Source: Acidithiobacillus ferrooxidans ATCC 23270 (GTDB taxonomy: Bacteria > Pseudomonadota > Gammaproteobacteria > Acidithiobacillales > Acidithiobacillaceae). Taken from it: a stretch of 64,000 bases of DNA. Under the pieces are notes generated by a model, which worked only from the letters and a program-made list of their open reading frames with translations, did not search any database and was not told the DNA's origin. The stretch is taken from contig NC_011761.1 of the NCBI RefSeq assembly GCF_000021485.1, positions 2,386,001 to 2,450,000 of the forward strand, read 5' to 3'. Each line of letters starts with the position of its first letter. The stretch's first letter is position 1. The translations under genes were made by a program, and so were the position numbers. Of the stretch, positions 1-64,000 are shown piece after piece.

Positions 1-1065
1 TAAAAGCAGATAGGATGACAGATCGAAGGCCGCTTCCGGTGCGCCGCCGGAGACTTCATAAGCGCGCCGTAACCAGACCTCGGATTCCGCAGGTCGGCCC
101 TGATGAAATAAAAATATCCCCAGTTTGCTCATCGCCTCCGAAGATCCCGGATTATCCGTGATGAATCGGCGCAGGAACGCCTCTGCCTCGACATGTTTTT
201 CCAGCCCGTATAAACAGACAAAAAGATTGAGCGCGGCTTCTTCATAATGGGGATCAATATTCATCGCCCTCCGCAAAAACTGCTCGGATTCCGCAAAGTC
301 CTTGCGTTTATGCAGTGGTAGAGAAATGTTCAGCAATGCTACCGTATAGTCGGGATTAATCTCCAAAGCGCGCCGCAGCATCACCTCGGCTTCTTCATAC
401 CGCTCCAACTGGTTAAGCACATAACCGAGATTGGTAAATGCCTTGTAGTAATCCGGGCGGATTTCCACGGCACGGCGCAGTGCCTTTTCGGCCTCGTCCC
501 GGCGTTCGAGATTCTCCAGCAGTACGGCGTAATTCAGCAGGCCCTCAGGATAGTCCGGGTCTATCGCGAGAGATTGCTTAAACAGGCGTTCTGCTTCCGC
601 ATTGCGTTGTCTGCCCATATACATCACCGCGAGATTGCACCAGGCCTGGGCGTGTCGCGGATCGGACGCCAACAGGTTGCGCAACACCTGCTCGTCTTCC
701 GGATAGTCCCCATCCGTACCATTCATATCCCGCACGCCGATCACGCGCTGAACCATCGACCAGCGCGGCAGCCAGTTGGATAATATCTGTTCCAGACTCC
801 ACGGACAGCGGTTCATATCCAGGGATATGCTATCATCGTGTTCCAGCAGGAAATCCGTTATTGCGTCATTCCAGATGGCGGACACCAGCGCCGGGATTTC
901 ACTCCGTAAGTCTGGTAGCATTTCCTGGAGGTCGTGAATCTTCCGCCGCGCCGCCTGAATGGCGGCAATGGTTTCAGGGGTGTCGAAACGGCTGTCAACG
1001 TACATTTTCAGCAACTGCATGATGAGCGCACGCAGCGCGCTTTTAAGCATAAACCGATTCAACAT
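1..1065 (-). CDS. TPR-repeat protein, C-terminus beyond window
   Basis: The minus-strand frame is open from an ATG at 1065 to the window edge (355 residues visible, no stop). A good ribosome site, GGAGG, sits 4-8 bases before the ATG. The first ~110 residues are helical and unrecognised. From about residue 130 there are tandem 34-residue TPR units with the usual pattern (for example NPDYTVALLNISL and IDPDYPEGLLNYAV), at least six visible. TPR arrays mediate protein-protein contacts. TPR proteins elsewhere in this window carry a C-terminal sulfotransferase, so the unseen end may hold a catalytic domain. That is only a guess. It is divergent from the autotransporter gene. Confidence 0.85.
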   Translation of the reverse strand, partial: MLNRFMLKSALRALIMQLLKMYVDSRFDTPETIAAIQAARRKIHDLQEMLPDLRSEIPALVSAIWNDAITDFLLEHDDSISLDMNRCPWSLEQILSNWLPRWSMVQRVIGVRDMNGTDGDYPEDEQVLRNLLASDPRHAQAWCNLAVMYMGRQRNAEAERLFKQSLAIDPDYPEGLLNYAVLLENLERRDEAEKALRRAVEIRPDYYKAFTNLGYVLNQLERYEEAEVMLRRALEINPDYTVALLNISLPLHKRKDFAESEQFLRRAMNIDPHYEEAALNLFVCLYGLEKHVEAEAFLRRFITDNPGSSEAMSKLGIFLFHQGRPAESEVWLRRAYEVSGGAPEAAFDLSSYLLL

Positions 1066-1562
1066 TATTCCTCCAGAGTCTGTTTCAGATTACAACAGTC
1101 CGTTCTGCATTTTCACGGTATTGACGGCATACATCATCGGTTCGACACCCGTACCGGCTCCGCAGGGTGTGGGAAAACGTTACAGTATGTGCGGTCTGCT
1201 CACAAGGGGAAACGCCCGGGGCGGCGATAGACAGGAGAAAGGCACCGTTTACGGCGTTCCCGATGTCGTAACATGCTGATACTCTGTTTGACACGAATAA
1301 ACCTCCTCCATATCTCGATCATCCACATATTCTGCATAAAATCCGCCATCCGGTTTATCGCTCAGGATAATCTAAACAAAGCGGTAACATCGTTTTTGAT
1401 ATCGGACCGCAAGGTCTCATACATCGTGGCATAGATCGTGCTAGTGCTCAAATCGGTAATGTAAGACGGATCGGTGCGCGGCGCCGATCCGGTGTGCAAC
1501 CGGAGCAGTACGTTTCCACGAACAGTGAGCATCTGCGCAACCCATAATATAAGGAGCAATAC
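1066..1562. other. Divergent intergenic region, TPR gene / autotransporter gene
   Basis: About 500 bases with no convincing gene. It holds the sigma-54-like promoter at 1437-1451. A possible upstream element at 1268-1284 (GTAACATGCTGATAC) closely resembles half of the palindrome upstream of flp. A leader hairpin (GGATCGG 1478-1484 / CCGATCC 1494-1500) lies between promoter and ribosome site. Short open frames here lack ribosome sites and overlap on both strands. Confidence 0.6.
1437..1451 (+). promoter_or_regulatory. Candidate sigma-54 promoter of the autotransporter gene
   Basis: TGGCATAGATCGTGC has the invariant GG and GC at the required 10-base spacing and matches 12 of 15 positions of TGGCACGN4TTGC. 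It is the weakest of four such sites in the window. The start codon is 112 bases downstream. Binding and use are inferred. Confidence 0.45.
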
Positions 1563-3797
1563 ATGTCGACTTTCAGAAAAAAAATCCTATTCGTGGCCGT
1601 ATCCGGCACCTTTGCAATATCCATGGCGGGGGGGGGCACGGCGGATGCAAGCACCGTCCAAGGTGGTGTCGGCCTGGTGGCGGCCCTCACCCAAACCCTG
1701 GGACTCGGTTCGGCGGTCACCCAGTACGGTGACAGCAACAATATCGCATCGGGACCCGGCAGTGCCGCCGGTACCAATGATACGGCCGTGGGCGTGAATG
1801 CGACGTCCACCGGCACCAACTCCGTGGCCCTCGGCTACAACAGCAGCGATGGTGGGCAAAACAACGTCGTAGCGGTGGGTAGCGCCACCCAGCAGCGCAA
1901 GATCATCAACGTGGCGCCGGGCACCCTGAGCCAGACCAGCACGGATGCGGTCAACGGCAGCCAGTTGTATGCCACAGACCAACAGCAACTGACCAATACC
2001 AGCAATATCAGCAATCTCCAGAATCAGCAGAAGATCGATCAAACCAATATTTCCCACTTGCAATCGACGGTCAGCAATATCAGCAACCTGACCTCGGTGG
2101 CCGGTGACCTCACCGCCATCAAGCAGCAGCAGCAGACGGATATGAGCAATATTGCCGTCAACACTTCCGACATCAGCAACCTCAAGGGTCAGCAGGGCAC
2201 CGACGTCACCAACATCAGCAACCTGCAGAAACAGCAGGCCACCGACGTCAGCAATATCGCCAACAATACCAGCAACATTGCCAGCAATACCTCCAATATT
2301 GCCGTCAACACTTCCGACATCAGCAACCTCAAGGGTCAGCAGGGCACCGACGTCACCAACATCAGCAACCTGCAGAAACAGCAGGCCACCGACGTCAGCA
2401 ACATCGCCAACAATACCAGCAACATCAGCAATCTGAGCAACGTGGTCGGGGGCTTGACGTCAACGGCAGTCGATCTCACCAAAATCAAAAAACAGCAAGC
2501 CACCGATGTCACCAATATCGCCAGCAACACCAGCAACATCGCCAGCAATACCTCGGACATCAGCAACCTGAAAAATCAGCAGGGCACCGACGTCACCAAC
2601 ATCAGCAACCTGCAGAAACAACAGGCCACCGACGTCAGCAACATCGCCGGCAACACCACCAATATCGCCAGCAACACCTCCGACATCAGCAACCTGAAAA
2701 ATCAGCAGGGCACCGACGTCACCAACATCAGCAACCTGCAGAAACAACAGGCCACCGACGTCAGCAACATCGCCGGCAACACCACCAATATCGCCAGCAA
2801 CACCTCCGACATCAGCAACCTGAAAAATCAGCAGGGCACCGACGTCACCAATATCGCCAGCAACACCAAAGACATCAAGAACATCAAGACGCAACAGGCT
2901 ACCGACGTCAGCAACATCGCCAGTAACACCACCAATATCGCCAGCAACACCTCCGACATCAGCAACCTGAAAACCCAGCAGGGTACCGACGTCACCAATA
3001 TCGCCAGCAACACCAACGACATCAAGAACGTCAAGACGCAACAGGCTACCGACGTCAGCAACATCGCCATGAACACCAGCAATATCAGCCAGTTGCAAAC
3101 CATCGTCAACGGCAAAGTCGCCACCTGTCAGGTCGTCAACGGCGGCCTGCAGTGCACCTACGCCCAGGCCAAGGGTACGAACGACGTGGCAGCAGGAAAC
3201 GGGGCGCTCGCCAACGGCACCAGCAGTATCGCCATCGGTACCAACGCCACGGCAACCTACAACGGCGCGGTAGCCATCGGTGATGGTGCCCGGGCGGTGG
3301 CCGATCCCGCGACAGCCATTGGTGCCAACGCTCAGGCCAATGCCAACAATAGTACGGCTATCGGTGCCAACAGCACGGCCAACGGGATCAATTCCGTTGC
3401 CCTGGGACAAGGTTCCACCGCCAATCGCGCCAATTCCGTTTCCGTGGGCAACGCCTCTACCGGGCTGACGCGACAGATCACCAATGTGGCCCCCGGCACC
3501 ACACCCAATGATGTGGCCACCGTCGGTCAGTTGCAGGGTGCCGTCGGGCAGGCGCAGCATTACGCGGCCCAAGTGGGCTCCGTCAATGCCGCAGCCCTGA
3601 ACGCCGCCGCATCCGCCGCATCCGGTCAGGGACCCAACACGGTGGCCGGCGGTTATGGTGAGTACGATGGACAGAGCGCATTCGCGTTTACATATCAGCA
3701 CCGCTTCAACTGCAACTGGCAGGCGCTGTTGACGGTGGGCAGCAACGGTTCGGGCAAAAATACCGAAGTGGGCGCGGGAGCGTCCTACAGTTGGTAA
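1563..3797 (+). CDS. YadA-like trimeric autotransporter adhesin
   Basis: A 744-aa surface adhesin of the type Vc (trimeric autotransporter) family. The start at 1563 follows AAGGAG with 6-base spacing. Visible order: signal peptide (residues 1-30, basic start, hydrophobic core, ADAS end); YadA head repeats with alternating GTN/A-SVA motifs (~60-105); neck motif NVAPG...DAVNGSQLYA (~115-138); a long stalk of about 390 residues of near-identical units such as TDVSNIASNTSNI and ISNLKNQQG, a coiled-coil register rich in Asn; a second head block (~535-635); second neck ITNVAPGTTPNDVATVGQL; and a short C-terminal beta-barrel anchor ending in aromatic Trp. The stalk carries 126-bp DNA repeats, so its length may vary between strains. 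A probable terminator follows. It likely works with the pilus and glycine-rich proteins nearby, and a sigma-54-like promoter lies upstream. Confidence 0.95.
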   Translation: MSTFRKKILFVAVSGTFAISMAGGGTADASTVQGGVGLVAALTQTLGLGSAVTQYGDSNNIASGPGSAAGTNDTAVGVNATSTGTNSVALGYNSSDGGQNNVVAVGSATQQRKIINVAPGTLSQTSTDAVNGSQLYATDQQQLTNTSNISNLQNQQKIDQTNISHLQSTVSNISNLTSVAGDLTAIKQQQQTDMSNIAVNTSDISNLKGQQGTDVTNISNLQKQQATDVSNIANNTSNIASNTSNIAVNTSDISNLKGQQGTDVTNISNLQKQQATDVSNIANNTSNISNLSNVVGGLTSTAVDLTKIKKQQATDVTNIASNTSNIASNTSDISNLKNQQGTDVTNISNLQKQQATDVSNIAGNTTNIASNTSDISNLKNQQGTDVTNISNLQKQQATDVSNIAGNTTNIASNTSDISNLKNQQGTDVTNIASNTKDIKNIKTQQATDVSNIASNTTNIASNTSDISNLKTQQGTDVTNIASNTNDIKNVKTQQATDVSNIAMNTSNISQLQTIVNGKVATCQVVNGGLQCTYAQAKGTNDVAAGNGALANGTSSIAIGTNATATYNGAVAIGDGARAVADPATAIGANAQANANNSTAIGANSTANGINSVALGQGSTANRANSVSVGNASTGLTRQITNVAPGTTPNDVATVGQLQGAVGQAQHYAAQVGSVNAAALNAAASAASGQGPNTVAGGYGEYDGQSAFAFTYQHRFNCNWQALLTVGSNGSGKNTEVGAGASYSW
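2556..2848 (+). repeat. 126-bp tandem repeat in the adhesin stalk
   Basis: Two copies (2556-2681 and 2682-2807), identical apart from one base near the start of the first, and a partial third from 2808 encode a 42-residue stalk unit. Similar but less exact copies occupy 2168-2420 and 2860-3070. The period was measured directly from matching bases (2576, 2702, 2828). Such repeats commonly expand or contract by recombination in frame. Confidence 0.9.
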
Positions 3798-3815
3798 GTC
3801 TCGCAGGATAAACAC

Positions 3816-3865
3816 CGGGCGGGAGGGGTGGTCGCGACATATCCATGCTGCCGCACCCCCGCCCG
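3816..3865 (+). terminator. GC-rich hairpin after the adhesin gene
   Basis: CGGGCG with GGGGTG (3816-3840) pairs with CACCCC and CGCCCG (3854-3865), followed by ATTTAT. The position 19 bases after the stop supports a terminator, though the loop is long and the T-run poor. Confidence 0.45.
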
Positions 3866-3904
3866 ATTTATCGCGTTCTCACAAGATCATGAACCAAGGT
3901 GCTT

Positions 3905-4459
3905 ATGATGAAAAAGTCTGCTTACCAACTGCTGTTGCTGGCGGGCGCGAGCTTCGGGCTGGCTGCCTGCGCGCCGGTACATTACCATTACTGCGATCTG
4001 AATTGCTGGCATAAGCCCAAGCCCGTGCCAGTCAAACCGGTCGCGCCGCCCCCGCCCGCGAAAATCATCGCGCCGGTCGAACATTTCGTTCTGCAAAGCA
4101 AGCCGGTCACCATTCGCGGCGTAAATTTCACCACCAACTCGTCCAAACTGATGACAGCCGATATTGCGGTATTGGACAGCGCCGCCCGGTTTGCGCTGAA
4201 ACACCCCACCGCGATTCTTCTGGTGAAGGGATATTGCAGCAAGACAGGCAGCTACAAATATAACCTGGGACTTTCTCAGGAGCGTGCAGCCAGTGTCGCC
4301 CATTATCTCATGGGACGGGGCGTCCCCAATTATCGGATCATCACCCGGGGTTATTCCTGGGAAGATCCCGTGGCCAGTAACGCGACCCGTGAAGGGCGTT
4401 TCCTCAACCAGCGCGTGGTCATCGACACCAGCATCAAGGTCAGGAAATCCGTGCCCTGA
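3905..4459 (+). CDS. OmpA-family peptidoglycan-associated lipoprotein
   Basis: A 184-aa outer-membrane lipoprotein. The N-terminus MMKKSAYQLLLLAGASFG ends in the lipobox LAAC. A Pro/Lys-rich linker follows, then a C-terminal OmpA/Pal-like domain (about residues 65-180) with NFTTNSSKL, GYCSKTGSYKYNLGLSQERA and NQRVVID, the region that grips peptidoglycan. The ATG at 3905 is 5 bases after AAGG; a GTG at 3899 overlaps that site and is less likely. It lies between the adhesin and a converging Sel1 gene and ends at a hairpin. Its specific partner is unknown. It may anchor a surface structure to the cell wall. Confidence 0.85.
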   Translation: MMKKSAYQLLLLAGASFGLAACAPVHYHYCDLNCWHKPKPVPVKPVAPPPPAKIIAPVEHFVLQSKPVTIRGVNFTTNSSKLMTADIAVLDSAARFALKHPTAILLVKGYCSKTGSYKYNLGLSQERAASVAHYLMGRGVPNYRIITRGYSWEDPVASNATREGRFLNQRVVIDTSIKVRKSVP

Positions 4460-4479
4460 CCATAGGACCGACCAAGACT

Positions 4480-4505
4480 CTGGTTCCTGCGCCGGCAGGA
4501 ACCAG
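4480..4505. terminator. Convergent hairpin terminator
   Basis: A perfect 11-bp stem (CTGGTTCCTGC 4480-4490 / GCAGGAACCAG 4495-4505) with a 4-base loop lies between the converging lipoprotein and Sel1 genes. It can serve both directions, though no long T-run follows. Confidence 0.6.
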
Positions 4506-4523
4506 GGTTCCGGCAGGTGGCTT

Positions 4524-5489
4524 TCAGGACTGCGGCAACTTCCCGATCAACTGTGAGGCCAGCCGAGCGGCGCTACCGCCGTGCGAACGGGCCTTATCCC
4601 ACCAGAACCGCGCGCGCTCATCGCTTTGCGCAACGCCGTTGCCGTGTGCATAGGCGATCCCCAGCAGCAATTCCGCATCCGGGTCATTTTGCAATGCTGC
4701 GTCCCTCCACCAGGACACCGCCTCCGGATAATTCCGGGCCACGCCCTTCCCCTGATACAACAGACCGCCCAGATGGAGCTCAGCCTTGACGTTGCCATGT
4801 TCCGCGGCGCGTAAAAACCAGGTGTAGGCAGCCTGGTCGTTGCGCGCCGTTCCATAGCCGTGGGCATAATCATTTCCCAGGGCGAACTCCGCCAGGGCGT
4901 TGCCTTGCTTGGCGGCCAGGCGGAAGTAAGCGTTGGCCTGCTCGTAGCCCATTGGCACCCCCCGGCCGTAGTAATACGCCAGTCCCAGCAGGAGCTCCGC
5001 ATGCGCGTCGCCAGCATCGGCGGCCCGTTTCCACCAGAAAACCGCACGCTCCGGATTTTGCGGAACACCCTCACCGTGGGCATAGGCATATCCCAGATTG
5101 TTGGCGGCCCGAGCGTTTCCCTGCAACGCCGATTTCTCCCACCAGGAAGCGGCCTGTTGGTGATTGCGAACGATACCTTGTCCGGCGTAGCAGGCGTCAC
5201 CCATATTGAACTCCGCCGCGGCGTCACCGGCGACGGCGGCTTTTCGCCAGTACGCAACCGCCTTCCGGGCATCGCCCTTTGCCGTCCAGTAGATTCCGCG
5301 CCAGTAATCTGCGCGGGCGGCGGCATGTCGGGCGAGCGCAGCGGGGTCGGTCTGTTCTTCCTGAAAACTCTGCGACGGTACCGCCATGCTGGCCGTCGCT
5401 GCCCGGACTTCCGGATACGCCGACATGCAGAAAAGACCGACAACACCGCAAATGAATACGCGGTTCTTCCGAAAATGGTCTACGCACAT
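4524..5489 (-). CDS. Sel1-repeat (TPR-like) exported protein
   Basis: A 321-aa protein. The ATG at 5489 gives a typical signal peptide (basic FRKNR, hydrophobic VFICGVVGLFCM, cleavage near PEVRA-A) and is preceded by AAGGGA; earlier in-frame starts add an implausible leader. After residue ~60 there are about seven Sel1 repeats of 36 residues with the pattern A...WW.KAA..G.A.A...LG..Y..G.GV..N (for example YAHGEGVPQNPERAVFWWKR). Sel1 proteins act as periplasmic or surface scaffolds and are often tied to cell-envelope assembly. No catalytic domain is visible. The gene converges on the OmpA lipoprotein and diverges from a glycine-rich gene. Confidence 0.88.
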   Translation of the reverse strand: MCVDHFRKNRVFICGVVGLFCMSAYPEVRAATASMAVPSQSFQEEQTDPAALARHAAARADYWRGIYWTAKGDARKAVAYWRKAAVAGDAAAEFNMGDACYAGQGIVRNHQQAASWWEKSALQGNARAANNLGYAYAHGEGVPQNPERAVFWWKRAADAGDAHAELLLGLAYYYGRGVPMGYEQANAYFRLAAKQGNALAEFALGNDYAHGYGTARNDQAAYTWFLRAAEHGNVKAELHLGGLLYQGKGVARNYPEAVSWWRDAALQNDPDAELLLGIAYAHGNGVAQSDERARFWWDKARSHGGSAARLASQLIGKLPQS

Positions 5490-5838
5490 ATCCCTTCCCT
5501 TTCCATCGCTTTTTGAACGGTTCGCCGAGTTGACACACACTTTTGCTAACCGTCGATATTGTCGCTCTACGTATATCCCGGCGTCCAGCCTTGCCCTCAA
5601 AACGCTTTGCCCGCAATACATCGATCCCCGGTCGACAATGTTACTTACTCCGTTACGTGACAGCACCAGATAAGTATCACTTTTGATTGCCTGATGCTTA
5701 TAAACAGACACTTATCTTCTTAATTCCATGGCATGGATATTGCCTCCTACATGGTGCCGAGGGACAACCGTCCTTTTGGGACTATACCGCCTTGGCAATG
5801 ATACCAATTTTCAACCATCTAATTTAGGAGTGATTATT
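5490..5838. other. Divergent intergenic region, Sel1 / glycine-rich gene
   Basis: About 350 bases without a gene. It contains the sigma-54-type promoter at 5729-5743, an 8-bp inverted repeat (AGATAAGT 5668-5675 / ACTTATCT 5710-5717) directly upstream, and a TGTTAC...GTTAC pair near 5638-5656 resembling the motif upstream of flp. Confidence 0.6.
5729..5743 (+). promoter_or_regulatory. Sigma-54 promoter of the glycine-rich gene
   Basis: TGGCATGGATATTGC matches TGGCACGN4TTGC at every position but one, with GG and GC correctly spaced. The start codon lies 96 bases downstream. It shares the TGGCAT form with the sites at 1437 and 29404. Confidence 0.75.
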
Positions 5839-6426
5839 ATGGGACTTAATGTTGGCGGTCTTCTTAGCACGGTAACCGGTTTGTTGGGCGGCCTCTTGGG
5901 TGGCGGCGCTCCCGCCGGCCTTTCCATCAGCGATGTCAACACCCTGATGACGAACGGCGTTACTGCTGCCACCAATCTGGACAAAGCGGTTACCACCGAT
6001 GCGTCCACCCTCGCAGCCAATATGACCAACGATATCACCACCGCCGCGCAGGGTACCCTGTCCATGGCCGTAAATGGTGCCGCAGCACTCAGCAAAAGCT
6101 TTCTGTCTGACTCTGCGAAGACCATTACGTCCCTGAACACGGCCGTAGGCGGTACCCTTGCCGGTGCGTACACCGCAGATGTGGCTGGTCCTTTGGCCGC
6201 AGGTGTGGGCGGTGGTATCAGTGGCATGCTGAGCGGTGTAGGCACGGGCGTGGGCAACGCCATGGCGAACATGGCCACCAGCATCCCGGCGGCCACCGCC
6301 TCCATCGTCGGCTCCCTGGGTGCGTCCACCCTGACCGCAACGGGCCTGAGTGCTATGTTGGGCAACGCCACGGTGGTGGGCAGCAGTTCCGCCCCCACCG
6401 GCCTGCTGGGCGGCCTGCTCGGATAA
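5839..6426 (+). CDS. Glycine/alanine-rich small protein, family member 1
   Basis: A 195-aa protein of unknown function. The ATG at 5839 follows TAGGAG with 8-base spacing. It opens with MGLNVGGLLSTVTGLLGGLLGGG and closes with GLLGGLLG. Composition is dominated by Gly, Ala, Thr, Ser, Leu and Val, with no Arg, Glu, His, Cys or Trp. There is no Sec signal peptide with a basic start. Three other proteins in the window (starts at 6526, 29491, 30116) share the opening style and composition, so I treat them as a family. A sigma-54-type promoter precedes it and a type I secretion operon lies just downstream on the opposite strand, making it a possible export substrate and surface or matrix component. 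Export is inference only. Confidence 0.8.
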   Translation: MGLNVGGLLSTVTGLLGGLLGGGAPAGLSISDVNTLMTNGVTAATNLDKAVTTDASTLAANMTNDITTAAQGTLSMAVNGAAALSKSFLSDSAKTITSLNTAVGGTLAGAYTADVAGPLAAGVGGGISGMLSGVGTGVGNAMANMATSIPAATASIVGSLGASTLTATGLSAMLGNATVVGSSSAPTGLLGGLLG

Positions 6427-6461
6427 TCGGCGTACAACGCAAAGCCGATTTAAGTAACGCG

Positions 6462-6485
6462 ACAGCGCGGGGAAACTCGCGCTGT
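6462..6485 (+). terminator. Hairpin between glycine-rich genes 1 and 2
   Basis: The stem ACAGCGCG (6462-6469) / CGCGCTGT (6478-6485) with an 8-base loop is followed by a weak TGTCTTATC tail. It may be a leaky terminator letting the second gene be expressed at a lower level, since no separate promoter is evident before 6526. Confidence 0.45.
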
Positions 6486-6525
6486 TGTCTTATCATCAGG
6501 TGAGTTGATTACAAGGAGTCCACAG

Positions 6526-6993
6526 ATGGGCGTATTAAGCAGCCTCCTTTCGGGAGTATTGGCCGCGCTGGGCTTGGGCGGTTCGGGTGGGAGCAGTCAA
6601 CCCGTTGCGACGGTGGAGACGGTGGCCAGCGCCACCGCGGCAATGAACCAGGCGGTAGCCGCATCCATCAACCAGGCGGCCGGGCTGACCAGCGGCGGTG
6701 TCGGTTATGCCAACGGCGAACTGACCAGCACCTTGACGCAGGCAACATCGAAGCTGATGAATGGCATTTTGACCACGCAAACGGCGATCCCCGCCATACT
6801 GCAGGGCGTCAGTGCCATCAGTCCCACGGGTATCCTCAATACCCTCAGCGCCGATGGCGCACAGGCCGGAATGATGGTGGCCAGTTATGCCAGCCAGATG
6901 CCGGCGAACGTCGCCAAAAGTATCGCCGACGCGGTCGGTAATTATCCGACTGTGGTCATGCCGACCGGCATTTCCGGCCAACTCTTTTACTGA
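6526..6993 (+). CDS. Glycine/alanine-rich small protein, family member 2
   Basis: A 155-aa protein; ATG at 6526, 7 bases after AAGGAG. It starts MGVLSSLLSGVLAALGLGG, like the other members, then has an Ala/Ser/Thr/Gly-rich body with very few charges (two Glu, two Asp, two Lys) and no Arg, His, Cys or Trp. Unlike member 1 it ends GQLFY rather than LLGGLLG; a hydrophobic-aromatic last few residues are typical of many type I secretion substrates. It follows member 1 by 99 bases and probably shares its promoter. It ends 3 bases from the stop of the converging TonB-domain gene, with no terminator between. Function unknown. Confidence 0.75.
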   Translation: MGVLSSLLSGVLAALGLGGSGGSSQPVATVETVASATAAMNQAVAASINQAAGLTSGGVGYANGELTSTLTQATSKLMNGILTTQTAIPAILQGVSAISPTGILNTLSADGAQAGMMVASYASQMPANVAKSIADAVGNYPTVVMPTGISGQLFY

Positions 6994-7783
6994 ATTTCAG
7001 GAATCGGAACCCAACAAGGCCTGGGATAAGCTCCCTGACAATCCTTGGGTGGGCATGATGCCTGCGCCGCCCGACGCAGAGGGCCGAGATTGGGCTCCGA
7101 CATCGCCGTTCAGGAAGTTCATCGTACAACGGATTACCAGTTTATTGGCCTGCCGGGCCAGATCCTCGGGGAAAGGGGCGAACGGAGAAGCCGTGCGGAT
7201 CATGCGAACCGCTTTACTGGATGCGCTGGCCGGCAGGGTCGACCGGACCACGGACAACTGCGCCAGATTGCCGTTGCGGAATACGGTAACCCGCACCTGG
7301 ATCTCGCCCCCTCTTTCTATGGGCCCCTCGCGCGCGCCCGTACTCTCCACCTGCCGTATCCAGTACGTCACGTAACGGCTGATGAGATTCGCCTTATGGG
7401 GCGTGGAAACCGTCCATGCCGGCGGTAGATAGGCCGCATGAGTCATGGCCGGCGACGCTACTGGCCGGGAGGGCGGGGGCTTTGGCAGACCATGTTTTGC
7501 CGGATGCGTCCCGGCCTGGCGGGCGGAGGGACCACCGGACAACGGCCGGGATGCCTTTCCATGCAGGTCGACAGGGGCCATTTTTGCCGGAGGCACCGTC
7601 GCGACGGGAGCCGGAGGCGACGGCGGCATCCTGACCATACGGAAGGCCGAGGGTGCCGCAACGGTCCTGGTGACCTCATGACGGATGGTGCGATAGATTA
7701 GAAAGGTGAGCGAGGCGACGCAGGCCGCCGCGCCGATCAGCCACAAGGTCAACCGGTCCCTGGAAAAAACCACGCCGAACCGT

Positions 7784-9735
<1,952 letters not shown>

Positions 9736-9739
<4 letters not shown>

Positions 9740-11133
9740 CGAACCGATAGTCCTTCATCCCAGTCGCGGAATAAGGGACCCAGGAAAAACTGGATGATCC
9801 GACGCCTGCCGGTGTTGATGTTGGCGGATACGGTCATGCCCGGACGCATTTTCACGGAAACCCCATGTACCATCAGATAAGGGTGGGGGACGGTGATGCG
9901 CACCCGGTAGGATAATCCCTCACCAGTCAGGGCCTTACCGGACCCGCTCGGAGAAACGGCATCGGGGCTGATTTTCTGGACAACCCCTTGCAGGGCGCCG
10001 TACTGCTCGAAAGGATAGGCGGAGACTTTTACCCGCGCTGTCTGACCGACATGCACGAAAGCCATGTGGGCATCGGGCAGATACGCCTCCACCACCAGCG
10101 GTGTACCGCTGGGGACGATACTGACGACCGGTTGTGCGGCGGTCACCACCTCGCCCACGTTGCGTACCGCGAGATCCTGCACGATGCCGTCCACCGGCGA
10201 GCGTAATTCGTGCAGGGATAAATCATGGCTGGCGTGGGTTTGTTGCGCCTGCAACGAAATCAGCGACTGGGCATTTTCTCCGAGACTATGCAACAGGGTG
10301 GCGTGATAGTTCGCCTTGATGCCTTCGATGTCCTGGCGGTATTCCACCTGCCTTTGCAGATAACGAGCGATATCTCCCTGGTTCTGGGCGATCCGGCTTT
10401 GCAGGCCAAGTTCCTTTTGCCGCGCATTTTCGTACTCCATGCGGGGGATGGCGCCGCTTTGCGCAAGAGAGGCATCGGCGACGACCTGGGGGTGCAACAG
10501 CGCCTCCTGATTCTGCAGACTCTGGGCCAATGCCCGTGCCGAGTTCAGCGCCGTGGCATTCTGGTCTGCACGCGACTGCGCCGCCTGCAGACGGCTTTGA
10601 TAATCGGCCTCCTGGGCGGCCTGTAACGCCTTCTCCATCCGTATGTATTCAGGGTTGGTGCCCGATGCGGGTGCAATGGCGCTTCGCCCGCTCAGTTGCG
10701 CGTGGATACGCGCCTGCTGCAGATTCCGGAAGGCCAGCTCCTGCTGGGTGGCCTGCAGATTCGCCTGGGTTATCGCCGGATTGAGCGACACCAGAAGTTG
10801 CCCCTTGTGCACCGTCTCGCCGTCATGCACATAGATGCGTTCGACGGTGGCCGTGGACAGGGGCTGTACCACCTTGACCCGCCCGTCGGGGATGAACTGC
10901 CCGGTCGCCGTTGCCACGATATTGATCTTGCCCAGATAAGACCACAGCAACGCGACGAAGAGCAGCGCCAGCAGTGTCCAGAGTATCCAGTGCTGCCAGG
11001 GTGCCGGCGGTCGTTCCTGAATTTCCAGCAATGGCGGCAGAAACTCGTTTTCGAGCTTTTTCAGGGCCGCCTGGCGGTTCCGTTCCCGAGCCTCCGCCAG
11101 ACTGCCGCGCAGGTTGTTGCTGAGCTGTCCCAT
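9736..11133 (-). CDS. HlyD-family membrane fusion protein (type I secretion)
   Basis: A 465-aa periplasmic adaptor linking the ABC transporter to TolC. ATG at 11133, one base after the transporter's stop and preceded by GGAGG. Order: cytoplasmic N-terminus (~1-45), one membrane helix (HWILWTLLALLFVALLWSYL), lipoyl half-motif, a long coiled coil rich in Ala/Gln (~residues 120-300), second lipoyl half with the family signature ELRSPVDGIVQDL, and a beta-barrel domain ending PGMTVSANINTGRRRIIQFFLGPL. Length and order are those of HlyD/LapC. It overlaps tolC by four bases, so the three transporter parts are translated together. Confidence 0.93.
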
Positions 11134-11134
11134 A

Positions 11135-13309
11135 TCAGGCCCCCTCCTCTGCTTCGTCGCGGGCCAACAGGGCATAGATCCCTTTCTGGGCCATCAACGC
11201 CTGATGCGCGCCATATTCCGCCAATCGGCCATCATCCAGGACGAGGACGATATCCGCCGAGCGAATGGACGCCAGGCGGTGCGCCGCCATGAACACCGTC
11301 CGCCCCTGGCAGATTTTGGAGAGGTTTTTCCAGATGATGCGCTCGGATTCATAATCCAGCGCACTGGTGGCTTCATCAAAAATCAATATCCGCGGATCGC
11401 CCAGCAGCGCGCGGGCGATGGCGATGCGTTGCCTCTGGCCTCCCGACAGCGAATCCCCCCGTTCGCCTACCTTGGTGTCGTAGGCGTCGGGGAGCTTGCT
11501 GATGAACTCGTGGGCACCAGCGAGTTCCGCCGCGGCAATGATCCTGTCCAGGGGCGCCTCGGGATAAACCATCGCTATATTTTCCCGGATGGTTCCCGAA
11601 AACAGAAAGTTATCCTGAAGCACCACGCCGATCTGGCGGCGCAGCCAATTGGGCTCCACATGGCGCAGATCGATGCCGTCGATCAGCACATTGCCCGAAT
11701 CCGGCAGATACAAACGCTGCAACATCTTCGCCAGGGTGCTCTTGCCGGAACCGCTGCGCCCGACGATGCCGACAAAGGAGCCCGCGGGAATATCAAAGCT
11801 GATGCCCTTGAGCACCTCGTCACCATCCGCCGTATAACGAAAGTGCACATTTTCCAGGGTGACCCGGCCATGCAGCGAACCCGGCGAGGCCTTGCCGATG
11901 TCGATTACCGGCTCCGCCGGCGTATTCATCAAATCGCCCATACGGCTCACGGAAACCCCGACCTGCTGAAAATGCTGCCACAACTGCGCCAGACGGAGGA
12001 TGGGGCCGGTCACCTGGCCGGAGATCATCTGAAAGGCGATCAGTTCGCCGACGCTGATGTCTCCGGACAAGGTGAGTTTGACCCCCACCCAGAGAATCGC
12101 CAGCGTCCCCATCCGTTGAATCATTTGGGTCAGGGAGCCGGTGACTCCGGCCAGACGGTCGACGCGGTAGGAAGCCATCACATAGCGCGACAGACTCTGC
12201 TCCCAGCGCTGGTAGATGCGGGACTCCACAGCCAGCGCCTTGACCGTCTGAATACCGGTGATGGTCTCCACCAGAAAGGACTGGTTTTCGGCGCCCCGGT
12301 CGAAGCGCTCCTGCAACAGCCGTCGCAGAATGGGAAACACCAGGAGGGATATGCCGACCATGAAGGGAATGGTGGCCAGCACCACCAGGGTCAGGCGCAC
12401 ACTGTAAAAGAACAATACGACGAGGAAAATGCCGACGAACCACACGTCGATGAACGCCATGAGGGTGGGTCCGGTCAGAAACTGCCGTACCACCTCCAGT
12501 TCCCGCACCCGCGCCACGGTCGAGCCGACGGTCCGGGATTCAAAATAGCGCATGGGGATACGCAGCACGTGGGCGAACAGACGCGCGCCGAGGGTGACGT
12601 CGATACGATTGGTCGTATGGGTCATCATCAGCGTTTTGAGCACATTCAGGGTGGTTTCGAAGGCGATCACCACCAGCATCCCCACCGCCAGAATGTCCAG
12701 GGTGGGCAGACTGTGATAGACCAGCACCCGGTCGATCACCAACTGGATGAACAACGGCATGGCCAGACCAAACATCTGCACCACGAAAGCCGCCACCAGG
12801 ACTTCGATGACCGGTTGCCGGTATTTGAGAATGATGGGAATGAACCAGCGCAACCCGAAGCGTTGCCCCGCCGCGTTCCACTCGAAGCGCGGCTTGATGA
12901 GCAACACCCGTCCGGTCCAGACCTGATGGAGGGTGGCTTCATCCAGTATCAGTTGACCACGCTGCGGATCCACCGCGACCAGGCGGTTATTCTCGAAGCG
13001 GGCCAGCACGAGGTAATTGCCATCCCGCAACTCGGCCATCACCGGATACGTCTGGCGGGCCAGATCCGTCCATTTCAACTGAACCGCCTTCGCCACCAGA
13101 CGCACTTCGCGGGCCGCCAGAATGATTTTGCCAAGCGGCAGAATGGGTTCGGACATGCCCAGAGCGCGCGCCAACTGCTCCGCGTTACACGGCCGCTGGT
13201 AATACCCGGCGATCAGCGCGAGGCATTGCAGCCCGCTGGAGGCAATGCCACCGGCCTTGCCTTGAGCGGCGGGCCCGGTGGCGCCGCCGTGGTTTTCTTC
13301 CGCCGTCAT
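11135..13309 (-). CDS. HlyB/LapB-type ABC transporter (type I secretion)
   Basis: A 724-aa inner-membrane exporter. The N-terminal ~130 residues form a C39-like domain: the segment GIASSGLQCLALIAGYY aligns with the protease region but lacks the DCG-type catalytic Cys context, so it probably binds substrate, as in HlyB, rather than cutting a leader. Six membrane helices span ~160-440. The ATPase has Walker A GRSGSGKST (~520), signature LSGGQRQRIAIARAL (~622), Walker B ILIFDEATSALD (~646) and the H-loop AAHRL. Its start overlaps the DUF2968 stop (ATGA). Substrate unknown: no RTX protein is nearby, but small glycine-rich proteins are. Confidence 0.95.
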   Translation of the reverse strand: MTAEENHGGATGPAAQGKAGGIASSGLQCLALIAGYYQRPCNAEQLARALGMSEPILPLGKIILAAREVRLVAKAVQLKWTDLARQTYPVMAELRDGNYLVLARFENNRLVAVDPQRGQLILDEATLHQVWTGRVLLIKPRFEWNAAGQRFGLRWFIPIILKYRQPVIEVLVAAFVVQMFGLAMPLFIQLVIDRVLVYHSLPTLDILAVGMLVVIAFETTLNVLKTLMMTHTTNRIDVTLGARLFAHVLRIPMRYFESRTVGSTVARVRELEVVRQFLTGPTLMAFIDVWFVGIFLVVLFFYSVRLTLVVLATIPFMVGISLLVFPILRRLLQERFDRGAENQSFLVETITGIQTVKALAVESRIYQRWEQSLSRYVMASYRVDRLAGVTGSLTQMIQRMGTLAILWVGVKLTLSGDISVGELIAFQMISGQVTGPILRLAQLWQHFQQVGVSVSRMGDLMNTPAEPVIDIGKASPGSLHGRVTLENVHFRYTADGDEVLKGISFDIPAGSFVGIVGRSGSGKSTLAKMLQRLYLPDSGNVLIDGIDLRHVEPNWLRRQIGVVLQDNFLFSGTIRENIAMVYPEAPLDRIIAAAELAGAHEFISKLPDAYDTKVGERGDSLSGGQRQRIAIARALLGDPRILIFDEATSALDYESERIIWKNLSKICQGRTVFMAAHRLASIRSADIVLVLDDGRLAEYGAHQALMAQKGIYALLARDEAEEGA

Positions 13310-14082
13310 GGATGCGCAGTAGCCCGCATCTGAATTCTCGGCTTCTGCTGGGGGGTGGTCCCGACCGGAGCAGACGCCGAGGGAAGCGTTTGCAGATCAC
13401 CCAGAGACGGGCCTTCCTGCGCCTTGCTCTGCAATCCGGCAATCGCGGCATTGGTTTGGTCCAGTTGGCGCTGCAGTTCCTGGCGCCGGGAATTCAGCGC
13501 CTGCGCTTCGGAGAGAAGCTGGCTCTGGGCTGCGGTTCCCGCCTGCATGATCTTTTGCTGGGCGGATATCTGCTGCTCCAGTTCCGCTTCGCGCTTTTGT
13601 TGTGCCAGCAGGCTGCTGCGCGCCACCGCGATACGCGCATCCAACTGAATTTTTGCGATGTCCGGGGCAGATAACCGTATGGTTTGCGTCGCCAGTTTGG
13701 TGTACAGCATTTCCGCCTTGTGACCGTCGGCGGTTTGTCCGACCCACCAGAAATCGTGGTTCTTGAGCAGGACGACCGTATAATTGAGCGTACTCGGATT
13801 AAAGAACATGGCCGCCGCGAAGGGGCCGTTATAGATGGTCCGCAGTTCCACCAGCCGGTGTTCCTTGATCAACTGCAACACATGCTGAGTCAGTACGGGG
13901 GCCTCTGCCGGCGCGGTGGACGGCACGGCCTGCCGGGCGCTCACAGCGGGTGCGGACGGCGCAGCGTTGCTGCTGTCAGTGCCCGCCCGGGCCACGGCGG
14001 TGAAGGGCAAGACACCCATGACGACGGCGAATACCGCCATCCGGATACTCCGTTTTCCGTTTTGCTTTTCCATATCTCGCAT
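13306..14082 (-). CDS. DUF2968-family exported protein
   Basis: A 258-aa protein. Signal peptide at residues 1-33 (RMAVFAVVMGVLPFTAVARA). The middle (70-150) has the DUF2968 pattern: LRTIYNGPFAAAMFFNPSTLNYTVVLLKNHDFWWV followed by a Gln/Ala-rich coiled coil (150-225). DUF2968 proteins are periplasmic or envelope proteins of unknown function, recognised here by sequence pattern. ATG at 14082 has GGGAG 7 bases upstream. It is the first gene of the secretion operon and overlaps the ABC transporter gene by four bases, suggesting a role in assembly or regulation of export. A coiled-coil partner for the HlyD hairpin is one possibility, not shown. Confidence 0.8.
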   Translation of the reverse strand: MRDMEKQNGKRSIRMAVFAVVMGVLPFTAVARAGTDSSNAAPSAPAVSARQAVPSTAPAEAPVLTQHVLQLIKEHRLVELRTIYNGPFAAAMFFNPSTLNYTVVLLKNHDFWWVGQTADGHKAEMLYTKLATQTIRLSAPDIAKIQLDARIAVARSSLLAQQKREAELEQQISAQQKIMQAGTAAQSQLLSEAQALNSRRQELQRQLDQTNAAIAGLQSKAQEGPSLGDLQTLPSASAPVGTTPQQKPRIQMRATAHP

Positions 14083-14188
14083 CCTGTTTCTCCCTGTAAA
14101 AACGCGTAATGGCCTTGCGGCCGCAAACCGGTCGTTCGACTGATCTTGGTCGCTGCTGCTGATGTTCCGACTGTGCGTCGGTTCGGTG

Positions 14189-15577
14189 TTATCCAGATAA
14201 TCCGTATTTTTTCATTTTGAGCCACAACGTCTTGCGGCTCCAGCCCAGTGCCTCAGCCGTTTCCAGTCGACGCCACTGGTTTTTTTCCAGCGCGTCCAGG
14301 ACCTGGCTCCGCTCCTCCGCCCTGGTTGAAAAGTCCGGCGGAGCGCAGACCCCGGTGGTTTCGCAGTCGATTTCTCCGGCGCGCAAAAGATGCATGCATT
14401 CGGTCTGCTCCAAAACCCCATGGCCGAGGTAAAAGGCGGCAAGACGCGCCGCCCGGTTGAATAATTCACGCACGTTACCCGGAAACTGGGAAGTATAAAC
14501 CCAGTCCTTGAGCCAGCCTGGCAGTTCCGGAGAGGCGATATCATCGCCGGAAAACTTTTCCAGGGCCAACCGGAAAGCGTGGGTGAACAGCAGCCACTTT
14601 TCGTCCCCACCACGTTCCTGCAGAGTGGGTATGTAGAGTTCAACCACACTGATGCGATGATAGAGATCCAGCCGGAAGGTCCCTTCCCGGATCATGTTGA
14701 TGAGCGGTCGGTTGGTGGCGGTGACCAGGCGGAAATTGATCCGCATCGTCTCGTTGCTGCCCACCGGGTGGATCACCCCGTCCTCCAGCGCGCGCAACAA
14801 CTTCACCTGCTGATAAAAAGGCAGGTCGCCGATTTCGTCCAGATACAGGGTGCCGTTATTGGCCTCGCGCAAAAAACCCGGGTGATCGCGTACGGCACCC
14901 GTAAATGCGCCCCGGACATGCCCGAAAAAAAGCGACTCGAAAAGCGCATCGGGAATGGCCGCGCAGTTCACCGGCACAAAGGGACCAGAGCGGTACTCGG
15001 GGTGGGAATCCGCCACCAGACGGGCGACGTATTCCTTTCCGGTACCGCTGGCACCGCGGATCAGCACATTCACCGACAATGCGCCATAAAGACGGGCGTT
15101 ACCCACCAGGCGGTGCATACAGGGCGACTGATAGACGAAATCCCCATCTTTGGCCATGGGCAATTCCGTGAGCGAGATGGCGTCATCCCCCGGTAGCGGC
15201 CGGTCGGTTGCGCCCTGCGTCACCGTATGCAGGGTGTGTTTCAGTACGGCAGACAGGCTCGCGCAGTTGAAGTAGGCGGGCAACACGACCCGTTCGGATA
15301 GCGGCGTCGTCGCATAGATGCTCTGCTCGCCGCTACCCACCCAGATGACCGGTACGCCCTCTATCCGTTTCCAGGCAAGGTGGTTTTTTTCATAACGTCG
15401 CAGCGCCGTGGTGCTTATGAAAACGATATCCACGTCCATGGCTTCCATGCTGGACGGATGATCCACCTCGTCATCGTAGCGGATGACCTCGGCGTCGGCA
15501 TGTTGACTCAGACAGCGTTCCAGACGCTTGGCGAAATCATGCTGTCCTTCCCAGACCAAAACACGAATCATGTTCAT
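14189..15577 (-). CDS. Sigma-54-dependent enhancer-binding regulator (NtrC type)
   Basis: A 462-aa activator of sigma-54 RNA polymerase. The ATG at 15577 overlaps the tadG stop (TGATG). Residues 1-120 resemble a receiver but the strand that should end in the phospho-accepting Asp reads DVDIVFIST, so phosphorylation is unlikely. The AAA+ domain (~150-385) has Walker A GASGTGKE, the sigma-54 contact loop GAFTGA and Walker B GTLYLDEIGD. The C-terminus (~415-460) is a Fis-type helix-turn-helix (RRLETAEALGWSRKTLWLKM). Being the last gene of the Tad operon, and with sigma-54 promoters in front of flp and the glycine-rich genes, it is the obvious candidate controller of this locus. Confidence 0.95.
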   Translation of the reverse strand: MNMIRVLVWEGQHDFAKRLERCLSQHADAEVIRYDDEVDHPSSMEAMDVDIVFISTTALRRYEKNHLAWKRIEGVPVIWVGSGEQSIYATTPLSERVVLPAYFNCASLSAVLKHTLHTVTQGATDRPLPGDDAISLTELPMAKDGDFVYQSPCMHRLVGNARLYGALSVNVLIRGASGTGKEYVARLVADSHPEYRSGPFVPVNCAAIPDALFESLFFGHVRGAFTGAVRDHPGFLREANNGTLYLDEIGDLPFYQQVKLLRALEDGVIHPVGSNETMRINFRLVTATNRPLINMIREGTFRLDLYHRISVVELYIPTLQERGGDEKWLLFTHAFRLALEKFSGDDIASPELPGWLKDWVYTSQFPGNVRELFNRAARLAAFYLGHGVLEQTECMHLLRAGEIDCETTGVCAPPDFSTRAEERSQVLDALEKNQWRRLETAEALGWSRKTLWLKMKKYGLSG

Positions 15578-17367
15578 CAGTACACCAGAACCGGCGGGAT
15601 GGTGCCGCAACTGAGGGCGTTGTAGTTCACCGCCGCCTGCCCAACCTGAATGCCCAACAGATTCAGAACCGGCGTAAGCAAGCTATCCAGAGCACTGAGT
15701 AGCGGGGTCAGGATGGGATTCAAAATACTGAGCAACGCAGCAACAATTCCTCCCGCTGGCAATTGAATAACATTAAGCACCGCGTTGATATTTAGCGCAC
15801 CCGGTGTTTGCAGTTCCGTCTCCAGGGCCTGGAGCGTCTGGGCCACGGCGGAACCCAGGGCGTTGGTGGTCACATCCTGTGTCTGGGAAGGCGTACCCGT
15901 GAAGTTCAGTTCCTGGTAGCCATTTAAGCCTTGGGCGCTCAGCGGCACGATGAGCGGCTTTTTCATGGTGACAGTAAGTATGGGTAATCCCAGAAGAGTT
16001 GCATTCACCAGGGTTGCGCCCTGAGCATTCTGGGTCAACTGATTCAAAGATTGTACCGTGTTATTGAGCGCAGTAGAGGGTACATCTCCGACAATGGCGG
16101 TGAGCACCCCAGTATTGGCGCCGATGCCGACCTGAGACTGGGATACCGGCGTCCCGCAGGTCAGGCTGGTCAGATGCGCCTGGGCGGGCGCTACTTCCAG
16201 ATAGATTGGAATGTCGACTACCCCGGTATTACCCCCCAGCAGCGCCCCGAGTTGCAAGAGCTGAATATGTAAAGCCAGCGCTACTTGCGCAGTATGGGCC
16301 TGAGTGCGCCACTGCCCGCTGGTGTCCCTGCCGGGTTCACCATAGGCGATGGAGGGAGGTGAAATCACGTTTAGGCCCAGGGAGACATTCACCAACCCGC
16401 CCAGGTGAATTCCGATGTCGGGGATCTGGATGAAATGCTTCTGGTTGGACAGCATGGCAGAGGCGGTGACGAGGTCGAGCAGGTTGACCTGCGCGTTGAC
16501 GGCGGCGTTTTTGTCGGCCAGACCGAGCTTGAGGATTTTACTGAGCTGAATGGTGCCCTGTGCCGTGGTGGATCCGACCAACGTCTGCAAGGCGCCGGTG
16601 GCACTCTGGGTGCTCAGCAGGCCGCCGCCGGCCGCCTGGTTTCCGACGGCCTTCAGGGCGCCGGTAAACAGGCCGGGCAGGGTCAGATTGGCGTCCAGCA
16701 GGTTGTTCACGGTACCCACGCCAATGGACTGCGCCAACTGCCCCAGGGACACGGAGGTGTTCAACAGTCCGTTGAAGGCCGCCACGCCCAGGTTCAGATT
16801 ATGGATGCCCAGCAGTCCCCCGAGCAGGCTATTCAGCAACGCAGACTGCTGTTCGCTGACGTTGAGCAGGGTGCTGGACAGGGAGAACCCCGCCGCCGGA
16901 TTGGGCACCCAGGCGATGGCTTGCGCCTGCACGGTTTTCGCGGGCCCGAAAAAAAAGAAGTACGGCACGCTCTCGGACAATTGCACCTGTACGGCGTTGG
17001 CCTGATGGCCATAGGGTACAGCAGCGGAAAAATAGCTGGGACCGGTCTCGATCTGCGGATTCCAGTTGCCGGGAGTGACCGTTATTTGGGTGGATGACGT
17101 CTGCAGCCCGTTTTTGACGGCGTTGCCCGTCGCCAAGGACTGGGCGTTGGGAACGTCTTCCGCACCGGCGATGGCCGCCATATCGGCGATCTTCTGCAGA
17201 TTGCGCTGTACATAGGCCATATGGCCGATGTCGATGCCGAAGGCCAACGCCAGGATCATGATGGGCATGACGATGGCGGCGATGATGGCGATATCGCCCC
17301 GCTCGCCCCTTCCGGCACGCCACCGGCGTGGATCAATAACCTGAAGCATTACCGCCAGACTGACCAT
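15577..17367 (-). CDS. tadG: TadG-like pilus assembly protein
   Basis: A 596-aa membrane-anchored protein of the Tad pilus system. The N-terminus has the TadE/TadG hydrophobic segment RGERGDIAIIAAIVMPIMIL...DIGHMAYVQRNLQKIADMAAIAGA. The rest is a long, weakly charged periplasmic part rich in Leu, Gly, Asn and Ala, containing LLNSLLGGLLGIHNLNLG, which resembles the openings of the glycine-rich proteins in this window. ATG at 17367 has AAGGA 7 bases upstream and overlaps the preceding gene by 35 bases. TadG proteins are minor pilins or assembly factors at the inner membrane. No von Willebrand metal-binding motif is evident. Confidence 0.85.
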   Translation of the reverse strand: MVSLAVMLQVIDPRRWRAGRGERGDIAIIAAIVMPIMILALAFGIDIGHMAYVQRNLQKIADMAAIAGAEDVPNAQSLATGNAVKNGLQTSSTQITVTPGNWNPQIETGPSYFSAAVPYGHQANAVQVQLSESVPYFFFFGPAKTVQAQAIAWVPNPAAGFSLSSTLLNVSEQQSALLNSLLGGLLGIHNLNLGVAAFNGLLNTSVSLGQLAQSIGVGTVNNLLDANLTLPGLFTGALKAVGNQAAGGGLLSTQSATGALQTLVGSTTAQGTIQLSKILKLGLADKNAAVNAQVNLLDLVTASAMLSNQKHFIQIPDIGIHLGGLVNVSLGLNVISPPSIAYGEPGRDTSGQWRTQAHTAQVALALHIQLLQLGALLGGNTGVVDIPIYLEVAPAQAHLTSLTCGTPVSQSQVGIGANTGVLTAIVGDVPSTALNNTVQSLNQLTQNAQGATLVNATLLGLPILTVTMKKPLIVPLSAQGLNGYQELNFTGTPSQTQDVTTNALGSAVAQTLQALETELQTPGALNINAVLNVIQLPAGGIVAALLSILNPILTPLLSALDSLLTPVLNLLGIQVGQAAVNYNALSCGTIPPVLVY

Positions 17368-17944
17368 TGCTCATTCCTTGCAGGGCGACGCTGCTCCCTG
17401 CGTTTTTCGTCGAAGACGACGAAGTGGAACCGGAACCGCCCGTAAAGGATTTCAGGTAGTTCTTGAAACTCTGCTGAGCCTCGACACCAAGGATCGGCTG
17501 AAAAGTGCCGGGGTCCTCGGCTTCGCTCTGGAAAGCGAGCAACCTTTGCACGGCGCTCTGCCGTCGCGCAACCGGGGGCGCGGGCGGCGGGCTGGTGTTC
17601 GCCACGGCCGCACTATGGATGACCGGCGGAACGACCGCTTCCGTGGCTGGAGGCGGCAGTGCGGGCGCCGGCGGCAGCGGCGCCGGCGGCACGACAGGGG
17701 CACGCGCGGGAAGGGCGGCGGCTGGTGCGGCTGGTGCGGCTGGCGTTGCGGCCACCGAGGCCACCGGCGCGACTGGCGCCGCCGCTGCGGGTACCACCAC
17801 CTTCGGCAATTCATGCCAGCCGAGAATCGGTGGCTGCAGGTAATCCGAAGCACCATCGGCGGAGGCGAGGGGCGTTACCCCCAGGGCGCAAAAGGCCAGC
17901 AGCATCCGCGACAGGCGGGTGGAAAGGTGGGTGTTGCGGTTCAT
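17333..17944 (-). CDS. Tad-locus DUF3613-like exported protein
   Basis: A 203-aa protein. Signal peptide (MLLAFCALGVTPLASA, cleavage ~residue 29), then ~80 residues of Ala/Pro/Val repeats, then the pattern VQRLLAFQSEAEDPGTFQPI and GVEAQQSFKNYLKSFTG, which I read as the DUF3613 motif found in Tad loci of betaproteobacteria. A Ser/Gly-rich tail follows. It overlaps tadD by four bases (ATGA) and tadG by 35. Likely a periplasmic accessory of the pilus. The domain assignment is by eye and tentative. Confidence 0.7.
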   Translation of the reverse strand: MNRNTHLSTRLSRMLLAFCALGVTPLASADGASDYLQPPILGWHELPKVVVPAAAAPVAPVASVAATPAAPAAPAAALPARAPVVPPAPLPPAPALPPPATEAVVPPVIHSAAVANTSPPPAPPVARRQSAVQRLLAFQSEAEDPGTFQPILGVEAQQSFKNYLKSFTGGSGSTSSSSTKNAGSSVALQGMSNGQSGGNASGY

Positions 17945-18786
17945 GGCACGCTCCTGGGTTCGGTGGCTGGCCCGGCATTACCGGAAGAAAACAATTGCGT
18001 CAACGGCGGATTGGGGAATGCGGGCATGACCGCTCCCGAGGGCGCGGGCGCCGCTGCGGAAGGATGGTCGCCGGTGGGGGTGGGCACGCCCGTCATCTGG
18101 TCGGCTTCGCGGCGGATGCGCTGGGAGACCGTCCAACTAAAATCGTGCGCACCCATGATCTGCTGCGCCCGGAAGCTATCGCCGCGCAGCAGGTAGTACA
18201 GGGCGATATTGCTCCACACCCGCTCGTCCTGCGGGGCGAGCTCTCCGGCGCGAAACAGGGCATTGCGCGCGACATTCCAGGCCTTGCCCTGCAGGGCGGC
18301 GTAACCCAGATCATTCAGTATCCCGGCGTTCGTGGGATCCTCCCGTGTGGCGCGTTGGAAAAGCGGGATGGCCCGGGTGATGTCGCCGCCGCGCGCGGCA
18401 ATGAGGCCCAGACCCTGGTACCCCTGTGCGGCGAGGGGAGTACCCAATACCCGCCGAAAATAGCGCTCGGCCTGGGCCGGCTCACCCGTAGCCGCGAGGG
18501 CGCGGGCACGCAACAGATCGGTCTGATCCGAGGCCGGCCACTCTTTCAGGTAGCGGTCCAGATAGGAAATGGCCGCATACCACTTCTGCTCGGCTTCCAT
18601 TTTCTGGATCAATTGCAGACTCAACCCCCGCAGATCGGAGGAGGAAACCTTTGGCTCCGGCGCGTTGGCAACGACCGGTGGCGACGGATGGGTGGCACAC
18701 CCCCCGGCGGCCAGGATGCAGAATACGGCCAACCCCCTGCTCAGGTTCTGGATTCCACGGGCACGGTTCCGGGCGGTCATCTTCAT
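17941..18786 (-). CDS. tadD: TadD-type TPR lipoprotein
   Basis: A 281-aa protein with an N-terminal export signal ending LAAGGC (residues ~25-30), a near-lipobox, so probably a lipoprotein. TPR units cover ~60-215 (YAAISYLDRYLKEWP, AERYFRRVLGTPLAAQGYQGLG, ATREDPTNAGILNDLGYAAL). A Pro/Ala-rich tail follows. TadD acts as a pilotin-like TPR protein helping secretin assembly in Tad systems. ATG overlaps the tadC stop (ATGA). Confidence 0.88.
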   Translation of the reverse strand: MKMTARNRARGIQNLSRGLAVFCILAAGGCATHPSPPVVANAPEPKVSSSDLRGLSLQLIQKMEAEQKWYAAISYLDRYLKEWPASDQTDLLRARALAATGEPAQAERYFRRVLGTPLAAQGYQGLGLIAARGGDITRAIPLFQRATREDPTNAGILNDLGYAALQGKAWNVARNALFRAGELAPQDERVWSNIALYYLLRGDSFRAQQIMGAHDFSWTVSQRIRREADQMTGVPTPTGDHPSAAAPAPSGAVMPAFPNPPLTQLFSSGNAGPATEPRSVP

Positions 18787-19721
18787 CCCATCTTGTCGAA
18801 GAAACGCAGCAACGCGAGCACCGCGGGACCCGCCGTGATCAGCAACAACGCCGGCAGCATGGTCAGGGTCATCACCGCCGTCATCTTGACGTTGAGCTTT
18901 CCGACCCTTTCGCGCAGGGCCATCTGCCGTTTTTCCTGAAGGCGGCCGGCGAAATCCCGCAGGGGCTGGGCAACGTCGCCACCAAAACGTTCGATCTGCC
19001 GGAGCATGTTTACCAGCTCCTCAAAATCCGGGTCGCCCAGTTGTTCCGCCAGCTTCTGCATCGCCTCCACGCGGGGGCGACCAATGGCGATATGCTTGCC
19101 CATTTCGCGCATCTCGCCGGCGAGCAGCGGGATTCCCGCCTCGCTGGTCTGCGCCAGGGACGCGAGACTTTGCTCCAGGCTCAGGCCGACGCCCTGCAGA
19201 AGGGCCAGCATGTCCACGAAAAACGGGATTTCCGCATTCACCGCGTCACCGCGACTTTTGGCCTTGCTCTCCAGGATGAATTTGGGGAGCAGGTAGCCAA
19301 CAATGGCCACCGCCAGAAGGCTCATCCAGAAGGTGAGTTTGAGCATGTGCGGCGCCAGCAGATGTTCGGTCATCCCGGTCACCACCACGAGCACGACCGG
19401 CAGCAGAAAGCGTATCGTGTTGAAAATACTGGGGGCGGCTGGCCGCCGGTAGCCGGCCCTGAGGAGCAGGCGGGCATCCTCGCCGCTCCGCCAGCGATCC
19501 AGCAGGTCCCAGCGCACGTTGGCCAGCGGCCCCCGCTCCATCTGCGCGGCCACTTCCGACGGTTCACTGCCGGCTTCCAGCTTCGGGGCGACGCGATCCA
19601 TGGCCGAGCGGGCGCGGGCGATCATCACCAGACGATATGCCCAGAAGAAGACGCCCAGCAGTACCGCCAGGGCGATGCTCGCGACGGCCAGAGCGGTCAA
19701 TAAGGCATGCAGGTTCAGCAT
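18783..19721 (-). CDS. tadC: Tad pilus inner-membrane platform protein TadC
   Basis: A 312-aa type II secretion F-domain protein. Three to four hydrophobic helices: one near the N-terminus (ALLTALAVASIALAVLLGVFF), two mid-protein (FLLPVVLVVVTGM and MSLLAVAIVGYLLPKFIL) and one at the C-terminus (MTAVMTLTMLPALLLITAGP). The core F-domain contains EIPFFVDMLALLQGVGLSLEQSL. With TadB it forms the platform on which the TadA ATPase acts to move Flp subunits. It starts 7 bases after the tadB stop. Confidence 0.93.
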   Translation of the reverse strand: MLNLHALLTALAVASIALAVLLGVFFWAYRLVMIARARSAMDRVAPKLEAGSEPSEVAAQMERGPLANVRWDLLDRWRSGEDARLLLRAGYRRPAAPSIFNTIRFLLPVVLVVVTGMTEHLLAPHMLKLTFWMSLLAVAIVGYLLPKFILESKAKSRGDAVNAEIPFFVDMLALLQGVGLSLEQSLASLAQTSEAGIPLLAGEMREMGKHIAIGRPRVEAMQKLAEQLGDPDFEELVNMLRQIERFGGDVAQPLRDFAGRLQEKRQMALRERVGKLNVKMTAVMTLTMLPALLLITAGPAVLALLRFFDKMG

Positions 19722-19728
19722 GATGGCG

Positions 19729-20670
19729 TCACCTCAACTTGGCCATACGATTGAGCAGAACCACTCCGGTCACCAGCAGGGTTCCACCGGCGACCAGGAG
19801 CATGCGCCCGGTCGATACCGCCCACATGCCCTGCAGGTAGCTGTGGTTCATCAGCACGATGTAGAGGGCGAGCCCGGGAATCATCAGACTGAGAATGAGC
19901 GCCCCCAACCGGGTTTCGGCGGACAGGGCGTTGAACTCCGCCTGGGCCATCACCCTCCCCCGCAACCAGTCGGCGATGCGTTCGAGCACGACGTCGGTAC
20001 GCCCGCCGTAGCGCATGTTCAGGCGCAGCACGGTGGCGATGATCGCCAGTTCCTGCATCTGGTAGCGTTTGCCCACCGTCAGCATGGCCTGGTCGATGGG
20101 GGTTCCGGATTGCTGGCGGCGCATGATCTGGTTGAACACCTCCCGCACCGGTCCATGGGCATCCTTGGTGGCGCTCAGGAGCGCGGCGGGCAGACTGGCG
20201 CCCACCCGCGAGGCGCGCACCACCGCATCCAGAAAACCCGGCAGGGCGAGAATCGCGGCGCTGCGCCGCAAACCGATCCGGTAGCGGATATGCCCCCACA
20301 GAGCCAATGGATAAAAGATGAGGATGAACGCCAGCGCCAGCCAGTCGCTGACCAGAAGCGCCAGCAACAGAGTGATCAGCAGGCCGACGATGGCGGCCTT
20401 GGGGAGATAGGATTTGGGCCGCAACCCCGCCCGCCGCAGCCATTCCTCCGCCTGGAGCAGGAAGGATTCCTTTTTGTACCGGGCGGCATGGTCCAGCAGA
20501 TCGTCCTGGGCGGATTCCGTATCCCCCGCTTTGCCCGTGTGCGCGTCGAAGGCCCGCAGGCGCTCGCGCAGGGCATCCGGAAACGCCTCCCGCTGCCGGA
20601 AGGAGAGCCAGACGCCCGCCGCGATGCCGAGAAGCAACAGGGCGGAAACGATCAGACCCAGGGCCATCAT
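19729..20670 (-). CDS. tadB: Tad pilus inner-membrane platform protein TadB
   Basis: A 313-aa type II secretion F-domain protein. N-terminal helix LGLIVSALLLLGIAAGVWL, two central helices (AAIVGLLITLLLALLVSDWL and ALAFILIFYPLAL), F-domain core ILALPGFLDAVVRASRVGASLPAALL, C-terminal helices. The ATG at 20670 overlaps the tadA stop (ATGA), the join used repeatedly in this operon; a GTG at 20679 in the same frame is an alternative. It is the partner of TadC in the pilus assembly platform. Confidence 0.93.
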   Translation of the reverse strand: MMALGLIVSALLLLGIAAGVWLSFRQREAFPDALRERLRAFDAHTGKAGDTESAQDDLLDHAARYKKESFLLQAEEWLRRAGLRPKSYLPKAAIVGLLITLLLALLVSDWLALAFILIFYPLALWGHIRYRIGLRRSAAILALPGFLDAVVRASRVGASLPAALLSATKDAHGPVREVFNQIMRRQQSGTPIDQAMLTVGKRYQMQELAIIATVLRLNMRYGGRTDVVLERIADWLRGRVMAQAEFNALSAETRLGALILSLMIPGLALYIVLMNHSYLQGMWAVSTGRMLLVAGGTLLVTGVVLLNRMAKLR

Positions 20671-22001
20671 TCCAGCCACCCGAACTGATCCTTCTCGGAG
20701 GATTCGGGACGATACTTGGCGAGTTTCGGACTGCGCGGATTGATCCCCGTGGATATCCAGCGGTCGACCGTCTTGTTTTCCCGGTTCACCTGGGGTTCGT
20801 AACGGAAATGCTCCTGGGTGGCGATGATGTTGTCGCCGACGCCGGTCACTTCGGTGACGGAGGTGATGCGGCGCCGCCCGTCGGGAAAACGCTCGATCTG
20901 GACGATGAGGTCGATGGCCGAAGCGATCTGCCGCCGCATGCTGGATTCATTGCCCGGAAAACCGCCGAAGCTGAGCAGGATTTCCAGGCGCTGCAAGGCC
21001 TCCCGGGGGGAGTTGGCGTGGATCGTGCCCAGTGAACCATCATGGCCGGTGGTCATGGCCTGCATCATCTCCAGGGCCTCGCCGCCGCGCACCTCGCCGA
21101 CGACGATCCGGTCGGGGCGCATGCGCAGGGTGTTGCGCAGCAGATCGCGAACGTTGACGGTGCCCGCCCCGTCATGCCCGCCGGGACGGCTTTCCAGACG
21201 CACCACATGCCTGCTCTGCAGTTGCAGTTCCGCGGTGTCTTCGATGGTCACCACCCGCTCCTCATCGGAGATAAAGCTGGCGATGACGTTGAGGAAGGTG
21301 GTCTTGCCGCTGCTGGTGCCGCCGGATACCAGGATGTTGCAGCGCGCGCGCACCGCGAACTCCAGAAACTGGAGGATGGGCGCATTGAGCGTGGCCTTCT
21401 CGATCAGATCCTCGGCGCGCAGCGGATGTGCCGGGAAACGCCGGATGGAAATGACCGGTCCGTTCAGGGCCAGGGGCGGAATCACGACATTGATGCGCCC
21501 CACGTTGCTCAGACGCGCGTCCACGGTCGGCGACGACTCGTCCACCCGTCTGCCGGTGGCGCCCAACAGACGATAGATGATACGCATCAGATGGGCTTCA
21601 TCCTGAAACACCAGATCACTGTGCTCCAGCGTACCTTTCCGTCCCAGATAGATTTCACGAGGTCCGTTCACCAGAATATCTTCGACCTCGGGATCCTTGA
21701 GCGCCGTTTCCAGCGGGCCGTAGCCAGTCAGCTCGTCGGTGAGCTGGTTGATGAGCACCTCGGTTTCTTTTTCGTTCAGCGGATAGGGGCGCTCCGCCAT
21801 CAGGCGGTCCAGTTCCAGCGAGACGAAACGATAGACGGCGCCACGACTCAGCTCCGCGAAATCGGCGCCGATCTCTTCGACCCGGTCGATGAGCCGCAGA
21901 TGCAGATAGCCTTTGAACTGCTGGTAGGCATCCTGCTGGTTCAACGCCTTCGCGGTGGCCATATCGAAAGGCTGCGCGCCAAAGGGACTGTCGTCGGTCA
22001 T
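20667..22001 (-). CDS. tadA: Tad pilus assembly ATPase TadA/CpaF
   Basis: A 444-aa GSPII_E-type ATPase that powers Flp pilus assembly. Start at 22001 overlaps the tadZ stop (ATGA). N-terminal region with ELTGYGPLETALKDPEVEDILVNGP, characteristic of CpaF. Walker A is GGTSSGKTTFLN; an Asp box VTIEDTAELQL, Walker B RPDRIVVGEVRGGEALEMM and His box GSLGTIHANSPREAL are present. The C-terminus has the CpaF-type GRRRITSVTEVTG. All catalytic motifs are intact. Confidence 0.96.
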   Translation of the reverse strand: MTDDSPFGAQPFDMATAKALNQQDAYQQFKGYLHLRLIDRVEEIGADFAELSRGAVYRFVSLELDRLMAERPYPLNEKETEVLINQLTDELTGYGPLETALKDPEVEDILVNGPREIYLGRKGTLEHSDLVFQDEAHLMRIIYRLLGATGRRVDESSPTVDARLSNVGRINVVIPPLALNGPVISIRRFPAHPLRAEDLIEKATLNAPILQFLEFAVRARCNILVSGGTSSGKTTFLNVIASFISDEERVVTIEDTAELQLQSRHVVRLESRPGGHDGAGTVNVRDLLRNTLRMRPDRIVVGEVRGGEALEMMQAMTTGHDGSLGTIHANSPREALQRLEILLSFGGFPGNESSMRRQIASAIDLIVQIERFPDGRRRITSVTEVTGVGDNIIATQEHFRYEPQVNRENKTVDRWISTGINPRSPKLAKYRPESSEKDQFGWLE

Positions 22002-23227
22002 GCCATCGTCCTCCACCGGCGCAACCAGCCGGTCGCTCCACGGGTTCCCTCCGGGTTGCTGTCCGGCCAGATACGGCCCGCCAGCAACCCGGCACATTGC
22101 TGTACCGCACGACTGTAGGCGTCCTTCGGAAGGGCATCGACCGCCAATGCGCCGCCGTTCATCGCCTGAATCAGGGGCAGGCGCCGTTCGGGGACGATGC
22201 CCTGGCCGAGCAGGGGCAACCCCAGCGCCTCTCCCACATGCACCGCATCGACACCCAGCGCAGGCTCGTAATGATTCACCACCACACTCGCCTGCAGGCG
22301 AGTGCCGATCTTTTCCCGCAGATTGGCGGCGATTTTTTTCCCTTCGAGAATGCCCGCCACCGACTGGTCGCAGACCACGACGATCTCATCCGCCGCCTGC
22401 AGCAGATACTGGCTGACCTCGCTGAACACCGCTCCGCCGATATCGGCCACCACCAGATGATATATCGACAGGATGATCGCCAGCATCTGAAAGACTTCGC
22501 TGAGATTCAGTCCGCGCAGATCCCGGGCCGCCGCGAACAGCGGCAATACTCCGAGGCCACGGGTATTTTGGGCAATGGCCGTGTCCAGATACGTCTTGTC
22601 GCAACGTTCCAGATTGCGCACCGCCTCGGCAAAGGCGACGCGCGGCGCTATGCCCATATAGGTGGCGGCGGTCCCGACCGGGGCGCCGAAATCCAGCAGC
22701 AGCTCCGCGCTCTGCGGGTGGAGTGCGGAGAGGGACGCCGCCAGATTGCACGCCAGGGTGGTGCAGCCGCTGCCGACACCGCCCGCCACCACCACCAGCT
22801 TGCCGGCGCGCGCGCGCCGCTGCCGGGTCTGGGACAGGATGCGGCCCACCGCCATGCGCAGGGGTTCCGGCGCGCCGCCGCTTTGCACGAAATCCACCGA
22901 CTGGGCGCGCATGGCCGCCAGCAGCACCCGCTGATCGGACACCGGCGCTATGCCGATCAGCCGGAGATCGGGGAAAGCCTGATGCAGGCTGTCGAATACG
23001 GTGCCGTAATCGTCACTCTCCGCGCCAAAGTCCACGATCAGCAGAGCGGCACCGCTCTGCCCGATGGCGGCGGAGATTTCGTTCTGCCGGGCGTTGACCG
23101 GCAGCACGGTGGCCAGACCATCGAGGGCCTGCCGTATCCACGCCAGGCATTCCGGGCGCCGGGACAGAGCCAGCACGACCACCGGGCCGGTGGCCTGTTC
23201 AAAGCGGGCGGCGGGCTCTACGCTCAT
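21998..23227 (-). CDS. tadZ: TadZ/CpaE localisation protein
   Basis: A 409-aa protein with an atypical receiver N-terminus (~20-140, containing LLIVDFGAESDDYGTV) and a MinD/ParA-like ATPase domain from ~150 (GKLVVVAGGVGSGCTTLACNLA: the P-loop is deviant, with G-S-G-C instead of the usual K). TadZ proteins set the polar position of the pilus machine. It overlaps rcpA upstream and tadA downstream by four bases each. The altered P-loop suggests weak or no ATP hydrolysis, as reported for some TadZ proteins. Confidence 0.92.
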   Translation of the reverse strand: MSVEPAARFEQATGPVVVLALSRRPECLAWIRQALDGLATVLPVNARQNEISAAIGQSGAALLIVDFGAESDDYGTVFDSLHQAFPDLRLIGIAPVSDQRVLLAAMRAQSVDFVQSGGAPEPLRMAVGRILSQTRQRRARAGKLVVVAGGVGSGCTTLACNLAASLSALHPQSAELLLDFGAPVGTAATYMGIAPRVAFAEAVRNLERCDKTYLDTAIAQNTRGLGVLPLFAAARDLRGLNLSEVFQMLAIILSIYHLVVADIGGAVFSEVSQYLLQAADEIVVVCDQSVAGILEGKKIAANLREKIGTRLQASVVVNHYEPALGVDAVHVGEALGLPLLGQGIVPERRLPLIQAMNGGALAVDALPKDAYSRAVQQCAGLLAGRIWPDSNPEGTRGATGWLRRWRTMA

Positions 23228-24660
23228 TGACTGTATCCGGGACCGTTGTCGGGCTGGTTATAGTCCGACCCGGGCAACAATACCGCCTTGCCCAGATTGA
23301 AGCGGGAATGGGCAAAGGCCGCTCCCGGCAAGGGCGGGAGCTTGGCTCCGGCGGCGATGGGGCGCACCAGACGCGGGGTGACGATGATGGCGAGTTCCAT
23401 GTCCTGCTTGGAATACTGAATGGAACGGAAGAAGGCGCCCAGTATGGGGAGATCCCCCAGGATCGGCACTTTGCTGATGTTTTGCTGCATCTGGCGATCC
23501 ACCAGACCGCCGATGACCAGACTCTCGCCATTGCCGAGGGTGACGGTAGTGTCGGCCTGACGGACCAGCAGGGCGGGCACCGAATAGCCGTTGAGGGTGA
23601 TGGCGTTGGTATAGTCGAGAGAGCTGACCGACGGCGCCACATGCAGGGCGATCCGGTGGGCGCTGAGGATGGTGGGGGTCAGATCGAGCTGCACGCCATA
23701 TTTTTTGTACTGGATGGTGATGGTGGGGGTGCCGACCCCGCTGCTTTGCGGTACGGGAATCGGGATTTCGCCACCGGCGAGGAAGCTCGCCTGCTGGCCG
23801 TTCATCGCCACCAGCGTCGGTTCCGCCAGCACCCGGAGGATATTGTTGCCCTCCAGCAAGCTGAGGTAGCTGCTCAGGCCGCTGTTGCCGACCCCGCCCA
23901 CCAGATTGAAGGCCTGGGTGAAGGGCGCCACGCCGGTGATCGCCAGCGCCCCCGGGCCGCCGCTCGCCAGGGATACCGGATAATTGGCCGAGGTCAGGGT
24001 GGAGGGACCGAAGGTGCCCAGGCTGAAACCGCCGGTGCTGGAGAAAATGTTGATACCGACATTCTTCAACTGCGCCTTGCTGAACTCCACCACCTTGACG
24101 CCGACCTGCACCTCGTCATCCACCGGAATCACCGACTGGTCGATGACCTTGCCGGTTTTGCCGGCGGCCAGCGCCGCCGCTTCCAGGGCCGCTTCGTGTT
24201 TCACCTGGTCCGCCACCGCGCCGGACAGGGTGACGGCATCGCCCTGGGCGCGCACTTCGGGCATGCCCGGCGCCGGCGCCGCCAGAGGCGCTCCGGGCAC
24301 CGGCACGCTGACCTGAAGCTGCCAGACCTTCGGCGTCTTGTGGCCGAGGTTCCAGACCAGCAGGCTGGTGGTGCCGGTACTGAGGCCGGTGATCAGAAAC
24401 TGCCGGCCGCCGGAACGCGGCAGCGGCGCCACCGATGCCGTTTTCGGGTTGCCGACGGCCACCCGGTAGGCCGGCTCGGTGAAACTCAGGGTCTGCTGGG
24501 TGCCCACCGGGATATTCAGCGCGCGGTACCCGCCGCTCTGGTGCGCGGCCCAGGAGGGATGGGCGCCGCCCTCCGCCGCCGGCCCTTCCGCCCAGGCGCC
24601 CTGGGAGCCCAGCGCCGCCAGGGTCGCCACCGCCAAACTGCTCATCATCCATTTGCGCAT
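23224..24660 (-). CDS. rcpA: Tad outer-membrane secretin RcpA/CpaC
   Basis: A 478-aa secretin that forms the outer-membrane pore for the Flp pilus. Signal peptide residues 1-24 (LAVATLAALGSQGAWA). N-terminal N0-like domain (NIPVGTQQTLSFTEPAYRVAVGNPKTASV), BON-like segment, then the secretin domain from ~220 with VQVGVKVVEFSKAQLKNVGI, NGQQASFLAGGEIPIPVPQ and the final LPILGAFFRSIQYSKQDMELAIIVTPRLV. Length fits CpaC. It starts 13 bases after rcpC and overlaps tadZ by four. Confidence 0.95.
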   Translation of the reverse strand: MRKWMMSSLAVATLAALGSQGAWAEGPAAEGGAHPSWAAHQSGGYRALNIPVGTQQTLSFTEPAYRVAVGNPKTASVAPLPRSGGRQFLITGLSTGTTSLLVWNLGHKTPKVWQLQVSVPVPGAPLAAPAPGMPEVRAQGDAVTLSGAVADQVKHEAALEAAALAAGKTGKVIDQSVIPVDDEVQVGVKVVEFSKAQLKNVGINIFSSTGGFSLGTFGPSTLTSANYPVSLASGGPGALAITGVAPFTQAFNLVGGVGNSGLSSYLSLLEGNNILRVLAEPTLVAMNGQQASFLAGGEIPIPVPQSSGVGTPTITIQYKKYGVQLDLTPTILSAHRIALHVAPSVSSLDYTNAITLNGYSVPALLVRQADTTVTLGNGESLVIGGLVDRQMQQNISKVPILGDLPILGAFFRSIQYSKQDMELAIIVTPRLVRPIAAGAKLPPLPGAAFAHSRFNLGKAVLLPGSDYNQPDNGPGYSQ

Positions 24661-24673
24661 CGTTCAGGCCTCT

Positions 24674-25645
24674 TCAGTAGGGTACCGCTGTTTTTTGTCC
24701 ACCCTGATAGATCTCCATCATGGGCGGCGGAGGCAACGGATGCATCGCGCGCTCGGCCGCTTTGCTCTTGCCCGCCAGACCCGGCAGGGTCAGGCCGGCA
24801 TAGGCCCGGTTCTCCGGCTTTGCCAGGGCCGCCTTGCGTTGCGCGACGGGCAGTTCCGCGGGCGGCAACGCCGGCGACGGAGTCGGGAAGGCCCCGGTAT
24901 CGGGCAAGGTATGGTCCTTGGGGTTGCGCAGCGCGAGCAGGAGATGGCCCTGACCGCTGGCCAGCGCCAGGGTCGCGGCGGAGGCGACGGGCACTTGCAG
25001 CACCACGGTGCTGGGCGGCTCCCGGGGCGGCTGGTTGCTGGAGCCCGCCGAGCCGGCCGCCGGACCAAAAGCCGACGGCTCGCCCTGGGCGACATGGCGC
25101 ACCACCGTCTGCGGCCCCACCGCCAGTACCCGCAGATCGGCCAGCAGCAGGCGGCTCTGGGTCGGCCAGCCGCCGTGCATGGTCATCTGGTCACCGGCCA
25201 GGGTGGTGAAGACATCGACGTAATCGCCGGGCTGCAGATGGTCCCCCACGGCGATGGCCTTGTTGACGTCGATGGCCATGGCCACATCCCCTTCGGGCAC
25301 CTGGGTGGCCAGACCGGACAACAGGTTGCTGGACATCACCGGGGCGCCCATGCCGATGTTCACCTGCGGCACCTTGCCGACGACGTGCGCGGTCTCATGG
25401 AAGGCGCCGGCGGGAAATTCGGGGTAATGCAGGACCTTGACCCCGTCCGGCGGGATGGGGAATCCCGCCGACAGGGTTTTGGCCGCCACCACCACGGCCA
25501 CCCCCGCCGTCGGCTGCTGCGGCGCCGCCGCACTGGTTTTGCTCTGCACTACCGGACTGGGTTGGCTGACCAGATAGGCGGACACCCCCAAGGCGATGGC
25601 CAGCAAGACCAGTATCGCGATCACGATCTTCGCGGTATTTCCCAT
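24674..25645 (-). CDS. rcpC: Tad pilus periplasmic protein RcpC/CpaB
   Basis: A 323-aa protein. One N-terminal helix (IVIAILVLLAIALGVSAYLV), a SAF/AFP-like domain (VVVAAKTLSAGFPIPPDGVKVL ... HVVGKVPQVNIGMGAPVMSSNLL) and the CpaB motif AIDVNKAIAVGDHLQPGDYVDVFTT. The C-terminal ~70 residues are Pro/Ala/Lys-rich. RcpC stabilises the secretin pore. ATG at 25645 follows GGGAGG. A 108-base gap with no visible gene separates it from tadE. Confidence 0.93.
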   Translation of the reverse strand: MGNTAKIVIAILVLLAIALGVSAYLVSQPSPVVQSKTSAAAPQQPTAGVAVVVAAKTLSAGFPIPPDGVKVLHYPEFPAGAFHETAHVVGKVPQVNIGMGAPVMSSNLLSGLATQVPEGDVAMAIDVNKAIAVGDHLQPGDYVDVFTTLAGDQMTMHGGWPTQSRLLLADLRVLAVGPQTVVRHVAQGEPSAFGPAAGSAGSSNQPPREPPSTVVLQVPVASAATLALASGQGHLLLALRNPKDHTLPDTGAFPTPSPALPPAELPVAQRKAALAKPENRAYAGLTLPGLAGKSKAAERAMHPLPPPPMMEIYQGGQKTAVPY

Positions 25646-25753
25646 GCTACGTTTCCTCCCTGTGGTGGCCTCGCCTGGGCGGGCACCCGTCTATGTTCTG
25701 AATGGCCTGATGGCCGGCGTGATGAATCATTGCTTGACCGAAATCTGACCGCC

Positions 25754-26251
25754 TCAGCCCCCCGGCAACAAATTGCCCGGATCCACCTGCATGGTCGCCT
25801 TGCCCACCAGTTGCGTGGGGGCGAACAGGCCGAAGCCCGGGAAAGGCGGAATCAGCGGATGCTGCGCGTAGGGGTAGCTGATCTGCACATGAAAGCAGAT
25901 CAGGTTGGCGTTATAGGTGCAGGGCGCGGAAGTCGCCGTGAGATAAGCCGCCGGATCGTAGGCAGGAGTGAAGTTCTGCAACCACTGTACGGTCTGGGTC
26001 GCCATGGTCGTCGCCGCGCTGATTCGCGCGGCGGTGGCGCCGGCCGTGGTGGTGGCGGGCTGGTAGCGCAGGGCCGCCCGCGCGCCGTTTTCCGCCGCCA
26101 GGGTCAGGGTGTTCTGGGCGGCGAAAATGAAGCCGAAGGTGAGGATGCCCCAGAGCATGGCGAAGAAGAGCAGGAAGACGATGGCGAACTCGATGGCCGC
26201 CTGACCCCGCTCCGCCGACCGGTCATGGACCCCTGTCATGGCCGCCGTCAT
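25754..26251 (-). CDS. tadE: TadE-like pseudopilin
   Basis: A 165-aa minor pilin. The N-terminus has the TadE prepilin pattern RGQAAIEFAIVFLLFFAMLWGILTFGF with the Glu five residues into the hydrophobic stretch, a probable substrate of the neighbouring prepilin peptidase. Two Cys (~111 and 119) could form a disulphide. ATG at 26251 overlaps the tadV stop (ATGA); a second in-frame ATG is four codons in. In most Tad operons tadE sits after tadD, so its position beside tadV is a local rearrangement. Confidence 0.9.
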   Translation of the reverse strand: MTAAMTGVHDRSAERGQAAIEFAIVFLLFFAMLWGILTFGFIFAAQNTLTLAAENGARAALRYQPATTTAGATAARISAATTMATQTVQWLQNFTPAYDPAAYLTATSAPCTYNANLICFHVQISYPYAQHPLIPPFPGFGLFAPTQLVGKATMQVDPGNLLPGG

Positions 26252-26706
26252 GACAGGGGCCAGTGCAGGGCCAGCCGCCAGTGACTGAGCACCACCAGCG
26301 CGCAGCCCAGACCCAGACCCACGCCGTAGGGGTATTGCCGCTGCACCGTGCCCGTGAACAGGCGGTCGCGGGCCACCAGCGCCAGGGTGATGACCCCCGC
26401 CGCGAGATAGATCGGGAACAGCACATCCACCCCGCCCAGGGCGCCCATGGCCATGAAAAACTTGACGTCGCCCGCCGCCACCAGGCGCCAGACATAGGCG
26501 GGCAGCAGGGCGAGAAAAGCGGCGGCGACCCCCAGCAGGGCGGCGCTCCAGGGCGCGCCCAGGAGACAGCGCCCCGTCAGCGGCAGCACCGCCAGCCCCA
26601 GCGCCAGGGCGCTCAGGGTCAGGCGGTTGGGCAACCGCTGGCGACGGTAGTCGCCCTGCGCCCCCCACACCGCCCACAAGGCCACGCCCATTTCCTCCCA
26701 TCCCAC
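26248..26706 (-). CDS. tadV: Prepilin peptidase TadV/CpaA
   Basis: A 152-aa A24-type aspartic peptidase that trims Flp and TadE-type prepilins. About four membrane helices. The two catalytic Asp are in GDYRRQRLPNRLT (residue ~19) and AAGDVKFFMAMGAL (~80). The ATG at 26706 has GGAGG 9 bases upstream; a second ATG 15 bases on is too close to its own GGAGG. It is the first gene of the main Tad block. No pilus gene lies between it and the IS element, so its original promoter region may have been altered by the insertion. Confidence 0.9.
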   Translation of the reverse strand: MGWEEMGVALWAVWGAQGDYRRQRLPNRLTLSALALGLAVLPLTGRCLLGAPWSAALLGVAAAFLALLPAYVWRLVAAGDVKFFMAMGALGGVDVLFPIYLAAGVITLALVARDRLFTGTVQRQYPYGVGLGLGCALVVLSHWRLALHWPLS

Positions 26707-27116
26707 ACTTCCTCCCGTTTATGGTCATTGTGAAAAATCCCCTGGGGACTGCCGTCCCGCCTGCGAGAAGGCGATTTTTCGCAATGTTTAGCTACAGTAA
26801 CTTTGCCCGACTGTATGCTTGCGGAGTGTTACAACCGCTCCACCCCGCAAGTAAAATCATTCTAACGGACATTGCGACTCGCGCCACCCCAGAGGATGAA
26901 AGAGAATGGGGGGTGAGGAGATGGCGGATTGAGGTCGAGCAAGTTTTTGGTGATTCCATCCCGACTCTAACGTGACCCGCCAGGCCGACTCGTACCCCGG
27001 ATTGCCTCCCTTGAGAGCGCACATTAAAAGGGCCGCCTGAGGCTTGCCACAGGCTGGTGATTTCGGCGCTGGCATTCGCCATCTCTCCCTTTGATAGTAA
27101 TTGGAGAGACGTCGTT
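26707..27116. other. Intergenic region: tadV upstream and IS left end
   Basis: About 410 bases without a credible gene. The right part (from roughly 26970) belongs to the non-coding left end of the IS110-family element; the exact junction cannot be seen because this family lacks clear terminal repeats. I find no sigma-54 motif in front of tadV. Confidence 0.5.
27082..27109 (+). promoter_or_regulatory. Hairpin covering the transposase ribosome site
   Basis: TCTCTCC (27082-27088) pairs with GGAGAGA (27103-27109), which contains the likely ribosome-binding GGAG before the ATG at 27117. Folding would hide the ribosome site and limit transposase synthesis, or the stem may be part of the element's non-coding guide (bridge) RNA. 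Both are inferences. Confidence 0.5.
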
Positions 27117-28343
27117 ATGGAACTGCAATCCCTCTTTCACCGGGTTATCGGACTGGATGTTCATCAGGCCCAGGTCACCGCCTGTGCCATTCTCACGGAC
27201 CCTGACGGAAACGTTACGATTGAGCGCCGGCAATTTGGTGCTTTTCAGAAGGACCGGAAGGCATTGGCCCTGTGGTGTGCCTCCCATCGGCCCGATACGG
27301 TGGTCATGGAGAGCACCGGGATCTACTGGAAGAGTCCCTATGCGGCCCTGGAAAAGGTGGGGATCCAGGCACAGGTCGTGAACGCCAGGCACGTCAAACA
27401 GGTCCCCGGTCGCAAGACCGATGTTGGGGATGCAGAGTGGCTCGCCACCCTGGCTCGAGCCGGACTGCTGCGGGGTTCCTTCGTTCCCCCGGCACAACTG
27501 CGGGAGCTGCGGCTGATCGCCCGACAGCGGCAAAATCTGGTGGGCATGCTCTCGTCGGAGAAAAACCGCTTGCACAAGGTGCTGACCGATGGCGGAATTC
27601 GACTGGGGGTGGTGGTCAGCGATATCCATGGGCAATCGGCCCGGGCCATGATCCAGGCCCTGATTCAGGGGAGTCCCCCGGAGGCCGTACTCCGACTGGC
27701 CAGCCGACGGCTCAAAGCCAGCCAGGAGGAGATCCTGGATGCCCTGCAAGGCGAGTTGAGTGCCAGTCACCGCTTTGTCCTGGACGAGACGCTCCGCCAT
27801 ATCGAGTCTCTGGAGGCCCAAATCGCGCGCTTCGATGTCCAACTGCTGGAGGGCTTGAAGCCGCAAAAGAATGCTCTCGAACTCCTGCAGACCTTGCCGG
27901 GCATCGATACCGTGGGTGCTGCCTTGCTGCTGGTCGAAATCGGAGACGACATGAGCGTCTTTGGGAGCGCCGATCGACTGGCCTCCTGGACCGGCCTTTG
28001 TCCCGGGAACAATGAGTCTGCCGGAAAACGGAAAAGTGGGCGAACCCGCAAGGGCAACCCGTATGTCCGTCGGATCCTCTGCGAATGCGCCCACGCCGCC
28101 AGTCGTACCCACTGCGCCCTGCGCTCCAAGTTCCAGAGTCTGGTCGTCCGTAGGGGGCACAAGCGCTCCATCATCGCCCTGGCCCACAAAATGCTGCGCA
28201 TCATCTACTTCATGCTCTCACACGGCAAGTACTACCGGGATGCCGATACGGACTATGAGGCACTGAGTGTGCAGCGCAATGCTTCTCGCTGGATCAAGAA
28301 ACTGATCAAATTCGGCTTCCTGCCGCAGCATCAGCCAGCGTAG
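27117..28343 (+). CDS. IS110-family DEDD transposase
   Basis: A 408-aa recombinase, apparently intact. The N-terminal RuvC-like DEDD domain has GLDVHQ (Asp), VMESTGIYW (Glu) and GRKTDVGDAEWLA (Asp, Asp). A coiled-coil linker spans ~150-270. The C-terminal Transposase_20 domain has LLQTLPGIDTVGAALLL, SWTGLCPGNNESAGKRKSG and GNPYVRRILCECAHAA, the region carrying the conserved Ser nucleophile. In studied relatives this enzyme works with a bridge RNA encoded by the element's non-coding end. Its orientation is opposite to the Tad operon. Confidence 0.95.
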   Translation: MELQSLFHRVIGLDVHQAQVTACAILTDPDGNVTIERRQFGAFQKDRKALALWCASHRPDTVVMESTGIYWKSPYAALEKVGIQAQVVNARHVKQVPGRKTDVGDAEWLATLARAGLLRGSFVPPAQLRELRLIARQRQNLVGMLSSEKNRLHKVLTDGGIRLGVVVSDIHGQSARAMIQALIQGSPPEAVLRLASRRLKASQEEILDALQGELSASHRFVLDETLRHIESLEAQIARFDVQLLEGLKPQKNALELLQTLPGIDTVGAALLLVEIGDDMSVFGSADRLASWTGLCPGNNESAGKRKSGRTRKGNPYVRRILCECAHAASRTHCALRSKFQSLVVRRGHKRSIIALAHKMLRIIYFMLSHGKYYRDADTDYEALSVQRNASRWIKKLIKFGFLPQHQPA

Positions 28344-28426
28344 AGCGTCACTTCGATCCCAATATGGCCACCCGATGGCCAGGGATTGCCGTGCCCATTC
28401 CACGGATTTCTTTCACATTAAAGAAC

Positions 28427-28606
28427 TTACGGGACCTTGAGCTGGCCAGTTATGTAACTAAACAGGCTGGCCAATTTCAAACCCAGTGCCTGTACTGAAA
28501 TAATAATCGCCACCGCAATCAAACCGGCAATCAGGCCGTACTCGATGGCGGTGACCCCTTCTTCCTCCCGCACGAAACGGGCTACAGCATGCTGCAACGT
28601 CTTCAT
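28427..28606 (-). CDS. flp: Flp/Fap-type pilin
   Basis: A 59-aa major pilin precursor. ATG at 28606 with GGAG 8 bases upstream. The sequence MKTLQHAVARFVREEEGVTAIEYGLIAGLIAVAIIISV... has the Flp processing site (cleavage after EEEG, leaving VTAIEYGLIAG with Glu5 and the adjacent Tyr of the Flp motif) and a single long hydrophobic helix. It is the subunit moved by the TadA/B/C machinery. A perfect sigma-54 promoter precedes it. It is separated from the assembly genes by the IS110-family element. Confidence 0.95.
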   Translation of the reverse strand: MKTLQHAVARFVREEEGVTAIEYGLIAGLIAVAIIISVQALGLKLASLFSYITGQLKVP

Positions 28607-28691
28607 CGCTCGTTCTCCTTCATAATCCACCCAAGAAAATGTCCGTTCCCAACGGCAGAGTCCCATCCGCCCGACCCGCAGCCAACAACCA

Positions 28692-28706
28692 GCAAACTGC
28701 GTGCCA
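28692..28706 (-). promoter_or_regulatory. Consensus sigma-54 promoter of flp
   Basis: On the minus strand the site reads TGGCACGCAGTTTGC, followed by T: a perfect match to TGGCACGN4TTGCW. The flp start codon is 86 bases downstream of the -12 GC element. Confidence 0.9.
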
Positions 28707-28889
28707 ACCCCGTCTCCACCGACCGGTCATTGCGTTATGCGGGCATCAAAGAAATCTTGCCATCGGGAAAATTAGTCTAACAGGATAATATTGCAAGGAG
28801 AAGTACATCGGAATATCAACAATTACTCATTTTATGGGCGGTCCAATTCCACTCTTGGTCTAGAAGCAGCGTAGAACGTTTTGCCACGT

Positions 28890-28908
28890 CTGTTACATGC
28901 TGTTACAG
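28890..28908. promoter_or_regulatory. Candidate activator site upstream of flp
   Basis: CTGTTACATGCTGTTACAG is a near-palindrome (7 of 9 pairs match) about 185 bases upstream of the flp sigma-54 promoter, a typical distance for an enhancer-binding protein. A 12-base core differing at one position, ACATGCTGATAC, occurs at 1271-1282 upstream of the autotransporter gene. Confidence 0.5.
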
Positions 28909-29268
28909 ACAACGAAACCAACCACACCGGCCTTCCGCAGGGCGCGGGGCCGGGGGGTGGTGCCGGATGGCGGTCTCAGGGATCGCCCGAGGCCACTCCA
29001 TCCGGCGGCGCAGCAACACTTCGTGATACCGCATTCGTTTCCTGGGTGGATAACGTAAGCAGAGTATAAGCACGAGCCGTGCCACCCCTGAAACACCAGA
29101 ACAGGTACATACAAAACAAATAGATAGGAGTATCGAAAGATGCCGAAGGTTACCAACACCGTATCCACCAGCCCCAACGGGTAACCAACATTGACCCGTT
29201 GCCGCCTTCCCGCCGGGATATTCCGCCGACGCGGGGGGATACGTTCCTCCAGGCGAGGGAAGCAATGC

Positions 29269-29293
29269 GTAACACCATTTCCCATGGTGTCAC
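29269..29293. promoter_or_regulatory. Candidate activator site upstream of glycine-rich gene 3
   Basis: GTAACACCAT and ATGGTGTCAC form 10-base arms with one mismatch around a 5-base spacer, centred ~125 bases upstream of the sigma-54-like promoter at 29404. It contains the GTAACA half-site also found upstream of flp. Confidence 0.45.
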
Positions 29294-29403
29294 CAAAGCT
29301 ATCCGCATTTAACAGCTTATTCTCATGTTCTAAAGCTGCTCGCGGCCCGCTTATCCGGACATTATCAACACGATAGAAGGGAATGATGAATCCCCATAAA
29401 AAC

Positions 29404-29418
29404 TGGCATGCAATATGC
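29404..29418 (+). promoter_or_regulatory. Sigma-54-type promoter of glycine-rich gene 3
   Basis: TGGCATGCAATATGC has GG and GC at the exact spacing and 13 of 15 consensus bases, followed by T. The start codon at 29491 is 73 bases downstream. Confidence 0.65.
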
Positions 29419-29490
29419 TGTTCGCTGCTGTCCCTGCGCGGCAGGGGCGCGAGCGGGACACGTAACCTACTGACTATGGAGAAATGATCA

Positions 29491-30000
29491 ATGTCAATTT
29501 TGAACCTTGGTAGCCTGTTGAGTGGTTTGTTGGGCGGCAGCAGCACGGCGGCCTCCGGTGCCGGCGGGCTGTTGTCCGGACTCCTGGGCGACGTGGGCGG
29601 GGCGGCTTCCAGCGTCAGCGGCATTCTGTCCGGCGTCGCCTCCACGGCGACCTCCACCCTGGGCGCGGTGGAAGGCGTGGCTGGCGGTCTGGTGGGCACC
29701 CTGGGCAGCGCCGTGAGTGGCGTCACCACCAATGCGGAAAGCCTCCTCAACAATGTGACGGCCAATGTGGGCAACACCGCGGCCATCGCGACCTTTGCCG
29801 TCGGCGCAACGCTGGGCGCAACCGAAGGCCTGCTCAACAACGTGGTGGGCAACGCCGGCAACGCCCTGGCGGCGGTCAGCTCCACGGTGCCCAGCCTGCT
29901 TTCCGGCACGGTGGGCGCCCTGGCGCCGGTCACCGGCGCGGTAACCGGCCTGACGGGCGGCAGCACCGGTCTGCTGGGTGGCCTGTTGGGCAGTCTGTAA
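29491..30000 (+). CDS. Glycine/alanine-rich small protein, family member 3
   Basis: A 169-aa protein of unknown function. ATG at 29491 with GGAGA 9 bases upstream. It opens MSILNLGSLLSGLLGGSS and ends GLLGGLLGSL, matching member 1 at both ends. There is no Lys, Arg or His at all, and only one Asp and three Glu: an acidic, weakly charged chain of Gly, Ala, Ser, Thr, Val, Leu and Asn. Repeated LLSGLLG, LLNNV and LGAT/VEG motifs are visible. No Sec signal. Such a sequence suggests a secreted, self-associating surface or matrix protein. The shared sigma-54-type promoter links it to flp and member 1. Amyloid-like or beta-helical folding is speculation. Confidence 0.8.
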   Translation: MSILNLGSLLSGLLGGSSTAASGAGGLLSGLLGDVGGAASSVSGILSGVASTATSTLGAVEGVAGGLVGTLGSAVSGVTTNAESLLNNVTANVGNTAAIATFAVGATLGATEGLLNNVVGNAGNALAAVSSTVPSLLSGTVGALAPVTGAVTGLTGGSTGLLGGLLGSL

Positions 30001-30034
30001 GGCGGAAGACGGCGCGGGACGGTTCCATCCATCC

Positions 30035-30066
30035 GGCACGGGGTGGCCATATCGGCCCCCCGTGCC
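30035..30066 (+). terminator. Hairpin between glycine-rich genes 3 and 4
   Basis: GGCACGGGG (30035-30043) pairs with CCCCGTGCC (30058-30066), with a further GGCC/GGCC pairing inside. There is no T-run, so it may reduce rather than stop transcription into the next gene, which shows no clear promoter of its own. Confidence 0.5.
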
Positions 30067-30115
30067 GGGCCGTTTCCGGGTGTAATCCAAGGAAAACGAT
30101 TTCGAGGAGAATGAC

Positions 30116-30568
30116 ATGAGTGGATCAACAGGGATATTCGCCAATGTTCAGGGCACCGTCGGCGGTTTGCTGGCGGATCTGGTCAACACGGTGGGCGGTC
30201 TGCTGGGCGGGATCACCGGCCAGGGCAACGGCGCGCAAGTCCAGGTGGACAAGCTGGCTTCCGTCTCCATCAATACGCCGGGGGGCAGCGCCAGCATCGC
30301 CCAGGTGAGCGCCACCACCAGCAACGGCAGTGCCGGCGGGGCACTGGCCGCGGATGTGCAGGGCCTGCTCGGCAGTCTCGCCGGCGGGGTGGTGAATGAC
30401 CTCGGCAGCCTCCTGGGCGGACTGGGCGGCGGTCAGGGGTCGGGCTTCGCCCTGTCGGTGGGCGGTCTGGTGTCCATCGGCATCAACCAGACACCGGCAC
30501 AGGCGTCCCTGCTGTCCCTCGGCATCAACACGTCAGCCAGTGGCGCAGGCGGTCTGGGCGGCCTGTAG
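30116..30568 (+). CDS. Glycine-rich small protein, family member 4
   Basis: A 150-aa protein. ATG at 30116 after CGAGGAG with 6-base spacing. It has GTVGGLLADLVNTVGGLLGGITG near the start, SLLGGLGGGQGSG mid-chain and ends GAGGLGGL. One Lys, no Arg or His, four Asp. Two related stretches, VDKLASVSINTPGGSASIAQVS and VGGLVSIGINQTPAQASLLSLGINTS, suggest an internal duplication of a short beta-strand unit. It follows member 3 by 115 bases and probably shares its promoter. Function unknown; predicted extracellular or envelope material from composition only. Confidence 0.75.
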   Translation: MSGSTGIFANVQGTVGGLLADLVNTVGGLLGGITGQGNGAQVQVDKLASVSINTPGGSASIAQVSATTSNGSAGGALAADVQGLLGSLAGGVVNDLGSLLGGLGGGQGSGFALSVGGLVSIGINQTPAQASLLSLGINTSASGAGGLGGL

Positions 30569-30674
30569 CCCTCCGCGGGCGCTCACGGCCCGCAGACCAC
30601 TTTCCGCGCGCCGGTCACCGAGATCGGCCGCTTTTTGCCATCGCCGGGCCCAGGGCCTTGGCTCAAGCGCCTGC

Positions 30675-30995
30675 TCAGTGGCCCATCAGCATCAGCGCCA
30701 CCGCCAGCAAGGCACCGCTCACCGCAAGGGCGACCCTCCCTGGGCGCAACGGCGGGTGTTCGTCTCCGCGAAAATAGTATGGCGCCGGTTTCCCGACAAA
30801 TATCATGGGGCTGGACCAGCGTGCCTGTTTCCAGACCTGCCACCAGAACACTCCCGTCCATCCCAGCAATCCATTCAGCAACAGCAGCCTGCGCCAATGC
30901 GCATGACGACAGCCGTTTTTCCAGGCGCGGACGGAGGGCAGGAAGTAGATCAGGACGACCATCCAGATGAATGCCATGGGAATACTTCGGTACAT
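30675..30995 (-). CDS. Small membrane protein, superinfection-immunity-like
   Basis: A 106-aa protein. Hydrophobic N-terminus MAFIWMVVLIYFLPSVRAWKNG, then LLLLNGLLGWTGVFWWQVWKQAR, then a C-terminal helix ALAVSGALLAVALMLMGH. The FLP..AW and LLN..LGWTG..W patterns match the superinfection immunity (T4 Imm-like) membrane family. Such proteins are common in bacterial chromosomes and their role is mostly untested. Ribosome site weak (ACAGG). It lies 20 bases after the upstream small gene, suggesting a two-gene unit. Confidence 0.7.
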   Translation of the reverse strand: MYRSIPMAFIWMVVLIYFLPSVRAWKNGCRHAHWRRLLLLNGLLGWTGVFWWQVWKQARWSSPMIFVGKPAPYYFRGDEHPPLRPGRVALAVSGALLAVALMLMGH

Positions 30996-31015
30996 GAGCC
31001 TGTTCCGGCGTCGTT

Positions 31016-31309
31016 CTATGACGGCTTGCCGAGCGCGGAATGTTGCCATTCCGGGAACGGGACGCCAGGCCGGGCGCCGTCCGGTCCGGCGAGATCCTGT
31101 GCCAGCCTGCTCAAGCGCGCTTCCAGAAAAATCAGGGAGAATATCCACTCGTCCAGTTCGGCGGGCTCGCCGCTGGCCTGATGAAAGCGCAGCTCCGCGG
31201 CCAGATGCCCCAACTCCCTCCGCACCAGATGAAGCTCCTCGAGCAGGTGCGGTGAAGCCGGCGCGGCGTCGGCAGGCGCCGCACTCCGGTGACTCGAGCT
31301 TTCTGCCAT
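31016..31309 (-). CDS. Small helical protein of unknown function
   Basis: A 97-aa reading from the ATG at 31309 (GGAG three bases upstream); an in-frame ATG at 31402 would give 128 aa but lacks a ribosome site. After a Ser/Ala-rich start it is strongly helical with heptad-like Leu spacing (LLEELHLVRRELGHLAAELRF, IFSLIFLEARLSRLAQDLAG). No family recognised. It directly precedes the superinfection-immunity-like gene. Real-gene status rests on codon pattern and spacing. Confidence 0.5.
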   Translation of the reverse strand: MAESSSHRSAAPADAAPASPHLLEELHLVRRELGHLAAELRFHQASGEPAELDEWIFSLIFLEARLSRLAQDLAGPDGARPGVPFPEWQHSALGKPS

Positions 31310-31633
31310 ATGCTCCGGCGCTGTATGCACGACGATGCCTCTCCCGAATGAAACCCTGTGTCGGCATACGCAATTTTTGCGCCAAACCGGGCGTATGGCC
31401 ATGTGCCGATATTTATTGGATTACCTGCGGGTCCGATTTCCACGGCCGGGGTAAATGGCGTTACGGACCGCAACAAAACGTTACCGTATGGCGTTGAGGT
31501 ACCGCTATTCCACGGGATTCTCCGGGTTTGACAGATCGCCCAGCCTGCCCCAGAGTAATGGCCGCTTACAGCGCCGTCCGGGCATTTGTCGGCCCCCTTG
31601 GGGAGGACGGTGCGAGGATCTTTTGAACAGATA

Positions 31634-32122
31634 ATGGGAGTATTCGTGCCGGCAATCCGTCCTGCAGAAGCAAGCTATGTGAACATGCCACCCGCTTACC
31701 GGCCCAGATTCTTTGCGGGGCTGGTGGCCTACCAGACGACGCAGTTGCAGCAAGCGATGGGATATTCCCAGGAAGTGGCGCACGATCTGGCATACCATCA
31801 GATCCAGGGCGTCCAGCAGGACGACGCGGGCCTGACCCACCGTCACCTGGTCGCGGCGAAGTGGAAAAAGAACATCATCGGCGGTGCGTGGTATATGGCG
31901 GTGCCCGAGCGGGCGTCCTCCCTGCTGTGGATCATGATCGAGGACGCGCACCGGGGACAGGGACACGGCCGCAGGCTGCTGGCGCACGTGGCGGAGCAGG
32001 CGCGCGCGGCGGGGGCCACCGGCCTGGTGCTGCACGTGTTCACCGCGAACACCGCGGCCGTCACCCTGTACCGGAAGCTGGGGTTTTCCGATATCGGGAA
32101 GGAAATGTTCCTCTCCTGGTGA
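31634..32122 (+). CDS. GNAT-family N-acetyltransferase
   Basis: A 162-aa GNAT-type enzyme transferring an acetyl group from acetyl-CoA to an unknown amine. The acetyl-CoA-binding motif is IEDAHRGQGHGRRLLAHVAEQA (R-x-x-G-x-G/A form), followed by GLVLHVFTANTAAVTLYRKLGFSDIG, the classic C-terminal GNAT motif. The first ~45 residues (MGVFVPAIRPAEASYVNMPP) are atypical. Start at 31634 is the first ATG in frame; no strong ribosome site is seen, and TTG/GTG starts upstream are possible. It ends 27 bases from the converging sulfotransferase gene. Confidence 0.85.
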   Translation: MGVFVPAIRPAEASYVNMPPAYRPRFFAGLVAYQTTQLQQAMGYSQEVAHDLAYHQIQGVQQDDAGLTHRHLVAAKWKKNIIGGAWYMAVPERASSLLWIMIEDAHRGQGHGRRLLAHVAEQARAAGATGLVLHVFTANTAAVTLYRKLGFSDIGKEMFLSW

Positions 32123-32149
32123 AAGGTGCCGGGCCGCAAATCCGGCTTT

Positions 32150-34438
32150 TCAGTCCCCCTGCCCGAGCGCGGTCAGCAGCGGCGCGAGGTGTCCGGTGTA
32201 AGCTTCCCATTTGCCGATGGCCGAACGGTAGATGGGCTCTTTGACCTGCAGGCGGCTGGCCGTCTGCAGCATCCGGGTGTTTTCGGTAAAATCCAGGCAG
32301 CGCGGATCGTACTCCAACTTCAGGAATTGCAATATTTCCCGGATGCCGTTTTCGGGGTCGGCGACGATGTCTTCATAGCCTACGGTAATGACATCCTCCG
32401 CCATGCGGGATTGCCATTGGGCGAGGGTTTTCAGATGCGCGCGATAGTATTTTCCCAGGCTGTCGAGGTCGTGGCTGTAGGCATGGTCCCCGACCATGTT
32501 CTGCTGAAATATGGAAAGGCAGTTGTCGCGCGCATCGCGTCGGCAGTAAATGACTTTTGCTTCCGGGAACAGGAGTTTTGCGCTGCCCAGAAACAGAAAA
32601 TTGGTGGGCAGCTTGTCGATAAAGTATCGGCTTCCGGTCCATCGGTGCCGGATCCTGTCCAGATACCATTGGCGAATTGCGCCGATGTGATCCGTCAGGT
32701 TTTCGGAGTCGAGGCGCAGGCTCCGCAGTTTGGCGGCGGCCTGGGGAAGATGCCGGAGTTCGCCAAGGCCGTCGATGTCGGCGTGCATGTCCAACATCTG
32801 ATGCAGCAGACTGGTTCCGGACCGGGGCATGCCGACGATGAACAAGGGGGTCGGACCGTTTGGCGTCGCCACCGCCATGCGGCCCTTCCAGCGATCATAC
32901 CTGTCCAGGTCATTCCGCAGGGTGTCGGCCATGGCCTGGAAATCGAAGGGTTCGACCTTTTGCAGCATCTGATGTCCCTGACGGTAACAGGCGAACGCTT
33001 TGGCGTATTGCCGATGGCTGTGGTGGTGGTTTCCGGCAATGAACCAGGCGTTGACGGCGTAATTTTCCCCTTCTCCGCCGCTTTCCCATGACAACAGTGG
33101 TTCTATCAGTGCGAAAGATTCCGCGTAATTTTTCTGTCGTTGGAGTATCTCGGCAAGGGCGACCCGCACCCGAAGGTCGGTGGGCGCCAGATTCCCGGCC
33201 TTCCGCAGAGTCGTTTCGGCAGCCTCGACCTCGCCCAGTTTCTCCAGGCAGATCGCCAGGTTCACCAGCGCTGCGGCGTTGTCCGGCTGGTTTTCGAGCA
33301 GCTTGCGGATCATGCCCTCTGCCGTCCGGCATTCTCCCATGTGGATCAGGGCAACGCTCAGATGAAATTGCGCATCCGCAGACTCCGGCAGAAGTTCCAG
33401 CGCCCTGTGGAAGGTCTCCACCGCCTCATCCACATACTTCAATTGAAACAGTGCCCGCCCTGACAAGATGAGGGCATCGACATGGTCAGGCTTCAGGTTT
33501 AACGTGTGCAGCAGCACTTCCAGGGTTTCGGGATAACGACCCTGCTGGAACAGCAGGGTACCCAGAGGATAGCGGAGAGAATGGCTCTGGGGATGATCGG
33601 CGATGGCGGATCGAATGTACGCCTCGGCTTCCCGTTCGCGTTGCTGTGCCACGAGATTCTGAAAAATATAATGTCCGACATCCGCATGCACGGAATAGGT
33701 ATCGGCGGTTCTTCTGAATATTTCTTCCGCTTCGGTCAACCGGCCCTGCTCCTGCAGGGCGATTCCCAGACCGATCAGCAGCGACGGATTTTCGCCGTAC
33801 AGATGCATCCGCCGCCGGAACAGGGCTTCGGCGCCGCAATGGTCGCCGGTGGCCAACGCGAGCATATTCCTGTGATGCAGGGCGACGGCGTGGTTGGGGT
33901 CCGTGTCCAGCGCCTTGTCCAATAACACCCGCGCGTCTTCCTGCCGGCCCTGCTGCGCCAGCGTGACGCCCAACTGGACGAGGCAATCCAGACATTCCGG
34001 GCTGCGCGCCAGCGCTTCGCGAAAGGCACGTTCCGCTTCCGGGAAACGCTGGCAGGCGAGGAGCAGGAGCCCGTAGTTATACCATGCGGGCACGAAATCG
34101 GGCTTCGACGCGATGGCTGCGAGGTAAAGTTCTTCGGCGGCCACCAATTTGTTTTGATGAAACAATATGAGTGCGAGATTACTGAGGGTATCCGTGTGGT
34201 GACCATCCACGGCAAGCGCCGCCCTGAATGCGCGTTCGGCCAGGTCCAGTCTGGCACTTCCGGCCGTGGCCTGCCCTATGGTGGTGAGGAGGTTTATTTT
34301 TTCCGCCGCCGGGATGGCCGTTGCCTGTTCGATCAGCGTGATCGCGTCACCGTATTTTTGTTGGGAATAGTGGCTTTTTATGGCTTCCAGGGCAACATGA
34401 GCGGCGTCTTTTCCCGAGGGGTCGCGTTTTTTAAACAT
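32150..34438 (-). CDS. TPR-repeat protein with C-terminal sulfotransferase domain
   Basis: A 762-aa two-part protein. Residues ~1-490 are tandem TPR units (at least 11). The C-terminal domain is a sulfotransferase-3 type: 5'-phosphosulfate loop PLFIVGMPRSGTSLLHQML at ~531 and 3'-phosphate motif VIYCRRDARDNCLSIFQQN at ~631. It should move a sulfo group from PAPS onto an acceptor such as a glycan, lipid or tyrosine. The TPR part probably holds the acceptor. Similar TPR-sulfotransferases are widespread in proteobacteria but largely uncharacterised. It stands alone, converging with the GNAT gene. Confidence 0.92.
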   Translation of the reverse strand: MFKKRDPSGKDAAHVALEAIKSHYSQQKYGDAITLIEQATAIPAAEKINLLTTIGQATAGSARLDLAERAFRAALAVDGHHTDTLSNLALILFHQNKLVAAEELYLAAIASKPDFVPAWYNYGLLLLACQRFPEAERAFREALARSPECLDCLVQLGVTLAQQGRQEDARVLLDKALDTDPNHAVALHHRNMLALATGDHCGAEALFRRRMHLYGENPSLLIGLGIALQEQGRLTEAEEIFRRTADTYSVHADVGHYIFQNLVAQQREREAEAYIRSAIADHPQSHSLRYPLGTLLFQQGRYPETLEVLLHTLNLKPDHVDALILSGRALFQLKYVDEAVETFHRALELLPESADAQFHLSVALIHMGECRTAEGMIRKLLENQPDNAAALVNLAICLEKLGEVEAAETTLRKAGNLAPTDLRVRVALAEILQRQKNYAESFALIEPLLSWESGGEGENYAVNAWFIAGNHHHSHRQYAKAFACYRQGHQMLQKVEPFDFQAMADTLRNDLDRYDRWKGRMAVATPNGPTPLFIVGMPRSGTSLLHQMLDMHADIDGLGELRHLPQAAAKLRSLRLDSENLTDHIGAIRQWYLDRIRHRWTGSRYFIDKLPTNFLFLGSAKLLFPEAKVIYCRRDARDNCLSIFQQNMVGDHAYSHDLDSLGKYYRAHLKTLAQWQSRMAEDVITVGYEDIVADPENGIREILQFLKLEYDPRCLDFTENTRMLQTASRLQVKEPIYRSAIGKWEAYTGHLAPLLTALGQGD

Positions 34439-34538
34439 CCTTCATTCCTGTCCTGATGTAGTCGTTGGCGTCCTATGCGAATGGAGCATCATACCTTATC
34501 CGGCATAAGAGGCATCAGCTCCATTCCGGGTTCATTCT

Positions 34539-34940
34539 TCATGGCCTGCGCCAGGGCAGGACGGGCGGCACCTTCCACCACAGCAGCAGCACGCCGATCC
34601 AGACCAGGACATAGATCGAGGTGAAAAAAGACATGGGCAGGTGCCAGAACAGCAGATGGTCGATCCAGGTCTGGATCAGGGGCAGACGGTAGCCCCGCCG
34701 CCCTGCCGCTTCCTGCAGTTCGCTCTGCCAGATGGTCAGAAAGCAGGCAGTGCCCAGCAACGCCTGTACGGCCACCACCAGGAGCGCCGCGAGGTGGAGG
34801 GCCCGCCACCAGAAGATGCGGACCCACCGCCAACCCCGCCAGGCACCCAGCGGGATGGCGATCAGGCCAAAGACGTTGAAGGCGATGATCAGGATATGAA
34901 AAGCCAGAATCGCCTGAGCCAGCCAAAGTTCATTCTGCAT
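34539..34940 (-). CDS. DUF2784-family membrane protein
   Basis: A 133-aa protein with four predicted membrane helices (LAQAILAFHILIIAFNVFG, WWRALHLAALLVVAVQALLG, LLFWHLPMSFFTSIYVLVWIG and one more). The pattern AFHILIIAFNVFGL..PLG, H near the second helix and C.LT.WQ..L matches DUF2784. Function unknown. ATG at 34940 follows GGAG at 7 bases. It is divergent from nrdD. Confidence 0.85.
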   Translation of the reverse strand: MQNELWLAQAILAFHILIIAFNVFGLIAIPLGAWRGWRWVRIFWWRALHLAALLVVAVQALLGTACFLTIWQSELQEAAGRRGYRLPLIQTWIDHLLFWHLPMSFFTSIYVLVWIGVLLLWWKVPPVLPWRRP

Positions 34941-35009
34941 GTCCGTTCTCCGTTGCGGAACCATTGTACACCTGCTGACCCTGGGGATGATTCCAGTTCC
35001 ACTTTGCTG

Positions 35010-35037
35010 TTGACGAACCCAATATATGTGCTAAATT
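35010..35037 (+). promoter_or_regulatory. Candidate sigma-70 promoter of nrdD
   Basis: TTGACG (35010-35015) and TAAATT (35032-35037) with a 16-base spacer lie in a locally AT-rich stretch 78 bases before the nrdD start. No clear FNR box (TTGAT-N4-ATCAA) was found. Confidence 0.5.
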
Positions 35038-35114
35038 ATCTATTGAGATGTCTATATATTGTGTTCTACCGTTCCGAGACGCGACAGCGCCGGTTCGGTG
35101 CCGGTCGGGAGAAT

Positions 35115-36896
35115 ATGGCGATGAACGATTCTTCGGTGTTGCAGCGAAACGGCGCAAGGGTACCTTTTGATCCAAAGCGATTGCGCGGGGATCGCCAGGC
35201 GATGGTAGACGCCATCACTTCCGTGAATGAGTACCTGGATCGGGAGGATTGGCGGATCAACGCCAATGCCAACCAGGGTTATTCCCTGGGGGGCCTGATC
35301 CTGAACATTGCCGGGAAAGTCACCGCGAACTACTGGCTGAGCCATGTCTATCCCGAAAAAATCGGTGCCGCCCACCGCGAGGCCGACCTGCATATCCATG
35401 ATCTCGACATGTTGGCCGGTTATTGTGCCGGATGGTCCCTCCGCACCCTTTTGCAGGAGGGTTTTAACGGCGTACCGGGAAAGGTGGAGGCGGCACCGCC
35501 GCGTCACCTGTCGAGCGCCGTCGGGCAGATGGTCAACTTCCTCGGCACCCTGCAGAACGAATGGGCAGGCGCACAGGCCTTCAGCTCCTTTGATACCTAT
35601 CTGGCGCCGTTCGTCCGCAAGGATGGCTTGTCCTACCGCGAGATTCGCCAAAACATCCAGGAATTCATCTATAACCTGAATGTCCCTTCGCGCTGGGGTG
35701 GCCAGACGCCGTTCACGAATGTCACCTTCGATTGGGTTTGCCCTGACGATCTGAAGGAACAGGTTCCCGTCATCGGCGGAGAGGAGATGCCTTTCCGTTA
35801 CGGCGATCTGCAGGCCGAAATGGAACTGATCAATCAGGCTTATATCGAGGTCATGAGCGAAGGCGACGCCAGGGGACGGGTTTTTACTTTTCCCATACCC
35901 ACCTACAACATAACGTCTGATTTTCCGTGGGATTCGGAGAATGCCGAAAGGCTGTTCGCCATGACTGCCAAATACGGCCTGCCCTACTTTCAGAATTTTA
36001 TCAATTCCGAGTTGCAGCCCAACATGGTGCGCTCCATGTGTTGTCGCCTGCAGCTCGACCTGCGTGAACTGCTCAAACGTGGGAATGGTCTTTTCGGGTC
36101 CTCGGAACAGACCGGTTCCATCGGCGTGGTGACCATCAATTGTGCCAGGCTGGGCTATCTCCATAAAAACGATTCGGAAGGTCTTTTCCGTCGCCTGGAC
36201 GCGCTCACGGAAATGGCGAAAGAAAGTCTGGAGATCAAACGCAAAGTCATCCAGAGACAAATGGACACCGGTCTTTTCCCGTACTCCAAGCGCTATCTGG
36301 GTACCTTACGCAACCATTTCTCCACCATAGGCGTGAATGGGATCCATGAAATGATCCGCAACTTCACCGATGACCGCGAAAACATCACCACCCCTGCCGG
36401 ATATGCCCTCGCCGTTCGTTTTCTCGACCATATCAGAGAACGCATGGTGGCTTTTCAGGAAGAAACCGGCCACATGTACAACCTCGAGGCAACCCCTGCG
36501 GAAGGCACCACCTATCGTTTCGCCAAAGAGGATCGGAAGCGCTTTCCCGATATTTTACAGGCAGGTCTCCCGGATAAGCCGTACTACACCAATTCATCAC
36601 AACTGCCCGTAGGCTTTACGGACGACCCTTTCGAGGCCATGGAACGCCAGGAGGCGTTACAGGCGAAATACACCGGCGGAACCGTTCTTCACCTGTATAT
36701 GGGGGATCGCGTCTCCAGCACCGAAGCCTGCAAGCGCCTGGTGCGCCGCGCACTGGAACGTTTTCGCCTGCCCTACATTACGGTGACGCCGACCTTTTCC
36801 ATCTGCCCGGTGCACGGATATCTATCGGGAGAACATCCATTCTGTCCGATCTGTGATGAAGAACGACTTGCTGAAAAACGGCGGCATTCCGCCTGA
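35115..36896 (+). CDS. nrdD: Anaerobic ribonucleotide reductase, catalytic body without glycyl-radical tail
   Basis: A 593-aa class III reductase that makes deoxynucleotides without oxygen. ATG at 35115 (GGGAG upstream; second ATG at 35121 also possible). It lacks the usual ~100-residue N-terminal ATP-cone, starting almost directly at the core. Core motifs include ADLHIHDLD, SMCCRLQLDLRELL and GSIGVVTINCARLGYL. The C-terminus has the zinc site region TFSICPVHGYLSGEHPFCPIC and then stops after DEERLAEKRRHSA, before the R-x-x-G-Y glycyl-radical segment. That segment is encoded by the next gene. In normal NrdD it would follow directly. Confidence 0.93.
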   Translation: MAMNDSSVLQRNGARVPFDPKRLRGDRQAMVDAITSVNEYLDREDWRINANANQGYSLGGLILNIAGKVTANYWLSHVYPEKIGAAHREADLHIHDLDMLAGYCAGWSLRTLLQEGFNGVPGKVEAAPPRHLSSAVGQMVNFLGTLQNEWAGAQAFSSFDTYLAPFVRKDGLSYREIRQNIQEFIYNLNVPSRWGGQTPFTNVTFDWVCPDDLKEQVPVIGGEEMPFRYGDLQAEMELINQAYIEVMSEGDARGRVFTFPIPTYNITSDFPWDSENAERLFAMTAKYGLPYFQNFINSELQPNMVRSMCCRLQLDLRELLKRGNGLFGSSEQTGSIGVVTINCARLGYLHKNDSEGLFRRLDALTEMAKESLEIKRKVIQRQMDTGLFPYSKRYLGTLRNHFSTIGVNGIHEMIRNFTDDRENITTPAGYALAVRFLDHIRERMVAFQEETGHMYNLEATPAEGTTYRFAKEDRKRFPDILQAGLPDKPYYTNSSQLPVGFTDDPFEAMERQEALQAKYTGGTVLHLYMGDRVSSTEACKRLVRRALERFRLPYITVTPTFSICPVHGYLSGEHPFCPICDEERLAEKRRHSA

Positions 36897-36915
36897 ACCG
36901 AGAAAGGAGAACATC

Positions 36916-37122
36916 ATGTATCCTGAAATGACGAACCAAAATCCTCTTGAAATGGAACTGGCGGATGACGAAAGACAACCCTGCGAGGTTTGGACGCGGG
37001 TCATGGGTTACCACCGACCGACTTCTTCTTTCAATATAGGCAAGCAAAGCGAGCATTCGGAGCGCAAATGCTTTGTGGAGACCGGGAAGCCGGATACGGT
37101 CGTGTCGCGGCCGGTGCATTGA
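36916..37122 (+). CDS. Stand-alone glycyl-radical domain of NrdD
   Basis: A 68-aa protein starting at 36916 after AAAGGAG (6-base spacing). The central part, CEVWTRVMGYHRPTSSFN followed by IGKQSEHSERKCF, is the C-terminal glycyl-radical segment of class III reductases; the radical Gly is in RVMGY. It is in a different frame from nrdD, 19 bases after that stop, with its own ribosome site, so this is a real gene split rather than a simple frameshift. It should dock onto the NrdD body and be activated by NrdG, rather as the E. coli GrcA spare-part protein does for pyruvate formate-lyase. Confidence 0.88.
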   Translation: MYPEMTNQNPLEMELADDERQPCEVWTRVMGYHRPTSSFNIGKQSEHSERKCFVETGKPDTVVSRPVH

Positions 37123-37129
37123 CGCGGCG

Positions 37130-37852
37130 ATGAGCGAAGCAGCCACCACGGTGGACATCGGGTTACAACCCCTACCACCATTGGGCGGTTTCGCGCGGTT
37201 CAGTACGGTGGATTATCCCGGACATTTATGTGCCGTGCTATACACGCAGGGCTGCCCATGCCGCTGCCGCTACTGCCATAATCCGCATCTGCAGCCGGGG
37301 CGTGGCCACTCCGGTATATCATGGCCGGCCATCATGGCCTGGCTGGCCACCCGAGCGGGATTACTGGATGCGGTGGCGTTTTGTGGCGGCGAACCCACCG
37401 CTCATAAATCGTTACGGGCGGCACTTCGGCAGGTGCGGGCGCTGGGATTTGGCACCGCCCTGCACACATCCGGAATATATCCCTACAACTTTTCGCAAAT
37501 GCTGCCTTATGTCGATTGGGTAGGCTTTGATGTCAAGGCGCCCCCCGCCCGTTATGCCGCCGTCACCGGCGTACCGGGAAGCGAGGTCCGGGTGCGGGAC
37601 TCCATGGAATGGTTGTTGTCCGGCAATGTGGCTTATGAAATCAGAACCACGGTACACCCGGCCATACTCGACACTGCGGACCTGATCGCGATAGCGCGCT
37701 GGCTGGAGCTTCTGGGAGTTTCCCGCTGGGTACTGCAATCCTTCAACCCGGCAGGATGCGTGAATGGGGATCTGGTGACCAGCTACGCGCCGATCGACCA
37801 TGAACTGCTCGATGAGTTGCGTGGATACGTGCCCGACATCTCGGTGAGATAG
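37130..37852 (+). CDS. nrdG: Anaerobic ribonucleotide reductase activase (radical SAM)
   Basis: A 240-aa radical-SAM activating enzyme that generates the glycyl radical on the reductase. The [4Fe-4S] motif is CPCRCRYCHN: Cys42, Cys46, Cys49 in CxxxCxxC form. GGEP (SAM binding) follows at ~92. The N-terminus GGFARFSTVDYPGHLCAVLYTQGC is typical of this NrdG subtype. ATG at 37130 is 7 bases after the preceding stop; the ribosome site is weak, suggesting translational coupling. It completes the nrdD / radical-domain / nrdG operon and converges on the lipoate-ligase gene. Confidence 0.93.
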   Translation: MSEAATTVDIGLQPLPPLGGFARFSTVDYPGHLCAVLYTQGCPCRCRYCHNPHLQPGRGHSGISWPAIMAWLATRAGLLDAVAFCGGEPTAHKSLRAALRQVRALGFGTALHTSGIYPYNFSQMLPYVDWVGFDVKAPPARYAAVTGVPGSEVRVRDSMEWLLSGNVAYEIRTTVHPAILDTADLIAIARWLELLGVSRWVLQSFNPAGCVNGDLVTSYAPIDHELLDELRGYVPDISVR

Positions 37853-37860
37853 GCCGCGGG

Positions 37861-39393
37861 CTAATGACAGGCGTTGCTCTGATGCGCGATATGGATCACC
37901 TTTGCCGCCACTTCCAGATCTATTGCGGATTCGGCAATGAATTTACCGGAATATGCCGCCTGCTCCTGCAGGAGGTCATAACAGTTGGCACCCGCTATAT
38001 CCAGCAACAATGCCGGAATACCTGCCGCCCTGAACGCGTCTTCATGCTTGATATAAAAATTATTGCAGCACATTCCGATATAGCATCGGGTATCTTGTAG
38101 CTTGAGCGTTTTCAGTGTCTGCTCCAGATGCTCAAAGTTTTTTACGGTGGTGACCTTTAATCCCTGCCTTCCGGCCAGGTCGTATATATCACCGACGTCG
38201 CATTTTCCGCAGCGGGAGCATCCATCCTTATGCCGCCATTTGCACCATGCCGGCTTGGCGCAGTATGGCACCAGCACCGCCTCCGCCTGCGCGGCGATTT
38301 CCATGGCGTCCATATCTCCGTCAGGGTCATGGACCATGAACGAATTGGCTGCAGATGCCGTTATGGCAAGTTGTTGAGCTATCCTGTTGCGCTCGAACAG
38401 TCTGTGAAATAACTTGATGACATGGCCGGGACTGAATCCGGACATCTCCCACCGTAGATCATAAAGGAGGCTTTCCATGCGCTGTGATATTTCACTTTCC
38501 GACGCGCCGTACCATACAGACTGAATTTTTTTAAACAGGTGGTGTGGCCTGACGTAAACATTGCCACCAATTTTTGCGGAAGATATTCTGAGCTCGTCGT
38601 CCAGTGTGATGCTGCCGTGGAGTACGCCACCGGATGTCGCCAGAAAGCCACTATAAGTGCGGCCGTGATCTGGTTCAGGAAATTGCTCATGACCGCCACG
38701 CGGGCTGTGGGATACGCTGTCTATCCACGGCGTATGTACGAGGGTTTCCAAGTTGCACATTTGTGCCATGAACCGTGCCAGGGATTCCTTCAGATTTACC
38801 AGATCCGCCGCGCTCTGGTTTTGTAGCGTAGTGAAGTGGAGACCGGCTGTATGTATGCCGTCCACTGTCAGCTTCTCTTTTGGCACGCGCAATGCGCGAA
38901 GCATCGTACTGATGTCCAAGGATCTGTATAGCGTGCCATTCGCGACGATGACATCATCTTGCATTCCGACGTAGACGCTGCCCAGCTTTCTGTTGTTTGC
39001 GTAGATATCGTTTGGTTTATGGAAATAGACATTTTCGTATCCGCTACTGCTCAGGCCGTTGCAAACCGCCATGCAAAGCCTTTCCAGCCATTGCGCCATA
39101 CTGAACTCCTGCGCCTGTATGGTCAGGCTCCAGGCAACCTGGTCAGGATACAGATATGCTGTCCCGCCCCCTGTTATACGGCGGATAACCGGGATGGACC
39201 TGGCCCGACAATAAGCCGTTCGCACGGCAAAGTCCTTGTCCTCGAAGGCGCCCAGGGCCACCGCGTGGCCATTTTCATAAAAACGTAACATTGGTAGCGA
39301 TTCCATGCGCGTAACGATCATCTGATGCGCATCGAGAATGATATTATCTGCGGCATCCCGAAGCCCGCTATCTCCCCATAACAGCTTATCCAT
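37861..39393 (-). CDS. Lipoate-protein ligase A fused to a DUF116 domain
   Basis: A 510-aa fusion. ATG at 39393 after AAGGAGG. Residues ~1-255 are a LplA/BPL-type ligase: LRFYENGHAVALGAFEDKDF, RRITGGGTAYLYPDQVAWSL (the R-R-x-x-G-G-G substrate motif) and NDIYANNRKLGSVYVGMQDD with the catalytic Lys. Residues ~255-360 form the accessory part. The C-terminal ~150 residues match DUF116: CAKPAWCKWRHKDGCSRCGKC, then CYIGMCCNNFY and LDIAGANCYDL, many Cys suggesting an Fe-S or metal site. The gene is the last of the ubiT-ubiU-ubiV unit (14 bases after ubiV). The acceptor protein is not in this window. Confidence 0.85.
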   Translation of the reverse strand: MDKLLWGDSGLRDAADNIILDAHQMIVTRMESLPMLRFYENGHAVALGAFEDKDFAVRTAYCRARSIPVIRRITGGGTAYLYPDQVAWSLTIQAQEFSMAQWLERLCMAVCNGLSSSGYENVYFHKPNDIYANNRKLGSVYVGMQDDVIVANGTLYRSLDISTMLRALRVPKEKLTVDGIHTAGLHFTTLQNQSAADLVNLKESLARFMAQMCNLETLVHTPWIDSVSHSPRGGHEQFPEPDHGRTYSGFLATSGGVLHGSITLDDELRISSAKIGGNVYVRPHHLFKKIQSVWYGASESEISQRMESLLYDLRWEMSGFSPGHVIKLFHRLFERNRIAQQLAITASAANSFMVHDPDGDMDAMEIAAQAEAVLVPYCAKPAWCKWRHKDGCSRCGKCDVGDIYDLAGRQGLKVTTVKNFEHLEQTLKTLKLQDTRCYIGMCCNNFYIKHEDAFRAAGIPALLLDIAGANCYDLLQEQAAYSGKFIAESAIDLEVAAKVIHIAHQSNACH

Positions 39394-39406
39394 AACCCCT
39401 CCTTCC

Positions 39407-40285
39407 TCAATGTCCCTGCACAGGGCTGAACTGCATGCCGGGTTTGCCGTACCAATAGCCGTTACAGGCTGGCGAGCCATATTCAACGGGGGGGCTGATT
39501 TCTCCATTCAACACCGCATGGAATGCCCGTATGACGGACTCGGTGGCGGTAAGTTGCGGGGATATGCGGACGATGTCCATGCCCATTTCCGACATGGCCA
39601 CCGTCTCATTCAAGAGGTTGCACGGAATGCCGGACTGAAGCTGAATGCCATTGATGGTAAACAGGCGTTCCTGCTCCTGGGTGAATAGCGCACGCCCCTC
39701 CGGATCCTTTATGCATCGCAGTTCACACGCATCCTTACCGACGTTATCCGCCCGGGCGGTGAAACAGCGGGCGGAAAATGACAGAGGCAGATAACCATAG
39801 GCAAACGCCTCGGTTTCCATGGTCTCAGGACGCGTGTTTTGTAACATGGCGATGGTCGTGGCCGGCAACTCCACCGGAGGAATCCATCGCCTGCCTCCCA
39901 GATCGGCCAGGAGCGACAAGGTTTCGGCGTTATAACAATTGATATGGGGTCCGATGACGAAGGGACCCCGCCCCGCCAGCAGATGAACCGCCGACATGTC
40001 GTTGGCTTCCACCAGGTAATGGGTATTCGCACAAATCCTTTCCAGTTGCAGAAGGTCTGAATTGGCTTCCAGAAGGGCCAGTGTGGACAGCACGACCTCC
40101 TTGCCTGCATCGGTCAGACGCGCCGCGATGTCGAGCCAGTCGGCGCTGCGCAGGGCGCGTCGTTTTGCGCACACGGTCTCGCCCAGATAAACGATGTCCA
40201 CCGGCCAATGTTCTGCGCGCCGGTAAAACTGCTCTATGTTTTCCTTCGACCAGTAATAGTGAATCGGGCCTAGCGAGATCTTCAT
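39407..40285 (-). CDS. ubiV: Oxygen-independent ubiquinone hydroxylation protein UbiV
   Basis: A 292-aa U32-peptidase-like protein. ATG at 40285 after GGAGATACGGAGA. It has the [4Fe-4S]-binding Cys in the known UbiV pattern: Cys39, then Cys174, Cys187, Cys191, with CFTARADNVGKDACELRC giving the same spacing as E. coli UbiV (180/193/197). With UbiU and UbiT it performs the three ring hydroxylations of ubiquinone synthesis without oxygen. It begins 77 bases after ubiU. Confidence 0.95.
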   Translation of the reverse strand: MKISLGPIHYYWSKENIEQFYRRAEHWPVDIVYLGETVCAKRRALRSADWLDIAARLTDAGKEVVLSTLALLEANSDLLQLERICANTHYLVEANDMSAVHLLAGRGPFVIGPHINCYNAETLSLLADLGGRRWIPPVELPATTIAMLQNTRPETMETEAFAYGYLPLSFSARCFTARADNVGKDACELRCIKDPEGRALFTQEQERLFTINGIQLQSGIPCNLLNETVAMSEMGMDIVRISPQLTATESVIRAFHAVLNGEISPPVEYGSPACNGYWYGKPGMQFSPVQGH

Positions 40286-40362
40286 TCTCCGTATCTCCTT
40301 ATTGAAGGGCGCGGTCTTGTTGTGTAAAAACCCATTACGAAGGCGGGCATACCGGACGGACA

Positions 40363-41373
40363 TCAATGCCAGGGCCGGTGATAGGCCCCGAGCGTATGCG
40401 TCTGTCCTTCGGAAAGACGATCGAGAACCGCGGTCCATTGGTTTCTGACCAGATATCGCGCAGGATCGGCGGCGCAGGTATCTATGGCTTCGCGCAGAAC
40501 GCGGGCGACGGACGCCACGTAGGCCGGACTTCGCTGCCGGCCTTCCACCTTGATGGCGGCTATGCCGTGGTGCAACAAATCCGGCAATACATCCAGTATG
40601 TTCAGGCTGGTAGGCTCCTCGATGGCGTAATAGGCCTGGGCGTCTGTGTAGTACCGCCCCTTGCACAAAGTGGGGTAACCAGCGGCCTCATTCAGGCCGT
40701 GACGGTCGATCAATACGCCGTTCAGGCGAGACTCGCGGCCCAGGGCCGTCTCCTCCCAGCGTACGGACTCCGCTGGGGAACAAACGCCGCTGGCATTCGG
40801 GGAGCGTCCCGTAATGTAAGATGACAAGGCGCAACGGCCTTCCACCATGACGCACAGGCTTCCATAGCCAAATACCTCGATCTCCACCGGGCTGTTGGCT
40901 GTGGTGTGCCAAAGTTGTTGCAAGGACAGGACCCTGGGCAGAACGGCACGTTGAATGCCAAATCGCTGGTGGTAGAACTCCAGGGCCTTGTAAGTGGTGG
41001 CGGATGCCTGCACGGAAAGATGCAAACGGAGATTGGGGTGATGGGTTGCGGCATAACGCAGTAGTCCCGGGTCAGCCATGATCACGGCATCTATCCCCAG
41101 TTCCGCGGCGCGATCCACCGCGGTGGTCCAGATCGCCCAGTTATGTGCCTGTGGGTAGGTATTGATGGCGAGAAGCACCTTTTTGCCGGCGCGATGCGCA
41201 TATTCCATGCCTCGCGCGGTCTCTTCCGGACCAAAGTTCAGTCCCGGGAAATTGCGGGCATTGGTATCGTCGCGAAAGCCGATATATACGGCGTCTGCAC
41301 CATTATCGACCGCGGCTTTCAGGGCAGGCAGTCCCCCAGCGGGGCAGACCAATTCGGGTTTGCGGTGGTTCAT
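40363..41373 (-). CDS. ubiU: Oxygen-independent ubiquinone hydroxylation protein UbiU
   Basis: A 336-aa U32-family protein. N-terminus ELVCPAGGLPALKAAVDNGADAVYIGF is typical. Cys174, Cys181, Cys198 and Cys237 are spaced 7, 17 and 39 apart, exactly as the four [4Fe-4S] ligands of E. coli UbiU (169/176/193/232). UbiU pairs with UbiV and takes hydroxyl groups from prephenate rather than O2. It begins 30 bases after ubiT, so one leftward operon is likely. Confidence 0.96.
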   Translation of the reverse strand: MNHRKPELVCPAGGLPALKAAVDNGADAVYIGFRDDTNARNFPGLNFGPEETARGMEYAHRAGKKVLLAINTYPQAHNWAIWTTAVDRAAELGIDAVIMADPGLLRYAATHHPNLRLHLSVQASATTYKALEFYHQRFGIQRAVLPRVLSLQQLWHTTANSPVEIEVFGYGSLCVMVEGRCALSSYITGRSPNASGVCSPAESVRWEETALGRESRLNGVLIDRHGLNEAAGYPTLCKGRYYTDAQAYYAIEEPTSLNILDVLPDLLHHGIAAIKVEGRQRSPAYVASVARVLREAIDTCAADPARYLVRNQWTAVLDRLSEGQTHTLGAYHRPWH

Positions 41374-41403
41374 GTGAAATCCTCTCTGATGTCGGGCCGT
41401 TAG

Positions 41404-42018
41404 TCAGGGCTGCAGCGCACGGTCCAGCAGGTCGTGCAGGCGTCTGTCGGCATGCGTGTTGCGGATGGCGTGGTCGATGGCCCGTCGTATTCGGGGGCCG
41501 AGCGGGGCAGGCAGGTAACCGACCGGAGCCAGCCAGTCCAGGTCTATGGAATCCAGAATATTCTTGAGCTGGAGTCCAACGGATGTTTCTCCTTCCAGTA
41601 CCAGACGGCGCGCGAAGAACAGGGTGTCCGGATCTTCGAGACGTAGCGCGAGGCGGCAAAGATCTTTCGCATTTCCGGCGATGCGCAAATCGACCGGACC
41701 GGCACGGGTGGGGGCGATTCTTCCTTGCCTTATCACCAAACGTAGTGATTTCCCAAGGTCGGACACCTCGACCACGATACGTCGCCCTTCCATCTGCAGG
41801 AAATCCGCTTGATACCTCGCCAGAACCCGGTTGGCCAAGCCCATGAAAATGGCCATGAATACCGGGTCCATAAGAATAGTTGTTGCGGCGATAAATGGAC
41901 GTTTTAGGGTACGTCCGTGTTCCAGGAAGGTTTTCGTCATATGTTTTTGGGGGAAACCAAGCATTATTGCCAGGGGGGAATAGCGCTGCGAGCGTAAGAC
42001 TGTCCTCCCCTTCCCCAT
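41404..42018 (-). CDS. ubiT: SCP2-domain accessory protein UbiT
   Basis: A 204-aa lipid-binding protein for anaerobic ubiquinone synthesis. The SCP2 domain occupies ~60-165: VFMAIFMGLANRVLARYQADFLQMEGRRIVVEVSDLGKSLRLVI ... VDLRIAGNAKDLCRLALRLEDPDTLFFARRLVLEGET, the UbiT form. Start at 42018 has AAAGGAG two bases away; ATGs at 41964 and 41940 are alternatives without ribosome sites. First gene of the ubiT-U-V-lplA unit, divergent from the nitronate monooxygenase gene. Confidence 0.92.
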   Translation of the reverse strand: MGKGRTVLRSQRYSPLAIMLGFPQKHMTKTFLEHGRTLKRPFIAATTILMDPVFMAIFMGLANRVLARYQADFLQMEGRRIVVEVSDLGKSLRLVIRQGRIAPTRAGPVDLRIAGNAKDLCRLALRLEDPDTLFFARRLVLEGETSVGLQLKNILDSIDLDWLAPVGYLPAPLGPRIRRAIDHAIRNTHADRRLHDLLDRALQP

Positions 42019-42173
42019 TTCTCCTTTATCGGTGGCTGCGCGCTATCGGGATGCTTCATCGCGTTGTTGACATTCATGCAAGAAAGCGGTACACCTGCAT
42101 CGTACCAAACAATAAACGGATGTGTAAGTATTTAGTAACATGATGGCTCACGGGCGCAGATGAGGTGGTTAAG

Positions 42174-43307
42174 ATGGACTTGCCATACCTGAAGATCAAA
42201 GGACGGTCCCTACTCCCGGTGATACAGGGGGGTATGGGTATTGGTGTTTCCGCACACAGCCTGGCTGGGGCGGTGGCTGCGGAAGGGGCGGTCGGAACGA
42301 TTGCCAGCGTCGAGTTGCGGCGATTGCACGAGGACCTGATGCGACACCTGCGACGCCTGAGAGACCCCGCAGCCTCGGCCCAGGCAAACCTGACCGCACT
42401 GGATCGGGAGATTCAGGAAGCACGGCGAATCGCCGGCAAGGAGGGGTTCATTGCCGTCAATGTCATGCATGCCATTTCCGGCTATCGGGAGCACGTGCTT
42501 CAAGCCATCAGGAGTGGGGTGAACGCGGTGATCGTGGGCGCGGGTCTGCCCATGGATCTGCCCACACTGGCTGCGGAATTTCCCAACGTCGCACTGATCC
42601 CGATCCTTTCGGAAGCGCGCGGCGTGCAGGTGGTGGTGCGCCGCTGGATGCGCCAGAAGCGCCTTCCGGACGCCATCGTCATCGAGAACCCCCAGTTCGC
42701 GGGCGGGCATCTGGGCGCCACCCGTCTGGAGGACGTTGCGGATTCCCGGTATGGTTTCGCCAATGTTTTGCCCGCGATCCGCAAACTGTTCGAAGAATTA
42801 GGCCTGAAAGCCGACCAGATTCCACTCGTCGCCGCCGGAGGGATCTCTTCCTTTCAGAAAATGCGGGAGATATTTTCTCTCGGCGGCAGCGGCGCCCAGT
42901 TGGGCACCCCCTTCGCCGTAACCACCGAAGGCGACGCACACATCAATTTCAAACGTGTCCTGGCGGATGCGATGCCTAAAGATCTCGTGACATTCATGAG
43001 TTCGGCGGGTTTACCCGCGCGCGCGGTGCTTACCCCCTGGTTGCGCCGCTACCTGGGACGCGAGAGGAGGCTGCGCGCCTGCGCGAGCCCCGATCACTCG
43101 CAGTGCCCCAGCCAGACGGAGTGCTTGGTTCATTGTGGTTTCAAGGATGGGCATTCATCTTCCGGACAATTCTGCATCGAGGCGCAGCTCGCTGCTGCGC
43201 AACGCGGTGACGTAGAGCATGGACTGTTTTTTCGCGGCGCCGGACAGTTACCCTTTCGGACAACAGATCAGAAGCGTTCGGGAGCTTTTTGCCACGCTGC
43301 TGGGTGA
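42174..43307 (+). CDS. Nitronate monooxygenase / FMN-dependent oxidoreductase
   Basis: A 377-aa TIM-barrel flavoprotein of the nitronate monooxygenase (2-nitropropane dioxygenase) family. FMN-binding features: PVIQGGMGIGVSAHSLAGAV at the N-terminus, VNVMHAISGYREHV, NPQFAGGHLG, LVAAGGISSFQKM and GGSGAQLGTPFAVTTEG. The C-terminal ~50 residues are Cys-rich (CASPDHSQCPSQTECLVHC and a further FC), possibly a metal site. ATG at 42174 follows GAGG. Genes of this type often accompany ubiTUV. Whether it acts on nitronates here or on another substrate cannot be told. Confidence 0.87.
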   Translation: MDLPYLKIKGRSLLPVIQGGMGIGVSAHSLAGAVAAEGAVGTIASVELRRLHEDLMRHLRRLRDPAASAQANLTALDREIQEARRIAGKEGFIAVNVMHAISGYREHVLQAIRSGVNAVIVGAGLPMDLPTLAAEFPNVALIPILSEARGVQVVVRRWMRQKRLPDAIVIENPQFAGGHLGATRLEDVADSRYGFANVLPAIRKLFEELGLKADQIPLVAAGGISSFQKMREIFSLGGSGAQLGTPFAVTTEGDAHINFKRVLADAMPKDLVTFMSSAGLPARAVLTPWLRRYLGRERRLRACASPDHSQCPSQTECLVHCGFKDGHSSSGQFCIEAQLAAAQRGDVEHGLFFRGAGQLPFRTTDQKRSGAFCHAAG

Positions 43308-43386
43308 AACCGCGCAGACCTCCGTGGAGGAGTGCATACCCAGGGTAGCTGTATGACCCTACCCCTCCGGCAAAAGCAGATCGGCG

Positions 43387-43406
43387 CCGCCATGGCGGAT
43401 TTTTTT
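43387..43406 (+). terminator. Terminator after the nitronate monooxygenase gene
   Basis: CCGCC (43387-43391) and GGCGG (43394-43398) form a short hairpin followed at once by a T-run (43400-43406). Confidence 0.65.
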
Positions 43407-43725
43407 GGGAATGTCCATCAGTTAATCACCAGGTTGGCGAATGCTAACACGCTAAAAAATAGCCACTCAGCGTCTGGAGCCGTTTCTATGTCGATGATTC
43501 GCCTTTTAACGGAACGGGGCATATGGAAAAACCCTTGCGTTTCCGCGTTGCACCATAATAATTCATGCACCATGTTGCGTGCCGGGTTGATCAGCAATCC
43601 GTTGCATGGTGCCGGCGCGGTTGCGCGTTTGCAAAATAAATTGTTGCGTCATGGTGTTATGCGCACACAAAGCGCGACTATGGGCCCACAAGAAATATGA
43701 ATGGCGCGCTGACAAACATCATCTA

Positions 43726-43731
43726 TATAAT
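43726..43731 (+). promoter_or_regulatory. Candidate -10 element of the petII operon
   Basis: A perfect TATAAT lies 125 bases before the cycA2 start. The -35 region (ATGGCG at 17-base spacing) is poor, so an activator would be needed. Confidence 0.35.
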
Positions 43732-43855
43732 GCTCTTAGAGAGGTCCTTCCTGTGAATATGTAATAAGGGTTTTTATTTACAACCGGCCCATAACTATCC
43801 ACAAGCGGTAAAATGAGATTGATAGTTGCCAGCCCTAACAACCAAGGTGCCACAT

Positions 43856-44566
43856 ATGCTACAAAAAAAACCGCGTTTATCCGTTATCCCACTATTCTCT
43901 ATGGCAATGGTCATGGCTTCGGCGGCCTATGGCTCCCCTCTCGCCCAAACGGTCTCCGCCGCCCCCGCAGCGGCTACGGCCAGTGCGGTCAGTGCTACCG
44001 CGGCGACGGCATCCGTCACCGCAAGCGGTATCCCCACGGTGGTGCAATCCACCTGCATGGCCTGTCATGGCATGCAGGGCATAGCGGCTGACGGGGGCAT
44101 GTTCCCGAACCTGGCGGGGCAATGGAAGCCTTACCTTTTGCGCCAGCTCGATCACTTCAAAACCCATGTCCGCGCGGACCCGCAATCACCCATCATGTGG
44201 GGGATGGCGGCTCCGCTGACGGCCGCGCAGATGCAGCAGGTCGCCGACTACTTTTCCTCCCAGAAACCCGCGTCGGGACACGTTTACGATCCCAAACTCG
44301 TGGCCGAAGGGAAAAAGCTGTACTTCGGTGGTCTGCCCGACAAACACATGCCGGCCTGCATGGCCTGCCATGGCGCTACACTGGCCGGGCTGCCCCCTTA
44401 TTTCCCCAGACTGGCCGGGCAGAAACGCACCTATGTGATCAATCAACTCACCTATTTCAAATCCGGGCAGCGGGTCGCCACCCACAAGGGCATCATGCAA
44501 TACGTGGCTTCCAGACTGAACCCGAAACAAATCACGGCACTGGCCGCTTACATAAGGTCCCGGTGA
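43856..44566 (+). CDS. cycA2: Diheme cytochrome c4 of the petII operon
   Basis: A 236-aa periplasmic electron carrier. ATG at 43856 after AAGGTG. Signal peptide (residues 1-26, MAMVMASAAYG), an Ala/Thr/Ser-rich spacer, then two c-type domains with CMACHGMQG and CMACHGATL heme motifs, each followed by PNLAGQ / PRLAGQ and Met ligands (IMWGMA, GIMQYV). In A. ferrooxidans the c4 cytochromes link the bc1 complex to terminal oxidases or other carriers. First gene of the petII operon; sdrA2 follows after 5 bases. Confidence 0.96.
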   Translation: MLQKKPRLSVIPLFSMAMVMASAAYGSPLAQTVSAAPAAATASAVSATAATASVTASGIPTVVQSTCMACHGMQGIAADGGMFPNLAGQWKPYLLRQLDHFKTHVRADPQSPIMWGMAAPLTAAQMQQVADYFSSQKPASGHVYDPKLVAEGKKLYFGGLPDKHMPACMACHGATLAGLPPYFPRLAGQKRTYVINQLTYFKSGQRVATHKGIMQYVASRLNPKQITALAAYIRSR

Positions 44567-44571
44567 GCGCC

Positions 44572-45381
44572 ATGACGGAAAATGATTATACCAAGGCGAA
44601 AGGCGACGGCATCCTGGACGGGAAAACGATACTCGTGACTGGTGCGGGAGATGGCATCGGCAGGGCGGTGGCCATCGAATATGCCCATCAAGGCGCTACG
44701 GTCGTTCTGTTGGGCAAAACGAAGCGCAATCTGGAAGGCGTCTACGATGAAATCACCGACTATGGCTATGCCGAACCGGCCATCCTCGTGGTGGATCTGG
44801 CCGACCCGGCAAGCGACGCGTTCAAAACCATAGGCGCCGCCATTTCCAGCGAGTTCACCCAACTGAACGGCATCGTGCACAACGCCGCGGAACTCGGAAT
44901 GCTGACCCCCCTGGAGAACTATGAAGGGGCATTATGGGACCATGTATTTCAGGTCAACGTAAAGTCTCCACTGCTGGTGACACAGCAGTGCCTCCCATTA
45001 CTGAAAGAGGCACCATACGCCTCCATTATTTTTACCACAGATGAGTCCGGCGTTAAGCCCAAGGGCTATTGGGGCGCCTACGGCGTGAGCAAGGCGGCCA
45101 TATTGCACATGGCCCGCATGTGGGCGATAGAGTATGCCAACACGCCTATTCGGGTAAATATCGTAGACCCGGGTCCGTGCCGAACGGGGCTGCGCCTGCT
45201 CACGCATCCCGGCATGCCGATGAAGCGATATACGCCGCCTGAAGCCATCACCAGTATCTATACACAATTAATGGATTGTGACGTTCTGGGTCATAACGGC
45301 GAGTTGTTTTATGCCCAAAATTTCATCAATCCCGATCTGGACGACAGGACGGAAAAGGATTTGGCAACTTCTACGGTGTAG
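44572..45381 (+). CDS. sdrA2: Short-chain dehydrogenase/reductase of the petII operon
   Basis: A 269-aa SDR. The cofactor loop TGAGDGIGRAVA is at residue ~25, HNAAE at ~105, the catalytic Ser (FTTDES) at ~155 and YGVSK at ~175. The N-terminal extension MTENDYTKAKGDGILDGKT is typical of YciK-like members. Substrate unknown; an SDR gene accompanies both pet operons in A. ferrooxidans. ATG at 44572, coupled closely to cycA2. It carries only 30 bases of spacing before petA2. Confidence 0.93.
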   Translation: MTENDYTKAKGDGILDGKTILVTGAGDGIGRAVAIEYAHQGATVVLLGKTKRNLEGVYDEITDYGYAEPAILVVDLADPASDAFKTIGAAISSEFTQLNGIVHNAAELGMLTPLENYEGALWDHVFQVNVKSPLLVTQQCLPLLKEAPYASIIFTTDESGVKPKGYWGAYGVSKAAILHMARMWAIEYANTPIRVNIVDPGPCRTGLRLLTHPGMPMKRYTPPEAITSIYTQLMDCDVLGHNGELFYAQNFINPDLDDRTEKDLATSTV

Positions 45382-45411
45382 TCCATCAAACAACAGACAG
45401 GAATCAATATC

Positions 45412-46032
45412 ATGTCAGACGAAACGCAAGACAGCAAACATGCTCCCAATGTAACCCGCCGGCGCTTTCTCACGGCGCTGGTCACGGTATCCGGCGCCGC
45501 GGTGGCGGGCACCATCGCAATACCCATGGTGAAATCACTGGACCCAACAGCCGCAGCCGCGGCATTGGCCACCACCACCATCGATCTGAGCCCCATCGAG
45601 CCCGGCATGCAAATGGTGGCGTTATGGCAGGAGAAGCCGGTGATCGTGGTAAACAGAACACCCGAAATGCTGGCCACCCTGGATGAGGCGGAGCAGAAGG
45701 GCATATTGAAAGACCCCAACTGCAACGTTCCGCAACAACCGCCTTATTGCAAGAACAAGTACCGGTCACGCGTTCCGGAATGGTATGTGGGTATAAAAAT
45801 TTGCAACCACCTGTGTTGCATACCGCATTACCGGCCGAAAAAAGCCAGTGTCGCACCGTGGTGGCTCGGCGGATTTCATTGCCCCTGCCATGGCTCCATG
45901 TACGATCTTTCGGCACGCGTAATCAAAGGATCACCTGCTCCCCATAATATGGCGGTTCCCGAATATGACATCGATGTGGCCAAGAAAACCGTCGTTGTCA
46001 CCAAAATGTATCCGCTCGCCCATTTGTGCTGA
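45412..46032 (+). CDS. petA2: Rieske iron-sulfur protein of bc1 complex II
   Basis: A 206-aa Rieske subunit. Twin-arginine signal-anchor (VTRRRFLTALVTVSGAAVAGTIAIP). The [2Fe-2S] boxes are CNHLCC (usual CTHLGC) and CPCHGS, so the second residue and the Gly before the last Cys of box one are changed and an extra Cys is present. C-terminal fold RVIKGSPAPHNMAVPEYDI is standard. It passes electrons between quinol and cytochrome c1. Changes near the cluster may fit the acidic periplasm. Start 45412, ribosome site AGGAATC weak. Confidence 0.95.
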   Translation: MSDETQDSKHAPNVTRRRFLTALVTVSGAAVAGTIAIPMVKSLDPTAAAAALATTTIDLSPIEPGMQMVALWQEKPVIVVNRTPEMLATLDEAEQKGILKDPNCNVPQQPPYCKNKYRSRVPEWYVGIKICNHLCCIPHYRPKKASVAPWWLGGFHCPCHGSMYDLSARVIKGSPAPHNMAVPEYDIDVAKKTVVVTKMYPLAHLC

Positions 46033-46059
46033 GCGAGGTAGCCGATAAAGGAGGCTGAT

Positions 46060-47274
46060 ATGAGTTTCAAAGAATGGTTTGTCAAACGTTCGCCGCTGCC
46101 CGAAATGTGGCGGGAACACATGGCCGAATACTACGCGCCAAAGAACTTCAACATTTTCTACTACGCCGGGTCGTTGCTCTTGCTGATGGTGGTGCTGCAG
46201 TTCCTGTCGGGATTCCTGGTGCTGGCGCATTACATACCTACCGCCAAGGGTGCATACGACTCCGTTTATGGCATCATGTACGACGTGCATTACGGCTGGC
46301 TCATGCAGTACATGCATGTGGATGGCGTATCGCTGATATTCGTGCTGCTGTATGTGCACATGGCACGGGGCATGCTGTACGGTTCCCACCGATCACCACG
46401 GGAACTCGTCTGGATCATCGGCTATACGACCTATCTGGCTTTCATGGCGGAGGCATTCTTCGGATATGTGTTGCCTTATTCAAACCTCTCCTACTGGGCC
46501 GGCACGGTAATCACTTCTTTATTGAAGTCCATTCCGTTTATCGGCGGTTGGGTTACCACCCTGGTACGCGGCGGGCCCGGCATGAGCGGCGACACGCTGG
46601 ACCGGTTCATGGCGCTGCACGTTACATTGGTGTTTCTGGTCATCGTCGGGCTGATCGTTTTTCATATCCTTTATCTCCATAAAGTCGGTTCCAACAATCC
46701 CGATGGCATCGAGATCAAGGCGAATAAAGGGCCTGATGGCCATCCCGTGGACGGCATTCCGTTTCACCCCTACTACTCCGTAAAAGATTTGTTTGGATTC
46801 GGTGTATGGCTGATCATCTTTGGCGCGATCATCTTCTACGCGCCGACGTTTCATCATATTTTCCTGGAACGTACCATGTCCACGCCGGCAAATCCGCTCA
46901 AAAGTCTGCCGGATGTCACGCCGCCGTGGTATCTATCGCCCTTTTACGCGATGCTGAGATCCATACCCAACAAGACTGCCGGCATCCTGTTAATGGTGTT
47001 CGCGGTGCTGGTCCCATTCGTGCTCCCATGGCTGGACAGAAACCCGGTGAAATCGACGCGATATCGTCCGGTCACCCGTATCCTGCTGATCATATTTTTC
47101 ATTAACTTCTTCGTGCTTGCCTATCTGGGAGAGCAGCCTCCGCTGCCGAAATATTTTTTCGCGGAAAGATTGGGGGCGTTCATCTATGTGGCGTTCTTCC
47201 TTTTGCTGCCGTTCGTGAGCAAATTCGAACCGACCAGGACACCGCCGGCGCGCGTCCGTTTCCATGCCCACTGA
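46060..47274 (+). CDS. petB2: Cytochrome b of bc1 complex II
   Basis: A 404-aa full-length cytochrome b with about eight membrane helices. Heme ligands are His86/His100 (13 residues between) and His187/His202 (14 between); most proteobacterial bc1 cytochromes have 13 in the second pair, while cytochrome b6 has 14. The Qo motif is PPWY (after residue ~285) instead of the common PEWY. Preceded by AAAGGAGGC. It forms the quinol-oxidising core with the Rieske and c1 proteins; in A. ferrooxidans petII is associated with growth on sulfur. Confidence 0.96.
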   Translation: MSFKEWFVKRSPLPEMWREHMAEYYAPKNFNIFYYAGSLLLLMVVLQFLSGFLVLAHYIPTAKGAYDSVYGIMYDVHYGWLMQYMHVDGVSLIFVLLYVHMARGMLYGSHRSPRELVWIIGYTTYLAFMAEAFFGYVLPYSNLSYWAGTVITSLLKSIPFIGGWVTTLVRGGPGMSGDTLDRFMALHVTLVFLVIVGLIVFHILYLHKVGSNNPDGIEIKANKGPDGHPVDGIPFHPYYSVKDLFGFGVWLIIFGAIIFYAPTFHHIFLERTMSTPANPLKSLPDVTPPWYLSPFYAMLRSIPNKTAGILLMVFAVLVPFVLPWLDRNPVKSTRYRPVTRILLIIFFINFFVLAYLGEQPPLPKYFFAERLGAFIYVAFFLLLPFVSKFEPTRTPPARVRFHAH

Positions 47275-47296
47275 GTTCGGGCAGAGAGGAGGAGTT

Positions 47297-47998
47297 ATGA
47301 AAAAGTATGTTGTGTGGGCAGGAATGGCCCTGGGACTGTTTGCTGGCAGCGCATCGGGTGCATTCGCGGACGACGGGCCACAATTATTGACACCGCATTA
47401 TACCTATAATGCAAAGACCATCATCAGCGGCGCGAGGTTATTTGCCACCAACTGCATGGCATGTCACTCCATAAAATTCATGCGTTACGAGTTTTTGACC
47501 CATGATCTGGGCATGTCCAGAGCCGATGTGCAAAAACAGGTCATGTTACCCACAGGATCGGCATTCAAGGATAACATGATATCCGCCATGCCGACCCAGA
47601 TGGCGCATAAATGGTTCGGGCTTCCCCCGCCGGATCTCAGCCAGATGGTCCGCTACAAGGGTCAGGACTGGATCTACACTTATCTGCTCTCTTTTTACCA
47701 GGATCCCAAGCGCCCGTCGGGGTGGAACAACCATGTATTTCCCAATGTGGCCATGCCGGACGTGCTTGCCCCCTATGGCGGGATCGTCAATGAACAGGGA
47801 AAACTGCTTCGTGCGGGAGACGAATCTCCCCAGAAATTCAAGGAACAGGTCACGGATATCGTTGCATTTTTAAGATTCGTGTCCGATCCATCCGTCGTGC
47901 AACGACACGACGACGGGCCCTGGGTGCTTGGGTTGCTGGCGTTTTTTACCATAGCGGCCTATTTTCTCAAGAAGGAATACTGGAAGGGGGTAAAGTGA
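47297..47998 (+). CDS. petC2: Cytochrome c1 of bc1 complex II
   Basis: A 233-aa membrane-anchored cytochrome c1. ATG at 47297 after GAGGAGGAG. Signal peptide 1-24 (WAGMALGLFAGSASGAFA), heme motif CMACHS (~residue 51), Met ligand region in NVAMPDVLAPY, and a C-terminal membrane helix (WVLGLLAFFTIAAYFLKKEYW). It accepts electrons from the Rieske protein. A 7-codon open frame overlaps its stop and is not considered a gene. Confidence 0.95.
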   Translation: MKKYVVWAGMALGLFAGSASGAFADDGPQLLTPHYTYNAKTIISGARLFATNCMACHSIKFMRYEFLTHDLGMSRADVQKQVMLPTGSAFKDNMISAMPTQMAHKWFGLPPPDLSQMVRYKGQDWIYTYLLSFYQDPKRPSGWNNHVFPNVAMPDVLAPYGGIVNEQGKLLRAGDESPQKFKEQVTDIVAFLRFVSDPSVVQRHDDGPWVLGLLAFFTIAAYFLKKEYWKGVK

Positions 47999-48084
47999 TG
48001 GAAGGTTATTTGGATATATGAGGTGGTATCTCGCTGATCGTAGTGAGGCAGGCTGTAAAACCGTTCATCTGAAGGAGCGATATC

Positions 48085-48405
48085 ATGAGTGAGAAACTGA
48101 AGGAAACCGAAAATTCCAAGGCCGGGAACATAAGCCGTCGTGACATGTTGAAAGGTATCGCCATTACGGCTGGCGTCGTGGCCGCGGGGACGGTGGTCGG
48201 AGTAAACCCCATTGGCGCTGCCCATGCGGCGGGTAATTGCCCGGGGACCACGCCCAAGGCGGAAGTACAATATCAGCCACACCCCAAGGGGAAGGCGCAG
48301 TGCTCTGTCTGCGCCAATTTTATTGCCCCGAAGTGCTGTAAGGTGGTAGCCGGACCCGTCGCACCCGACGGGTATTGTATAGCGTTTACGCCGATGCCCG
48401 CATAA
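48085..48405 (+). CDS. hip: High-potential iron-sulfur protein (HiPIP)
   Basis: A 106-aa soluble electron carrier. Twin-arginine signal (ISRRDMLKGIAITAGVVAAG ... AHAA, cleavage ~49). The mature ~57 residues hold the four cluster Cys: C-S-V-C, then KCC, then GYC in the HiPIP pattern, which places one [4Fe-4S]. ATG at 48085 with AAGGAG 7 bases before. It is the last gene of petII and is thought to carry electrons from the bc1 complex to oxidases. A strong terminator follows. Confidence 0.95.
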   Translation: MSEKLKETENSKAGNISRRDMLKGIAITAGVVAAGTVVGVNPIGAAHAAGNCPGTTPKAEVQYQPHPKGKAQCSVCANFIAPKCCKVVAGPVAPDGYCIAFTPMPA

Positions 48406-48434
48406 TCACATTTTGACCGGAGTTCCTCCTGCTT

Positions 48435-48467
48435 CTCCCCTTCTCTGAAGGGGAGCTTTTATTTTTT
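48435..48467 (+). terminator. Rho-independent terminator of the petII operon
   Basis: A 9-bp stem CTCCCCTTC (48435-48443) / GAAGGGGAG (48447-48455) with a 3-base loop is followed by CTTTTATTTTTT. Confidence 0.93.
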
Positions 48468-48578
48468 ACGTACCATGCCTGCTGCGGCTTCGTTGCCCAC
48501 CGGAATCCGGAAAATCGTTAGATTGCAGCAGATGTTGGTGGTACCCTTTGATCATTCCACTGGATACGGGAGTCAAGC

Positions 48579-49031
48579 ATGCCTGGGCAGCAATATGACC
48601 TGAAATCAAACCCTGCCATGGTGTTGGCGGATGTTACCGTCGCCCAGTCGGCATATTTGGGTTCGCTGATCCTGTTTATCTGCAGTTTTCCGTTTTTATT
48701 GCTCGGCACAGGATTTTTCATCGTCATTGGTGCAGTATTCATCGTTTTGGCGTTTATTGATGCCGCCAACATAGCCACGCTCACCTTTACCACAAACTGT
48801 GCTGCAGACAATGACCAATTGATGGTCAGATACGGACTGATCCGACCGATAAGGGCGATCATCCCCGCTTCGGCCATTCGCCATATAAACGTTGATCAGA
48901 GCTGGCTCGGGTCAAAACTCAAATATGGCTCGATCATCATTCTCGGAGATGACCTTGGTATTCGCTTGCAATATATAAAGGACCCGCAGATCGCACTGAA
49001 CGCGATTAAAAATTCGATTGGACTGTCATGA
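48579..49031 (+). CDS. PH-domain-like (bPH2/DUF304) membrane protein
   Basis: A 150-aa protein with two adjoining membrane helices (LGSLILFICSFPFLLLGTGFF and IVIGAVFIVLAFIDAANIATL) followed by a bPH2-type domain: DNDQLMVRYGLIRPIRAIIPASAIRHINVDQSWLGSKLKYGSIIILG, the pattern of YdbS/DUF304 proteins. Function unknown. ATG at 48579 after GGGAG. Base composition is more AT-rich than the neighbours. Confidence 0.8.
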   Translation: MPGQQYDLKSNPAMVLADVTVAQSAYLGSLILFICSFPFLLLGTGFFIVIGAVFIVLAFIDAANIATLTFTTNCAADNDQLMVRYGLIRPIRAIIPASAIRHINVDQSWLGSKLKYGSIIILGDDLGIRLQYIKDPQIALNAIKNSIGLS

Positions 49032-49131
49032 TTCATAAGGAATAGCGAAATAGACCCGTATACGACAGGAGCGGCTCCCTGGAAACTCGTATCCGTTACC
49101 TTGATTTTGTCGACAGCGAGGAGCAACAAGA

Positions 49132-49740
49132 ATGGCGCTTAACGACCATAGCGTTGCACGCAAAGGCGGCGCACACGATTTTGACAACACTACCAAGATC
49201 ATCCATCTGGCCATGGCCGTTGTCTTGACGCTGCAGATGTGTATCGGTTTATTGGTCCATGATCCGCAGACGAGGTTTTTCTTATACCTGCATGAGTATG
49301 TCGGCATACTGTCGGCGTTGGTCATTTTCGTCGAGTGGTTATGGATATATACCGCATCGCAGTTTTCCGTTCTATTTCCGTGGAACCGTGCCGGCATATC
49401 ACTTGTTGTAAAAGATATCAGAAACTTGGGTAGACATGTGCTTCCGGAAGGTGGCGATACCGTGGGCCTGTCCGGATTTTGGCATGGAATTGGTATATTA
49501 TCGTTTACGTTTATGGCATTGACCGGAACCATTCTGCTTTTTGTTTTGCCCGGCGGACATTCCATACTTGGACTGCACTCGACGGATTTTGTATTATATA
49601 CCCGCATCTCGCTATATCACCGGCTGATGTCCTATCTTGCATGGGTATATCTGCTTGGACACGTTCTTTTCGCCATTTTTCATCAATTGACCGGGAACGA
49701 TGTATTCGGGAGAATTTTTCTTTTCCGTCGGGATGGATAA
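49132..49740 (+). CDS. Cytochrome b561-type membrane protein
   Basis: A 202-aa four-helix membrane cytochrome. Candidate heme His lie in the helices: IIHLAMAVVLTLQM, YLHEYVGILSALVI, FWHGIGILSFTFM and YHRLMSYLAWVYLLGHVLFAIFHQL. The order fits prokaryotic b561/Ni-Fe hydrogenase cytochrome b families, which exchange electrons between quinones and a partner. ATG at 49132 after GAGGAG. No partner dehydrogenase is adjacent. It may be part of respiratory flow with the petII operon but has its own position after the terminator. Confidence 0.8.
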   Translation: MALNDHSVARKGGAHDFDNTTKIIHLAMAVVLTLQMCIGLLVHDPQTRFFLYLHEYVGILSALVIFVEWLWIYTASQFSVLFPWNRAGISLVVKDIRNLGRHVLPEGGDTVGLSGFWHGIGILSFTFMALTGTILLFVLPGGHSILGLHSTDFVLYTRISLYHRLMSYLAWVYLLGHVLFAIFHQLTGNDVFGRIFLFRRDG

Positions 49741-49807
49741 TTTGGTGTCTGCACCACGGCGGGAAAGAGAAAAGGCCCGGAATGCGATCCCGGACCCTTG
49801 CGGGAGT

Positions 49808-49885
49808 TGGTGCGCAGTACTGGAGTCGAACCAGTGACCTTCGGCTTCGGAGGCCGACGCTCTATCCATCTGAGCTAACTGCGCG
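49808..49885 (-). tRNA. tRNA-Arg (anticodon CCG)
   Basis: Full cloverleaf on the minus strand: acceptor GCGCAGT/ACTGCGC, anticodon loop CTCCGAA in stem TCGGC/GCCGA, T-arm ACTGG TTCGAAT CCAGT, encoded CCA end (49808-49810). The anticodon CCG reads CGG. Confidence 0.97.
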
Positions 49886-49894
49886 TGGGCCAGA

Positions 49895-50554
49895 TTATAG
49901 GGAACTCGCCCCACCATTGTCCAACCTTTCCTGCGCAACCCCCTGAAAGTCCAGTGCCAGCCAGTACTGCTCCGTAGAGCGCGCACGCGAGGCCTCCGGT
50001 TTGCGTACCACGATCTTCTTGAAGTCTCGGCGCAGCGCCCGGCGCAACTCTTCCGCGCCGGACCCCATAAACACCTTGATCAGCAGCGCTCCGCCCGGCA
50101 CCAGCCAGCGATGGGCCATGTCCAGAGCCAGCTCCGCGAGATCAATGGCGCGGGCCTGATCGACACTGGCAATACCGGACATGTTGGGCGCCATGTCACT
50201 CATGATCAGGTCAGCGCCGCCCGGTAGGGCTTCCTGGCAGGCAGCCAGTATGGCGTCGTCGTAGACGTCGCCGCAGATGACCGTGGCATCTGCCACCGGG
50301 TCCATTGCCAGGCGATCCACCGCCACCAGTCGCCCCTTCCTGCCGATCAACGGCGCCGCCACCTGCGTCCAGCCACCCGGCGCCGCGCCCACATCCAGCA
50401 CCCGCATACCCGGGCGGATCAGGTGATCCTTCTGCTGAATCTCCAGCAATTTGTAGCTTGCCCGCGAGCGATACCCCTCTTTCATAGCGCGCTGCACAAA
50501 TGGGTCTTTAAAATGCTCCTTCAGCCACTTCTCACTGGATTTACTTCTCGCCAA
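49895..50554 (-). CDS. rlmE: 23S rRNA (uridine-2'-O)-methyltransferase RlmE (RrmJ/FtsJ)
   Basis: A 219-aa SAM-dependent enzyme that methylates the 23S rRNA A-loop. I chose the TTG at 50554, six bases after GGAGG, giving MARSKSSEKWLKEHF, the usual start; no better ATG exists. Motifs: SRASYKLLEIQQK (catalytic Lys), VLDVGAAPGGWTQVA (SAM loop), DLIMSDMAPNMSG (catalytic Asp) and LLIKVFMG (Lys). Located just after tRNA-Arg and divergent from yhbY, its usual partner. Confidence 0.93.
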   Translation of the reverse strand: MARSKSSEKWLKEHFKDPFVQRAMKEGYRSRASYKLLEIQQKDHLIRPGMRVLDVGAAPGGWTQVAAPLIGRKGRLVAVDRLAMDPVADATVICGDVYDDAILAACQEALPGGADLIMSDMAPNMSGIASVDQARAIDLAELALDMAHRWLVPGGALLIKVFMGSGAEELRRALRRDFKKIVVRKPEASRARSTEQYWLALDFQGVAQERLDNGGASSL

Positions 50555-50643
50555 AATACACCTCCGGGCTTTGACCCCCGCCCTCCGCAAACGTACACTC
50601 TGCCGCTACACCATAGCAGCCCGATCAGACTGACGAGGATACC

Positions 50644-50928
50644 ATGCTGGACGCCAAACATAGACAAGCCCTGCGTGGACAGGCACACGCCCTCAAACCC
50701 GTCGTCATCATCGGTGCCCACGGCATCACCGACGGCGTTCTCGCCGAACTGGAGGTCGCCATCCACGCCCACGAACTCGTAAAGGTACGTCTACCCCAGG
50801 TATCCCATGACGAACGCGATGCCATGATAAAGACCTTGTCCACCGCCAGCCATGCCGACGTTGTCGGCCACATCGGGCGCGTGCTCATTCTCTACCGCCC
50901 CCGCCCGGCTGCGGCGCCCAAACGCTGA
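50644..50928 (+). CDS. yhbY: CRM-domain RNA-binding protein YhbY
   Basis: A 94-aa ribosome-assembly protein. CRM fold: LRGQAHALKPVVIIGAHGITDGVLAELEVAIHAHELVKVRL with the G-x-x-G loop IGAHGIT. It binds pre-50S particles. The C-terminus is a short Pro/Ala tail. Divergent from rlmE, a conserved arrangement. Confidence 0.93.
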   Translation: MLDAKHRQALRGQAHALKPVVIIGAHGITDGVLAELEVAIHAHELVKVRLPQVSHDERDAMIKTLSTASHADVVGHIGRVLILYRPRPAAAPKR

Positions 50929-51017
50929 TCGGCCCACCGGTATGGCTTGGCAGCCCACCTCAAGACCGTTAGACTGTTTCTGAATCGCAACACCGGCCAG
51001 CGGCCCGGAGCAGACCC

Positions 51018-51401
51018 ATGGAAGACCAGCCCCCCACAGAAATCCAGATCAGCGTCGAGACCCGCTATCTGCCGGAGCAGTCCAGCCCGGAGCAGGAGCA
51101 CTTCGCCTTCGCCTATCAGATCACGATGCAGAATAACGGCCCGCAGACGGCGCAGCTTCTCAGTCGTCACTGGATCATTACGGATGCGGAAGGTCATGTT
51201 CAAGAGGTCAAAGGACCCGGCGTGGTTGGAGAACAGCCCACGCTGCAGCCTGGACAACGCTTCCGTTACACCAGCGGGTCCGTCCTGTCCACGCCCGTAG
51301 GCAGCATGCACGGTACCTTCGAGTGGGTCAGCGATACCGGCGAAAGTTTCGTGGTTCCCATCCCCGCCTTTCGCCTGGCGGCGGCGACCGTCTTCCATTG
51401 A
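51018..51401 (+). CDS. apaG: ApaG protein
   Basis: A 127-aa protein of the ApaG/DUF525 family. Conserved parts: FAFAYQITMQNNGPQTAQLLSRHWIITDAEG, GPGVVGEQPTLQPGQRFRYTSG and GTFEWVSDTGESFVVPIPAFRL. A beta-sandwich fold, linked in enterobacteria to diadenosine tetraphosphate turnover and Co/Mg resistance; biochemical role unsettled. Its stop overlaps the start of the methyltransferase gene by four bases. Confidence 0.94.
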   Translation: MEDQPPTEIQISVETRYLPEQSSPEQEHFAFAYQITMQNNGPQTAQLLSRHWIITDAEGHVQEVKGPGVVGEQPTLQPGQRFRYTSGSVLSTPVGSMHGTFEWVSDTGESFVVPIPAFRLAAATVFH

Positions 51402-52003
51402 GCCGCCAGAGCCTGCAGCGCGCCTATGCGCTCTGGGCACCCATATACGATTCGGCGGTGCGCGGCTTCTCTGCCCCCTTGCGGCAATGCAGCCTCGGCA
51501 ATATTCCGCAAGGACCCTGCCGCGTCCTGGTCGATGGCATCGGCACCGGGCTGGACATTCCTTATCTGCCCGCCCACTGCGAAGCCATTGGCATTGACCT
51601 CACCCACAGCATGCTTCGCCGCGCACGTAGGTCGTCACCTCATTTTTCGCTCGTTCAGGCAGATGCCGAGGCTTTGCCCTTCCCGGACGGTTGCTTCGAC
51701 GTTATCGTCATGCATCTCATATTGGCCGTCGTACCCCATGCCGGCCTGGCATTGGCGGAGGCCAGCCGTGTCCTCCAACCCGGCGGACGGATACTGGTTC
51801 TCGACAAGTTCCTGCGTCCCGGTGAACGCGCCTTCTGGCGGCGCCTGCTCGCCCCCCTGTCCGGCCCCATTGCCACCCACACCGACCTGGTGTTTGAAGA
51901 CCTTCTGACCCAACGCCCGGAACTGCACTGCCGCAGCGATACACCGGCGGCTGTCGGCGGCTGGTTCCGTCTGATCGTTCTGGAAAAATCTGACACCATG
52001 TGA
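51398..52003 (+). CDS. Class I SAM-dependent methyltransferase
   Basis: A 201-aa reading from a TTG at 51398 that overlaps the apaG stop (TTGA), giving MSRQSLQRAYALWAPIYDSAV, a natural methyltransferase start. SAM motif I VLVDGIGTGLDIPYLP, motif II DLTHSMLRRAR, LVQADAEALPFPDGCFDVIVMHLILAVV and LQPGGRILVLDKF place it in the UbiE/Methyltransf_11 group. Substrate unknown. A strong hairpin follows the stop. Confidence 0.85.
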   Translation: MSRQSLQRAYALWAPIYDSAVRGFSAPLRQCSLGNIPQGPCRVLVDGIGTGLDIPYLPAHCEAIGIDLTHSMLRRARRSSPHFSLVQADAEALPFPDGCFDVIVMHLILAVVPHAGLALAEASRVLQPGGRILVLDKFLRPGERAFWRRLLAPLSGPIATHTDLVFEDLLTQRPELHCRSDTPAAVGGWFRLIVLEKSDTM

Positions 52004-52006
52004 CAC

Positions 52007-52047
52007 GGAAATGGCCCGGAGCCTCATATCGGCTCCGGGCCATTTCC
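52007..52047. terminator. Perfect 17-bp bidirectional terminator hairpin
   Basis: GGAAATGGCCCGGAGCC (52007-52023) pairs fully with 52031-52047 around a 7-base loop. It lies between the converging methyltransferase and typA genes. Confidence 0.88.
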
Positions 52048-52070
52048 GGTCATTCCTCTACGACGATGTT

Positions 52071-53888
52071 TTATCCGCCACCGCGCGACGCCTTCTTGCG
52101 CTCGTTCTCCGTCAGATAACGCTTGCGAATGCGAATGGACTGCGGCGTCGCCTCTACCAATTCATCGTCCGCAATGAACTCCACCGCCGCCTCCAGCGTC
52201 AGCTTGATCGGCGGCGTCAGCATGATGTTTTCGTCTGAGCCCGATGCCCGCATATTGGTCAGCTTCTTTTCCTTGAGCGGGTTGACCACCAGATCGTTGT
52301 CGCGGGTATGGATACCAATGACCATGCCCTCGTAGACCTTGTCGCCGGGGCTCACAAACATCCGGCCGCGTTCCTGCAGGTTAAACAGGGCGAATCCAAC
52401 CACTTCGCCCTCTTCCGCAGAGATCAGTACGCCGTTGTTACGGGAAGGGATGCTGCCCTTCACCGGGCCGTAGTTATCAAAAATATGGCTGATGACTCCG
52501 GTGCCGGACGTGGCCGTCAGAAATTCGGTGTGGAAACCGATGAGACCCCGTGCGGGAATCCGGTACTCCAGCCGCACGCGGCCCCGGCCATCGGGAATCA
52601 TGTCCTGCAACTCGCCGCGCCGGATACCCAGGCGTTCCATGATGGTGCCCTGATGCTGTTCTTCCAGGTCGATGGTCAGCGCTTCATAGGGCTCTTCCCA
52701 GACGCCGTCCACCTGGCGCTGAATCACCCTGGGCCGTGATACCGCCAGTTCGTAGCCCTCGCGGCGCATGTTTTCCACCAGAATGGTCAGGTGCAGCTCG
52801 CCGCGCCCCGAGACCATGAACACATCGGCGTTATCCGTATCTTCCACCCGCAGGGCGACATTGGTCAGCAACTCGCGGTACAGGCGCTCGCGCAACTGGC
52901 GACTGGTGACAAACTTGCCTTCCCTGCCCGCGAAGGGGCTGGTATTGACCTGAAACGTCATGTTCAGGGTGGGTTCATCGATGGGTTTCCACGGCAGGGC
53001 ATCCGGCGCTTCTGGCGCCGCGATGGTGGCCCCGATGGATGGATCTTCTATGCCGGTCACCGCAACGATGTCGCCCACCGTGGCACTTTCCCACGGCACC
53101 CGCTTGAGACCGTCGAAGCCGAGGAGCTGAAGGATGCGCGCCTTGGTCTGGGTCTTATCGACACCGTGAATCAACACGATATCCTGACCGGGACGCATGG
53201 TACCGCGACGGATGCGACCCACCGCGATACGCCCTACATAACTGGAGTAATCCAGATCGGCAATCTGCATCTGCAACGGACCTTCGGGATCCCCTTGCGG
53301 GGCCGCCACCTTATCGAGGATCATTTCGAAGAGGGGTTTCATGTCACCGGAGCGGACTTCGGGATCTTCCCCCGCATAGCCCTGCAGACCGGAGGCATAG
53401 ATCACCGGAAAATCCAGTTGCTCTTCTGTCGCACCCAGTTTGTCGAACAGGTCGAGGGTGGCACTGATGACATAGTCGGCGCGGGCGCCGGGGCGATCCA
53501 CCTTGTTGATGACCACGATCGGCTTGAGACCCAGTTCCAGCGCTTTGCGGGTGACGAAACGGGTCTGCGGCATGGGGCCTTCGACGGCATCCACCAGCAG
53601 CAACACGCCGTCCACCATACCCAGCACCCGCTCCACCTCGGCGCCGAAATCGGCATGGCCGGGGGTGTCAACGATGTTGATGTGGGTATCGCCCCACTGC
53701 ACCGCCGTGTTCTTGGCCATGATGGTGATGCCGCGCTCCTTTTCCAGGTCGTTGCTGTCCATCACCCGCTCTTCCAGTTGCTGGTGGGCGGCAAAAGTAC
53801 CGGACTGGCGCAGGAGCTGATCCACCAGCGTGGTCTTGCCGTGATCCACGTGGGCGATGATGGCGATGTTACGGATTTGACGAGCCAC
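52071..53888 (-). CDS. typA: Ribosome-associated GTPase TypA/BipA
   Basis: A 605-aa translational GTPase. Start GTG at 53888 (GGGGA upstream) gives [21 protein letters not shown], the usual N-terminus. G motifs: G1 [10 protein letters not shown]3 [10 protein letters not shown]4 NKVDRPGA, G5 YASGLQG. Domain order follows EF-G without domain IV: G, II, III, V, and the TypA-specific C-terminus ([24 protein letters not shown]). It helps 50S assembly and stress adaptation. Length is standard. Confidence 0.96.
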
Positions 53889-53980
53889 TGATATTCCCCA
53901 AAAAACGGACATAAGAAAAAACGCCGGGACCACAAGCCCCGCAGCGGGCTTTCTTATAACGGTATACATCCCAAAAAGCA

Positions 53981-54006
53981 AATAAAAACCGCCCCCGAGG
54001 GGGCGG
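53981..54006 (-). terminator. Terminator of the porin gene
   Basis: CCGCCCCC / GGGGGCGG (53989-53996 and 53999-54006) forms a GC stem; reading leftward it is followed by TTTTTATT. It stands 39 bases after the porin stop. Confidence 0.9.
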
Positions 54007-54044
54007 CAATGGACCACCGAAGTGGCCCGAAGGCTTATTTGAAC

Positions 54045-55259
54045 TTAGAAGCCGGCCTGGAACTGCAACATCAGGGTGTTGTAAGCCACACCGTTGATGG
54101 GGGCAAGCCCGTTGGGGCCAGGATAGGTGTTGTCGATGGAACCGCCACGGGTCGCCAGGATGTAGTTCAACTGCACTTCGGCGGCGTGGGGGTTGTTGGG
54201 ATTGACATAGTAGTTCAAGCCCACGGTGGTATTGCTCAAGGTGCCCTGACCATGGACCGCATACTGGTCATACCGCGCGGCAGCCTCGACGTCCAGCCAG
54301 TCGGGGGTCAGCGTCATCTCGTACAGGTTGGCGGCGAGTTCCGCATGCCAATCGGTGGCAGAATAAGTGACCGGGGTATACAGCGGGTTGATATTCAGGT
54401 AAGGCCATGCGGACACGCCGGAAGCCTTGGTGTATCCCGCACCGTAGTGGATGCCCATCATCCCGCCCTGGACGCCAACGTTCCAGCTGGTCAGGTTGTC
54501 GGTGCCACGATTGTTCTCTGTACCCATACTGCCGCTCACTTCCGCGGTCAGCAGCGGGCCCATGCTGTACTTCAACATGCCGGAAACGATGTACTTGCCG
54601 TTGCCGTTGAGGAGTCCGCTCTGACCACCGCCAAAGGTATTGATATTGCTATATACCGTAGCGGGATCCAACGAAGTGTTGTCAAACATACCCACGGCAT
54701 AGCCGATGCCCGTACCCATCACGTCGTCGGCATGGAGCATGGCGCCGGCGGAACGTCCGGGCAGCAGGGACTGGTTCATGTTGCGATAGATGAACATCAG
54801 TTCATTACCCGCGGTGCCGGTATATTCCAGACCTTCCGGGGTCTTGAACTTGCCGACCTGCAACTGGGCGAAGGGCACCGGCGCAAAGTTGATCCAGGCA
54901 TCCATCAACTGTGCCTGAGCGCCACCTCCGATATTGCCGCCGAGGCCGTTGTTGAGCAGGCCAGCGGTTTTCGGGAACAGAGCGTTTGCGTTGCCGAGAC
55001 CTGCCTCGTCATAAGCGCCCTGGATGTAATAGGTCACGCCGGGAACCGCTTCGCCCTTGAAACCCAGACGGATGCGGTTGGCACCAAAAATGAGGCCATT
55101 GGAACTGCCGGGGCCGGTGCCAAACTGCTGGGCGCCGGTGATCTGGGCGTAACCGAACACAACAGGGCCGGTATCCGCGTTGGAAGTGTCTGCGGCGAAA
55201 GCAACGCCGGGAACCACAAAAGCCGCTGCGACGGCCAAAGCTACGAGATTCTTCTTCAT
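54045..55259 (-). CDS. Outer-membrane porin (OprO/OprP-like)
   Basis: A 404-aa beta-barrel protein. Signal peptide MKKNLVALAVAAAFVVPGVAFA (1-22). The mature part alternates polar and apolar residues, with FKTPEGLEYTG, MNQSLLPGRSAGAML, and MDAWINFAPVPFAQLQVGKF, the pattern of phosphate-selective porins O and P; it ends in NTLMLQFQAGF with the C-terminal Phe needed for barrel insertion. ATG at 55259 with GGAG 8 bases upstream. Selectivity cannot be told; the loop-3 Lys/Arg that bind phosphate in OprP are not evident. Confidence 0.88.
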   Translation of the reverse strand: MKKNLVALAVAAAFVVPGVAFAADTSNADTGPVVFGYAQITGAQQFGTGPGSSNGLIFGANRIRLGFKGEAVPGVTYYIQGAYDEAGLGNANALFPKTAGLLNNGLGGNIGGGAQAQLMDAWINFAPVPFAQLQVGKFKTPEGLEYTGTAGNELMFIYRNMNQSLLPGRSAGAMLHADDVMGTGIGYAVGMFDNTSLDPATVYSNINTFGGGQSGLLNGNGKYIVSGMLKYSMGPLLTAEVSGSMGTENNRGTDNLTSWNVGVQGGMMGIHYGAGYTKASGVSAWPYLNINPLYTPVTYSATDWHAELAANLYEMTLTPDWLDVEAAARYDQYAVHGQGTLSNTTVGLNYYVNPNNPHAAEVQLNYILATRGGSIDNTYPGPNGLAPINGVAYNTLMLQFQAGF

Positions 55260-55305
55260 GACTAGGCTCCTCCTCGAGAGCAGTGTTTCAAATACTACAG
55301 TACAA

Positions 55306-55334
55306 GTTATAGCACCGCTGTGAACACGTTGCAA
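55306..55334 (-). promoter_or_regulatory. Sigma-70 promoter of the porin gene
   Basis: On the minus strand TTGCAA (55329-55334) and TATAAC (55306-55311) are separated by exactly 17 bases, 47 bases upstream of the start codon. Confidence 0.7.
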
Positions 55335-55446
55335 CATTTCCACAACACCTTTTTTGCAACGCGCCGCCAATTTTATACACCGATATGCTTATCGAGGTCC
55401 ACGTTTGACACAGATGCTCGGCCACGGCTATCATTCGCCCCTGTTT

Positions 55447-55520
55447 TGGGGGATCGTCTAGCGGTAGGACCGCGGACTCTGACTCCGCTAACCGTGGTTC
55501 GAATCCACGTCCCCCAGCCA
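55447..55520 (+). tRNA. tRNA-Gln (anticodon CTG)
   Basis: Acceptor TGGGGGA/TCCCCCA, anticodon stem GCGGA/TCCGC with loop CTCTGAC, T-arm CGTGG TTCGAAT CCACG, encoded CCA at 55518-55520. The anticodon CTG reads CAG. Confidence 0.97.
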
Positions 55521-55578
55521 AATTAAAAAACGCTGACGCGCACTGTCCTCCCTGGACAGACATTGCTAAACTCATGGC

Positions 55579-56472
55579 ATGAACCATTCCCATACGGATT
55601 CTGCGTTGTCCGCCCTGCGTTTTACCAAAATGCAGGGCTTGGGTAACGACTTCGTCGTTTTTGATGGCATCCGTCAGCGCGTCGATCTACCCCCGGAGAT
55701 GGTCCGCACCATCGCCGACCGCCACTTCGGCATCGGCTGCGATCAGATCCTGCTGGTGGAGGCCGCCGCATCCCCCGATTGCGACTTCCGTTACCGCATC
55801 TTCAATGCCGATGGCACTGAAGTGGCGCAGTGCGGCAATGGCGCCCGCTGTTTTGCCGTCTTCGTGCGCCGCGCCAAGCTCACCGGCAAGGACATCATCA
55901 CCGTCGAGACTCGGACGGGGCGGCTGATCCTGCATCACCGGGGAAACGGAAATATCACCGTCCATATGGGTGTTCCGCGACTCGTCCCCGCCGATGTCCC
56001 CTTCCGCGCCGATGAAGAATCCCCCGAATACCTGCTGTCCGCGGGGAAGCACACCCTGCGCATCGCCGCCGTTGGCATGGGCAACCCCCACGCAGTGCTG
56101 CGTGTCGCGAGCGCGGCGGAGGCCCCGGTGGCCACTCTGGGTCCGCGCATCGAAACACACCCGGCCTTTCCCGAGCGCTGCAACGTGGGCTTCATGGAAA
56201 TCCGCGACCGCAACCATATTCAACTGCGGGTCTGGGAGCGCGGCGCGGGTGAAACCCTGGCCTGCGGCAGCAATGCCTGTGCGGCCGTGGTGGCGGGCAT
56301 CCGCTGGGATGAACTGGATCATGCGGTGGCGGTGACCCTGCCCGGGGGCACTCTGGAGATCGAATGGGCGGGTCCTGGGCATCCCGTGATGATGACCGGT
56401 CCGGCGCAGGTGGTTTTCGACGGGGTTTGGCCGTTGCCGGCAAAGATCAGGCACATTGAAGAGGGATCATGA
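55579..56472 (+). CDS. dapF: Diaminopimelate epimerase
   Basis: A 297-aa cofactor-free epimerase converting LL- to meso-diaminopimelate for lysine and peptidoglycan. The two catalytic Cys are in AQCGNGARCFA (~residue 85) and ETLACGSNACAAV (~232). N-terminal FTKMQGLGNDFVVFDG is standard; the first ~13 residues are a variable leader. Its stop is two bases before the next small ORF. It heads the dapF-small ORF-DUF484-xerC-hslV-hslU series, largely overlapping and probably co-transcribed. Confidence 0.97.
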   Translation: MNHSHTDSALSALRFTKMQGLGNDFVVFDGIRQRVDLPPEMVRTIADRHFGIGCDQILLVEAAASPDCDFRYRIFNADGTEVAQCGNGARCFAVFVRRAKLTGKDIITVETRTGRLILHHRGNGNITVHMGVPRLVPADVPFRADEESPEYLLSAGKHTLRIAAVGMGNPHAVLRVASAAEAPVATLGPRIETHPAFPERCNVGFMEIRDRNHIQLRVWERGAGETLACGSNACAAVVAGIRWDELDHAVAVTLPGGTLEIEWAGPGHPVMMTGPAQVVFDGVWPLPAKIRHIEEGS

Positions 56473-56473
56473 C

Positions 56474-56650
56474 ATGCAGGATACGATATTGGAGGCAGTT
56501 GCCAAGGGTTTGAACAGTGATACGGCCGCGTTGGCCTTTCTGCACAAGCTCGATGATGAGGAAGGTGAAACGCTGGCGCGCCTGATCGCCGCACTGGAGG
56601 TCCACAGTGCCTCGGAACGCTACAGTGACACCCACTGGGAGGATGACTGA
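56474..56650 (+). CDS. Small protein between dapF and the DUF484 gene
   Basis: A 58-aa acidic, helical protein (MQDTILEAVAKGLNSDTAALAFLHKLDDEEGETLARLIAALEVHS...). ATG at 56474 with GAGG upstream; an in-frame TTG at 56456 overlaps dapF. Its stop runs straight into the GTG of the next gene, supporting a real, co-translated gene. No family recognised. Confidence 0.6.
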   Translation: MQDTILEAVAKGLNSDTAALAFLHKLDDEEGETLARLIAALEVHSASERYSDTHWEDD

Positions 56651-57334
56651 GTGGCTACGGAGCCTGAACTGGAAACACAGGCGGATCAGGTCCTGGCCTA
56701 TCTCCGTCAGCATCCGCAATTTTTGTGGGATCAGGAAGACCTGCTCCACACCTTGACCCTGCCCCATGTCGGACGTGGTTCCGCTTCGTCCCTGCTGGAG
56801 CGGCAGGCGCAGGTGCTGCGCGAAGAAAACCTCCGGCTGCATCAGCGTATCAGCGCGCTGCTGGGTGCCGCCCAGCAGAATGCCGCACTCGGCCTGCACC
56901 TCTCCGATCTGGCTACCGAACTGTTGCAGACACCCGACTGTACCACGACCGTCAATACCGTCATCACCCGTCTGCGGGAGGGTTTTCAGGTGGAGGAAAT
57001 GGCCTTGATCGCCCGCGCACCCGTGGCCGGACTGCCCCAGTTCCTACCGTTGGAGCAGGCTGATTTTCAGGAGATTCTGAACGGCCTACCGTTGTTGCGC
57101 GCCGCAACCGGGCTGGCCCTGAGCCCGACCCTGCGCAGCACCCTCTTCGGCGCGGCAGGGGCGGGACTGGCGTCCTTCGCCCTGATCCCGCTTGCCGGTC
57201 GGCATCTGCAAGGAGGGATTCTGCTCGGCAGCCAGCACCCCGACCGCTATGCCGAGGACGCCGGGGCCGACCTGCTCGACCAGATTGCCCGCCTGGTCAC
57301 GGCGGCACTGGATCGCTGCCTGGCCCCATGCTGA
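56651..57334 (+). CDS. DUF484 family protein
   Basis: A 227-aa cytoplasmic protein. GTG start at 56651 directly after the preceding TGA. N-terminal DQVLAYLRQHPQFLWDQEDLLHTLTLPH is the DUF484 signature (F-L-x-x-x-P-x-L-L), a coiled coil (~50-85) follows, then a GAF-like domain. DUF484 genes sit between dapF and xerC in many proteobacteria; role unknown. It overlaps xerC by seven bases. Confidence 0.92.
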   Translation: MATEPELETQADQVLAYLRQHPQFLWDQEDLLHTLTLPHVGRGSASSLLERQAQVLREENLRLHQRISALLGAAQQNAALGLHLSDLATELLQTPDCTTTVNTVITRLREGFQVEEMALIARAPVAGLPQFLPLEQADFQEILNGLPLLRAATGLALSPTLRSTLFGAAGAGLASFALIPLAGRHLQGGILLGSQHPDRYAEDAGADLLDQIARLVTAALDRCLAPC

Positions 57335-58272
57335 TCGAAACCGCCATTGCCCAATTCATCGAAACGCTCCGGCAGGGCGGCAGGGTCAGCCCGGCCACGA
57401 TCAGCGCCTATAGCCGCGATCTGCATGCCTGGGCGCGGTTTGCGCTACAGCGCGGGCAGACGGAGATCGCGCAGATGGATCGCGGCAGCCTGCGCGCCTA
57501 CCTCCTGGCGGAGCGCAGCCGCGGAGTGTCCGTTCGCAGCCTGCGCCGACATTTCGCGGCGCTACGCGCCCTCTATCGCCATCTGCAGCAGGATGCGCCC
57601 GAACTGCGCAACCCGGTATCGGGGCTCGCCATGCCCAGGGCGGAGCAGCGCCTGCCCGACTGGCTGACGGTGGATCAGGCCCGCCTGCTGATGCAACCCG
57701 CCATATCCGACACGGAAGCGGCACCGCAGGATTTCACCGGGCTGCGGGATCAACTGATCCTGGAGCTGCTGTACTCCAGCGCCCTGCGCGTCAGCGAACT
57801 GGCGGGACTGAATCTGGGTGATCTGGACCCTCACGCGGGCACGGTACGGGTGCTGGGCAAGGGGCGCAAGGAACGTATCGTGCCGGTGGGACAGCCCGCC
57901 TGGGCTGCGCTCCGCGCCTACCTTGCGGCGCGACCGGCCGTGGCGGCCAGCGACGAGCCAGCCCTCTTCGTCAACCGGCGCGGCCAGCGGCTCACGGTAC
58001 GCAGCATTCAGGTGCGGGTCAAAAAACTCGGCGATGCGCGGCTCGGGCAGCCACTGCATCCCCATACCCTACGCCACAGCGCTGCCAGCCATCTGCTGCA
58101 GTCATCCGGCGACTTACGCGCGGTGCAGGAATATTTAGGCCATGCGGGTATTGGCACGACCGCCATCTACACCCATATGGATTATCAGCAACTGGCGCAG
58201 GTCTACGACCAGGCGCACCCACGGTCGCGACGTGGTGACCAGGACATGAAGCACTTTGAGGGAAAAGCATGA
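57328..58272 (+). CDS. xerC: Tyrosine recombinase XerC
   Basis: A 314-aa site-specific recombinase that resolves chromosome dimers at dif with XerD. N-terminal SAM-like core-binding domain (1-100). Catalytic residues: Arg in [11 protein letters not shown], Lys in [11 protein letters not shown], His-x-x-Arg in [13 protein letters not shown], His in [10 protein letters not shown] and nucleophile Tyr in TAIYTHMD. The context after dapF and DUF484 identifies XerC rather than XerD. Overlaps hslV by four bases. Confidence 0.95.
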
Positions 58273-58808
58273 CGGATTCGCAACAAATGCACGGCACCAC
58301 CATCCTCTGTGTGCGGCGGGGCGCCAACGTGGTCATGGCCGGAGATGGCCAGGTGACCTTCGGCAATACGGTCATGAAGGGCAATGCCCGCAAGGTGCGC
58401 CGTATAGATCCGGGTGTGCTGACCGGTTTCGCTGGCGCCACAGCCGACGCCTTTACCCTGCTGGAACGTTTCGAGGCCAAACTCAAGGCCCACCCCGGTC
58501 AGTTGGCCAAGGCCGCCGTGGAACTCGCCAAGGAGTGGCGCACCGACCGGGTACTGCGCCGTCTGGAGGCCATGCTCGCCGTCGCGGACGACAAACAAAG
58601 TCTGATCATCAGCGGGCAGGGCGACGTACTGGATCCCGAATACGGCATCATCGCCATCGGTTCCGGGGGGCCCTACGCCCTGGCGGCGGCGCGTGCCCTG
58701 CTGGAAAACAGCGATCTGCCCGCCCGTGAAGTCGCCAAACGCGCACTCGGCATCGCTGGCGACATCTGCATCTATACCAACCACCAACATACGATCGAAG
58801 AGCTATGA
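58269..58808 (+). CDS. hslV: ATP-dependent protease subunit HslV
   Basis: A 179-aa threonine peptidase of the HslUV complex. After the leader MTDSQQMHG the mature N-terminus is [21 protein letters not shown], exposing the catalytic Thr. [15 protein letters not shown] and LLERFEAKL are conserved. It forms a double hexamer ring that degrades unfolded proteins fed by HslU. It overlaps both xerC and hslU by four bases. Confidence 0.97.
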
Positions 58809-60133
58809 GCATGTCTGAAATGACCCCCCGCGAGATCGTCCAGGAGCTGGACAAGTACATCATCGGCCAGTCCGAGGCCAAGCGCGCAGTCGCCATCGCC
58901 CTGCGCAACCGCTGGCGGCGCGGGCAGGTGCCGCCGCCGCTGCATCAGGAAATCACCCCCAAAAATATCCTCATGATCGGGCCGACGGGAGTGGGCAAGA
59001 CGGAAATCGCCCGGCGTCTGGCGCAACTCGCCAATGCCCCCTTCATCAAGGTGGAAGCCACCAAATTCACCGAGGTGGGCTATGTGGGCAAGGATGTGGA
59101 ATCCATCATCCGCGATCTGACCGAAACCGCCGTCGACATGATCCGCAACGAACGGCAGGTCGCGTTGCGCCAGCGCGCCGAGGAATTGGCCGAGGAGCGG
59201 ATTCTCGACATCCTCATCCCCGGTCCGCGCGACAGCAGCGTACCCCGCAGCGACGAGGGCACTCGCCAGAAGTTTCGAAAAATGCTGCGCGAAGGCAAGC
59301 TGGATGCGCAGGAAATCGAGATCGAGGTGAGCGCTCCCAAGGGCGGGGTGGAGATCATGGCCCCGGCGGGTATGGAGGAGATGACCAACCAGCTCCGCGA
59401 GATGTTCTCCAACATGGCGCCAGGGAAGACCAGCACACGACGCGTCACCGTGAGCGAAGCGCAGCGTCTGTTGACGGACGATGAAGCCGCCAAGCTGGTC
59501 AATGAAGAGGAAGTTCGCGCCCTGGCACTGGAACGGGTACAGTCCGGCGGCATAGTCTTCATCGACGAAATCGACAAGGTGGCGGTACGCTCCGGCACTC
59601 AGCAGGGCTCGGATGTCTCCCGGGAAGGAGTACAACGCGATCTTCTGCCGCTGGTGGAGGGCTCCAATGTGAGCACCCGTTACGGCGTGGTGAAGACCGA
59701 CCATATCCTCTTCATCGCCTCCGGCGCCTTCCACCTCAGCAAGCCCTCCGATCTGATCCCGGAACTGCAGGGTCGCCTGCCTATCCGCGTGGAGTTGGAG
59801 GCCCTGAGTGCGGCGGATCTGGTGCGGATACTGCAGGAGCCGGAGAATGCGCTGGTCCGGCAATACGGTGCGTTGCTGGCCAGCGACGGGCTGGCTTTAC
59901 ACTTTACCCAGGATGGCGTGCAGCGTATCGCCGAAATTGCCCAGCAGGTGAATGAACGCGTGGAGAACATCGGCGCCCGGCGCCTGCATACGGTCATGGA
60001 GCGGCTGCTGGAAGAGGTGGCTTTTGTCGCACCGGACGGCAGCACCACGGCCCTGGAGGTGGATGCCGCCTATGTGGACAGCCGTCTGAAAGATCTGGCG
60101 CAGGACGAGGATTTATCTCGTTATATTTTGTGA
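58805..60133 (+). CDS. hslU: ATP-dependent protease ATPase subunit HslU
   Basis: A 442-aa AAA+ unfoldase. [34 protein letters not shown]-terminus, Walker [10 protein letters not shown], Walker [13 protein letters not shown], sensor 2 region [14 protein letters not shown] and the C-terminal SRYIL that inserts into HslV. The I-domain (~110-245) is present. ATG overlaps the hslV stop; a second ATG two codons on is possible. No clear terminator before the converging DsrE gene. Confidence 0.97.
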
Positions 60134-60155
60134 AGGGGATAACTGTACAGCGGGG

Positions 60156-60488
60156 TCAGGGCTTGATGTAGAGGGCACCGGCCTCTTGGGCATCCGCAAT
60201 GGCGATGATGCCGGCGGCGACCAGTTGGCTGCCCGCAGGCCGGTCTTCAGGGTTCAACCCCATGTTACGCAAGCTGTTTTCACAAAAATCGACCTGCACT
60301 CCGGCACTGATGCGCTCTTCGATCTCGCGCCGCCAGTGGCCCTTTGCCCAGAGGGACACGGGTGCCTGACCATTCGCGATGACCCGCAGGCTTTGCGCCG
60401 GAGCCGCTGTCTGGGCATTACGCAGATTGGCCAGCAGATTAGGCCAGCGCCCAGCATCGTCAACGTGAAAAAGCAGTACGGCGCTCAA
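60156..60488 (-). CDS. DsrE-family protein
   Basis: A 110-aa DsrE/F-like protein (AVLLFHVDDAGRWPNLLANLRN ... LRVIANGQAPVSLWAKG ... VQVDFCENSLRNMGLNPED). The Cys in DFCENSL is at the position of the conserved, possibly persulfide-carrying Cys of DsrE proteins. The C-terminus GIIAIADAQEAGALYIKP is typical. Its ATG overlaps the rpoH stop (ATGA). In a sulfur oxidiser a sulfur-handling role is plausible but the genomic context is regulatory, not sulfur metabolism. Confidence 0.85.
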   Translation of the reverse strand: MSAVLLFHVDDAGRWPNLLANLRNAQTAAPAQSLRVIANGQAPVSLWAKGHWRREIEERISAGVQVDFCENSLRNMGLNPEDRPAGSQLVAAGIIAIADAQEAGALYIKP

Positions 60489-61345
60489 GCTACCGCCGCC
60501 GTCGTCAGCATTTGTTGACGCAGCTTGCCCATACTGCTTTTTTCCAGTTGCCGCACCCGTTCTGCCGAAACACCCAGCTCATCGCCCAACACCTGCAAGG
60601 TCTTGGGGTCGTCGCTCAGCCAGCGGTTTTCAATGATGTAGCGATCCCTCTGGGGCAGGGCCGACAACGCCGTATGCAAGGCCCTGTGCTGCTGCTGATC
60701 CCAGTCCCGCTCCACCAGTTGCTCAATGGGCGACCCGGTGGGATCCGCCAGATCCGGAGCACGTCCGCCCTCCCGTTCCTCATCCGGTTCGAGGTTGAGC
60801 GAATAGTCGTAACCAGACATCCGCCCTTCCATCTCCAGTACCTGGGCCTGGGTAACGCCCAGATCGTCCGCCATGGCGGCACTTTCCTCACCGCTCATCC
60901 AGCCGGTATGGCTGCGGCTGGAACGGAGGTTGAAGAACAGTTTGCGTTGCGCCTTGGTGGTGGCCACCTTGACAATACGCCAGTTGCGCAGGATGAATTC
61001 GTGAATCTCCGCCTTGACCCAATGCACCGCAAAGGAGACCAGACGTACGCCATGATCCGGGTCGTAACGCTTCACCGCCTTCATCAGGCCGATATTGCCC
61101 TCCTGAATCAAGTCGGCTTCCTGCAATCCATATCCCCGATAACCCCGCGCCACCCGCACCACGAAGCGCAGGTGGCTGAGCACCAGATCCTTGGCCGCAT
61201 CCACATCGCCGTGATCGCGCAGGCGCCGGGCCAGATCACGTTCTTCTTCCGGCCGCAGCAGCGGTTGGGCGTTCACAAAACGCAGATACCCCGCCAGCCC
61301 GTCGGGGCTGACCAAATCTCTACTGGCTATCGCAAGTTCCTTCAT
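60485..61345 (-). CDS. rpoH: Heat-shock sigma factor RpoH (sigma-32)
   Basis: A 286-aa group-3 sigma factor. ATG at 61345, six bases after GAGG. Region 1.2/2 has LVLSHLRFVVRVARGYRGYGLQEADLIQEGNIGLMKAVKRYDPDHGVRLVSFAVHWVKAEIHEFILRN; the RpoH box is the QRKLFFNLR segment. Region 4 ends RVRQLEKSSMGKLRQQM. It directs heat-shock transcription (for example hslVU). Its place after ftsX is the conserved ftsYEX-rpoH order. An upstream gap of 143 bases may hold its own promoters. Confidence 0.95.
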   Translation of the reverse strand: MKELAIASRDLVSPDGLAGYLRFVNAQPLLRPEEERDLARRLRDHGDVDAAKDLVLSHLRFVVRVARGYRGYGLQEADLIQEGNIGLMKAVKRYDPDHGVRLVSFAVHWVKAEIHEFILRNWRIVKVATTKAQRKLFFNLRSSRSHTGWMSGEESAAMADDLGVTQAQVLEMEGRMSGYDYSLNLEPDEEREGGRAPDLADPTGSPIEQLVERDWDQQQHRALHTALSALPQRDRYIIENRWLSDDPKTLQVLGDELGVSAERVRQLEKSSMGKLRQQMLTTAAVA

Positions 61346-61488
61346 GGCAATCCTCATGCACCGTCCTGCGTACTTGGACTCTGAACACGGCCGCACGTTC
61401 CGTCTGGTGGATTCTGATTCACGACACATCACCCGGCATATGGAGCTATCGTCCCGCTCTTTCAAGGACGGGCCGCAAAAACCCGCCC

Positions 61489-62394
61489 TCAGGAAAAAGT
61501 ATGGTCGAGGTGCCGCCCGACTGCAAGGCGGGATCCCAGCCAGCCGAGAAGCGCACTGGCAGCGATGAGAACAAGGCCCTGCCCGGAACTCAGACCCAGC
61601 AGATGAAAACGGGTACCGTAGAGTTCCGCCAGCCGTTCCACAGGCCCCTGCAAGACCGATACCGTGACGGCGACAATCATCCAGGCCAGCACCCCGGCCA
61701 CTGCCCCCTGAAACAGGCCCTGGTAAAGAAAGGGGCGGCGGATGAAGGCGCGGGTGGCCCCCACCAGACTCGCCACATCGATTTCGTCACGCCGCTGGGC
61801 GATGTGCAGGCGAATGGTGTTACCCATGACCAGAATAACGCCCACCGCGAGCAATCCGGCGAGAATCCAGACCGCGCGCTGACCCAGCGCAAGTATCGCC
61901 TGCAGACGGGCCACCCAGCCCAGGTCTGACTGTGCACTGGCCACCCCCGGCTGCCGGCCCCAGTAGGCCACCAATGTCTGCAGTGCAGACGGACTCTGGG
62001 CCAAGGGGTTCAGTTCGACCACGAAAGAGGCCGGCAGGGGATTTTCGCCCAGGGTCTGGATGGCCGCCCTCATGCCGGCGGTGTGCTCGAACTCCGTCAA
62101 GGCGGCGGCTTTGCCCACATAACGCACGCTCACCACCCCGGTGCCACGTTCGAGCAGGGTCTGGAGGTTCTGAATCTGGGCGGCGGAGGCTTCCTGGTGC
62201 AGAAAGAGAGAGATCTGCGCCTGATCCTGCCAATGTCCCAGCAGTTGCTGGAGATTGTTGAGGGCCGCAAAAAGACCTACCGGAAGCGCCAGAACGATGG
62301 CCAGCGCGAACACGGTCATGAAGGTGGCCACAGGCTGCCTGATCAGCGTGTTCAGCGCATTTTTGGCGGCTTCCAGGCGAATATGAAGATTCAA
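61489..62394 (-). CDS. ftsX: Cell-division protein FtsX
   Basis: A 301-aa membrane partner of FtsE. N-terminal helix (FMTVFALAIVLALPVGLFAAL), a periplasmic domain (~45-165), then three helices at ~170-290 (WILAGLLAVGVILVMGNTI, GAVAGVLAWMIVAVTVSV, GLVLIAASALLGWLG). The loop RRDEIDVASLVGATRAFIRRPFLYQG is the FtsX/MacB signature. FtsEX activates septal peptidoglycan hydrolases. It overlaps ftsE by four bases. Confidence 0.95.
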   Translation of the reverse strand: MNLHIRLEAAKNALNTLIRQPVATFMTVFALAIVLALPVGLFAALNNLQQLLGHWQDQAQISLFLHQEASAAQIQNLQTLLERGTGVVSVRYVGKAAALTEFEHTAGMRAAIQTLGENPLPASFVVELNPLAQSPSALQTLVAYWGRQPGVASAQSDLGWVARLQAILALGQRAVWILAGLLAVGVILVMGNTIRLHIAQRRDEIDVASLVGATRAFIRRPFLYQGLFQGAVAGVLAWMIVAVTVSVLQGPVERLAELYGTRFHLLGLSSGQGLVLIAASALLGWLGSRLAVGRHLDHTFS

Positions 62395-63062
62395 GCGTTG
62401 TCCTCCCCAGGCGTGTGCAGATGGCCCTGTTCCAGGTGAAATACCGGCAGGCCGAGGCGGTTGACTTGCGATTGGTCATGGGTGGCCACCAGCACCGTCG
62501 TTCCGTGGTGATGAAAGTCGCGGAAGAGATCAAGGATCTCGGTGCTCAGAGATTGGTCCAGATTTCCCGTTGGTTCGTCGGCCAGCAGAATTTCCGGGGT
62601 ATGGACGATGGCGCGGGCGATCCCCACTCGCTGCTGCTCGCCTCCAGACAGGATCGCGGGAAAATCCTGTGCGCGATTCCCCAACCCCACCTTCTCCAGC
62701 GCTGCCCGTACCCGGCTTTGTACTTGCCGGCCACTGAGGCCTCCCACCTGCAGGGTCAACGCCACATTGCTGAACACATCGCGATCCATCAGCAGCTTAT
62801 GGTCCTGAAAGACCACGCCGATCCGCCGCCGGTAGGCGGGAATATGGCGGCGCCTGAGGGTGGAGACATCGATACCGTTGACCATCAGCGTCCCGTGACT
62901 GACATCCTCCAGGCGCAGAAGCAACTTGAGGAGTGTACTTTTGCCAGCACCGGAAGGTCCGGTCAGCAGGGCCATCTCGCCTTTACGCAAACGCAGATTC
63001 ACCTCGCGGAGGACATGATGCCGTCCCGGGTAATGCTTGGTGACGTTGATGAACTCGATCAT
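62391..63062 (-). CDS. ftsE: Cell-division ATP-binding protein FtsE
   Basis: A 223-aa ABC ATPase. MIEFINVTKHYPGRHHVLREVNL start, Walker A GPSGAGKST (~36-44), Q-loop FQDHKLL, signature LSGGEQQRVGIARAI, Walker B ILLADEPTGNLD, H-loop ATHD. Forms the FtsEX complex at the division site. Overlaps ftsY by four bases. Confidence 0.97.
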   Translation of the reverse strand: MIEFINVTKHYPGRHHVLREVNLRLRKGEMALLTGPSGAGKSTLLKLLLRLEDVSHGTLMVNGIDVSTLRRRHIPAYRRRIGVVFQDHKLLMDRDVFSNVALTLQVGGLSGRQVQSRVRAALEKVGLGNRAQDFPAILSGGEQQRVGIARAIVHTPEILLADEPTGNLDQSLSTEILDLFRDFHHHGTTVLVATHDQSQVNRLGLPVFHLEQGHLHTPGEDNA

Positions 63063-64000
63063 GACTTCGACTCCGCAAACAAGGCATCGACAAAGGATTC
63101 GGGGTCAAAGGGACGCAAGTCTTCGACCTGCTCACCGACACCAATGTAGCGAATGGGGATGGGCAGGGCCTTGGCGATGGCCGCCACCACGCCCCCCTTG
63201 GCGGTGCCATCCAGCTTGGTGATGCAAATACCCGTCAGCCCCACGGCGTCATGAAACTGACGTGCCTGATTGAGGGCGTTCTGCCCCGTCCCGGCGTCCA
63301 GCACCAACCAGATCTGCTGCGGCGCCTCCGGATCCTGTTTGCCGAGAACCCGCCTGATCTTCTTCAACTCTTCCATGAGATGGCCTTGGGTGTGGAGGCG
63401 CCCGGCGGTATCGGCGATGAGCAGGTCGCTGCCACGCGCGCGGGTCGTGGTCAGCGCATCGAAAATCACGGAGGCGCTGTCAGCGCCCGTACCCTGAGCC
63501 ACCACCGGCACCTGCGCGCGCCTCCCCCAGCCCTGCAACTGCTCGACGGCAGCGGCGCGGAAGGTGTCCCCGGCAGCAAGCACCACCGTGAAACCTTCCG
63601 CCTTCCAGCGTGCCGCCAGTTTACCGATGGTGGTCGTTTTGCCTGCGCCGTTGATACCGACCATGAGCAACACCTGAGAATGCCCCTTCTCGGGCGACCA
63701 GGGTTGTGCGCGGGGACGCAGGATATCCAGAAGCGACTCGCGCAGTGCCGCCTGGAGCGCGGCGGGGTCCGTGAGTTCGTTGCGACGCACCCGCTCCGTG
63801 ACGCTGTCCATGACTTCGCGGGTTGCGGCGCTGCCGAGATCCGCCTGTAGCAGCAAGGCTTCCAGTTCTTCCAGCAGATCGGCATCGATAACCTTTTTAC
63901 CAAGTACCAGACGCCCTACACCCCCGGCCAGTTGTTCCCGGCTGCGGGCCAGACCTTGCCGAAGACGAGAGAAAAGTCCCTTGGGGGTATCTTCCGGGAT
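63059..64000 (-). CDS. ftsY: Signal recognition particle receptor FtsY, N-terminus beyond window
   Basis: 314 residues are visible and the frame is open to the window edge, so the acidic N-terminal part is missing. The visible N-domain (GLFSRLRQGLARSREQLAGG ... LLEELEALLLQADLG) is followed by the G-domain: G1 GINGAGKTTTIGKLA, G2 DTFRAAA, G3 DTAGR, G4 TKLDGTAKGG and closing IGVGEQVEDLRPFDPESFVDALF. It docks the SRP-ribosome complex at the membrane. First gene (as seen) of the ftsY-E-X-rpoH block. Confidence 0.96.
   Translation of the reverse strand: MPEDTPKGLFSRLRQGLARSREQLAGGVGRLVLGKKVIDADLLEELEALLLQADLGSAATREVMDSVTERVRRNELTDPAALQAALRESLLDILRPRAQPWSPEKGHSQVLLMVGINGAGKTTTIGKLAARWKAEGFTVVLAAGDTFRAAAVEQLQGWGRRAQVPVVAQGTGADSASVIFDALTTTRARGSDLLIADTAGRLHTQGHLMEELKKIRRVLGKQDPEAPQQIWLVLDAGTGQNALNQARQFHDAVGLTGICITKLDGTAKGGVVAAIAKALPIPIRYIGVGEQVEDLRPFDPESFVDALFAESKS

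Follow-up and report, generated by a model that had tools for sequence, protein, structure and literature searches.

Class III ribonucleotide reductase (RNR) is treated as a one-chain enzyme, which is killed by oxygen cutting at its radical glycine. The locus studied here raises the question of whether such an enzyme can also be made of two polypeptides, with the radical glycine placed on a small protein of its own. The window, that is, the whole stretch of 64,000 nucleotides that was analysed, covers positions 2386001-2450000 of the 2.98 Mb genome of Acidithiobacillus ferrooxidans ATCC 23270 (one contig), and the features on which the question turns are given below with their positions in the window.

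35017-35032 and 35049-35064, plus strand: two NrdR-box-like palindromes upstream of the body, their starts being 32 nt apart.
35115..36896, plus strand: NrdD catalytic body of 593 aa, without the glycyl-radical segment and without the ATP-cone; PF13597 positions 2-531, 589.5 bits.
36804..36854, plus strand: C-terminal zinc site of the body, in which C564, H567 and C577 are invariant and C580 is nearly so (51 aligned bodies).
36897..36915, plus strand: intergenic gap of 19 nt, with AAAGGAG at 36903-36909, 6 nt 5′ of the ATG.
36916..37122, plus strand: glycyl-radical tail protein of 68 aa, in a frame that differs from that of the body; the codon of the radical Gly31 lies at 37006-37008.
37130..37852, plus strand: nrdG, a radical-SAM activase of 240 aa; TIGR02495 (NrdG2) with 183.9 bits (cut-off 131.15), and PF04055.

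A sequence-only reading of this DNA had claimed that the nrdD frame stops after the zinc motif and that the radical segment follows 19 bases later in another frame, with a ribosome site of its own. Both statements held, as the body matched PF13597 only to position 531 (and the PRK08270 model over positions 89-650), and the small ORF carrying RVMGY matched positions 530-562 of PF13597 (31.9 bits, cut-off 26.2). In particular, no RxxGY was located in the body chain after the zinc motif, the motif being found in the separate ORF (in full, EVWTRVMGYHRP), and the genome encodes an NrdD-type glycyl-radical segment beside NrdG. The same reading had named another complete NrdD, or a continuous frame in relatives, as findings that would refute a genuine split. 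No further PF13597 or NrdD match was found in the 2.98 Mb genome besides the body and the tail, which rules out a second complete NrdD, and the split was present in all ten NrdD-bearing genomes of the genus, with no continuous frame among them. Moreover, one ORF of the genome matched PF02867, corresponding to an RNR of another class, while PF01228 had no match in this genome, so there was no sign of PFL or GrcA. Regarding the two upstream palindromes, they scored 11 and 13 of 16 against what we take to be the NrdR-box consensus, and a pair of scores as high arose in 3 of 2000 mononucleotide shuffles; another NrdR-like site, located between them and overlapping, also scored 11.

The extent of the split architecture was then observed at increasing taxonomic distances. 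A total of 17 genomes of the genus were searched, including the ten with a split NrdD and seven without NrdD. Out of 57 relatives, 16 carried NrdD, which was split in 15 and fused in one (G043). In the class sample, 38 of 369 genomes matched PF13597, of which 28 were split, seven were fused over the whole model and three were partial, and 19 of 24 new loci were classed as split by script. As for the phylum sample, 57 of 398 genomes matched PF13597, with 41 presenting one chain over the whole model, 12 looking split in the manner of the window (including G738, where the tail is unlinked), two being split in the way of a second subtype described below (G721 and G789), and two remaining unclear or partial (G638 and G762). 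Fused NrdD was thus the commoner form in the phylum sample, while split NrdD was the commoner one in the class sample. These counts in the relatives, the class and the phylum were made by eye from printed rows, with scripts helping for the fetched loci. Furthermore, 70 of the best 80 named loci, which were gathered using the tail profile itself, showed separate body and tail ORFs on the same strand (69 of these with NrdG); the other ten had the body on the opposite strand (one), no body within 4 kb (six) or a contig end (three). Among the relatives, the tail of Acidithiobacillus ferruginosus (L043) was 94% identical to that of the window. The small ORF is already annotated as nrdD by NCBI in several records. 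Separately, NrdD matches with in-frame TAA codons were noticed in two genomes of 0.9 Mb (G638 and G607), representing either more splits or something with another explanation.

The reading frames and start sites were compared in 114 split loci out of 132 inspected, 14 duplicate views having been removed beforehand; by difference, the remaining 18 comprised seven fused loci, ten without a nearby body and one with the body on the other strand. A few genomes appear twice among the 114 (as L005 and L043, and probably as L065 and L221). The frame of the tail relative to the body was 0, 1 and 2 in 25, 48 and 41 loci, respectively, and this use of all three frames excludes a fixed frameshift. The distance between the body stop and the chosen tail start ranged from −86 to 298 nt, with a median of 30. 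The tail was also observed to have its own translation start, since a Shine-Dalgarno core preceded 113 of the 163 ATGs located 9-45 codons 5′ of the Gly motif in these loci, compared to 162 of 1808 internal body ATGs. Moreover, pN/pS for the window and ten relatives (11 loci) was 0.110 in the tail and 0.125 in the last 250 body codons, with values of 1.67 and 2.46 when the tail region of the same loci was read in the wrong frames. The tail is therefore not a chance ORF, being under purifying selection.

The AlphaFold model of the body (593 aa, mean pLDDT 76) was aligned with 21 solved class III RNR entries with Z values of 27.9-32.0 over 449-500 residues, the next row having a Z value of 20.8, and according to this model the body has the ten-stranded NrdD barrel fold. 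Five of the structure entries are taken to be T4 NrdD, whose radical residue is presumably Gly580; the aligned range stopped at residue 567 or 568 in three of them and at residue 587 in two. As the last two alignments run past Gly580, the structural end of the body match is not sharply fixed by the modelling. C104, C309 and C310, which we take to be the active-site cysteines of NrdD, were invariant in the same 51 aligned bodies as the zinc-site residues, and the role of C564, H567, C577 and C580 as zinc ligands is assumed by analogy with known class III enzymes. The catalytic half is thus intact and without the glycyl motif. On the side of the tail, the model of the protein alone was weak (mean pLDDT 74, pTM 0.39) and says little about its fold, and searching the PDB by sequence with the profile of the tail gave no match at E 0.1. 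Invariant positions were seen in an alignment of 56 tails, 26 of them viral, whose rows were chosen by motif.

The absence of the N-terminal ATP-cone from the body, also part of the earlier reading, was confirmed. A net 222 nt of a relative (L007) were missing from the window at about 35175 (blastn), the deletion being in frame, and most of the cone was gone at 35115-35180. PF03477 (ATP-cone) was present in two equally split loci (L043 and L032), and 14 of 14 other split loci compared kept the cone by eye, two of them with confirmation by Pfam, while a fused NrdD (L041) was also devoid of it. As split relatives have the cone, its loss is separate from the split, and an association between the two finds no support in view of these relatives together with the in-frame deletion. 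The loss of the cone may relieve dATP feedback.

The tail was also observed away from the body. In the family of G827, 43 of 67 genomes matched PF13597 and 40 had a split body, and all of these 40 had at least one tail, which was linked only in 24, both linked and unlinked in 12 and unlinked only in four (linked meaning on the same contig and strand and at most 600 nt apart). One of the four has its body at a contig edge (G841), and one of the 12 presents the second NrdD subtype (G837). In three genomes (G863, G873 and G876), NrdG followed ∼20-50 nt after the body stop with no tail between them; the tail of G873 was found on the same contig, 1.31 Mb from the body, and those of G863 and G876 on a different contig. 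In the case of G738, the tail was next to NrdG and ∼9 kb from the body. Furthermore, five genomes (G825, G826, G828, G829 and G831) had a linked tail and one to three further tails, and the neighbours of the extra tails in several cases seem to be ordinary chromosomal genes, as judged by eye without annotation. Draft assemblies and MAGs make up many of the genomes in which extra tails were seen. Solitary tails appeared on a plasmid of Allochromatium tepidum, which was searched whole, and on a plasmid of A. vinosum, of which 5 kb on each side were viewed. However, a spare copy is not general, given the single linked tail in 24 of the 40 family genomes and in the genome of the window. Another genome (G879) harboured two split-NrdD loci, on C41 and C135, each with its own tail.

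A different NrdD that also stops after the zinc motif was found in G836 and G837, where a separate ORF carries FERIRRITGYLVGTMDKWNNAKRAEERDRVKH, with another tail ORF of this second subtype on a second contig of G837. In the phylum sample, G721 and G789 showed the same arrangement, with an overlapping NrdG-like frame behind the tail (by eye). The zinc and glycyl motifs of the second subtype are unlike those of the subtype in the window, and fused enzymes with the second-type tail motif exist (L308, L342 and others), so the split seems, from these motifs and without a tree of the second group, to have arisen at least twice. For the first subtype, a tree of 90 body cores (of 116 bodies, after thinning) placed the 80 split rows inside one supported group of 82. 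The two fused rows in this group were L205, which was unresolved at an open fork, and L041, encoded on a plasmid of A. ferrooxidans, which nested beside the group of the window and looks like a re-fusion. This was a quick tree with warnings on the long fused rows L017 and L204; many of its rows were gathered by the tail motif of split loci, which over-samples the split form, and the tree does not resolve the origin of the split.

Tails without a body were found in viral sequences. A total of 144 relatives of the window-type tail were detected in IMG/VR, and neither a body nor NrdG appeared within 4 kb in any of the best 80 of them, although 22 of these had less than 2.2 kb upstream and the body was detected with one query body. 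In 50 window-type viral records searched whole, only the tail was present, the body being absent from all 50 and NrdG above the cut-off in none; one of these, a record of 183 kb in which radical-SAM proteins were matched weakly eight times, is possibly not a phage. The second-type tail had 253 viral relatives, and the best 80 of them comprised 53 solitary tails with at least 2.3 kb upstream, nine solitary tails with less, 12 fused NrdD, five loci with a body within 3 kb and one (L314) without R..GY, in which the Gly is kept within TGF. Whole-record searches of 50 of the 53 solitary loci again found only the tail and no body in any of the 50. Both sets of 50 records were drawn from loci lacking a nearby body, and all of these viral records may be fragments, the 100 searched whole having no stated completeness. 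The neighbours of the solitary viral tails included terminases, portals, integrases, endolysins, tail fibres and a reverse transcriptase, and in view of such neighbours many of these contigs are real phages, without every record having been checked. Among deposited phage genomes, the window tail as a query matched one of 50,697 records, two viral tails used as queries matched three records (E up to 1), and the second-type tail matched 14. The window-type tail corresponded to phrog_4132, a phage family with a profile of 179 positions listed without function, of which positions 105-156 were matched. In addition, the cultured Eggerthella phage EL753P1 (OP172808; L370 647-4080) has an annotated nrdD of 952 aa without the radical motif; the tail motif lies ∼0.5 kb downstream, is not annotated as nrdD, and has its frame interrupted within the motif as deposited.

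The reading that we regard as probable, in the absence of any biochemistry, is that of a class III RNR made of two polypeptides, in which the radical subunit would act in trans and could probably be replaced once oxygen has damaged it. The large body would provide the barrel, the active-site cysteines and the zinc site, and the 68-aa tail would provide the radical loop. With the tail docked on the body, an assembly that is itself inferred, NrdG would generate the radical on Gly31, and the tail would initiate every turnover via a thiyl radical; the activation of a separate tail by NrdG is likewise an inference. Acting in trans, the tail would not have to be encoded beside the body. Class III RNR is cleaved by oxygen at the glycyl radical (PMC3019208). 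Since the break made by oxygen in glycyl-radical proteins falls at the radical Gly, only the small tail would be destroyed, for which a fresh tail could substitute. The extra chromosomal tails and those of phages would then be spare parts for NrdD, including that of the host, although exchange after damage and the use of phage tails by hosts are deduced and have not been seen. The tail would be a constitutive part of the enzyme in split species, and a supplement in cases with extra or phage copies. A broader proposal, on which we are evenly divided, is that autonomous glycyl-radical proteins of the NrdD type form a widespread family with at least two subtypes, serving as detachable subunits of split class III RNRs and as repair parts for oxygen-damaged NrdD; phages of anaerobic bacteria would carry them alone to sustain the anaerobic dNTP supply of the host.

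A sequencing error, a recent mutation or a silent pseudogene has a negligible chance of being correct: nothing was found to support it other than a few relatives (e.g. L015) in which the tail is in the same frame after an intervening stop codon, and it is ruled out by the split in relatives and unrelated assemblies alike, by tails in all three frames at offsets of −86 to 298 nt, by the Shine-Dalgarno sites and by the selection on the tail. It is also very improbable that the body and the tail are joined into one chain by a programmed frameshift or stop read-through, as might be imagined from the closeness of the two ORFs at most split loci found; this is contradicted by the three tail frames and the ATGs mostly preceded by Shine-Dalgarno sites, and tails that exist only unlinked could not be joined in this way.

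A more serious contender, though on balance an unlikely one, is a plain gene fission, in which a neutral split would have left a fixed, permanently assembled two-subunit enzyme without any exchange, the extra tails being relics of duplication. The linked tail is the only one in 24 of the 40 split-body genomes of the family mentioned above, the genome of the window has a single tail, and the apparent re-fusion in L041 and the higher number of fused NrdD in the phylum sample indicate that a single chain works too. Nevertheless, fission alone does not sit well with tails that are only unlinked, with extra tails among seemingly ordinary chromosomal genes (by eye), with the splitting of two subtypes, or with solitary tails on phage contigs without a body. 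For these phage tails, another role can be conceived, namely as decoys or inhibitors that occupy the NrdD or NrdG of the host, or quench the radical, instead of rescuing the enzyme. Such a role, for which we see only a small chance, agrees with the presence of the tail without the body on phage contigs and with NrdG above the cut-off in 0 of 50 records. However, an inhibitor would not require the Gly and phages need dNTPs, and R..GY was kept in 79 of the 80 second-type viral loci, with the Gly retained in L314, even though several of the scan patterns lacked this motif. The Gly was also invariant in the 56 window-type tails (26 viral), a result that was partly built in by motif-based scan patterns and the filter.

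The two-polypeptide enzyme shares with the single-chain NrdD of E. coli, T4, T. maritima and P. copri the body fold, the zinc site, the active-site cysteines and the NrdG partner. It differs in that the C-terminal segment of PF13597 is held by the tail on another polypeptide, and in that this radical segment can be unlinked, present in several copies or located on phage contigs. The sequence-only reading had likened the small protein to a replaceable fuse and invited a comparison with GrcA. The former idea gains support from the unlinked, extra and solitary phage-contig tails, with no experiment showing exchange, and the latter holds as a functional analogy and fails as homology. GrcA (YfiD) and the T4 protein Y06I are, like the tail, short autonomous proteins with a radical-Gly loop, found in bacteria and a phage; PFL that oxygen has damaged recovers with YfiD or Y06I, and the same authors deemed it possible that other glycyl radical enzymes have spare parts too (PMC8683613). 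In contrast, the tails belong with NrdD, and at the level of domain matching they show no homology to GrcA: the window tail and five viral tails had PF13597, and not PF01228, as their only Pfam match, except for one weak DUF hit below the cut-off. A true GrcA was therefore rejected, neither the tails nor the genome having a PF01228 match. Moreover, the lone tail of a split genome is the sole source of the radical Gly, unlike the GrcA spare.

Other divided RNRs have been described. The class II enzyme NrdJa/NrdJb of Pseudomonas is likewise made from two consecutive ORFs (PMC4009431), but it has no glycyl radical and is cut elsewhere. Split domains have been supposed to be possibly distinct to class II (PMC9669993), which is not borne out by the present data. 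Among phage RNR genes, nrdD is the one most often split, with six cases, that of phiAS4 being of unknown cause (PMC3653736); these interruptions are introns, inteins or fragmentation of one phage nrdD, and a distinct glycyl-radical protein, translated from a start of its own, does not figure in the available part of that source. In the open-licence PMC literature, no report was found of a class III RNR that has its glycyl-radical segment on another protein, or of an NrdD spare part; subscription papers are mostly outside this scope, and one of these may already have noticed the small ORF. The proposed novelty is a class III RNR whose radical subunit can come apart from the body, GrcA-like in its inferred working and not a GrcA.

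The split is already present in the genetically tractable Cupriavidus necator H16, whose plasmid pHG1 encodes the body (676 aa, 76.19 kDa), the tail (66 aa) and NrdG consecutively. Siedow et al. (1999, J. Bacteriol.) are said to have given 76.2 kDa for the NrdD of the H16 enzyme and may mention the small ORF; this mass equals that of the body alone. NrdDG of this strain is essential for complete denitrification, as stated in PMC2864759, and H16 thus offers the strongest indication that a class III RNR in this split form is functional. In C. metallidurans CH34, the same source lists NrdDG as Rmet_5137 and Rmet_5139 only; as the CH34 locus (L036) is also split, Rmet_5138 is presumably its tail. 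Similarly, for PA1920, the NrdD of P. aeruginosa, PMC12284477 gives 76 kDa, so a small ORF is expected before PA1919. If the proposed enzyme is real, the repair of radical enzymes by exchange of a part becomes testable outside PFL, a very small phage gene (roughly 45-70 aa) is added to those for dNTP supply, and constructs of NrdD and NrdG from split species that leave out the small ORF could be without the radical residue.

Finally, several other genes were observed around the locus, all on the minus strand. Two adjoining genes of the U32 peptidase family (PF01136) were found at 39407-41373, a pair that resembles UbiU/UbiV of oxygen-independent ubiquinone synthesis, and a similar pair was seen by eye near the NrdD of G738 (L282). 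A single protein of 548 aa at 37861-39507 combines a lipoyl ligase domain (PF21948) with DUF116 (PF01976), and a protein of 762 aa at 32150-34438 has many TPR repeats with a sulfotransferase domain at its C-terminus.
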